DNA of 40,715 nucleotides from the NCBI GenBank assembly GCA_947627165.1, contig CANQUZ010000003.1, forward strand, positions 1 to 40,715. Reading direction: 5' to 3'. The notes beneath the pieces were generated by a model, which saw nothing but the letters and a program-made list of their open reading frames with translations, made no database searches and was not told the DNA's origin. How positions within the stretch are numbered: position 1 is the stretch's first letter; every line of letters starts with the position of its first letter. Position numbers and translations under genes: made by a program. This stretch comes from an uncultured Roseburia sp. Its GTDB lineage: Bacteria > Bacillota > Clostridia > Lachnospirales > Lachnospiraceae. Below are positions 1 to 40,715 of the stretch, in pieces.

Positions 1-1
1 T

Positions 2-523
2 GAAAAGAGCCTGAAAGAAATCAGCGGGGATCCGGAAAGGATTTCTAAGATGGTGGATGAATTTCAGGATATCCAGCGTCAGCTGCTGAAAACATTGTCC
101 GGCGATGAGGAGGCTGATTTATACAGGCGCATCCTGGAGTTGATGAAAAAAATTTCCGATTATATGTTAGATACAGTTCCCGAATCTGTATTAAAGGAAA
201 GGATTGGTGGTACCATGGGTGGAAAGGTTTTAGAGTTGGAGACAGATAAAATCATGGAACGCAGCTTTAGGCAAGGCATCGAGCGGGGCATCGAGCAAGG
301 CATTGAACGGGGCATCGAGCAAGGCATTGAGCAGGGAGTCGAGCAGACTGTTTCTGCTTTCGTGACGCGTATGTTACAGCGGAATATGCCCTTAGAGGAT
401 ATCATTCTCTACTCAGGCTGCAGCCGGGAAGACATTCTGCGGATCAAGGAACAATCCGAAAATCAGAAAGATTTATGTTTTCCTGGGAATGATTTCAACC
501 TCAGGCCCTCAAAACGCCGATAG
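2..523 (+). CDS. C-terminal part of Rpn/PD-(D/E)XK nuclease family transposase-like protein (5' truncated by window edge)
   Basis: Frame is open from base 2 (EKSLKEISGDPERISKMVDEF...). C-terminal half has the (R/Q)GIE(R/Q)GIEQ coiled repeats followed by a short helical tail, typical of this family. Confidence 0.7.
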   Translation, partial: EKSLKEISGDPERISKMVDEFQDIQRQLLKTLSGDEEADLYRRILELMKKISDYMLDTVPESVLKERIGGTMGGKVLELETDKIMERSFRQGIERGIEQGIERGIEQGIEQGVEQTVSAFVTRMLQRNMPLEDIILYSGCSREDILRIKEQSENQKDLCFPGNDFNLRPSKRR

Positions 524-691
524 TTTTTCATATGCTGAGTGTTTATCATGGAGATTAGCTTAAGTCCGGCTAATCTCTTATTTTTGCGCCTGGGAAAATA
601 AAAAGCAGGACTTTTACATCCTTCCTGAAGTTCCTGCATATTACTATCTAAAATCTTGTTAAATTAACATACACTTCTTATAAAATACGAT

Positions 692-766
692 AAAAAAATC
701 CCCGGAAACTAAGAGCTAATAGTTACTTGTCACTATTAGCCCTAGCGTTTCCGAGGCTTTTTTATC
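692..766 (-). terminator. Intrinsic terminator of gdhA
   Basis: Minus strand: GGAAAC-gctaggGCTAATAGT-gacaagta-ACTATTAGCtctta-GTTTCC followed by ggggaTTTTTTT. Confidence 0.8.
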
Positions 767-776
767 TGTTTATCTG

Positions 777-2132
<1,356 letters not shown>

Positions 2133-2273
2133 TTATTAGGGATCTCTCCCAATATCCCGTCTCAGAAGCCCTTATCTTCTGAAACACTACATTAACAATT
2201 TTATTTTATTATAAAATCCTGGGACTTGCAATATTTTATTTTTTATTCCGTTAAATTGCTAAAGTCCTTTCGC

Positions 2274-3182
2274 TTAAGAGATTCGCTCCCCCTGTTCCGG
2301 AAATGCAACGCAGATGCTAAGCCTGCTGTTTTCATATCTGGCAGTTACGGTGCCTCCCATCCGTTCCGCTAAGGTTCTGGCAATCGCCAGCCCTAAACCG
2401 GTAGAGTTCCTTGCCGCTTCCACGGTATAAAACCGGTCAAACAGCTTTCCAACCTGCACCTCATCCAGTCCCGGTGCCGTATTGGTAAAAACAATTTCCC
2501 CTGCCTGCGACAAACGGATTTCTAAATCTCCGCCGCTATATTTTAATGCGTTATTTAAAAGGTTGGAAAAGATACGGGTTAAAGCAGAACGCTCTACGTT
2601 TCGGATGATTTTTTGTTCGGGTATCTGAATCGCAGGAACAATGCCCCGTTCCGTGAAAGCCAGATAAAAAGCCGCGATGCTTTCTTCTAACACACTCCCG
2701 ATTGCGACAGGTTCCGTTAAGCTCTCATTTTCGTCGGAAAGAATCATGGAATACAAAAAAAGCTCTTCCGTCAGCTGTGTCAGAAGGTCCGCCCTGTTCC
2801 GGATAACGGCAAAATACTGCTGAACCCTTTCACTCTTTTCCTCCTTTTCGAGCAGATCCAGGTATCCGCAGATAGCGGTCAGCGGCGTCCGCAAATCGTG
2901 TGATATATTGGCGACAGCATTTTTAAGTTCCATATCTCCCTGTGCAAAGCGGCGTCTCTCGGCATGAAACCTGCGAAGCCAAAAATTGATGTCATTCGCT
3001 AACTTGCGCAGATAGCGGTCTCCGGTAGAAATACCGATAAGCGTATTGGTTTCGGTTGTGATCCTGTCGGCAAAAGCAGCCCCAATTTCCCCGGCGGCTT
3101 TGTGCAGAAAATAAATTTTCACAAGCAGGGCGGCGATAACAGCCGCCATAATGCCAATCAACGCCCATAACCACAGTTCCAT
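2274..3182 (-). CDS. Sensor histidine kinase (HAMP-less, short N-terminal TM)
   Basis: NISHDLRTPLTAICGYLDLL H-box, N-box RIFSNLLNNALKYS, G-box GLGLAIARTLAERMGG. Confidence 0.93.
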   Translation of the reverse strand: MELWLWALIGIMAAVIAALLVKIYFLHKAAGEIGAAFADRITTETNTLIGISTGDRYLRKLANDINFWLRRFHAERRRFAQGDMELKNAVANISHDLRTPLTAICGYLDLLEKEEKSERVQQYFAVIRNRADLLTQLTEELFLYSMILSDENESLTEPVAIGSVLEESIAAFYLAFTERGIVPAIQIPEQKIIRNVERSALTRIFSNLLNNALKYSGGDLEIRLSQAGEIVFTNTAPGLDEVQVGKLFDRFYTVEAARNSTGLGLAIARTLAERMGGTVTARYENSRLSICVAFPEQGERIS

Positions 3183-3197
3183 AGTTATCCTCCATGC

Positions 3198-4034
3198 TTA
3201 CTTTAAGTTCTTTCTCCGAAAAGCAGAAATGCCCAGAACAGATGTTATCACACTTACTGCAGCGGAATAAAATAGCATCCCAAACGGGTGCCGCACAGAC
3301 ATTCTCGAAAGCTGCAGGCTCTGCCCCGTTGGAAGCAAGTCCAGAATGGCCTGATACACGTTTCTTGCATGGGGCTGTAAATAATGAGGGTTCGGCTCCG
3401 GATTTATCTGCTCTACGCCATTGATGGTCATACTATAGGCAGAAATGAACTCCGGCGCCTCTAATCTTGCTTCTATTGTCATCGCAAGGATCAGCAATCC
3501 CAGAAAAACCAGGATTCCCACAACAGCCGAGACAGATTTCTTTGTGATCAGCATGGCAAGCATAGAAAAAATCGAAACGTAGGACGCCGCCGTAAAAATG
3601 CTGACAAAGATATAGAAACAGATTTTCCGAAGCGGCGCGCCCGGCTCGTCCAGCAGAAGCGAACCAAGCGTGCCGTATGAAATGAAAAACGCCGCTACCA
3701 TAAGCATTGACACTGCAAGGCTCGTCAGCCAATTTGACAGATAGATAGAGGAACGCAGATGCCCGACGATCAATTTATTCCGTATCGTCCCGTCACTGTA
3801 TTCTGTGCCTAAAAACATACTGCAAAAGATCGCGGAAACTAAGCCAGCATAGATAACATAGTTAAACATAGCGTCATCTAACCGTGCCAGCTCGTTGTAT
3901 TGAATCTTGCTGTGATACTTTGAGCATACGATAAAAATACCTAAGCCAAACATAAAGCAAAACCCAGCCCAAAATCCCTTGTCTTTCCAAAGTCTTGAAA
4001 AACCTGCCCGCAGCAACCTACTCATTTCGTCCAC
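3198..4034 (-). CDS. ABC-2 type transporter permease
   Basis: 278 aa, about six hydrophobic segments, directly between the ABC ATPase and the histidine kinase. Confidence 0.85.
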   Translation of the reverse strand: MDEMSRLLRAGFSRLWKDKGFWAGFCFMFGLGIFIVCSKYHSKIQYNELARLDDAMFNYVIYAGLVSAIFCSMFLGTEYSDGTIRNKLIVGHLRSSIYLSNWLTSLAVSMLMVAAFFISYGTLGSLLLDEPGAPLRKICFYIFVSIFTAASYVSIFSMLAMLITKKSVSAVVGILVFLGLLILAMTIEARLEAPEFISAYSMTINGVEQINPEPNPHYLQPHARNVYQAILDLLPTGQSLQLSRMSVRHPFGMLFYSAAVSVITSVLGISAFRRKNLK

Positions 4035-4932
4035 CTCCCACTAAATTGATATAGTAGCTTTCCAGACTTTCGTCACGATCTTTCATGGAAATCACTTCAC
4101 AGCCTTCCTTTGCCAATGCGGCAGCCAATCGTGAAACATTCACGTTCTCGTAGACGTCCGCTGTCGTATTGGTAAGGATTTTATAATCGATCTCCATCCA
4201 ATCCAGCACACGGGCCAGAGCCTTTGTGTCACTTACTTCCATGCGGACACATTTCCTGCAGGCAGTATTCAATTCTTCTGCGCTTAGTTCCTTGACAATC
4301 GTTCCGTTTTCGATAAACCCATAATGCGTTGCAAATTTGGACAATTCATCCAGCATATGGCTGGAAATCAGCACGGTAATCTGCCGCTCCCGGTTCAGTT
4401 TTAAGATTAATTCCCGCATCTCAACCATCCCCTGGGGATCCAGGCCGTTGGCAGGTTCATCCAAAACCAGAAAATCGGGATCTCCCACAAGCGCGATGGC
4501 AATTCCCAGCCGTTGGCGCATCCCCAGAGAAAAGTTTTTCGCTTTCTTCTTCCCTGTATGCTCCAGCCCGACTAATTTTAAAATGTCAGCCAGCCCGTCA
4601 AAGGAAGGGAGGCCCAAAATAAGATACTGTTGTTTCAGGTTGTCTTCCGCTGTCATATCCAGATAGACGGACGGGCTTTCTACGACAGCGCCCATCCGCC
4701 TGCGGGATTTTGCAATCTCCCTATCCGTGTTTTTTCTGCCATACAGCGTGTACTCCCCGGACGCCGGCTCCTGCAGGCCGCAGATTAAACGAATTAAAGT
4801 TGTTTTTCCGGCGCCATTTTTCCCTACGAAGCCATAGATTGCTCCCTTTGGGACATTCATCGACAAACCATTTAAGGCTTTAAACTCTTTATAGCTTTTA
4901 CTCAACGCATTGGTTTTCAGAACATAGTCCAT
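4018..4932 (-). CDS. ABC transporter ATP-binding protein (bacitracin/lantibiotic-immunity type)
   Basis: Walker A GKNGAGKTT, signature LGMRQRLGIA, Walker B FLVLDEPANGLDP. Start set at MDYVLKT (cat at 4930-4932) with upstream AGGAGG; the ORF-track start is further upstream. Confidence 0.93.
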   Translation of the reverse strand: MDYVLKTNALSKSYKEFKALNGLSMNVPKGAIYGFVGKNGAGKTTLIRLICGLQEPASGEYTLYGRKNTDREIAKSRRRMGAVVESPSVYLDMTAEDNLKQQYLILGLPSFDGLADILKLVGLEHTGKKKAKNFSLGMRQRLGIAIALVGDPDFLVLDEPANGLDPQGMVEMRELILKLNRERQITVLISSHMLDELSKFATHYGFIENGTIVKELSAEELNTACRKCVRMEVSDTKALARVLDWMEIDYKILTNTTADVYENVNVSRLAAALAKEGCEVISMKDRDESLESYYINLVGGGRNE

Positions 4933-5022
4933 AATGTGCTGCCTCCTTTCTTTGATGCAGACATTATAACCGAAAACCGTTGAGAAAAAGGTTAACAAAA
5001 CCGTTGAGATTTCGTTTAGGTT

Positions 5023-5691
5023 TTACTCATGCTCTTTCATCTTGAAGCCAATTCCCCACACAGTCTCAATGTATTCTTTCCCATTTACGCTGCGCAGTTT
5101 TGCCCGAAGATGGCTGATGTGGGTTTTCAGCGAGCTTTCGGTACAATCGGGAGTATCTTCATTGATACGCTCTAGCAGCTGCGATTTTGTGATGACCTGA
5201 GTGGGATTTTGCATGAGCAGCTTCAAAATGGCATACTCCGTCCGCGTCAGTTTCATCTCGTGGCAGCCAATCACCGCCATATGCGTATTGGTATCAAGAG
5301 TGATGTCTCCGGATTTCAAAGCCTCCTCTGCGCCGACAGCGGCGCTTCTCCGCAGATGCACGGAAATCCTTGCCAAAAGTTCTTTGATCTGAAAGGGTTT
5401 TGTGACATAATCAACCGCGCCTCCGAGCAGCAATGACACCTTATCGGTGACCTCCGCTTTTGCGCTCACCACAATGACCGGAATGCCTTTGATCTTTGAT
5501 AATACTTCTTCGCCGGAACATCCCGGCAGCATCAGGTCAAGTAAAATCAGATCCGGCTTCCGTTCCGACAGAAACAACAGGGCTTCCGTTCCCGAATACG
5601 CGCGGGAAACCCCATATCCCTCCTGCAGCAATGCTTCTTCCAGCAGATTTCCAATATGAATGTCATCCTCAATAATCAGTATGTTTTTCAT
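5023..5691 (-). CDS. OmpR/VanR-family response regulator
   Basis: Receiver IIEDDIHIGNLLEEAL, DLILLDLMLPG, winged helix ESSLKTHISHLRAKLR. Start set at MKNILIIEDD with upstream GGGGTGAG. Confidence 0.94.
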   Translation of the reverse strand: MKNILIIEDDIHIGNLLEEALLQEGYGVSRAYSGTEALLFLSERKPDLILLDLMLPGCSGEEVLSKIKGIPVIVVSAKAEVTDKVSLLLGGAVDYVTKPFQIKELLARISVHLRRSAAVGAEEALKSGDITLDTNTHMAVIGCHEMKLTRTEYAILKLLMQNPTQVITKSQLLERINEDTPDCTESSLKTHISHLRAKLRSVNGKEYIETVWGIGFKMKEHE

Positions 5692-5783
5692 ATCACAGCT
5701 CACCCCTTTCCACTCTTGATTTTTTTACGTCTATCTGTACGGCCTCTCTGAGGAAACGCCTTCCTTCGGGTTTCCTAAAATGA

Positions 5784-5814
5784 GAAAAAGACACTTCCTT
5801 GCAGGAAGTGCCCC
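5784..5814 (-). terminator. Intrinsic terminator downstream of the DUF4321-like gene
   Basis: Minus strand: GGCACTTCCTGCAAGGAAGTGTCTTTTTCTC. Confidence 0.75.
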
Positions 5815-5830
5815 TTTAACATCCTTTTAT

Positions 5831-6106
5831 TTAGATGAAACGATAAATCAAAATTGCGGCTAAAACGCCTATGATGCTCGCTATGGTAATGCGTATGGAT
5901 AAACCGAACGTAATGACCAGTATCCCGAAATCCAACACGACCGGACTTTCCAGCCCGAAACTCTGCCCGTAATTTAACCAGCTTAAAAACGAAATCCCTG
6001 ATGTGAACGTTCCGAGAAATCCACCTAATACAATACCTGAAAGCAGAAGCAAAAATAATGCCCAAGCATTTTTTCCAGCACCTAACCTACTCATTTTCAC
6101 TCGCAC
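5831..6106 (-). CDS. DUF4321-like small membrane protein
   Basis: 91 aa, two hydrophobic segments, GxxLGGFLGTFTS...LNYGQSFGL pattern resembling DUF4321. Confidence 0.7.
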   Translation of the reverse strand: MRVKMSRLGAGKNAWALFLLLLSGIVLGGFLGTFTSGISFLSWLNYGQSFGLESPVVLDFGILVITFGLSIRITIASIIGVLAAILIYRFI

Positions 6107-6194
6107 TCCCGCAGAATAATTTTATTGCCTTTCTTATATTCTACCATGAATCATTACTTTAGCAAGTGATTTTCGGAAATCTTATGTAATACTT

Positions 6195-6267
6195 GTAACA
6201 GTTCAACCCAAGCCATTCGCAATCCCGCACTACGGGCTTCAAAATTGCTCATGAACGGGCATTCTGC
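6195..6267 (+). repeat. Partial copy of a dispersed structured repeat (half element)
   Basis: gtaacagttcaacccaagccattcgcaatcccgcactacgggcttcaaaattgctcatgaacgggcattctgc is nearly identical to 9842-9914; it abuts the acyl carrier protein stop codon. Confidence 0.85.
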
Positions 6268-6272
6268 GTCTG

Positions 6273-6509
6273 TCAAAATTCTTCTACGCCCTTGCTTTTT
6301 AAATAGTCCATTGCATCCTGTACCGTTACTATCTTCTCAAAGTCCTCCGTGGGAATTTCCAACCCAAACTCTCTCTCTAATACCATTGCCAATTCAAATA
6401 AATCCAATGAGTCTGCCCCTAAATCTTCTTTAAAGTTAAGCTCCGCTCTGACTGCCTCCTTATCGACGTTTAGCTGGCTCGCAATAATGGCTCTCATTTT
6501 TTGATACAT
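6273..6509 (-). CDS. acpP: Acyl carrier protein
   Basis: 78 aa with phosphopantetheine site LGADSLDLFELAMVLEREF. Confidence 0.95.
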   Translation of the reverse strand: MYQKMRAIIASQLNVDKEAVRAELNFKEDLGADSLDLFELAMVLEREFGLEIPTEDFEKIVTVQDAMDYLKSKGVEEF

Positions 6510-6660
6510 CTGAAATTACCTTTTCTCCCTTCCTCTTATCCGCTAAGTTACCTGGCATTCCAACATTTTGAGTTTCAAACATTTTCTCCAAAGAATATTA
6601 TAAATTTCCCACTTTGTCAACTATAATTTCGCAAATTTAAGATATGATTTATCAAAATTC

Positions 6661-6685
6661 GTAACAGTTCAGCCCACGCCATTCG
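6661..6685 (+). repeat. Truncated terminal fragment of the dispersed repeat
   Basis: gtaacagttcagcccacgccattcg is identical to 9842-9866; it lies just 3' of the JAMM gene stop. Confidence 0.75.
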
Positions 6686-6697
6686 GTGTTTCCCGCA

Positions 6698-7105
6698 TCA
6701 GACGATTCGGACTTCTTCTTTTTCTACCTCCCCTTTTTCAATATGGAAAGAATTTAAAACGGGGGCCTCTCCCATCAGAGACAAAATCAGATAGTTCATC
6801 TTTGGGTCAAATGCCAGGCGGATATCTTCCCCGGAAGGCCTTGAGGGTGTTTCCGGATGAGAGTGAAAATTGCCGAGGAGCTGCCTCCCCTTACTGCGAA
6901 TATCTTTTATCACCGCAAACTGTTCCGCAGGGTCCATGGAAAAATGTTCCCTGCTCTCATCCACATTGCGCAGCAAATAAACATCTGTCACAATGCGGTT
7001 TCCCTCTTCCTCATAACCTCCCAGCAGCCCGCAGGCTTCATTGGGAAGCCCTGCCTCTGCATGGCCGCATATCTTTTTGTAATCTTCTTCTTTTAAAATA
7101 AGCAT
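6698..7105 (-). CDS. M67/JAMM family metallopeptidase (Mec+/QbsD/HcyD-like)
   Basis: JAMM signature: NEACGLLGG, NFHSHPETPSRPSGEDIRLA. Start set at MLILKEEDY with upstream GGGAG. Confidence 0.88.
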   Translation of the reverse strand: MLILKEEDYKKICGHAEAGLPNEACGLLGGYEEEGNRIVTDVYLLRNVDESREHFSMDPAEQFAVIKDIRSKGRQLLGNFHSHPETPSRPSGEDIRLAFDPKMNYLILSLMGEAPVLNSFHIEKGEVEKEEVRIV

Positions 7106-7170
7106 ACCAGCTCCCTGCCTTTCGATTGCGGTGGTGTCCGTGTTTTCCTGTAAACGGTCTCCCACTGCGA

Positions 7171-7983
7171 TTATTTCAGACCGTCGGTGCAGACTTCCTG
7201 CTCATAGTCAATCAGTTCCGTGATAGTGGGATGATCGCCGCAGACAGCACAATTCTCCGTGTGACTTGGCAGTTTCACTTTGTGGAACTCCTGCTCTATA
7301 GCGTCGTAGGTCAGCAAATACCCCGTCAGCAGCTTGCCGACACCCAGGATATATTTGATTGCTTCCATTGCCTGAAGGCTTCCGATGACGCCGCCCATAG
7401 CTCCAATAACCCCGGCCTGCTTACAGGTAGGCACGGCATCCTTTGGCGGCGGATTTTTGAAGATACAGCGGTAACAGGGGCCTTCCCCCGGAACGTAGGT
7501 CATCAGCTGTCCTTTAAAACGGATGATTCCCGCATGGCTGAACGGTTTCTTTGCCATTACGCAGGCATCGTTGATTAAGAATTTTGCTGGGAAATTGTCT
7601 GTTCCGTCAATGATAAAATCGTAATCCTGGATGAGTTCCAGAATATTTTCACTCGTCACAAACTGCCGGTAGGTATGAACTGTCACGTCCGGATTCATGG
7701 CGTTTATCGTTTCCTTTGCGGATTTGACCTTTGCCTTTCCCAAGTCCGCTGTCCCGTGGATAATCTGACGCTGGAGGTTGGAAAGATCCACTTCATCCGC
7801 ATCCGCGATTCCAATGGTCCCCACGCCAGCCGCCGCAAGGTACATTGCCGCAGGGGAGCCCAGTCCGCCGGCGCCGATGACCAGCACTTTGGCATCGAGC
7901 AGCTTCTTTTGCCCCTTCGCCCCCACTTCCTTTAAAATGATATGTCTTGAATAACGCTCCATTTGGTCATCTGTCAGTGCCAT
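7171..7983 (-). CDS. ThiF/MoeB/HesA family adenylyltransferase
   Basis: YSRHIILKEVGAKGQKKLLDAKVLVIGAGGLGSPAAMYLAAAG; DNFPAKFLINDACV; CxxC pairs (CYRC, CAVC). Confidence 0.94.
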   Translation of the reverse strand: MALTDDQMERYSRHIILKEVGAKGQKKLLDAKVLVIGAGGLGSPAAMYLAAAGVGTIGIADADEVDLSNLQRQIIHGTADLGKAKVKSAKETINAMNPDVTVHTYRQFVTSENILELIQDYDFIIDGTDNFPAKFLINDACVMAKKPFSHAGIIRFKGQLMTYVPGEGPCYRCIFKNPPPKDAVPTCKQAGVIGAMGGVIGSLQAMEAIKYILGVGKLLTGYLLTYDAIEQEFHKVKLPSHTENCAVCGDHPTITELIDYEQEVCTDGLK

Positions 7984-8188
7984 TGCTTCCGCCTCCCATA
8001 AAATATAAAAACTCTACGTTGTCCCCTTCCTGCAGTACGGTGTCTTTTACCCGCTCGCTTGGGACAAACTCTTCATTGATGGAGACAGTGACATACTCAG
8101 GCGTCTCCACTTCCTCCTGGACGAATAACTCCGTCAGCTTTAATCCGTCTTGTACTTCTTTTTTGTTTCCTGCTACAATAATCTGCAT
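7967..8188 (-). CDS. ThiS/MoaD/CysO-like sulfur carrier with C-terminal extension
   Basis: 73-aa beta-grasp-like protein ending FLYFMGGGSNGTDR; stop is 17 nt inside the downstream thiF-like ORF. Confidence 0.88.
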   Translation of the reverse strand: MQIIVAGNKKEVQDGLKLTELFVQEEVETPEYVTVSINEEFVPSERVKDTVLQEGDNVEFLYFMGGGSNGTDR

Positions 8189-8206
8189 TTTTGCCCTCTT
8201 TCCTTA

Positions 8207-8524
8207 TTATAATAGTTGATTTAACCAGTTGTCTAACTCTTCTTTTTTTATAAACCTGTTTTGCTCCCCCCGCACTTGCCCGCCAATCAGAAGCCGCAGC
8301 GCCGGGACGCCCAGAACCCCATACTGCTCCGCTAATTCCAGGTCATAATTGACATTGACTTTGTATACGCGGAGTTTTCCCTCTCTTTCTTCCTCCACGG
8401 CACCTAAAACCGGTGAAAGCTGCTTGCAGGGAATGCAGGTATCCGAGTAAAATTCTACCAATACCGGCAGCTCGCTTTTTTGGACTTTCTCCTGAAAATT
8501 TTCTTTTCCAATGCGTTCCGCCAT
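8207..8524 (-). CDS. Thioredoxin family protein (CIPC active site)
   Basis: VLVEFYSDTCIPCKQLSPVLG and cis-Pro VLGVPALRLLIGGQ. Confidence 0.9.
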   Translation of the reverse strand: MAERIGKENFQEKVQKSELPVLVEFYSDTCIPCKQLSPVLGAVEEEREGKLRVYKVNVNYDLELAEQYGVLGVPALRLLIGGQVRGEQNRFIKKEELDNWLNQLL

Positions 8525-8528
8525 GATG

Positions 8529-8780
8529 TCAATCCTCCGCCTTTCTCACAATCAGATAATACGTTCCATCGGAATTATCCAGCAGCTTTAAAATCTGATG
8601 TCCTTCCTCTTTGATACTGCGCGGCACATTCTGCACCGGCTCCCCGTCATTCATGCGTATTGCAAGGATTTCCCCCTCTTCCAGTTCCTCTAGCGCCACC
8701 TTCGCTTTCACGAAGGTAAGGGGACATACTTTGTCCGTGATATCTACCGTTTCGTCAATTTTGATTCCTGCCAGTTCCAT
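8529..8780 (-). CDS. TusA-like sulfurtransferase
   Basis: ITDKVCPLTFVKAKVALEELEEGEILAI...NVPRSIKEEGHQI matches the TusA fold motif. Start set at MELAGIK with upstream GGAGG. Confidence 0.88.
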   Translation of the reverse strand: MELAGIKIDETVDITDKVCPLTFVKAKVALEELEEGEILAIRMNDGEPVQNVPRSIKEEGHQILKLLDNSDGTYYLIVRKAED

Positions 8781-8843
8781 CGGAATCCTCCTTTCTTTTC
8801 TCCCTGTTTTCCTCAACAGCATTTCCTCATCTATAAGAACAGC

Positions 8844-9707
8844 CTATTCCTCGTAGGCAGCCCTGATTTTTTCCCGGAACTTCTCTTCGCCCAGCCGCTG
8901 TAGGGTAAGGCGGAACCGTTCCCCGGCATTGGCGTTCTCCTGGAAGTAGGAAATGGCGGCGTCTGTGACGCGAAACAACGTCTCTTTGTCATGGATGAGC
9001 GGGAGAATCTGCTCGCCCTTATAAATTTTGTTTCCAAACAAACCGCCGAAGGATACCAGATATCCCCCTTTCCCTTCCCAGGCGTCGGTCGGGCAGGATT
9101 TCACGCAGCGTCCGCACTGGGTGCATTTATCTTTGGTGAGCAGCACTTCGGTTCCGGTACAGCGGATGGCGTCCTCGCGGCAGGCTTTTTCGCAGACGCC
9201 GCAGTGAATACATTTATCCGCCACCCAGCTTACTTCCATGCCGCCCTTGATACCAACGTCGTTTTCCTCCGCCTTAAGACAGTTATTCTGGCAGCCGGTA
9301 ACGCCAAATTTAAACTTATGGGGAAGTTCCCTCCCAAAATAACGCTGATCCAATTCTTTCGCCAGAGAATAAGTGTCAATGCAGCCGCTTGGGCAGATGT
9401 CCGAGCCCTGACACGCTGTAACGGTCCGCACGCGAGGGCCGCACACGCCCGGCTTGACGCCGCCCTCCGCCAACTTGGCTTTCACCGCTTCTATATCCTC
9501 AACATGGATGAACGGGATCTCCACCCCCTGCCTTGAGGTCATATGTACATATCCTTTTCCGTAGGTTTCCGCCACTTCCGCAATCGCTTTTATGTTTTCC
9601 GCTGTGAGGTTGCCGCCTACCACCTGAAGCCTGAGAGAAAAATAACCCTTCTGCTTCTGCCTCATGAAACCGCCTTTTTTCAATGCTCCATAATCAATCT
9701 GCGCCAT
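8844..9707 (-). CDS. Sulfite/nitrite reductase-like siroheme protein with two 4Fe-4S ferredoxin motifs (AsrC/Dsr-like)
   Basis: Siroheme/4Fe-4S motifs CQGSDIC (Cx5C) and CQNNC (Cx3C), plus CIHCGVCEKAC and CTQCGRCVKSC. Confidence 0.9.
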   Translation of the reverse strand: MAQIDYGALKKGGFMRQKQKGYFSLRLQVVGGNLTAENIKAIAEVAETYGKGYVHMTSRQGVEIPFIHVEDIEAVKAKLAEGGVKPGVCGPRVRTVTACQGSDICPSGCIDTYSLAKELDQRYFGRELPHKFKFGVTGCQNNCLKAEENDVGIKGGMEVSWVADKCIHCGVCEKACREDAIRCTGTEVLLTKDKCTQCGRCVKSCPTDAWEGKGGYLVSFGGLFGNKIYKGEQILPLIHDKETLFRVTDAAISYFQENANAGERFRLTLQRLGEEKFREKIRAAYEE

Positions 9708-9841
9708 CTGTTTTACCCTTTCTGTAACTTTGCCGCTCTGTGATGCGGCGTTATATATTTTATTATTCCTATCGGTTTAATATGAAATAGATTGTAATGT
9801 GATTGGCAATGTTTGTCAATACTTTTCTTATATTTTTATTT

Positions 9842-9987
9842 GTAACAGTTCAGCCCACGCCATTCGCAATCCCACACTACGGGCTTCAAAATTGCTCATG
9901 AACGGGTGTTCTGCTCATAAGCAGCCTCGTATGCTCATTCATGCAAGCATGATTCGCCTACGAGACTGCTTATGGCTGAACTGTTAC
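9842..9987. repeat. 146-bp structured element with 14-bp terminal inverted repeats (MITE/REPIN-like)
   Basis: gtaacagttcagcc (9842-9855) and ggctgaactgttac (9974-9987) are perfect inverted repeats. Inner arms: cataagcagcctcgta / tacgagactgcttatg, and gcaatccc...ggg...attgc. Confidence 0.85.
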
Positions 9988-10130
9988 CTTTATTTTACGG
10001 AAAATCGTGCGCGCCCGCAATCTGAAAAAGAAAGATTGCAGATTTTTCCGGACTGTGATAATATAGACGCAATATTCCTGTACCAGGGATACCGTTACTG
10101 ACAACGCGAATGTTTAGCTGAGAGGAACCT

Positions 10131-11129
10131 ATGAAAAAACATCCTGTTTTCCTTCTTTTTTTCCTATTCATAATTCTGATTTTTTCTTCCATCCTGGGAA
10201 TTTTATTCGGAAGCGTCAATCTGACCATGTCTGATATTGCGCAGGCGCTTCTGGGAAACGATAAAACCACGACTGCCTATCTTTTAATTTCCACAATCCG
10301 CATTCCGCGGGTGCTTGGCGGTCTTTTTGCCGGCGTCGGCCTTGCCTGCGCCGGGGTGATTTTACAGAGCGTCATGAACAACTCCCTTGCCAGCCCCAAC
10401 ACCATCGGCGTAAATTCCGGTTCCGGCTTCGCAGTGATGATTGCCATGATTTTTTTCCCGTCAGCTTCCTTTTTCGTTCCGCTTTTCGCCTTTCTCGGCG
10501 CGCTGTCCACAACGCTTGTGATTTTTCTGCTCGCCGCGGCGTCGGACAGCTCAAGGACCACCATTATTCTGGCGGGCGTTACCGTTTCCAGCTTTTTAAA
10601 TGCAGGCATCAATACGGTAAAGCTTTTAGATACCGATATTACCATAAATCTGACTTCTTTTTTAATCGGAACCCTCTCCGGGCTGACCTTGCGCAGGATT
10701 TTCTTTCCCTGCCTTTGTATTTCCGCCGCGTTTTTGATATCCCTGCTTTTTGCCAAATCCCTGAATATTTTAGCGTTGGGGGACGATATCGCCCACTCCC
10801 TGGGGCTCCGCGTTCCCCTGGCACGGTTCCTTCTTTTAATCTTATCAAGCGTTCTCTCCGGCTGCGTGGTGAGTTACGCGGGGCTGTTAAGTTTCATCGG
10901 CCTGGTGGTTCCCCACATATGCAGGAGACTTTTTGGCAGCGATGCCAGACTGCTGCTCCCCTGTTCGGCTCTCCTTGGGGCAAGCTTCGTCATTCTCTGC
11001 GATCTTTTGGGCAGAGTCATCGCAGCCCCCTTTGAGCTTCCGGCAGGGATTTTAATGTCCTTTATCGGCGGGCCTTTTTTCTTATACCTGCTGCTGAAAA
11101 AGAAAGGAGGGAGGCGAATCTATGCTTGA
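10131..11129 (+). CDS. FecCD-family iron/siderophore/corrinoid ABC transporter permease
   Basis: 332 aa polytopic protein with RIPRVLGGLFAGVGLACAGVILQSVMNNSLASPNTIGVNSGSGF and GLVVPHICRRLFGSDARLLLPCSALLGA. Confidence 0.95.
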   Translation: MKKHPVFLLFFLFIILIFSSILGILFGSVNLTMSDIAQALLGNDKTTTAYLLISTIRIPRVLGGLFAGVGLACAGVILQSVMNNSLASPNTIGVNSGSGFAVMIAMIFFPSASFFVPLFAFLGALSTTLVIFLLAAASDSSRTTIILAGVTVSSFLNAGINTVKLLDTDITINLTSFLIGTLSGLTLRRIFFPCLCISAAFLISLLFAKSLNILALGDDIAHSLGLRVPLARFLLLILSSVLSGCVVSYAGLLSFIGLVVPHICRRLFGSDARLLLPCSALLGASFVILCDLLGRVIAAPFELPAGILMSFIGGPFFLYLLLKKKGGRRIYA

Positions 11130-11880
11130 ATTTTCTCACGTATCCGCTTCCTGCGGATATACCCCCATTTTGCAGGACATTTCCGTCTCCTTTCCCTCCG
11201 GGCAGATTACGGCTCTGATTGGCCCTAACGGCTGCGGGAAAACCACGCTCTTACAATGCTTAAACGGGGTGTCTAAAGTGACTGCCGGCTCCATCCGCTT
11301 AAATGGGGAGGATTATTTGAAGCTGCCTCCCAAAATGCGCGCGCAGCGGCTTGCCTTTCTTCCCCAGGTGCGTACCGTGATTCCCTCCCTGCCGGTGCGG
11401 ACATTAGTGGAGCACGGCCGCTTCCCCTATCTTGGCTTTTCCCGCAAAAAAACAAAACGGGATGGGGAGATTGTGGAGCAGGCGATGGCATTTGCCCATG
11501 TGCAGGACTATGCGGACTGCTGCACGGATACGCTCTCCGGGGGCATCCGGCAGCGCGTATTTTTCGCCATGGTCTTAGCGCAGGACTGCGATTATATCGT
11601 GCTGGATGAGCCTACTACCTATTTGGATATCAGCGGACAGCGGGATTTCCTCGCCATGGCGGGCAGATTAAGGGAACAGGGCAAAACTGTCATCTTAATC
11701 CTGCATGATTTGGGACAGGCAATCCGCATTTCCGATCAACTGATTGTGATGGAGAACCGGAACATTAAAATGGCAGGTTCGCCGGAAGAATGCTGCAATT
11801 CCCATGTCATTGAAGAAGTTTTTGGAACCCGTCTGAAACGGTTTCGAGACGAAGAAGGGGAGTACTGCTTTTTTGAGTAG
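11122..11880 (+). CDS. ABC transporter ATP-binding protein (FecE/FhuC type)
   Basis: Walker A GPNGCGKTT, signature LSGGIRQRVFFAMVLAQ, Walker B YIVLDEPTTYLD; overlaps the permease stop. Confidence 0.95.
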   Translation: MLEFSHVSASCGYTPILQDISVSFPSGQITALIGPNGCGKTTLLQCLNGVSKVTAGSIRLNGEDYLKLPPKMRAQRLAFLPQVRTVIPSLPVRTLVEHGRFPYLGFSRKKTKRDGEIVEQAMAFAHVQDYADCCTDTLSGGIRQRVFFAMVLAQDCDYIVLDEPTTYLDISGQRDFLAMAGRLREQGKTVILILHDLGQAIRISDQLIVMENRNIKMAGSPEECCNSHVIEEVFGTRLKRFRDEEGEYCFFE

Positions 11881-11892
11881 CGCTCCCCTTTT
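11857..11892 (+). terminator. Intrinsic terminator overlapping the 3' end of the ABC ATPase gene
   Basis: GGGGAGTACT-gcttttttg-AGTAGCGCTCCCC followed by tttt; the stem includes the stop codon. Confidence 0.65.
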
Positions 11893-11904
11893 GATTGCTT
11901 GATA

Positions 11905-12963
11905 TTAATTTTCCGGGTAGAGGATATCCGCTAACTGCTGATATGCCTCCCCCCACCTTTCGTTGGGCTTTAAGTTAAAAAGTTCTTTCTCCAGCCAATA
12001 ATAGTTCCCCGTCCTGACCGCTGTCAGGGAGGACCACGCCGGATTGGAGACTAACAAGTCCTCCACACTTTTTTTCGCCGCCTCGCTGTCATAGCCCTGG
12101 AAGGTCACAAAAATATACTCCGGATCCGCCGCGATAATGGCTTCCATGCTAAGATCCTCTAACAAGCTTTCGTCGCTGTCTGCAATATTAACGCAGCCCA
12201 AATCCGCCAATATTTCTCCGCCGACAGTCCCATCGCTGCCTTTTGCCTTAACATTCTGAGAAGACGCGCGCAAGAACAAAATCTTGGGCGCCCTGCCGTC
12301 CTGCCTTTTCTTAGTCTCCTGAATCTGCTCCTGTATTTTCAGTCCATTTTCCTCATATAAATCTGGCCTGCCTGTGATTTTGGTGCAGATTTCCAACATA
12401 TGCAGATAGGAGTCAAAATCTTCCACTTCAAAATACGCCACTGGGGTGCCGGCCTCGTTTAGGACTTCTTCCAGTTCGATATCCGCCTCCATATTGGCGC
12501 TTGCAATCACAAAATCAGGCTGCGCTGCAATGAGCTGTTCTACGTCCGGCTCTAAGATGCTTCCCAGGTTTACCACATCTTCCCCTAAGTCCAGATTCAG
12601 GCTTTCCCAGGAATCATTCGCCGCCGCCACAACCTCGCCGCCTGCCAGCATCCACACGTCTGTGAAGCTTCCAAGCAGAGTCGCCACCCGCTCTGTGGAA
12701 GCGACCGTCACTTCTCTCCCCAAATCATCTGTAAAGTTCACGCCCTCCAAATCCTTCGCCTCTGCCGCTCCGGTAGAAAACGCTTCTTCCGTATCTTCGG
12801 TTTTTTCTATCTCTTCTTTGTTCTCTGTACTCCCCGCATCTAATTCCCTTTCCACCACACCGTTTCCTGATGTCTCAGGTTCAGGTTTTCCGCATCCTGC
12901 TGCAAGCGCGGACGCTGCAAGTATTCCCGCAAGTCCCACGGATAAAAATCTTTTTTTCATCAT
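11905..12963 (-). CDS. ABC transporter substrate-binding lipoprotein (FecB/BtuF-like)
   Basis: Lipobox LAAGC in MKKRFLSVGLAGILAASALAAGCGK; VNFTDDLGREVTVASTERVATLLGSFTDVWMLAG; convergent with fecCD/fecE. Confidence 0.9.
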   Translation of the reverse strand: MMKKRFLSVGLAGILAASALAAGCGKPEPETSGNGVVERELDAGSTENKEEIEKTEDTEEAFSTGAAEAKDLEGVNFTDDLGREVTVASTERVATLLGSFTDVWMLAGGEVVAAANDSWESLNLDLGEDVVNLGSILEPDVEQLIAAQPDFVIASANMEADIELEEVLNEAGTPVAYFEVEDFDSYLHMLEICTKITGRPDLYEENGLKIQEQIQETKKRQDGRAPKILFLRASSQNVKAKGSDGTVGGEILADLGCVNIADSDESLLEDLSMEAIIAADPEYIFVTFQGYDSEAAKKSVEDLLVSNPAWSSLTAVRTGNYYWLEKELFNLKPNERWGEAYQQLADILYPEN

Positions 12964-13084
12964 CTTCCTCACATTTTCTGCCGCCGACGGCGGCGTTTCT
13001 CTTTTTCGTGCATGAAACACGATAAGCATCATGCTGTTCCATTATAGATTTCATTTCCTAGTTTGTCAATAGGATTTATATGTG

Positions 13085-13113
13085 TTGACATTTTTTTACA
13101 GGATTGTTATAGT
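13085..13113 (+). promoter_or_regulatory. Sigma-70-type promoter for the thiT-like gene
   Basis: TTGACA (13085-13090), 17-nt spacer, TATAGT (13108-13113); followed by GGGAGG and ATG at 13145. Confidence 0.85.
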
Positions 13114-13144
13114 TTTACCACAAATACATAGGGAGGTTTCAATT

Positions 13145-13831
13145 ATGAACAACTTTTTTGCAACGCCGGAAGGCGCCTGGGGCGACGGTTCGGTTCATCT
13201 GACCGGCACAGGCATCTTTCTGGTCGCTGCCATTACCGTCATCCTTTTGGTCGCTGCGGCTCTGCTGCGCCACCGAAACACACAAAAAAAAGCTGCCCTG
13301 ACGACAAAACAGCTTGTTTACTCGGCAGTCGCCATTGCCCTTGCGGTGGTTTGTTCCATGATAAAACTGTTCGAATTGCCCATGGGCGGTTCCGTCACCC
13401 TGCTTTCCATGCTCTTTATCGTGCTGATTGCTTACTGGTACGGCCCCTACGTGGGAATTATGACCGCAGTCGCCTATGGGTTGGTACAGTTCGTCACAGA
13501 ACCGATTTTCTATACCATTCCGCAGATGCTGTTGGATTACCCCTGTGCGTTCGGCGCTTTAGGACTTGCCGGATTCTTTTATAAGAAAAAATGGGGGCTT
13601 CAGATTGGATATGTCGTGGGCGTCATCGGCAGATTTTTATTTGCCACCCTCTCCGGCATCGTATTTTTCGCTTCTTATGCCCCGGAGGGGATGAGCCCCA
13701 TCGTCTACTCTATCAGTTATCAGGCCTCTTATCTCCTTCCGGAAATGATTGTGACTCTTATCATTATCAGCATTCCGGCGGTGTCAAAAGCCCTTGCCCA
13801 TATCAAGATTCGTGCGACGGAAAACATCTGA
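13145..13831 (+). CDS. ECF transporter S component, ThiT-like (thiamine)
   Basis: LPMGGSVTLLSMLFIVLIAYWYGPYVGIMTAVAYGLVQFVTEPIFYTIPQMLLDYPCAFGALGLAG; start placed after the promoter and RBS. Confidence 0.85.
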   Translation: MNNFFATPEGAWGDGSVHLTGTGIFLVAAITVILLVAAALLRHRNTQKKAALTTKQLVYSAVAIALAVVCSMIKLFELPMGGSVTLLSMLFIVLIAYWYGPYVGIMTAVAYGLVQFVTEPIFYTIPQMLLDYPCAFGALGLAGFFYKKKWGLQIGYVVGVIGRFLFATLSGIVFFASYAPEGMSPIVYSISYQASYLLPEMIVTLIIISIPAVSKALAHIKIRATENI

Positions 13832-13841
13832 AAGAAAAAAT

Positions 13842-13882
13842 CTAACAATCGAAAACATCATTTGCGGGTTTTCGATTGTTAG
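13842..13882. terminator. Bidirectional terminator hairpin (copy 1)
   Basis: ctaacaatcgaaaac-atcatttgcgg-gttttcgattgttag perfect 15-bp stem followed by T-rich sequence; A-rich on the other side. Confidence 0.85.
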
Positions 13883-14033
13883 ATAGGCTTTTAATAAAGC
13901 ATAAAGTCAAAATCTTCTCATTGTTCTTTCTGCGGCTTTCTACATATGCTGTCGCCTCAAGCGTCTGCACTTCCTGTAACCCGATAACACGGAGAAGCTC
14001 GCCAAGTAGAAACGAATTAATCATTTTTATCAT
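13842..14033 (-). pseudogene. Chimeric ORF fused from TadE-like and FHA-gene fragments
   Basis: MIKMINSFLLGELLRVIGLQEVQTLEATAYVES is from the TadE-like protein (19479..20129); RRKNNEKI is from FHA protein 14787..16217; the tail reads through its 3' end and terminator. Confidence 0.8.
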
Positions 14034-14060
14034 ACACGCTCCTTAGCCACGACTTCTAAA

Positions 14061-14567
14061 TCAATGGTAATACCCTATCAACCATCCAATCACACCAGAC
14101 ACAACAAAAGGCATGAAATAAATGAGAAAGAAAAAGGGCTCATTTGAAAACTCACTATACGTGTATGCTTTTTTTCCCGACTCTTTGTAATAAAGTGTCA
14201 TTGTGCTTGGTAAATATTGAGAATATTTAGAACTTACCACTTTTGTCCTGCGTTTACCTTCAAGAACATACTCGTACCTCGCAATCCACCTATCCTTCGT
14301 AGTACCATTTGCATTTGTGTTATAGCTTCGCCTAAAGCTGACCCTTGCCGCCTCAAGCGTACGCCCATCCCTCTTTGCTTTTTCGACCCTCTTTTTGCCC
14401 CTTGAAAATATGATACCTTTATTAAGAAGAACAAACTCAACGACAAAAACTGCAATCGTGACAATCGCAAGCGTCATCCCAACAGGATCCTCAGAATAAT
14501 CCGATATAAGAGGATCAAATAACTCTAACAGCTTCTCTTTCAGTTTCGATAATAAATTGTCATACAT
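14061..14567 (-). CDS. DUF3592-like membrane protein, duplicate copy
   Basis: Intact 169-aa ORF from MYDNLLSKLKEK to WLIGYYH, paralogous to 20195..20701; AGGAG upstream. Differences cluster around residues after VSFRRS. Confidence 0.8.
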   Translation of the reverse strand: MYDNLLSKLKEKLLELFDPLISDYSEDPVGMTLAIVTIAVFVVEFVLLNKGIIFSRGKKRVEKAKRDGRTLEAARVSFRRSYNTNANGTTKDRWIARYEYVLEGKRRTKVVSSKYSQYLPSTMTLYYKESGKKAYTYSEFSNEPFFFLIYFMPFVVSGVIGWLIGYYH

Positions 14568-14737
14568 ATCCAAAATCTCCTTCTGCCAAGTATAGTATGA
14601 CTTCATTATACATAGAAAGAAATTATCTGCCAAGGAGTTTCCTGTCCGGTTTCTACCATACAGCAGTCTTCCGGCGGTGTCAAAAGCCCTTGCCCATATC
14701 AAGATTCGTGCGACGGAAAACGTCTGAAAGAAAAAAT

Positions 14738-14778
14738 CTAACAATCGAAAACATCATTTGCGGGTTTTCGATTGTTAG
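14738..14778. terminator. Bidirectional terminator hairpin (copy 2), 3' of the FHA gene
   Basis: Same 41-bp hairpin as 13842-13882. Confidence 0.85.
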
Positions 14779-14786
14779 ATAGGCTT

Positions 14787-16217
14787 TTAATAAAGCATAA
14801 AGTCAAATTCCTCATTTGCAAGGCGGATGATATCCCCATGCGATATTGCTGTCTCCACATTGCTCTGAAGCAGCCTTCCGTTTAGGAAGGTATGGTTTGT
14901 GGAGTTGGTGTCTACGACAAAGTACTCCCCGTCTCTGGTAATAAAATTAGCATGGCTGCGGCTGATGACATGATTGTCACTGATGTGATAATCCGCATAA
15001 CTTCTTTCCTTCCCCACACGGAATATCGGTTTATTTAAGAAAATCTTCTCATTGTTCTTTCTGCGGATAAGATGCGGCACCGTCATTTTCGCCGGGTCAT
15101 TTGTTTCCGTCAATAAGGTTGTCTCCCCCATTGAGCTTTCATTGAGCAAAGTCGTCTCTCCAAATCCAGCGGCAACATTCCCAGCCCCTTTTTCCGGTGC
15201 ATAAGCAGGCTGCGGTGCAGGCGCTGTGGATTTCTGCACGGTCGGCTGTGAGCTGACTTGCACCGCAGGCGGCGTCTGCCCCGGGACAGCAAACCCAAAA
15301 TTATTTGCCGGCTGCGCCGCTGACGGTGCCCCTTTATCCGAAACCTTCTTCTCCGCCTTCTTGCCCTTGCTTGCCGCGGCACGTTTCCTAGCCTCTTTCT
15401 GCGCTTTATATGCCGCCGCATTTTCTTTGTTATAATGCTGCATGAGATAAAAAAAGCTGATTTCAGATTTTTCGCCTTTTGCATCGGCTGCTGGCGGCGT
15501 TTCCGGTATCGCCTTTTTCTGTGCGGGCGGAACATTCATACGTTCTGCCGGAGCTGCGACAGGGGGCGTTGGCTTCTTAGGGGGCTGCACAGGCTGAATC
15601 TGCGCTGCGGCAGGCTGAATCCTCGTTTCCCTCTTTACCCCAGAAGAAGCCGGCTGCGCATTTTCTCTCTGGATCTCTTCCAACAGTTTTTTGAAGTCGC
15701 TGAGAGAGAACAGGGGCGTTCCATTTAAGTAGTTTATAATTTTTGCTACATGATCGCAGTTTTCTGTTTGATCAAACCGGGTGTTAAACATAATATTGCG
15801 GAAAAACATCCCAAGATCCGGCTGTTTCATCTCCGTATCTACTAAGGGAACACAGATTAAGTCTGTCTCACAGGAAGAAACATCGGTAAAAATATAATCC
15901 AAATCCATAATAATCGAGGCGGGATCCAACATATAATCCTCTGCCGCCATCATTGCATTTACAATCCCTGAAAAAACGCCCAAAAGACGCTTCTTATTTA
16001 CTGCGCCTGCAAAAAACTGTGCGACAGAAACCTTTGCGGAAACATTGTATTTGATAAATTTCTGGCTGTTCATTTGCGTGAACAGCGTCTGTGCCAGCCC
16101 ATGAATATTATTATTGGTAAGCATACCAAGGCTCATGCTGTCTATGGCGTCCTGCTCTTTCACGTCATACACAAGGTATGTACTGTTCCCCTGGTTTTCG
16201 TAATATAAATCTCTCAT
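14787..16217 (-). CDS. FHA domain protein with DUF6382-like N-terminus (Tad-locus associated)
   Basis: C-terminal FHA: FRVGKERSYADYHISDNHVISRSHANFITRDGEYFVVDTNSTNHTFLNGRLL. Pro/Ala-rich linker with two GETTLL motifs. Confidence 0.9.
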   Translation of the reverse strand: MRDLYYENQGNSTYLVYDVKEQDAIDSMSLGMLTNNNIHGLAQTLFTQMNSQKFIKYNVSAKVSVAQFFAGAVNKKRLLGVFSGIVNAMMAAEDYMLDPASIIMDLDYIFTDVSSCETDLICVPLVDTEMKQPDLGMFFRNIMFNTRFDQTENCDHVAKIINYLNGTPLFSLSDFKKLLEEIQRENAQPASSGVKRETRIQPAAAQIQPVQPPKKPTPPVAAPAERMNVPPAQKKAIPETPPAADAKGEKSEISFFYLMQHYNKENAAAYKAQKEARKRAAASKGKKAEKKVSDKGAPSAAQPANNFGFAVPGQTPPAVQVSSQPTVQKSTAPAPQPAYAPEKGAGNVAAGFGETTLLNESSMGETTLLTETNDPAKMTVPHLIRRKNNEKIFLNKPIFRVGKERSYADYHISDNHVISRSHANFITRDGEYFVVDTNSTNHTFLNGRLLQSNVETAISHGDIIRLANEEFDFMLY

Positions 16218-16270
16218 AGCTTGTTTCTATCCTCTCGTTGCTCGCCGGGCATACAGCCCCTGTTTCATCG

Positions 16271-16843
16271 TTACATCCACAATCGGGATTTTATTGTCTG
16301 TTCCATGGGAATTTTCCCCATTCCAAAAAAGTCAAACCAGTATTGAATCTGATACTTGATTGTGACATTTAGAATTTCTCCGTCCACTTTTGTCTGAAAG
16401 GTAACGCCGTCAAGCCCGCCGACGATGCCAAGTGCTTTCATTTTTTCTTTCGCGGCATCCTCGTTGCCACCGGTCAAATAACCAATAAACCGCTTTTTTA
16501 CGATATCAGCATTTCCATTTTCCAACTTATACCAGTCAGTCCTGGAGGAAAAGTACGGATTGTTGTCTACCCGGACAAGGTCTAACACCATATCCGATAG
16601 CCCTCCCCAAAACTTTGTTCCATTTTCCGCCGCCGATTCAACGTTTTCCGTGAGGTAGGAATCCAGGGACAGGCTTTTCGTTGACTGCACAAGCGCATGG
16701 GTCATCTGATTCTGTACCCCGATTATGGCAAACAATCCATATAGGAATAAGAAAAGAAAAAGGAATATCGGCAAGATAATGCTCGTCTCAAGTGTAACGG
16801 AGCCGCGCTGCACTTCTTGTTCTTTCATAATTTCTCCCCCCAT
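16271..16843 (-). CDS. TadE-like pseudopilin
   Basis: RGSVTLETSIILPIFLFLFLFLYGLFAIIGVQNQ N-terminal TadE signature. Confidence 0.82.
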   Translation of the reverse strand: MGGEIMKEQEVQRGSVTLETSIILPIFLFLFLFLYGLFAIIGVQNQMTHALVQSTKSLSLDSYLTENVESAAENGTKFWGGLSDMVLDLVRVDNNPYFSSRTDWYKLENGNADIVKKRFIGYLTGGNEDAAKEKMKALGIVGGLDGVTFQTKVDGEILNVTIKYQIQYWFDFFGMGKIPMEQTIKSRLWM

Positions 16844-16846
16844 CCT

Positions 16847-19456
16847 TTAGTATCCCGAATACTGTTTGCTTGCTGCGGTAAACAGTCCGTTATCCGTCAG
16901 GCCATCTATGCGAAACATTGGATTTAGCGTATATTTCACATCTGAATAAACATAGGTGTACGCCCTGCCCAAATCAAATGATTGGTTGTTCACCGCGGCT
17001 TCCATCTGGATCAGATTCTGCACCCGTTTTATAAACGTTGTCTGATCGATAGAGAGCAGTGTCAGTAATAGTATGTGTTCCGTATAAGATGCTTCAAATA
17101 TATCTTTCTTCATTTTCTTCTTAGAAGCTCCCTTGCCACTTTCTGTTTCTCCGCTGCCTCCATCCTTGCCGTCAGCTCCCTTGTCGCTTCCTGTATCTCC
17201 TCCGTCTCCCGCCTTGCCATCAGCTCCCTTGTCACCTTCTGTTTCTCCGCTTTCATCTGGTTTGATTGCACCTTTAATCGTATCTTTAAAATTATCCGAT
17301 ATTGAGGTGATATCTGTCAAATCCTCCAGGAGCTTAGGCAAACCTGTCGCAGTTAAATAAACTGTTTTGTTGATCAAAGCTTCTCCGCCGCCATTTACAA
17401 GAATAATGGTATCAAGCATCGGTTCTGCAAGAACAATGGCTACTTTGACAACTATGGCTCCAGGCCCTGCAAGAGCAGAAACGGCGGTCACCTGCGGATC
17501 CGTCCATACAGACCAAAGATCAAGCGCCAATCTGAACAAATAGAGTTGCAGAAATGCCGCGCTCTGATTTTGAAGTTCAGAAGTGGATCCAGCCAGGACG
17601 TATTCCGCTTCCGCCCCTTTAAACATCCTGTCTTTTCCATTTGCCTTTTCTATCGACGCAAATTCCATCAAAGAACCTGTGATTGCAGCATCCCCGCTAG
17701 AACCGCCGGCAAGACGGTACACGTCCTGATAGGAATAACCGGAAACAGTTTGTTCGGAATTGTAAGTTGTTCTGTTCGGAAGGTTGTATGCTCCGTATCC
17801 ATACAGCAGTAAGGCGTTATACCACTCCTTTGGGCCACTTGCAACTAAACGACTGACCGCAACAAACATTTGTCCAATCCATGAAATAATGGCACCCAAA
17901 AACTTTACAACCGCATTCAGCAATGACCACAAAGACTTTGCCTGATTAATCACTTTCTCAATAACGTTAAACGTCCACGTTCCTTTCGTATACGTCTCAC
18001 ACGCCGTAACTAAATCTGTCAAACTTCCCACAAACAGTTTGGCTGAAAGCGACATATCTTCTGTATTCGCATATAAATTGGATTCTGCTACAATAGCGTT
18101 CAAATTGGCGTCATACAAGCCCTTAATTTCAAACATCTGTTTAGAAATATACAAATATTTTGTCATGGTATCAACAACACTTTCTCCAACACTGGCTTTT
18201 TCATTAAGGGAAATATCCAAATTGTTGATCCCCGCCCAAAATTCAGGGCCGACAGACGTAATATTCACACAGCCATACTCTGCTTTTATGTAATCCCCAC
18301 TCCAATCACTTGTAATCGCCTCATCTCCCAACGCTTCAAGTTTGGTTATCTGCTCACCTAATGTTCTTATTTCCTCATCAGAAACCGTATCAAAGTCCTC
18401 TCCAATAGTCTCTTTAAATCTGTTTGTTACTTCACCGGCAATAACTGTCACCCACCTAAAGTCAGAAGGCATATTGATTGCCGCGGAATCAGAGTCTACT
18501 GTTGCTTCATCCAACGCTTTATCCAATTTATAAAGTTTTGTGGGTAACTCATTTATGTCCGAAACAATACTGGCAATCGTATTTTTCAGTTCCGAAAATT
18601 TTGTTTTTAACTCACTTGCAGCAGCCTTATAAGCTTCTTTTTCCACATCAATAGAAACATTGCCTTCTTCGCTTTCCCCTCCTGCATCACTTTGCTCCCC
18701 TGTATCGCCTTCCTCCCCCGCATCACTTTCTTCCCCTGCATCACTTTCTTCCCCTGCATCACTTTCCTCTGTGCCAACCGCAGCCAAAGCTAACGCCTTT
18801 GTCTCAAAAAATCCATATTTTTTTTCATAATCATCCCGCGCCGCAGAATATTCTTGATATTGTTTTTTTACTTTACAGATATCCTCAAGAAGTCCTGAAA
18901 CCTCTTTGACGAGATTCGCCTCGGCAGAAATAGCATTCATCTCTTTCTGGATCTTATCTACCTTGAATTTGTCCTGTAAATCTTCTAATATCTTGTCAAG
19001 ATCGATCCCTTCCGTGGCAACTTCAGCCGCAACGCTGATTTCACTGTATTCCAAAAGTTGTTGCTTCAAAACATCTGTATCAGACAAAGCAAACCTGCCG
19101 GATGCGTTTTTAGAATTTATCGTAACGCTTTTTCCTAATGCCGAAACATTCTCATCCAGATAATCTCCAAATACTTCCTTAATCTTTTTTTCCTGGGAAA
19201 CAGAAAGAAGGCCAAATCTTTCATCTAAAAAGGAATCGTAGTCTGCCAGTGTCGAAAATGCGGAACTATCCATGATTTCTTCCATCAACTCAACCGCGTT
19301 CTGATAACGGGCAGACTCAACCAGCGTCAGCGCAATGGAGAGCATCGGCGACAACGTCAGCGCAAGCAGCAAGGAAACAGCCCCCTTCGTGCCATTGATG
19401 TATTTTCCAAAGAAGCGGTTCCTTCTTTTTGTACAATTTTTTTCTCTTTTTTTCAT
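16847..19456 (-). CDS. Large TadG-like/DUF5702-like membrane-anchored protein
   Basis: 869 aa; N-terminal TM KGAVSLLLALTLSPMLSIALTLVESARYQNAVELMEEIMDSSAFSTLADYD typical of TadG-like proteins; two low-complexity tracts. Confidence 0.75.
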   Translation of the reverse strand: MKKREKNCTKRRNRFFGKYINGTKGAVSLLLALTLSPMLSIALTLVESARYQNAVELMEEIMDSSAFSTLADYDSFLDERFGLLSVSQEKKIKEVFGDYLDENVSALGKSVTINSKNASGRFALSDTDVLKQQLLEYSEISVAAEVATEGIDLDKILEDLQDKFKVDKIQKEMNAISAEANLVKEVSGLLEDICKVKKQYQEYSAARDDYEKKYGFFETKALALAAVGTEESDAGEESDAGEESDAGEEGDTGEQSDAGGESEEGNVSIDVEKEAYKAAASELKTKFSELKNTIASIVSDINELPTKLYKLDKALDEATVDSDSAAINMPSDFRWVTVIAGEVTNRFKETIGEDFDTVSDEEIRTLGEQITKLEALGDEAITSDWSGDYIKAEYGCVNITSVGPEFWAGINNLDISLNEKASVGESVVDTMTKYLYISKQMFEIKGLYDANLNAIVAESNLYANTEDMSLSAKLFVGSLTDLVTACETYTKGTWTFNVIEKVINQAKSLWSLLNAVVKFLGAIISWIGQMFVAVSRLVASGPKEWYNALLLYGYGAYNLPNRTTYNSEQTVSGYSYQDVYRLAGGSSGDAAITGSLMEFASIEKANGKDRMFKGAEAEYVLAGSTSELQNQSAAFLQLYLFRLALDLWSVWTDPQVTAVSALAGPGAIVVKVAIVLAEPMLDTIILVNGGGEALINKTVYLTATGLPKLLEDLTDITSISDNFKDTIKGAIKPDESGETEGDKGADGKAGDGGDTGSDKGADGKDGGSGETESGKGASKKKMKKDIFEASYTEHILLLTLLSIDQTTFIKRVQNLIQMEAAVNNQSFDLGRAYTYVYSDVKYTLNPMFRIDGLTDNGLFTAASKQYSGY
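18673..18771 (-). repeat. 18-bp-period tandem repeat encoding EESDAG
   Basis: tgcatcactttcttcccc units; protein EESDAGEESDAGEESDAGEEGDTGEQSDAGGE. Confidence 0.85.
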
Positions 19457-19478
19457 GTGGTCAGCCGCCTCCCAGTCG

Positions 19479-20129
19479 TCAAGATATAGAAAATATAGAA
19501 TGTAATGTAGAAATTACAGTATCAATTACTTTTAAGCTTGCCGATACTACTGATTTGTCCGAATATTCCGTGATTTTATCAATGCCATACTTCGTAACTT
19601 TTACTGTATTAATATAGTTCAGGACATCCACGCTTTCTACATATGCTGTCGCCTCAAGCGTCTGCACCTCCTGTAACCCGATAACGCGAAGAAGCTCGCC
19701 AAGCAGAAACGAATATTTCTGCCTGACTGTCACCTCGTAATGGCGTCTTCCGATATCGTCAACCACTGTCTTGACGTCTACGGACAGATTCCCCTCTTTT
19801 TTTGCAAGAGATGTTTGGGTTAATCTGATATCCGCCAGATTTTGGGCTTTTGCTTTGTTTTTAGAATCAAAGCTCTTCGTAAAAAACAAATACCGGTACT
19901 TGCCAATTCCACTGATATCAGAAGAAGACAGGGAAGAACTGTCCTGTACATTTCTAAGCTTATAGGTCTGTGAAACCTCCTCGGCAATCTCGTTTGCAAC
20001 AACTGTCACTATTGTTTTCTGATATAGAAAAAATCCAAAGCTTATCAAAAACATGAGTACAAAGATAGATACCAAAATGCAGTATGTAGATTCCAGTATG
20101 ATTGCTCCGCGCTCATTTTCCCTCTTCAT
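19479..20129 (-). CDS. TadE-like pseudopilin (second)
   Basis: ERGAIILESTYCILVSIFVLMFLISFGFFLYQKTIVTVVANEIAEEVSQTY. Start set at MKRENERG. Confidence 0.78.
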   Translation of the reverse strand: MKRENERGAIILESTYCILVSIFVLMFLISFGFFLYQKTIVTVVANEIAEEVSQTYKLRNVQDSSSLSSSDISGIGKYRYLFFTKSFDSKNKAKAQNLADIRLTQTSLAKKEGNLSVDVKTVVDDIGRRHYEVTVRQKYSFLLGELLRVIGLQEVQTLEATAYVESVDVLNYINTVKVTKYGIDKITEYSDKSVVSASLKVIDTVISTLHSIFSIS

Positions 20130-20194
20130 GCAGCCTTCCCCCTTTCTTTCCTGATCATTTTTATCATACACGCTCCTTAGCCACAACTTCTAAA

Positions 20195-20701
20195 TTAATG
20201 GTAATACCCTATCAACCACCCAATCACACCAGACACAACAAAAGGGATGAAATAAATGAGAAAGAAAAATGGCTCATTCGAAAACTCACCATACGTGTAT
20301 GCTTTTTTTCCTGACTCTTTGTAATAAAGTGTCATTGTGCTTGTTAAATCTTGAGAATATTTAGAACTTACCACTTTTGTCCTGCGTTTACCTTCAAGAA
20401 CATACTCGTACCTCGCAATCCACCAATCATGCTTATTACCATTTGTATTTGTGTGCTGGCTTCGCCTAAAGCTGACTCTTGTCGCCTCAAGCGTACGCCC
20501 ATCCCTCTCTGCTTTTTCAACCCTCTTTTTGCCCCTTGAAAATATGATACCTTTATTAAGAAGAACAAACTCAACGACAAAAACTGCAATCGTGACAATC
20601 GCAAGCGTCATCCCAACAGGATCCTCAGAATAATCCGATATAAGAGGATCAAATAACTCTAACAGCTTCTCTTTCAGTTTCGATAATAAATTGTCATACA
20701 T
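20195..20701 (-). CDS. DUF3592-like membrane protein (parental copy)
   Basis: 169 aa, two TM segments, ARYEYVLEGKRRTKVVSSKYSQ...MTLYYKESGKKAYTYGE. Confidence 0.8.
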   Translation of the reverse strand: MYDNLLSKLKEKLLELFDPLISDYSEDPVGMTLAIVTIAVFVVEFVLLNKGIIFSRGKKRVEKAERDGRTLEATRVSFRRSQHTNTNGNKHDWWIARYEYVLEGKRRTKVVSSKYSQDLTSTMTLYYKESGKKAYTYGEFSNEPFFFLIYFIPFVVSGVIGWLIGYYH

Positions 20702-20739
20702 ATCCAAAATCTCCTTCTGTCAAATATAGTATGACTACA

Positions 20740-22053
20740 TTATACATAGAAAGAAATTATCTGCCAAGGAGTTTCCTGTCCGGTTTCTACCATACAGCAG
20801 CCTTCCTCGTTAAAGTAATCGCCGCCATAAAACAGATAGTCGATGACCAGCCGCCCCTCTGCGTCAATAAATCCCCATTGCTCTCCATTGGAAACGGCAG
20901 CTAACCCATTGGAAAAACTCTTTGCCTCCTGAAACTGAGGGGCAATCAGTTCCTTCCCGTCACTATCGACATAACCCCATTTGCCATCTTTGCAGACGGC
21001 TATCATATTATCATCCGTGGCAATATCGACATCCGAATAACCGCCTACCGTTTTACCGTCCTTATAAAACTGGTAAACGCCGTCTTTCTTTGCAATCATG
21101 ATGCCGTTTTTAAGGTGCGACCCGTCCGCATGGAGAACAATGTCCTCATATCGGTCAGAAGAAATCTCTTTTCCCTCTTTATCAATGAGAAACCACGCTC
21201 CGTCTTTTTGTACGGCTGCCACGCCATCTACAAAAGTTCCCGCCACCTCGTATTCCCCAAACTGCCTGTCGCCAAGGGAATTATAGTAGCTGTATGCCGT
21301 ATCATCCTTTAGCGCTATGAGGCCTTCCGAATAAACCCCGGAAGCGGTAGGATTAAATTTTAATATTCCCTGAAGGACGTTCTCTCCGTCAATCAGATAA
21401 GATTGTTCCTGGTCCCGGACAACCCGAATGCCGGAATCTCCAACAGGCCCTGCAAACACAAGCTGTCCAAAATCCGCCTCCGAGCCATCCGCCCTCACAT
21501 AAGTCCATGCACCGGCTTCACTGACGGCATAGAAACCATTGACATAAGGCAGGTATTCCTCATAGGATTTCCATTGAACCTCATAGGCATATTGGACCTC
21601 CAATAAAAGCTCCTCGACTTTTTCATCTTCCATGCCGGACTCAACGGCTTTATGCAATGCTTTATAAGCAGATGTATATTCATCGTTTAATAGATAAAGG
21701 TGCGCAAGCGTTAATAAATAGCCGGCGTTTCTGTCATACTGCTGCACCGCACTCTGCGCCGCGCCCAAATAATCACTATAAATTTCTGTACTTTCCTCGT
21801 ATCTTTTCTGATAAGCGCCAAGCTTGGCGTCCCAAACCTCCTCGGAGCTTTTTATCGCAAGGGCAGCGTCATATTCTTTCACTGCCTTTTGATACAATCC
21901 CCGCCCCATATATTCTTCCGCCATCCTGATATGTCCATCGTATTCTTCTGTCGTTTCACTGTTATTTGTAAGCAGCACGCTTCCCCAACTGCAAAGGAGC
22001 AGCGCGATAAGCAGAATGCTTATAAGTTTTGATTGTTTCACTTTGCTTCCCAA
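20740..22053 (-). CDS. WG-repeat protein with N-terminal TM and TPR-like segment
   Basis: Repeats VQKDGAWFLIDKEGKEI, CKDGKWGYVDSDGKELIAPQFQEAKSFSNGLAAVSNGEQWGFIDAEGRLVI. Confidence 0.88.
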   Translation of the reverse strand: MGSKVKQSKLISILLIALLLCSWGSVLLTNNSETTEEYDGHIRMAEEYMGRGLYQKAVKEYDAALAIKSSEEVWDAKLGAYQKRYEESTEIYSDYLGAAQSAVQQYDRNAGYLLTLAHLYLLNDEYTSAYKALHKAVESGMEDEKVEELLLEVQYAYEVQWKSYEEYLPYVNGFYAVSEAGAWTYVRADGSEADFGQLVFAGPVGDSGIRVVRDQEQSYLIDGENVLQGILKFNPTASGVYSEGLIALKDDTAYSYYNSLGDRQFGEYEVAGTFVDGVAAVQKDGAWFLIDKEGKEISSDRYEDIVLHADGSHLKNGIMIAKKDGVYQFYKDGKTVGGYSDVDIATDDNMIAVCKDGKWGYVDSDGKELIAPQFQEAKSFSNGLAAVSNGEQWGFIDAEGRLVIDYLFYGGDYFNEEGCCMVETGQETPWQIISFYV

Positions 22054-22059
22054 CTTTCC

Positions 22060-22803
22060 TTACATGATAGATAATAAAATCGTGACCCCATATCCCAGCC
22101 AGATAAACGGGCCGAGGGGCAGGGCGTCTTTTAACTGTTTCCTGCGGCTTAAGAGCAGTCCGGCAGACGCCAGCGCACATAATAAAAATGCAAACATAAG
22201 CGTATAGCAAACAGAACGTATGCCGCACAAAAAACCAAGGCTGCTCAATAATTTGACATCTCCCATGCCAAGCCCTCCCCGCGTCACTTTCGACATCACC
22301 AAAAGCAGGAGCAGGCTGCTGACAAGGGCGATAACGCTGTTGAGCAACAAGGCAGACGCCTCGTCTTTGAACCAGATAAATTCACAGATAACCGTAATTG
22401 CCCTTCCGCCAAGAAGGACTAAGGAACAGAGATTGGGAATCACCATAAGTTCCAGATCTGTTATAACAATGCAGCTTAACACACACATCCCAAGGGTCAT
22501 CTTAAACATCCCTGTGATTGCCAAAGCGTGTTCCGCCGCCGCATATCCGCACCATGCGGAAAACCCGGCGCAGACTGTCAGGGCAACCATCCTGCCTATG
22601 CAATTCTTTAAGATAAAAGAACGGTACCCCTCCTGACTGCCCGCAACAGGCTTGGAATTTACATCCGCATCCCCGGAAGCTGCAGAAACTTCAGAAGCTG
22701 TCACCGGAAGCCGCTCTGACAACAGAGGCAGATAATATTTTATTGTTATGGACATAACAGCAACTACCAAGATGCCCCACGCTATACTCCAAATAACAGC
22801 CAT
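22060..22803 (-). CDS. A24 prepilin peptidase (TadV/CpaA-like)
   Basis: CIVITDLELMVIPN and GGLGMGDVKLLSSLGFLCG catalytic-Asp motifs. Start set at MAVIWSIAWG. Confidence 0.9.
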   Translation of the reverse strand: MAVIWSIAWGILVVAVMSITIKYYLPLLSERLPVTASEVSAASGDADVNSKPVAGSQEGYRSFILKNCIGRMVALTVCAGFSAWCGYAAAEHALAITGMFKMTLGMCVLSCIVITDLELMVIPNLCSLVLLGGRAITVICEFIWFKDEASALLLNSVIALVSSLLLLLVMSKVTRGGLGMGDVKLLSSLGFLCGIRSVCYTLMFAFLLCALASAGLLLSRRKQLKDALPLGPFIWLGYGVTILLSIM

Positions 22804-22822
22804 TCTGAAGCCCTCACATTCC

Positions 22823-23056
22823 CTAACTAAATTTTTTCGGTGTCGGATTTTTAATGAAATCAGTAACACTCTTGGTGACTCCTGTCATGACATCTTTTCC
22901 CAAGGCAAGAAACGCACCCGCCAGCACCACCACAATGCCGATGATAATCAGCATAGAGACAAAATTGGTATCGCCGCGCTCGGAATTTTTAAACTCCTCA
23001 AGAGCGCAATACGCTCTGACTTTCATCCCTATCAGCATTTCATCGATTTTTCCCAT
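22823..23056 (-). CDS. Flp1-type type IVb pilin
   Basis: Short protein with SERGDTNFVSMLIIIGIVVVLAGAFLALG hydrophobic segment. Start set at MGKIDEML. Confidence 0.85.
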   Translation of the reverse strand: MGKIDEMLIGMKVRAYCALEEFKNSERGDTNFVSMLIIIGIVVVLAGAFLALGKDVMTGVTKSVTDFIKNPTPKKFS

Positions 23057-23087
23057 TACTGTTTCCTCCTTTCCCACAGATTTATTA

Positions 23088-23951
23088 TTAAAACAGCGAA
23101 CCGGCAAAGGCCGCCGTCATAACAATTATAATGACACCCACAAAAATCAAGACAATCGGAAGCAGCAGTTTGGCAGCTCCCTGCTCGCCTGCCTGCAGCA
23201 TTCTTTGTCTTTTCGCATTCCAGAGTTCGGATGATTGCTGCGCCAGAAACCCCGAAAGCTCCGCTCCGCCTTTTTCCATGCTTTGAAGCAGGGCAATGGT
23301 GAATTTTTTGATTTCAGCAGAGTTTGACGCCCTGCCAAATAAAAATATCGCATCCGCATCCGAATAACCGTTTTTCATATCTTCCCCGGCTTTCCTCATC
23401 AATGCATGAAATGCGCCTGTCCCATTATCCGCCACCATATTCCATGCCTCTCTCAAAACCATGCCGGAATTTACCAAAATCGCCATTGTGGACACGACTT
23501 CCGCTAATTGCGCTTCACACTCTTCCGTTCTTTTTGCCAGCGTATTTTTCATGTTTTCAAGGCAATACGCCGCGATAACCACACTTAAGAAGATTCCTGC
23601 GGCAAGCATCAGGAACGCAGAGTCATACATAATCCCTGCCGCTAAGAAGGTGACAGCCAAAAAAAGGTGAATCAGGGTAAGGGCTTGCGCCCAAGCCACA
23701 TTCGCATAATATTCCGCATATTGCGGCTCATATAAAAGCGATGCCTGCGCCCTCAACTCTGCCGCCTTTTTCCCCTTAAACTGAAAAAGTTTTGTAGCAT
23801 TCCAGGCAAAGCCAACGCTATAGAGTTCCTTTAGGGGAAACACGGCGCTGTCTAAGTTTTCTACAAGCGATTCGTACTTTTTGCCTTTTTTTATTTGTAT
23901 GAGAAACAGGATTGCGAAAATGGACCCAATCCCAATTATGCCGTATCTCAT
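23088..23951 (-). CDS. TadC-like type II secretion system F family protein
   Basis: EVVSTMAILVNSGMVLREAWNMVADNGTGAFHALMRKAGEDMKNGYSDADAI T2SSF pattern. Start set at MRYGIIGIG. Confidence 0.88.
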   Translation of the reverse strand: MRYGIIGIGSIFAILFLIQIKKGKKYESLVENLDSAVFPLKELYSVGFAWNATKLFQFKGKKAAELRAQASLLYEPQYAEYYANVAWAQALTLIHLFLAVTFLAAGIMYDSAFLMLAAGIFLSVVIAAYCLENMKNTLAKRTEECEAQLAEVVSTMAILVNSGMVLREAWNMVADNGTGAFHALMRKAGEDMKNGYSDADAIFLFGRASNSAEIKKFTIALLQSMEKGGAELSGFLAQQSSELWNAKRQRMLQAGEQGAAKLLLPIVLIFVGVIIIVMTAAFAGSLF

Positions 23952-23955
23952 TCCC

Positions 23956-24801
23956 TCACCCCTTGATATCCATAATATTCTGTCCGAGTTTGTAGGCTGC
24001 AAAAAATATACCGATTGCAATCGTAACCGCCAAAATTCCCGGAACAGTGGCAAATCCCGCCGCAAAAGAACTGCTCATCATGCGGAACATCAGCATCAAT
24101 ATGATGGGAATCACCATCATGGCGGAAAACTGCGTTTTATTTGACGCTAAAGCTGTCTCAATTTCATTTGCAATTTCGATTTTTTCACTGATAATGTGAT
24201 TGGTTCTTCGAACAATATCTTTCATATTTCCTCCGGCGCGGTAACAAATTTCAAAGACTGCGCCAAAATTCTTGATATCATCAATCTTGCTTCGTTCTCC
24301 AAAAGCTTTCATCATATCTTCAATCGGGATGTTGTTCTGCATCCCGTGGATCATTTCTTTGACTTCCTCAACGATGTATGCGTTCTCTGAATACTCAATT
24401 TTTAAGTCGCTGCAGGCGCTCACCAAAGATTCCATCATGTTCATGCCGCTTGACAGCGAAACGGTCAGCGCATCCAGCAGACTGCGGAACTGCTGCGTCA
24501 AATCTTTTTTTCTTTTCTCCTTCAACTGATTGCATCTTATTGGATAGAATATCTTCCATGCCGCGAAGCCTATCAAAACGAACAGAATCAAATTGCTGAC
24601 GGCAGTCGCCGTTGTCTCTGCTCCATCCGCGTCGCGGAATTGCCCGCCGTAAAATATCAGACCGACAATGCCGCCCGCAATAAACACTGCCAGAAAAGTG
24701 ATGATTTTTTCCCGGGCATTCATAACATACGTATTGTAATTCAGCATCGGTGTATTCAGCGCTGAGTTTATGTATTGCGGCTCCTGTATTTTTTTTGCCA
24801 T
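23956..24801 (-). CDS. TadB-like type II secretion system F family protein
   Basis: LLDALTVSLSSGMNMMESLVSACSDLKIEYSENAYIVEEVKEMIHGMQNNIPIEDMMKAFGERSKIDDIKNFGAVFEICYRAGGNMKDIV. Confidence 0.9.
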   Translation of the reverse strand: MAKKIQEPQYINSALNTPMLNYNTYVMNAREKIITFLAVFIAGGIVGLIFYGGQFRDADGAETTATAVSNLILFVLIGFAAWKIFYPIRCNQLKEKRKKDLTQQFRSLLDALTVSLSSGMNMMESLVSACSDLKIEYSENAYIVEEVKEMIHGMQNNIPIEDMMKAFGERSKIDDIKNFGAVFEICYRAGGNMKDIVRRTNHIISEKIEIANEIETALASNKTQFSAMMVIPIILMLMFRMMSSSFAAGFATVPGILAVTIAIGIFFAAYKLGQNIMDIKG

Positions 24802-24820
24802 AATTGCTGCTCCTCAAGTT

Positions 24821-26077
24821 TTAAATGTCGCCTCTGTAACCAGCCATCTTTAGTTTAAAATCATTCTGCATCTTGTTTTTGGTGCGCTTTAGGCTGCCGG
24901 AAACTTTTTGCAGCGTGCTGTTCTCATCCTCCTCAAAAACATAGAGCGGATTTAAGATAATACGCCCCGCGCCATTCCCTGTACCGGGTTCATACCTTAC
25001 CACCTCGCATATCTCCATCGTCTTACGGGATTTATCCCGAAGTCGCGACAAGTGGATGATGATATCAACGGCAGAGGCTATCTGCTGGCGGATTGCTTCT
25101 AAGGGCAATCCCGCTGCTCCCTGCAGAACCATCGTTTCCAGACGGCTTAACATATCTTCCGTCGAATTTGCGTGCCCGGTGGAAAGAGAACCGTCATGTC
25201 CCGTGTTCATCGCCTGCAGCATATCAAGGGCTTCACCGCCGCGCACCTCCCCAACCACGATTCGTTCCGGCCGCATACGAAGCGACGACTTTATCAAATC
25301 GCGGATTGTGATTTCTCCGGCCCCGGAAGTATTGGAATTTCTCGTTTCAAGGCTCACCAGATTTGCGACGCCCGTAATTTGCAGCTCTGCAGAATCCTCA
25401 ATCGTAATCACACGCTCATCTTTCGGAATATAATTAGAAAGCGCATTCAGGAAGGTTGTCTTGCCCGAACCCGTACCGCCGCTCACAAAAATGTTATATT
25501 TGGATTTAACCAGAATTTCGAGTTTCTCCGCAATTTCCTTTGTGATGGAACCATACTGTATCAATTTTTCAACCGTCATAGGCGTTTTGGAAAATTTACG
25601 GATGGTAAGCGTCGGTCCGCACAGCGCAATCGGCGGCAAAACCACATTCACGCGCGAGCCGTCCGGAAGGCGGGTATCGCAGATTGGGTTTGCCTGGTTG
25701 ACTTCACGTCCCGCAAGGCCAACGATTCTTTGTATGATGTCCTCTAATCTTCTTTGGCTTTCAAACTGCTTGTCTAATTGGAACAATCTGCCGTTCTGTT
25801 CTATGAAGATGTTTTCGGGCCCATTTATCATGACCTCAGTGATACTCTCGTCATTGATAATCGAGTCCAACAAACCAAATCCGCGAATGGAGCTGTATAC
25901 CTGTTGGACAATGGATACCCTCTGATCAATCGAGCAATATTGATTTCCAAGCTTCAAGATCACCAATTCCTCGATTTTTTCCTCTAATTCCTCATCGCTT
26001 ATTTGGCTTAACGTGAGATTCTCAGTGACATACCGTTTTAATTCCGCAACAAATTGCTGTTCTGTTTCAAAATCCAT
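24821..26077 (-). CDS. TadA/CpaF secretion ATPase
   Basis: Walker A SGGTGSGKTTFLNALSNYIP; ERVITIEDSAELQI; RMRPERIVVGEVRGGEALDMLQAMNTGHDGSLSTGHANS. Start set at MDFETEQQ. Confidence 0.96.
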   Translation of the reverse strand: MDFETEQQFVAELKRYVTENLTLSQISDEELEEKIEELVILKLGNQYCSIDQRVSIVQQVYSSIRGFGLLDSIINDESITEVMINGPENIFIEQNGRLFQLDKQFESQRRLEDIIQRIVGLAGREVNQANPICDTRLPDGSRVNVVLPPIALCGPTLTIRKFSKTPMTVEKLIQYGSITKEIAEKLEILVKSKYNIFVSGGTGSGKTTFLNALSNYIPKDERVITIEDSAELQITGVANLVSLETRNSNTSGAGEITIRDLIKSSLRMRPERIVVGEVRGGEALDMLQAMNTGHDGSLSTGHANSTEDMLSRLETMVLQGAAGLPLEAIRQQIASAVDIIIHLSRLRDKSRKTMEICEVVRYEPGTGNGAGRIILNPLYVFEEDENSTLQKVSGSLKRTKNKMQNDFKLKMAGYRGDI

Positions 26078-26093
26078 CTGCTTACCACCCTGC

Positions 26094-27155
26094 TCAAATA
26101 ATATTATCAAACATACTCATCGGGATTAACTGCTCTAACACTTGCCTGGCGTTCGCCTGCTCATAGCGGGGTGCGCCCCCGATATTTTTTAGCCCTGTGT
26201 CCCCGATTGTCTTTCCGGACTTGCTGCTGAATTTGTTGTAAATCAGGCACAAGCGGTTTGTTAACGGCGCTTCCGCATTTTGCTCCATAATGGAAAGAGC
26301 CTGATACGCACGCTGAATTTTACTATTGGAAATCTCAGAACCATCCCCCGTCCACACGACGGCATGGGCCTGTTTATAGACTTTTACATAGTCCCTGTCC
26401 ATGCTAAAGTCCAAATCCAGCACAATGTAATCATAAGCACCCATCAGCCGCAGTTCGGAAATCAAACGGATCATATCTTCCGTTGACAGTTCCAGCATAT
26501 CTAGCGCAACCTTAGACGGAGAATAGAAGAAAACTCCTTTTTTATCCTGCTTCACGCAGCTTTCCAGCTTTATCGCCAGATTTGCCTTCTTACTCTTTAA
26601 GGCGTAAATCACATCGCTCATATGGAACTGCCCTTCTGCGGAGAAGAAACTGTCGGACGAGCCAAATCTTTCGAGGTTAAAATACAGCACTTTTTTTCCT
26701 GCCGCAGCAAAATGCGCCGCACACGCCGCGGCAAGGGTGGAATTACCTGCGCCGCCGCTCGGAGAGGAAAACGCAATTACTTTCGTGCTGTCATCCCCTA
26801 ACTTCAAACCGGAAATGCTACCGGCATTTTCCGAATAGATGCTTAGAATCTGCTTATATATCAAATCCGCTTTTTGAAACTTGCAGATTGCCCTTTGCTC
26901 TCTCAGCGTATCAATATCCGCCGAATCAACAAAATAGGCAAATCCGCATCTGTTCGGAATTGCGGCAACATCAATATCAAAAGCCTCGCTTGCCACAAAA
27001 ACGTCAATCCTGTTTCTGTCAAGAGCCGAAAGCGCCATCTGTTCCTCTGTAAAGGAATATATTTCAAATTTATCTGCATACTTGGCGTTAAATGCAGTTA
27101 CAATTCTGTTCAGGTAACTTTGATCTCTCTCTAAAATCGCAAGTTTCACTCTCAT
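26094..27155 (-). CDS. CpaE/TadZ-like ParA-family ATPase with receiver-like N-terminus
   Basis: VIAFSSPSGGAGNSTLAAACAAHFAAAGKKVLYFNLERFGSSD deviant Walker A; YDYIVLDLDFSMD. Confidence 0.85.
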   Translation of the reverse strand: MRVKLAILERDQSYLNRIVTAFNAKYADKFEIYSFTEEQMALSALDRNRIDVFVASEAFDIDVAAIPNRCGFAYFVDSADIDTLREQRAICKFQKADLIYKQILSIYSENAGSISGLKLGDDSTKVIAFSSPSGGAGNSTLAAACAAHFAAAGKKVLYFNLERFGSSDSFFSAEGQFHMSDVIYALKSKKANLAIKLESCVKQDKKGVFFYSPSKVALDMLELSTEDMIRLISELRLMGAYDYIVLDLDFSMDRDYVKVYKQAHAVVWTGDGSEISNSKIQRAYQALSIMEQNAEAPLTNRLCLIYNKFSSKSGKTIGDTGLKNIGGAPRYEQANARQVLEQLIPMSMFDNII

Positions 27156-27182
27156 AGCCCTATTCTCTCCACTTCATTCCCT

Positions 27183-30100
27183 TTATCCAACCACTATCTT
27201 TTTGCGCTTCCTTAAGAAGAAAGCCGCTCCCGCAGATCCGCCTGCCACAACGCCTGCCGTTCCTCCAATGGTGCCCCAGAACAGCGCTTTATCTGCGTAC
27301 CAGCGTACAAAGAAGTTTGTTGATACGATGACCGAATCGAAGAATGGGAATGCCGACGTAAACTTCTCCGATGACGTATCTGTGACATTGCCTGCCAGGT
27401 CGGTGACAACCAGTTTTACGTTTTGCGCCGACTTGCTCTCTCCTAACACGAAACTTTCGGAATAATTGTTCGCATCGCCTGAAAAGTCCGTGATATGGTT
27501 CACTTCTTTCCCATCCACCAGCACGACTACCGACTGCAGTCCAATCGTGTCGTATACCTGATACGAGACGTTTACTTCCGGCGCATTGATAATGCTGCTT
27601 TCCAGTCCCGTTATACTGTTGATTTCGGGAGCTGTTCCGTCCACCCGGAACAGGATTGCATTGTTTTCATAATTGGTGTGATCCGGCGTGTTTTCCGGTG
27701 TGTTTCCAGTGGCGTCCTCTGAGGATACCGCTATTTTATAGATTCCATCTGTATCAAAGTTATCTTTGCTGATGGTGTATTGATACTGGTACCATCCGCT
27801 GCTGCCCACTTCCGTCTGCTCACTGATATCCGGCGTGACATTGTATGCAGAAGAATCTAAGGGCCTTCCGTCTTTGGAAATCTCAATGTCTAAGGACTGG
27901 TTCACTAAGCGATCCGCGTTATACTCCGTGATGACCAAATCATCCGAAACTTTCTGCACATAGGCGCCTCCGTCCTTAATCAGGGACACCAGATAATCGC
28001 TGTATTCATAGACGGAACCATAGCGGTTGACTGTAAATGTCTCTTCCTTCTCAATGGTATGCCCCGCCCTGTCTTTCAGCGAAACCTTAACGGTGTAAAT
28101 CCCGTCGTTTTCTTTGATTTTTTCAAAGGTGTCAAACGTCGCGCTTCCGCCGTTTTCATTCACGGAAATCCCCTTATTGAGAAAGGTTTCCGTTACGTCT
28201 ATGTTTTTGTCCGCATAGCTGGTCCTTGCCAAAGATACCTCGTAGCTTTCAAAGTTCGTATCCTCAAAGGATATCCCCAGCACAACGTCGTCCTTAAACG
28301 CTTTTCCATCGGCGTCCCCGCCATTGACGGTAATCACGGCTTCTTTGATATCCGTATCAATCGTCAGCTGGTCTGATGTATATTCCTGCATCTGATTATT
28401 GGACTTGTCCGTATGGTTGATAGTGATAAAATAATCGCCGTCTTCCGCCAACGTGAACGTCCCCACGTGCACGTCCGTACTGTTGTCGCTCCATACCGGA
28501 CGAACCGGATATGCCGCTCCATCCTTTGTCACCTCTACCACCGCGTCCTCTTCATAGAAGTTTGCTTCCTCTATGGTTATGGTTGCCGTAATGTCACCAT
28601 CATAATAAGATATGGTTCCATTCGTCTGGACTGGCGCATTGCACTCTACCGTTGCGGTCGGGGAAATGTTATCTACCACAATTCTCTTATCGTCCTCCAG
28701 ATAATCCGATTCATTTCCCGCCCGGTCAGCTGCCGCAAACTGAACGCTTCCGTTAAACTGCTCCGTATTGGTCAGCGCATCCCTTGGAATTTCAAATGTC
28801 GCCGTTGCCGTCGCCCCGCCATCCGAATAGGCAATGTTTGATTCCTCTATCACTTCCTCCGTAAGCTCCGCATTTACCCCGCTTACGCCTTCCGCTTTCA
28901 GATAACTATAAGTAAACTGGTTCACGGTGGAAATATCGTCCGTCGCCGTAACCGTTACCGTCGCCTTTTCGTTATAGAAGCCGAACGAAATGCCTGATAA
29001 GATGGCCTCAAGGATACTTGTGCTGTATGAAATCTGCAAATCCGCCGGTTTGGAGGTGTCCACGGTAAAATACTCCTCGTTGTAATCCTCCGCCTCATTG
29101 GTCGCCATATCCGTATACGCGACATCAAAGGTATAATTCGCGTCTCCCGGATAAGTGATTGTGATGGTATGCTGAGCCCCCTGTGTCGTCCATGCCGACT
29201 TATAGCTGACGCTGTCCTCATTTAAACTGTTTCCCGCCGCGTCGGTTGCAAGGATGGTAAACTCCACTTCGTCCGCGTCAAAATTGTGTTCTGTCACTGT
29301 CACTGTGGCAGTCTGCGTCGTATTCCAGTAGATGCGCTCATGCCCTTCGGAATCTTCCATCTTATTTTCAGCCATCTCCTTTTTATTGGCATAGGCTACG
29401 TCTATGACGGGCGCCGTCGTATCCATGACCAGTGTCTTGGATGTATACGTCTTCATTTTGTTATCGCTTCTGTCCGTATACGCAACCGTAATGACATAAT
29501 CGCCGTCATTTGCATGGTTGGATCGCGCCGCTATAGAATAGGTCGCCCTATGGACATCTGTGGATAAATCTTCCCATTCCAGAGAAAGCTCTTTTGCCTC
29601 TCCGCCGTCTTTTGAGACTTTAACCACCACATCCTCGCCGTAGAAATTTGCCTCATTTACCGTAAAGGTGACTGCAGCGGCATTGTTATAGTACATCTTA
29701 TTCCCTGCCGTCCTGTCAGCCTCGGTGTATTCCGCTGTCATGGAAGGCGTAATGGTATCTACGACAATGACGTGTTTGGTGTCCGTCACTTTATTGCTCC
29801 TATTGTTATATTTATCTGTGGCGGTGAATGCCATGGTTCCTCGGAGCTGCTCCGCCTCTTTCTTAGGCAGGATGATGGATGCCGTAAATTTTGACGCATC
29901 GGCGGAATCCTGTTTCACGTTCACTTTGGCGTCACTGTATTCTTCTATGTTTGACTCACTTACGCCTTTCTGACGCATATAACTCCGGATAAAATAATCA
30001 ATGCCTGACGTCTCATCATATGCCGTAAAGGTCACGGTCACGGACGGATTATAATAACCAAAGGTAATCAAAGACAGCGCTTTGTCTAATACGGATTCCG

Positions 30101-33100
30101 AATAAGTAATGCTCATGCCCGATGTCGAAGGCGCCTTATGGTCTACAATAAATGGCCCGCTTGCCACCTCCGCCGCCGGATTTAACGCCAAATCTTTGTA
30201 TTGAATTGCCACATTGTATATGGCATCTGCAAACTGAGAGGAAATTTTTGCGGTATGCACATCTCCCTTTTTCGTCCATACACAGGTTCTAAGATAATCC
30301 TGCAGGTCTGCGGTCGAAACGTTTTCGCCCCTGATATTTACTGCGGACATCGTAACGTCGATATCCTCTTTTCTGAAATTATGTTCCGTAATGCGGATTG
30401 TGGCTGTCTGAGGTTCTTTTTCCGCCGTATAGTCATTATAAGAGAACTCAACGATCGGAATTGTCCCGTCAATCACAATTTTCCCTGACGTGTACGTCGG
30501 TATTGCTTTGCCTACAGGATCCGTATATTCCACGCTGACGACATAGTCGCCGTCCCCGGAAAGCGTAAATTTTGCCTCATGCTCATCCTGCTTTCCGGTA
30601 TCCTTCCATGCCACGGACTGCTTCGTTTTTTCGCCGTTATTTTTGCTGACATAAATGCTGGCGTCGCCCGCAAAAAAGTTTGCCTCGGTAATATCCACGG
30701 TAAATTCCACATCGCCCGAAAAATAATGAGTGTCGCCCACTTTCTGCTGCGTCCCGCCGTTTTTCAGCTGATAGGTAATCGTCTCTTTTGGGGAAACGGT
30801 ATCAACGACCAACAGATTTCCTGTGTCGTCTTGGACATCCGATTCGTTCCCCGCTTTGTCTATCGCCATCATCTTCAAGGAGCCGTTTAATTGTTCCGCA
30901 ACTTCACTGGGAAGCTGTATTACAGCGGTGTATGTGCCGTCTGTGCCATTCTGTTTCGCTTCCACACTTCCTTTGTCTGTTTTAAGGTTTGTATCGCTGG
31001 ATCCTTCCTTGCGGTTATACTCCCAGACAATTTCCGCTACTCCCGATGTAGCGTCATATGCCGTAAAGGTAACGTCCACGACAGAATCATAGTAGTTCAC
31101 TTTGTAATTCGCTTCGTCCTTAACAGCTTTCGCGTTTGAATACTGAATGCCCAATCTATCCGGTTTTATGCTGTCCAGACGGATGATTTCAGTCGGAATC
31201 TGAGCCGTTATCCCTTTTGTTTCCTTATTTTTTAGGTATACGATCCTGTCCTTTTCCCCTTGGTCGCCAAATACTACGGAATCAGCAAAGGTTCCGTCTA
31301 CTGCATCGGAAATCTGATATCCTTCCGCCGGCACTACCGTTACCGCAGTCTTATACCACCCCGCCTTGCCGTTAGGTTCTGTCAGTTTCGTTCCATCCGG
31401 AGCCAGAAGCGTGATGGGTGTTCCGGGTGTTGGTTCTAAATTTATCTCAATCTCATAAGATGCGGTTGCCGCGCCATAGACTGTCCTGGCAACGCTTTCA
31501 CCTTTCGCAATTTTCGTTCCCTCAGCCTTATTGGCAGTAACTGTTACGCTGATTTTGCCGCCAGCTTCTTCAAGTGCCTTACTTAATTTAACAATGTCTG
31601 AAACGCTTATCTTTCCGCTTTTCAAATCAATCTCTAATCCCGCTTCCGAAATATTGTCGTTGGTTTCCCACAGTTTCGCCTGATAAGAAATGTCCCCCTT
31701 GTCGCCGTTGTTGTTGTCGTTGTTGTCGCCGTTGTTGTTGTCGTTGTTGTCGCCGTTGTTGCCATAAGTTTTTTGCGCCACCATAAAAGGCACCGTCTGC
31801 TGCCCAATCGTGTAATCAACACTTTCCTCATCAGACTTCACCAGCCCGCTTTCTGTGTTTTTCAATGCAAACTTCAGCAGCCCGCTTTCTGTGTTTTTCA
31901 ATGCAACGGATACACTGCACATCGCTTCTTCATAGTTTTTATCACCCTCTACCGATGCCGTCACCTTTATGATATATCCGCCCTTTTTAACAGTGAGTTT
32001 TCCTTGCCCGTCTATAGACGCAATTTGAGTAATGTCCGTACTGTCGTCAACCGCGCAATTCTCTACCTTGTATGATATCTCCCTGCCTTCACCTGATGTT
32101 GCAGACTCTGCTTTGAAATCAACACTTGTCTCTGTTCCGTCACATTCTATCTCTGGAACCGGTGATAAAAAGGAAATTTCCTGCTCCGCTTTTGCTATGG
32201 TAATCTGCACAGTTCCTAAATCGGTTTCAGCATAGTTGCCAGCCTCTTCACCCTCTCCTCTTACCCTAAGTTTTACTTCATAAGTTCCGGCATCTTTTCC
32301 TATCGGCTTCCCTTCAGACCACTTAGACCACGCAATCGGCTCCGGCCACTCAATCGATCCCCCTTCTTTAAACTGCACGCTGTATTCAACGACATAGTCA
32401 GATGCTTCACCATTCAATGCGTTCTTAAGCTCGTCATTTCCCCCCGTGTATGCAATGTCCAAAAGTTCCTGTTCTTGTCCTGTATAAACAAACTTCTCTG
32501 ATTTGGGGGAAACTGTTATTCCTGTAGTATCTATTTTGGCTTGCGTAATTTCTGCCTTACCCCACGTTTCTGAGTCGATTGTAAAATCATAATAGTTGTT
32601 TCTTTGAATCGTTACTTTATAGGAGTAACTTCCTACTTTTTTAATCTGAGGTATATTCGCTTCCTCTATTTCATAAACATAAGTATAATCTTTTCCATCA
32701 TAGTTTATAGTGATGATATCCCCTTTAATTACACCCTTAATGTTGACAATATTATGCTCTTTACCGTCATATATTTCATTACATGGAGTTATTTCAATAT
32801 CCATGTTTGCTTGCTTAATTTCTGCATCACTCACCCCACCATCTGTTCCTGAGCTAATCACAAAGTCATTGTAGTTTTTGTTTCTTTGAATCGTTACTTT
32901 ATAGGGGTAACTTCCTGCGTTTATAATCTTAGGTATCTCATTTTCACTTTCTTCTCCGTTGTAAGTATAAGTACAACTTGTTTCAAGACATTCAATCGTA
33001 ATCCAATCGCCAATCTCCGCCCCTTTAATGTCGACAATATTATGCTCTTTACCGTCATAGGTTTCATTACATGGAGTTATTTCAATATCCATGTTTGCTT

Positions 33101-33629
33101 GCGTAATTTCTGCATTACTCAGCTTTTCTGGGTCGATTATAAAGTCATTAAAGTTCCCCTCTCTGCTAATCTTTATACCATAGGAATAAGAAGCTACTTC
33201 TTCAATTTCCGGTACTTTTTCTGTATAAGGATATGGATATTCTTCTCCCTCATATATAACAGTAGCCTTATCGCCGTCTACTATTCCTATAATCTTCTCA
33301 ACAACCGGATGCCCTTTCTTATCATAAACATTCTTCCAAGGAGTTATTTCAAGTTCCCCTTTGTCTAGCTTTTCAGTATAGAGAGCTATCAGCTCGTCGC
33401 TTTTCTCCCCTTGCTCAGTCCCCTCTTTTTTCACATCATTTTCTTTCTCTTCGGGATCTGCCTCCGTTGTGTCATCCTCTGTGGACTCCCCCGTTTCACT
33501 CCCACTCTGAGGTGTTTCCTGCGCACCTCCTACACGCATAGTAGAAAAAGGAATAAAGTTTAGTAACATCATGACAACCATCAGTGACGCAATCATTTTT
33601 AAAATCTTCTTTTCAGTCATCCTTTTCAT
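27183..33629 (-). CDS. Giant (2148 aa) surface protein with MBG-like and Ig-like repeats
   Basis: N-terminal signal sequence, repeated [14 protein letters not shown]-type modules, then repeated Ig-like modules ([14 protein letters not shown]..., [15 protein letters not shown]...), C-terminal [32 protein letters not shown]. Confidence 0.88.
31701..31763 (-). repeat. 24-bp-period tandem repeat encoding GDNNDNNN
   Basis: gtcgccgttgttgttgtcgttgtt units in the giant gene. Confidence 0.9.
31843..31906 (-). repeat. 36-bp-period duplication encoding ALKNTESGL
   Basis: agcccgctttctgtgtttttcaatgcaa at 31843-31870 and 31879-31906. Confidence 0.9.
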
Positions 33630-33684
33630 CCGTTTTTTCTCTCCTTATCCGTCTCTGCCCTCTCGTCCGCCGACATCGATGCCG

Positions 33685-34176
33685 CTAAATCGTTTCTTCG
33701 GTATGTATCAGCACCACTTCTTCTATCTGTTCCAGAAGCATCCCGCCTGTTTTATTTCCGGGGAGAAGCCCCGTATCCTCCAATAGTTCCGTCTCGCCCG
33801 CTTCCCCCAGCTTTTCCGTCGTCCCGCCTAAAAGCCCGGTAGCCTCACCATCATAGGACGTTCTATGATTTTCTTTTAAAAGCGCTGTTCCGTCATGGGT
33901 TCCGCCAATCGCCGTTTTCTTCTGATCCTTTATGGGTTCCGCCTGTCTCCCCTTTTCCTTATCCATCCTGCCGAGGCGATCATAAGATTTCTTTCCGGTC
34001 TTTTCATTTTCTTTGCGCATTCTCTCAATGGATTTTCTGGCATTTCTTCCTGATAAATCCCCCATCACGACAGGGATCTTAAAAACAAAGAACAAGATGA
34101 TTGCCGTTGCCAGACAAATACCGGCGGCCGCAAAAGAGAAGTATGAAACCGTCGTTAATGTATCAGCCATACTCAT
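33685..34176 (-). CDS. Small membrane protein with C-terminal T-x-L-L motif array
   Basis: One TM (YFSFAAAGICLATAIILFFVFKI) and a charged tail with GTALL, EATGLL, ETELL, DTGLL; stop overlaps the kinase gene start region (reading along the operon it follows the kinase). Confidence 0.75.
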   Translation of the reverse strand: MSMADTLTTVSYFSFAAAGICLATAIILFFVFKIPVVMGDLSGRNARKSIERMRKENEKTGKKSYDRLGRMDKEKGRQAEPIKDQKKTAIGGTHDGTALLKENHRTSYDGEATGLLGGTTEKLGEAGETELLEDTGLLPGNKTGGMLLEQIEEVVLIHTEETI

Positions 34177-35861
34177 TCCTCCTCTTGCACATTTTCATAA
34201 GTTCTAATGATTGCCTGCCTGTAAGAATCATAATTGTCAATGATTTCCTGCCTTAGCTTTTGAGACTGCTCTTTCTGCACCGTTAATTCCTTTGCGCTTT
34301 CGTAGACGCTGTCCATCCTTTGCAGAATTTCATTTTGATCCACATTCACCTGCATCATGCTGCTCCGCTGGTCATACATAAGCATAAACACTGCGTTATA
34401 CAGTGAGAGCTGATCATAGGCACCCACGCTTTTAACCTTGCCTAACGCATCGTCTATCGTATGAAGCAACGCCTCATAATTGTCTTTAGAGGCTTCTTCC
34501 ACGGTGGAAGAGCTTAAAATATATTTTTTATAGAAATAGCAAATCTGATAATAACAGTCGGACAGGCTCTTATTTTCAAAATCCGGGGAAATATCGGCAT
34601 TCTCATAGTTGGCTTCAAAAAAAGAATACGCTTTCTGCACTCTGGTGGAAAAACTATAGCTGCCGTCCCCCTCTGTATAATAATTAAAATACATCATGCC
34701 GATTTTGTAATTCAGGTCTGCCTCTGAAGCACTAGTTCTGTCAAATCCGTCTTTATTTGCATTGTAGAGGGCGAGGAACTCGTCATTTTCTGATTTTTCA
34801 AATTGACTTTCGTCTTCATAGGCTTCCAGCATCTTAAAGTAAGCATCCATTCTATCAGGATATATTTCTATTGCTTTTTTATAACTCTCTACCTTATCCT
34901 CTAACGAGGTGGATGCCGCTAAAGAAATCAGCGCATCGTAATTGTTATTGTTCATGGCTGTTGCCGCTATGCTGCATCCAATCCCCACTGCCAGACATAA
35001 AACAGACATAATCGCTGCGGCAAAGAACAACCCGACTTTCCGCTTCTGCTTCTGTTTATAGCCTTTTGTTATCAATTCCGGATGTTCTAAGTCGTACAGG
35101 AGATCCGCGCAGTTCTGATAACGGTTTTCCGCTGCCGGCTCCACGCACTTGTCGATAATCAGTTCAATACCTTCCGACAATTCCGGATTCCACATTCTGA
35201 CCGACGCATATTTTTCCCCGCTTCTTGGGTCTATCCCGGTCAATAGCTGATGCATGGTCATTCCCAGTGCGTATATATCCGACCTTGCGTCTGTCTGCCC
35301 GCTGTACTGCTCCGGCGGTGCATATCCTTTCGTGCCAAGGACTGTCGTATCGGAAAGCTGCTGCTCCTTATATTCCCTGGCTATGCCAAAATCTATGATT
35401 TTGACATTCCCCTCCGGTTTCAGCATCACATTTGCCGGCTTCATATCCCTATAAATAATGGGCGGCTTGCGGGAGTGAAGATAAGAAAACGCTTCGCAAA
35501 TCTGTTTTGCCCACTCAATGACCAGTTCTTCCGGCTGCGCGCCATATTCATTCAAAATCTTATCTAGCGATTCCCCTTCGATATAATCCATAATAACGTA
35601 AATCGTCACACTGTTTTCAATGATATCCACAATCCGCGGCAGTGCCGGATGGTCCAGTTTTTTTATCATATGGGCTTCTGCCAGCAGGCTGTTCACAATC
35701 ACTTCATCATTTTTACCGCTGCCTTTTTTTCTGATTTCCTTTACTGCCCACTGCTTGTTGAGACGGGTGTCCATGGCAAGGTAGACAATGGACATTCCAC
35801 CTCTGCCGATTTCTCTTAATATTTCATATTTCTCTTCAATGACTGCTCCAATTTCTGCCAT
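34173..35861 (-). CDS. Hanks-type Ser/Thr protein kinase with TM and non-PASTA C-terminal domain
   Basis: IGRGGMSIVYLA, AVKEI, IIYRDMKPANVML, IIDFGIAREY, GTKGYAPPEQY; TM near residue 285; helical TPR-like C-terminus. Confidence 0.95.
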   Translation of the reverse strand: MAEIGAVIEEKYEILREIGRGGMSIVYLAMDTRLNKQWAVKEIRKKGSGKNDEVIVNSLLAEAHMIKKLDHPALPRIVDIIENSVTIYVIMDYIEGESLDKILNEYGAQPEELVIEWAKQICEAFSYLHSRKPPIIYRDMKPANVMLKPEGNVKIIDFGIAREYKEQQLSDTTVLGTKGYAPPEQYSGQTDARSDIYALGMTMHQLLTGIDPRSGEKYASVRMWNPELSEGIELIIDKCVEPAAENRYQNCADLLYDLEHPELITKGYKQKQKRKVGLFFAAAIMSVLCLAVGIGCSIAATAMNNNNYDALISLAASTSLEDKVESYKKAIEIYPDRMDAYFKMLEAYEDESQFEKSENDEFLALYNANKDGFDRTSASEADLNYKIGMMYFNYYTEGDGSYSFSTRVQKAYSFFEANYENADISPDFENKSLSDCYYQICYFYKKYILSSSTVEEASKDNYEALLHTIDDALGKVKSVGAYDQLSLYNAVFMLMYDQRSSMMQVNVDQNEILQRMDSVYESAKELTVQKEQSQKLRQEIIDNYDSYRQAIIRTYENVQEEE

Positions 35862-35873
35862 ACCCAGTTCTCC

Positions 35874-36638
35874 TTAATATACCTTGATTAGGATGACAGA
35901 AATGTTGTCCTTTTCCTGTCGGCGTTTATTTTCTTCTATTAAGTCCCTTGCATTTGCACGCATGACTTCTTTATTAACAAAATTTACAGGACGAAAAGAT
36001 TCATATATTTCCGCTTCCGTTATCTCATGCCGGAAACCATCGGAACAAAGCATATAGACTCCCCTTTCGCAGCCGCCTTGCAAAATATCGGGTTCTACCT
36101 TTTCAGACGCCCCAACGCATTGAAGCAGCATATTTCTCCTCTTGTCTGTCCTTGCCTGTTCTAAGGTCATTGTCCCTCTCCGGATTTCCCTCGCCACAAA
36201 GGTCTGATCTTCTGTAAGCTGCCTGATTGCTGTATCGATGTGATACGCTCTTGTATCTCCCACATGGCCAATCAGATACTCATCACCTGCCAAAAGCAGC
36301 CCGGTAAAGGTCGTCCCAAGGCTTGCTCCTATGGTCTGGCTGTATTGCAATATTTTGACATTGAGGTCTTTGAGCATGAAAGACCATTTTGCCCCTATAA
36401 TCTCCAGATTCAGATTTTCAAGTTCAAACGGCAGCTCTTCCTCGAACCATCGGGCAAACTCCCTGACCACTGTGGCGCTTGCAAGCTCCCCTTTTGCCAA
36501 TCCTCCCATGCCGTCGCATATCACCGCCAATAAGACCTCTCCTATACCGCATTTAGCGTGTTTGATTAAAACGCTATCCTGATTGGTTTTTTTTGACATT
36601 CCCACGTCCGTCTCTGCTATTGCCTTATATCGCAGCAT
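35874..36638 (-). CDS. PP2C-family protein phosphatase
   Basis: LLAVICDGMGGLAKGELAS, IGHVGDTRAYHI, LCSDGFRHEITEAE, KDNISVILIKV. Confidence 0.95.
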   Translation of the reverse strand: MLRYKAIAETDVGMSKKTNQDSVLIKHAKCGIGEVLLAVICDGMGGLAKGELASATVVREFARWFEEELPFELENLNLEIIGAKWSFMLKDLNVKILQYSQTIGASLGTTFTGLLLAGDEYLIGHVGDTRAYHIDTAIRQLTEDQTFVAREIRRGTMTLEQARTDKRRNMLLQCVGASEKVEPDILQGGCERGVYMLCSDGFRHEITEAEIYESFRPVNFVNKEVMRANARDLIEENKRRQEKDNISVILIKVY

Positions 36639-36653
36639 AACCGCTCTCCTTTT

Positions 36654-37676
36654 CTATGCCTGAGAATGAAATACAAACTCTTCATTCCCTAACCTGACGT
36701 TGTCGCCTTCATGGATTTCCACTTCTTTCCTGGGAGTAATCGCTACGCCATTCACAAATGTTTTATTCTTAGAATTTAAGTCCATGATAAAATACCGCTG
36801 TTCTCTTCTGATAATATCCGCATGGCTTCGGCTTACCGCATGATTGTTACTGACAAAATAATCGGAATAGCTCTTTTCTTTTCCTAGTCTGTACACTGGT
36901 TTATTAATTTGAATTGTTTCGTCAGTGAGCACACGGTAAAGAGTGGCAAATTTTTCATAGTCGTCTCCTTCTAATAATCCCGTTGCTTCCTCCTCAATAA
37001 ATAGGACGGTCGTTTCCTCTTCTTTTAATAGTGCAGTCGCTTCCTCCCCGCTTTCCCTGTCATAATGTGCGTAATAGTCCGCCTGCTTATCTGTCATAAA
37101 ACTGACAGTAGGATGTCTTTTAATAATATGCACAACGCTTCTGTCTTCTTTGGCTATATACGCTTCTATTTTTTCCGGGTCAAACGACGGCAGCTCCCGC
37201 AGGAAATATACAAAGCGGGAAATATAGTCGTTCTCCTGCTCCGGCATTGGTTTTGCCGTATAAATCATATGGTACATCGTATCAAACGGCTCTGCTTTCT
37301 GCGCCGGCAGCAGCGGTAAATATATAAATTGGAGTTCTTTTGTGTGCTCATTGATAAAAATATGCTCAATGTCAAAAATAACGTTGTTGACGTTTAGCTG
37401 CGCCTGAGCCATTTTCCGATATAAATCCACAAACTGCTCCATGATGAAGAAAAAGTCATATTTGCTGATGGATTTTTTCAGCCGGTCATATAACCTGACG
37501 CCAATGGGGCCTGTATATTCTATTTTTTTCTTATTTATCCTGTTTACTTTCAGCAAACCCCTGACATTTTTTTGAGAAAATTTTTCCAACTCAGTTTCAT
37601 CCAGCTTCTCCCCTATGGAGAGTTTTGCTTTTACAATCAACTGACAGCCTTTTGATTTTTCTGTGATTTTTGCCAT
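36654..37676 (-). CDS. FHA domain protein with DUF6382-like N-terminus
   Basis: C-terminal FHA: YRLGKEKSYSDYFVSNNHAVSRSHADIIRREQRYFIMDLNSKNKTFVNG; linker with EEATALL, EETTVLF, EEATGLL. Confidence 0.9.
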   Translation of the reverse strand: MAKITEKSKGCQLIVKAKLSIGEKLDETELEKFSQKNVRGLLKVNRINKKKIEYTGPIGVRLYDRLKKSISKYDFFFIMEQFVDLYRKMAQAQLNVNNVIFDIEHIFINEHTKELQFIYLPLLPAQKAEPFDTMYHMIYTAKPMPEQENDYISRFVYFLRELPSFDPEKIEAYIAKEDRSVVHIIKRHPTVSFMTDKQADYYAHYDRESGEEATALLKEEETTVLFIEEEATGLLEGDDYEKFATLYRVLTDETIQINKPVYRLGKEKSYSDYFVSNNHAVSRSHADIIRREQRYFIMDLNSKNKTFVNGVAITPRKEVEIHEGDNVRLGNEEFVFHSQA

Positions 37677-37792
37677 CGTTCGTACTCTTCCTTTTCTCTT
37701 TTACCTGCTGCCTTTCCCTGGCATACCAAAAAATTTTCTATGTATAAATATCCTAAAAATACAAATCTTATAATAAAAGCGTCTTCAAAAGC

Positions 37793-37819
37793 GATTGCGT
37801 AGAACTGCCTGTTCTTAAC
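37793..37819. repeat. 27-bp inverted repeat, left copy, flanking the tyrosine recombinase
   Basis: gattgcgtagaactgcctgttcttaac is the exact reverse complement of 39293-39319. Confidence 0.95.
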
Positions 37820-37885
37820 AAACCTGCAAAAAGCCCTGTTTTTACCGCATTTATCAAAATGTAAGACCATTTCTTTGACCATTTA

Positions 37886-39016
37886 TCACACGCCAAGCCG
37901 TGCCAGTTTTTCTATCTGGGTTCTTTTTTGTTCCACAGACGAATGCACATAGGTATTTAAGGTGATATTTACGGAAGCATGGCCTAATAATTCGCTTAGC
38001 GTCTTAATATCTACGCCGACTTCCACGCAGCGGGTTGCAAAGGTGTGGCGCAATCCGTGAAAATGAATGTCTGTTATGCCGCAGTTCTGCAAAATTTTAT
38101 GGTAGCGGTATTCAAATGTCCTGGGACTTACAAAAACATCCGTCGTTGAAACGGCAAACTCGGAGTTTGATATGGATTTCCAGTTTTTTAGGATTGCCAG
38201 CAGTTTTGAATTGATGGGAACATCCCTGGCGGAAGCCCTGGTTTTGGGAACATCTATCACCAATTTTGTTTTGGAAGCTGCGCCGCAGTCCTCATTCTTC
38301 ACGCGGGATACCGTATGCCGGATATGGATGATCTTATTTTCAAAATCAACCTCTTCCCATCTGAGCGCGCATATTTCTCCTATGCGCAGTCCCCCATAGA
38401 TTGCCAATGCGATTCCGGTTTCGGTGCAGCCTGTATTTTGGGCGATGTATCTTTCCAGTTCCAACTGTGAATTTAAGTCCAACACCTCTGTTTCCTGCTT
38501 TACGGCTGCGGGCTTGGCGATATAATGGTTTTTTAATTCCCCCCGGTATCCCATGGCTGCGGCATATTCCAGGACAGACGTCAGAACAATCAAAATCAGT
38601 TTTACATAAGAAGAACTAAGGGGCTCCCGATTTTTCAAGTTACCCGACGCCATCTTATTGGAAATAAATCTGGCAATAGCGTGTTCATCCAGCGTTTGGA
38701 TGTCATAGGCTTGAAAGACAGGCATTAAGTGGGTTTCCAGAATCGTCTGATATTTTAACAGCGTCGCCCCTTTATGATTCGCAGACTGTAACAAAAGCCA
38801 TTCTCCCGCGATTTCGCCAAATGTCTTCCCCTGATTCCGCCTCTCTTCCTCTGATTCACACTCCTTTTTTAGGTTTAACAGTTTCTCCTTGACTTCATGA
38901 TAGGTTTTGCCATAAAGGGATTTGATCTTTGCCGATCCATTGGCATAAGATAATTTCACACGCGCTTCCCATCTTCCATCTTTTCTTTTCCGAATATTTT
39001 CTCCTCTTTTAGACAT
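37886..39016 (-). CDS. Tyrosine recombinase/integrase
   Basis: Catalytic motifs YGGLRIGEICALRW, FHGLRHTFATRCVEVGVDIKTLSELLGHASVNITLNTYVH; N-terminal arm-binding-like KRKDGRWEARVKL. Confidence 0.95.
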   Translation of the reverse strand: MSKRGENIRKRKDGRWEARVKLSYANGSAKIKSLYGKTYHEVKEKLLNLKKECESEEERRNQGKTFGEIAGEWLLLQSANHKGATLLKYQTILETHLMPVFQAYDIQTLDEHAIARFISNKMASGNLKNREPLSSSYVKLILIVLTSVLEYAAAMGYRGELKNHYIAKPAAVKQETEVLDLNSQLELERYIAQNTGCTETGIALAIYGGLRIGEICALRWEEVDFENKIIHIRHTVSRVKNEDCGAASKTKLVIDVPKTRASARDVPINSKLLAILKNWKSISNSEFAVSTTDVFVSPRTFEYRYHKILQNCGITDIHFHGLRHTFATRCVEVGVDIKTLSELLGHASVNITLNTYVHSSVEQKRTQIEKLARLGV

Positions 39017-39234
39017 CGTTTTACCTCATTTCTGCGCCGCTTTTGCCCCGGCTTTGCCGAGGCGCAGGCTTGTTTCTGCCTTCCGAATTTGGTTTATGAC
39101 CATTTTTTTGACCCTTAAAATCATTTTTTTACACTTTTTAGATTTAAAAATCAACAAATACCACAAAACTTTCGTACATTTTTTATTCTTATTGGTTATT
39201 TTGTTGAAAAAATATAGAAACCGTGATAGAAATC

Positions 39235-39263
39235 TTGCAAAAAAATAGGCGATATGTTAGACT
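39235..39263 (+). promoter_or_regulatory. Candidate promoter directed outward across the right inverted repeat
   Basis: TTGCAA (39235-39240), 17-nt spacer, TAGACT (39258-39263) preceded by TGT (extended -10-like). Confidence 0.4.
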
Positions 39264-39292
39264 GACAGTAGTTTTTTATACCATGGCAGGAC

Positions 39293-39319
39293 GTTAAGAA
39301 CAGGCAGTTCTACGCAATC
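39293..39319. repeat. 27-bp inverted repeat, right copy
   Basis: gttaagaacaggcagttctacgcaatc is the exact reverse complement of 37793-37819. Confidence 0.95.
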
Positions 39320-39385
39320 ATGCAAGCGGCAAACGCGTCGTTTCCCCTCACAGAAGAAATCAGATGGGCGTAAATAGGAATCGAA

Positions 39386-39417
39386 AAAGGGCGGGCTTCC
39401 CTATGGAAGTCCGCCCT
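39386..39417 (-). terminator. Intrinsic terminator of the flavodoxin gene
   Basis: Minus strand AGGGCGGACTTCC-atag-GGAAGCCCGCCCT followed by TTTTTC. Confidence 0.8.
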
Positions 39418-39485
39418 AATTATTCGTTATTGCTCCTGTGTGACCCTATATTATTTTCAAATGAAATCCTCATAGAATCGGTTAT

Positions 39486-40001
39486 TTACACCGATTTTTT
39501 TGCCCAAGCGGCAACTACCATCCAGGAATCGGCAGCATCCGCCCCATGGATGGCAAGGCTCCTGCCGAAAGAGGCTCCCTTACATAATTCTTTCAGATCC
39601 TTTTCGCAATCTCCCAGTCCTGTTCCCTCATGTGTCACCAGAGCCATGACTTTTTTCCCGCTCCAATTCAGCCTTTCCACCTGCGAGAACACTGCCATGG
39701 GATAAGTTCCCCACCAAGAAGGACCGCAGATAAAAATATTGTCGTAACGGTTGATGTCTTTTAAATATTTTTTCAGTTCCGGCCTTGCCCCCTCTTCTTT
39801 CTCCTGCTTTGCTTCCTCAGTGCAGGCCTTGTAGTCCTCTGCATATGCTTTGACCGTCTCTATCTCAAACAAATCCCCACCGACTGCTCTCTGGATAAAT
39901 TCAGCAACAATCTCCGTGTTCCCTCTTTCCAGATTTTTAATTCTCCCATTCCAGTAATTTTCTCCTTTACGGGAGTAGTAAATAATCAGATTATTTGACA
40001 T
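39486..40001 (-). CDS. Flavodoxin family protein
   Basis: LIIYYSRKGENY N-terminus, IFICGPSWWGTYPMAVFSQVE. Confidence 0.9.
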   Translation of the reverse strand: MSNNLIIYYSRKGENYWNGRIKNLERGNTEIVAEFIQRAVGGDLFEIETVKAYAEDYKACTEEAKQEKEEGARPELKKYLKDINRYDNIFICGPSWWGTYPMAVFSQVERLNWSGKKVMALVTHEGTGLGDCEKDLKELCKGASFGRSLAIHGADAADSWMVVAAWAKKSV

Positions 40002-40100
40002 GATGTTCCATCTCCTTTTTATGATAGATACTATTGCTTTCTATTGCTCTAAAAAAGTATCTGCAGAGCAGAAATACATCTGTTTCTCTACATCCGCTTT

Positions 40101-40715
40101 TTATTCCTCCAACAGCATCTGCACGCAGCCATACATTCCGGCGTCGTTGCCAAGCCCTGCTAAGGCAAATTTTGCTTCACGGCAGGCATGGAAAGAAGTT
40201 TCCATATAGTGCTTCTGAATCCCCTGAAGCAAGATATCCCCCGCCTTTGAGACTCCGCCGCCGATGACAATAATTTCCGGATCCACAACGCAGGCAATAT
40301 TGGAAAGGGCAGCCCCAAGAATGGAGCAGACTTCGTCCACTAAGTCTAAGGCGACAGCATCCTGTGCTTTTGCCTCGTCAAACACGTCTTTTGCCGTCAG
40401 GGTTTCAAATTTCCGCAAACCTGTCTCCTCGGAAGACATCGCCAGTTTTCGTTTTGCCAGCCTTACGATCCCGGTGGCGGATGTATACTGCTCTAAACAG
40501 CCATATTTGCCGCAATTACAGGGTTCGATTTCTTCCGGGTTGACAGAGATATGTCCGATTTCTCCCCCTGCTCCATGAAATCCAGCCACTACCTTTCCGT
40601 TCACTATGACTCCGCCGCCTACGCCCGTGCCAAGCGTTACGAGAACAAAGCTTTTCGCTCCGCCGCCTGTCACGGCGTATTCGCCGTACGCCGCCGCGTT
40701 CGCGTCGTTTTCGAG
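40101..40715 (-). CDS. ROK family glucokinase (N-terminus beyond window edge)
   Basis: ENDANAAAYGEYAVTGGG...VLVTLGTGVGGGVIVNGKVVAGFHGAGGEIGHISV; Zn motif CNCGKYGCLEQY. Frame stays open to the window end. Confidence 0.93.
   Translation of the reverse strand, partial: LENDANAAAYGEYAVTGGGAKSFVLVTLGTGVGGGVIVNGKVVAGFHGAGGEIGHISVNPEEIEPCNCGKYGCLEQYTSATGIVRLAKRKLAMSSEETGLRKFETLTAKDVFDEAKAQDAVALDLVDEVCSILGAALSNIACVVDPEIIVIGGGVSKAGDILLQGIQKHYMETSFHACREAKFALAGLGNDAGMYGCVQMLLEE

Follow-up and report, generated by a model that had tools for sequence, protein, structure and literature searches.

A probable self-contained invertible promoter cassette at the head of a Tad pilus operon in an uncultured Roseburia species

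At the head of a long operon encoding a Tad pilus and phospho-signalling proteins, a tyrosine recombinase gene of an uncultured Roseburia sp. lies between two inverted repeats, which raises the question of whether the enclosed segment is inverted by its own enzyme and how its orientation would affect the operon. The analysis was carried out on a 40,715-nt stretch of contig CANQUZ010000003.1, hereafter called the window, and on related loci designated by L numbers. The evidence makes it highly likely that the segment at 37793-39319 constitutes a self-contained invertible promoter cassette controlling the Tad operon. The relevant features are listed below.

14736-14780, minus strand: terminator at the operon end, a 17-bp perfect hairpin with a T-run
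14787-37676, minus strand: target operon, 16 genes on one strand, about 22.9 kb
37793-37819, plus strand: left inverted repeat, the recombination core site on the operon side; homologous cores lie at the same place in relatives
37865-37880, minus strand: putative arm-type site near the recombinase stop codon, GGTCAAAGAAATGGTC, a paired GGTC motif
37886-39016, minus strand: tyrosine recombinase gene inside the repeats, 376 aa, with arm-binding, core-binding and catalytic domains
39098-39113, minus strand: putative arm-type site near the recombinase start codon, GGTCAAAAAAATGGTC, a direct repeat of the stop-side site
39235-39263, plus strand: predicted outward promoter with -35 TTGCAA (39235-39240), a 17-nt spacer and the extended -10 TGtTAGACT
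39293-39319, minus strand: right inverted repeat, identical to the reverse complement of the left copy
39388-39417, plus strand: strong terminator with a 13-bp stem, which would stop transcripts from the outward promoter when the segment is OFF

The repeats, the operon and the recombinase

The original prediction had placed perfect 27-bp inverted repeats around the recombinase gene, and both their coordinates and their exact reverse complementarity were borne out. The repeat reads GATTGCGTAGAACTGCCTGTTCTTAAC on the plus strand (37793-37819) and the two copies match at 27/27 positions; each contains the inner dyad AGAAC-TGCCT-GTTCT, the anticipated AGAAC-nnnnn-GTTCT arrangement with TGCCT as its spacer. 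No third copy with up to three mismatches occurred in the window (0 expected from 100 dinucleotide shuffles), and at the same threshold the whole 2.37-Mb MAG returned these two sites only and no flipped or additional copy; an exact search of viral contigs for the repeat gave no match. Besides the duplicated terminator hairpin near 13840-14780, the 27-bp repeat is the sole perfect inverted repeat of at least 16 nt in the window. The 1473 bp between the two copies carry one gene, with no cargo and no second mobility gene. The left repeat was found in its predicted place ahead of the first Tad-operon gene, the distance from its end to the FHA/DUF6382 ATG (37676), estimated at about 117 bp, being 116 nt when measured.

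The measured extent of the operon agreed with the predicted ~23 kb. Its genes encode, in order, an FHA/DUF6382 protein, a PP2C phosphatase, a Ser/Thr kinase, a 163-aa protein and a 2148-aa repeat protein, followed by TadZ, TadA, TadB, TadC, a prepilin peptidase and a WG-repeat protein and, at the end, two unknowns, a DUF5702 protein, a TadE-like protein and a further FHA/DUF6382 protein; the intergenic gaps are mostly shorter than 60 nt. The 2148-aa repeat-containing protein (27183-33629) returned no confident Pfam domain, and, judged from its size and position, it may be an adhesin or a surface protein associated with the pilus. Just past the operon end, a 150-nt direct repeat (97%; 13768-13917 and 14664-14813), which contains the terminator hairpin of the operon, encloses 0.75 kb of sequence that includes a 227-aa ORF and looks like an insertion or duplication.

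The open reading frame at 37886-39016 was confirmed to encode the predicted tyrosine recombinase by its PF00589 domain (E=2.5e-29), which is accompanied by PF14659. The catalytic residues R211, K258, H320, R323, H346 and Y356, corresponding to the RKHRH plus Tyr set, are invariant in 45 relatives. The predicted model of the protein (mean pLDDT 90) showed an N-terminal domain at residues 8-61 consisting of three strands and a helix (E8-10, E16-25, E28-36, H39-61), together with a beta insertion in the catalytic domain, read from the secondary structure of the model only (strands 235-240 and 250-255). The nearest solved proteins in the PDB, by both sequence and fold, were the Tn1549 integrase structures. 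An arm-binding domain of three strands plus a helix defines the IntTn916 subgroup (PMC8138268), and the predicted N-terminal fold of the recombinase agrees with it.

GGTC-N8-GGTC pairs flank the recombinase gene and lie on its coding strand. When the family of cassettes described below was inspected, a coding-strand pair occurred upstream of the gene in 38/57 cassettes and downstream in 16/55, where 0.6 and 0.3 were expected, and the opposite strand of the same cassettes contained none. Within the Tad-linked clade the spacing between the pairs and the cores varies little (135-179 nt and 38-49 nt). We infer from these patterns that the GGTC pairs are putative arm-type sites, a function as autoregulatory operators being the alternative. 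The paired sites and the N-terminal arm-binding fold are details new to this analysis, and the latter is usually the mark of a mobile-element integrase.

Outward promoter and flipped homologues

The predicted promoter lies in the 276 nt that separate the recombinase start from the right repeat, with its -10 hexamer at 39258-39263 and a distance of 29 nt to the repeat; the corresponding distance is 26-30 nt in L033, L034, L035, L036, L128 and L129. With 8/12 consensus positions plus the extended -10, it falls below the majority of family promoters in strength. Sigma-70 promoters were scored in 57 cassettes over the stretch from the 5' repeat to the recombinase start, resulting in mean scores of 11.1 outward, 9.1 inward and 8.8 for dinucleotide-shuffled sequences. 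Outward scores exceeded inward ones with a Wilcoxon P of 7e-10, a value that overstates independence because the cassettes are related, and near-consensus scores (at least 11.5) were reached outward in 31 of the 57 and inward in one. The 5' gap of the cassettes is by this scoring the predicted site of an outward-facing sigma-70 promoter, whose conservation would explain the switching.

The deposited orientation of the window is probably the OFF state, because the predicted promoter points rightward, away from the Tad operon and into the strong terminator at 39388-39417, which is also positioned to end the convergent flavodoxin gene. No match to the promoter consensus was found on the minus strand in the interval from the left repeat to the FHA start. 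Neither the promoter nor the orientation state had been part of the original prediction. A terminator placed like that of the window, beyond the 5' repeat, was rejected as a family-wide rule, a similar one being present in 10/57 cassettes.

A scan of the genome collection retrieved four recombinases (44-46% identity), all bracketed by inverted repeats with the common core GTAGAACT. Three have PP2C/kinase genes as neighbours, accompanied by FHA in two cases, and L036, the fourth, adjoins an FHA protein. Two closely related loci, L034 from a Eubacterium MAG and L035 from an uncultured Clostridia MAG, have a cassette and a neighbouring FHA/PP2C/kinase operon in common, yet the cassette is oriented oppositely in the two. 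Their segments align on the same strand (92%) and their flanks are reversed, with 91% identity on the operon side and 73-79% on the other. Across 1.8 kb spanning the cassette, identity rose from 55.1% unflipped to 89.8% once the L035 segment was flipped in silico, which identifies the repeats as the breakpoints. The opposite orientation expected in related genomes was thus found, with its boundaries at the repeats. The same inversion was observed between L173 and L174, two paralogous cassettes of one genome (segment 95%, reversed flank 92%).

The operon lies 3' of the recombinase in the window, L033, L034, L036, L075, L129, L130, L141 and L193, and 5' of it in L035 and L128. By our reading, the 3' position in Tad/FHA-linked cassettes would correspond to OFF and the 5' position to ON, labels that rest on the side of the likely target gene. 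On the recombinase tree, each of five ON cassettes needs a separate change, as expected from a frequently flipping switch. The MAG of the window contained a single orientation only, and the homologous cassettes on Enterococcus raffinosus plasmids of three strains, with a 26-nt perfect repeat, had the same orientation in all. Regarding the prediction that the segment inverts and switches the Tad operon, inversion found support in the flipped homologues (L034/L035; L128 versus the window, L075 and L130) and switching in the conserved outward promoter. The cassette is probably active in the window's species; promoter function, the ON/OFF effect on transcription and the role of the arm sites are what we infer from sequence.

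In the mechanism proposed, the enclosed Tn916/Tn1549-type tyrosine recombinase would recombine the two inverted cores and thereby flip the segment including its own gene. The promoter, which in the deposited orientation would fire away from the Tad operon into the terminator (OFF), would after inversion be directed at the operon; the leader up to the FHA start codon would then be ~165 nt long, and in this ON state the promoter would drive the FHA, PP2C, kinase, adhesin and Tad genes. The N-terminal domain probably binds the GGTC arm-type sites, where it may build or bias the recombination complex or autoregulate the gene.

The cassette family and alternative explanations

When 396 genomes belonging to the same family were searched with a profile, strong recombinase matches appeared in 99, about a quarter of those sampled. 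Strong inverted repeats surround the gene at 57 of the 80 recombinase loci examined, the window included; about 20 of the 80 showed no convincing repeat around the gene, contig ends being the cause in several. The family consensus of the repeat is near TTTCGYAGA-spacer-TCTRCGAAA. The two copies within a locus have almost identical core spacers, in part because matching repeats were the criterion for choosing cassettes, and spacers differ freely between loci; this pattern is as expected if both sites must match for recombination. A layout with the recombinase outside also occurs in the family, namely in L077, L142 and L158, where the repeat pair lies just downstream of the gene with 337-385 bp between the repeats. 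A general insulating terminator after the recombinase was rejected, such a terminator being present in only 6/57 cassettes.

The recombinase of the window belongs to a clade of ten (support 100/99), nine of which adjoin Tad or FHA/PP2C/kinase genes; for the tenth (L004/L074) the contig ends inside the cassette. A further Tad-type cassette, L193, left out of the recombinase tree, is carried by MT839697.1, a short 4-kb record from a phage collection filed as bacteriophage, in which a 36-nt perfect repeat is followed by TadZ (67%) and TadA (84%); it is probably bacterial DNA misfiled as phage.

Other targets were observed elsewhere in the family. Directly behind the repeat of seven other cassettes (loci including L161, L163, L178, L184 and L091) lies a gene for a ~450-aa protein with a TnpB/Cas12f-like TNB domain; the arrangement was seen with the cassette in either orientation, and phase variation of an RNA-guided-nuclease-like gene would be of note. 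Eight cassettes (L173, L080 and others of alignment A2) precede DEAD/SNF2-type helicase genes, mostly with a Helicase-associated (HA) domain. Genome G426 holds five family cassettes, two of which (L173 and L174) are near-copies in opposite orientation. Related recombinases were also detected on Enterococcus megaplasmids: the E. raffinosus cassettes (L190, L191 and L194) stand ahead of signal peptidase and hypothetical protein genes, and that of E. gilvus (L195), with weakly similar repeats, ahead of WxL-domain genes. The Enterococcus cassettes have paired CCGTCA motifs in place of GGTCA.

We consider it unlikely that, although the cassette inverts, most operon expression comes from read-through out of the recombinase gene in the deposited orientation, the flipped state being OFF or antisense. 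In the window the recombinase stop and the FHA gene are co-directional and about 210 nt apart with no clear terminator between them, and read-through could allow some OFF-state expression. However, L034-L036 and L128 have a terminator inside the cassette, just past the recombinase, which hinders read-through there, and the inward promoter scores (9.1) remain near those of shuffled sequences (8.8), the outward ones being far higher. A relic, once invertible and now locked in one orientation in the window's species, would account for the one orientation seen and for a promoter weaker than those of relatives, but relics should decay, and here the repeats are identical at all 27 positions and the gene, the catalytic residues and the arm sites are intact, making this a very improbable state of affairs.

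The segment might instead be a small mobile or degraded integrative element, with inverted-repeat ends arising by chance and an incidental position at the Tad operon. The Tn1549 integrase is the nearest solved relative, a survey of tyrosine recombinases called the arm-binding domain a strong predictor of mobility (PMC8138268), and the core-arm layout resembles the ends of integrative elements. The cassette nevertheless contains a single gene, occupies the same spot heading Tad/FHA operons across genera and in a supported clade and has a conserved outward promoter, and between L034 and L035 it was flipped, not moved; this reading is very improbable. The invertible promoter cassette controlling the Tad operon is the reading that we prefer.

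As a tentative extension of this reading, the cassettes may represent a widespread family of domesticated Tn916-type integrases reduced to switches. Their layout would run from core site, arm site, integrase and arm site to outward promoter and core site; since the arm sites are co-directional and the cores inverted, the two ends would remain distinguishable, as those of integrative elements are, and flipping could be subject to directional control. The clades would be specialised by target, one on Tad/FHA-kinase loci and others on TnpB-like, helicase and other genes.

Relation to known switches

It is well established that invertible promoters accompanied by tyrosine recombinases occur near surface genes, gut Clostridia being one of the groups concerned (PMC11892184). 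Inverton group 139 of Clostridia, with tyrosine invertase group 35 nearby, shifts orientation both in culture and on mucin carriers (PMC11892184) and shares with the present locus the short inverted repeats and a tyrosine recombinase close by. The two of its examples for which coordinates are printed have ~205 and 227 bp between the repeats (PMC11892184), not enough to hold a recombinase gene, whereas here the gene lies inside. No report of phase-variable Tad pili through DNA inversion was found in the open-access literature, an absence that is weak evidence. One compact cassette with enzyme, sites and promoter would explain on/off control of whole surface operons, and also how such control can spread between loci. 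Moreover, arm-binding tyrosine recombinases, which serve as marks of mobile elements, appear here in a resident switching role, and this matters for automated annotation of mobile elements.

With the Tn916/Tn1549 integrases the recombinase shares the arm-binding, core-binding and catalytic domains and its best PDB match; however, those enzymes move elements, while that of the window appears to invert a promoter segment without cargo. In the E. coli fimS (FimB/FimE) and C. difficile RecV switches, the recombinase is encoded outside the segment. In these systems too, a tyrosine recombinase inverts a segment with a promoter or leader ahead of an operon for a surface structure, but here the recombinase is inside the segment. 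Salmonella Hin is a serine recombinase, the class with the resolvase fold, and in its switch the promoter leaves the invertible segment. It is the cited case of a recombinase inside its invertible segment (PMC5903667), and both the location of the gene within the inverted segment and the promoter leading out are shared with the present cassette, which differs in its tyrosine recombinase (PF00589), arm-binding domain and arm-type sites and in its target, a Tad/phospho-signalling operon. The cassette would work like Hin with a Tn916-type tyrosine recombinase and is not a member of the Hin/Gin-type invertases.
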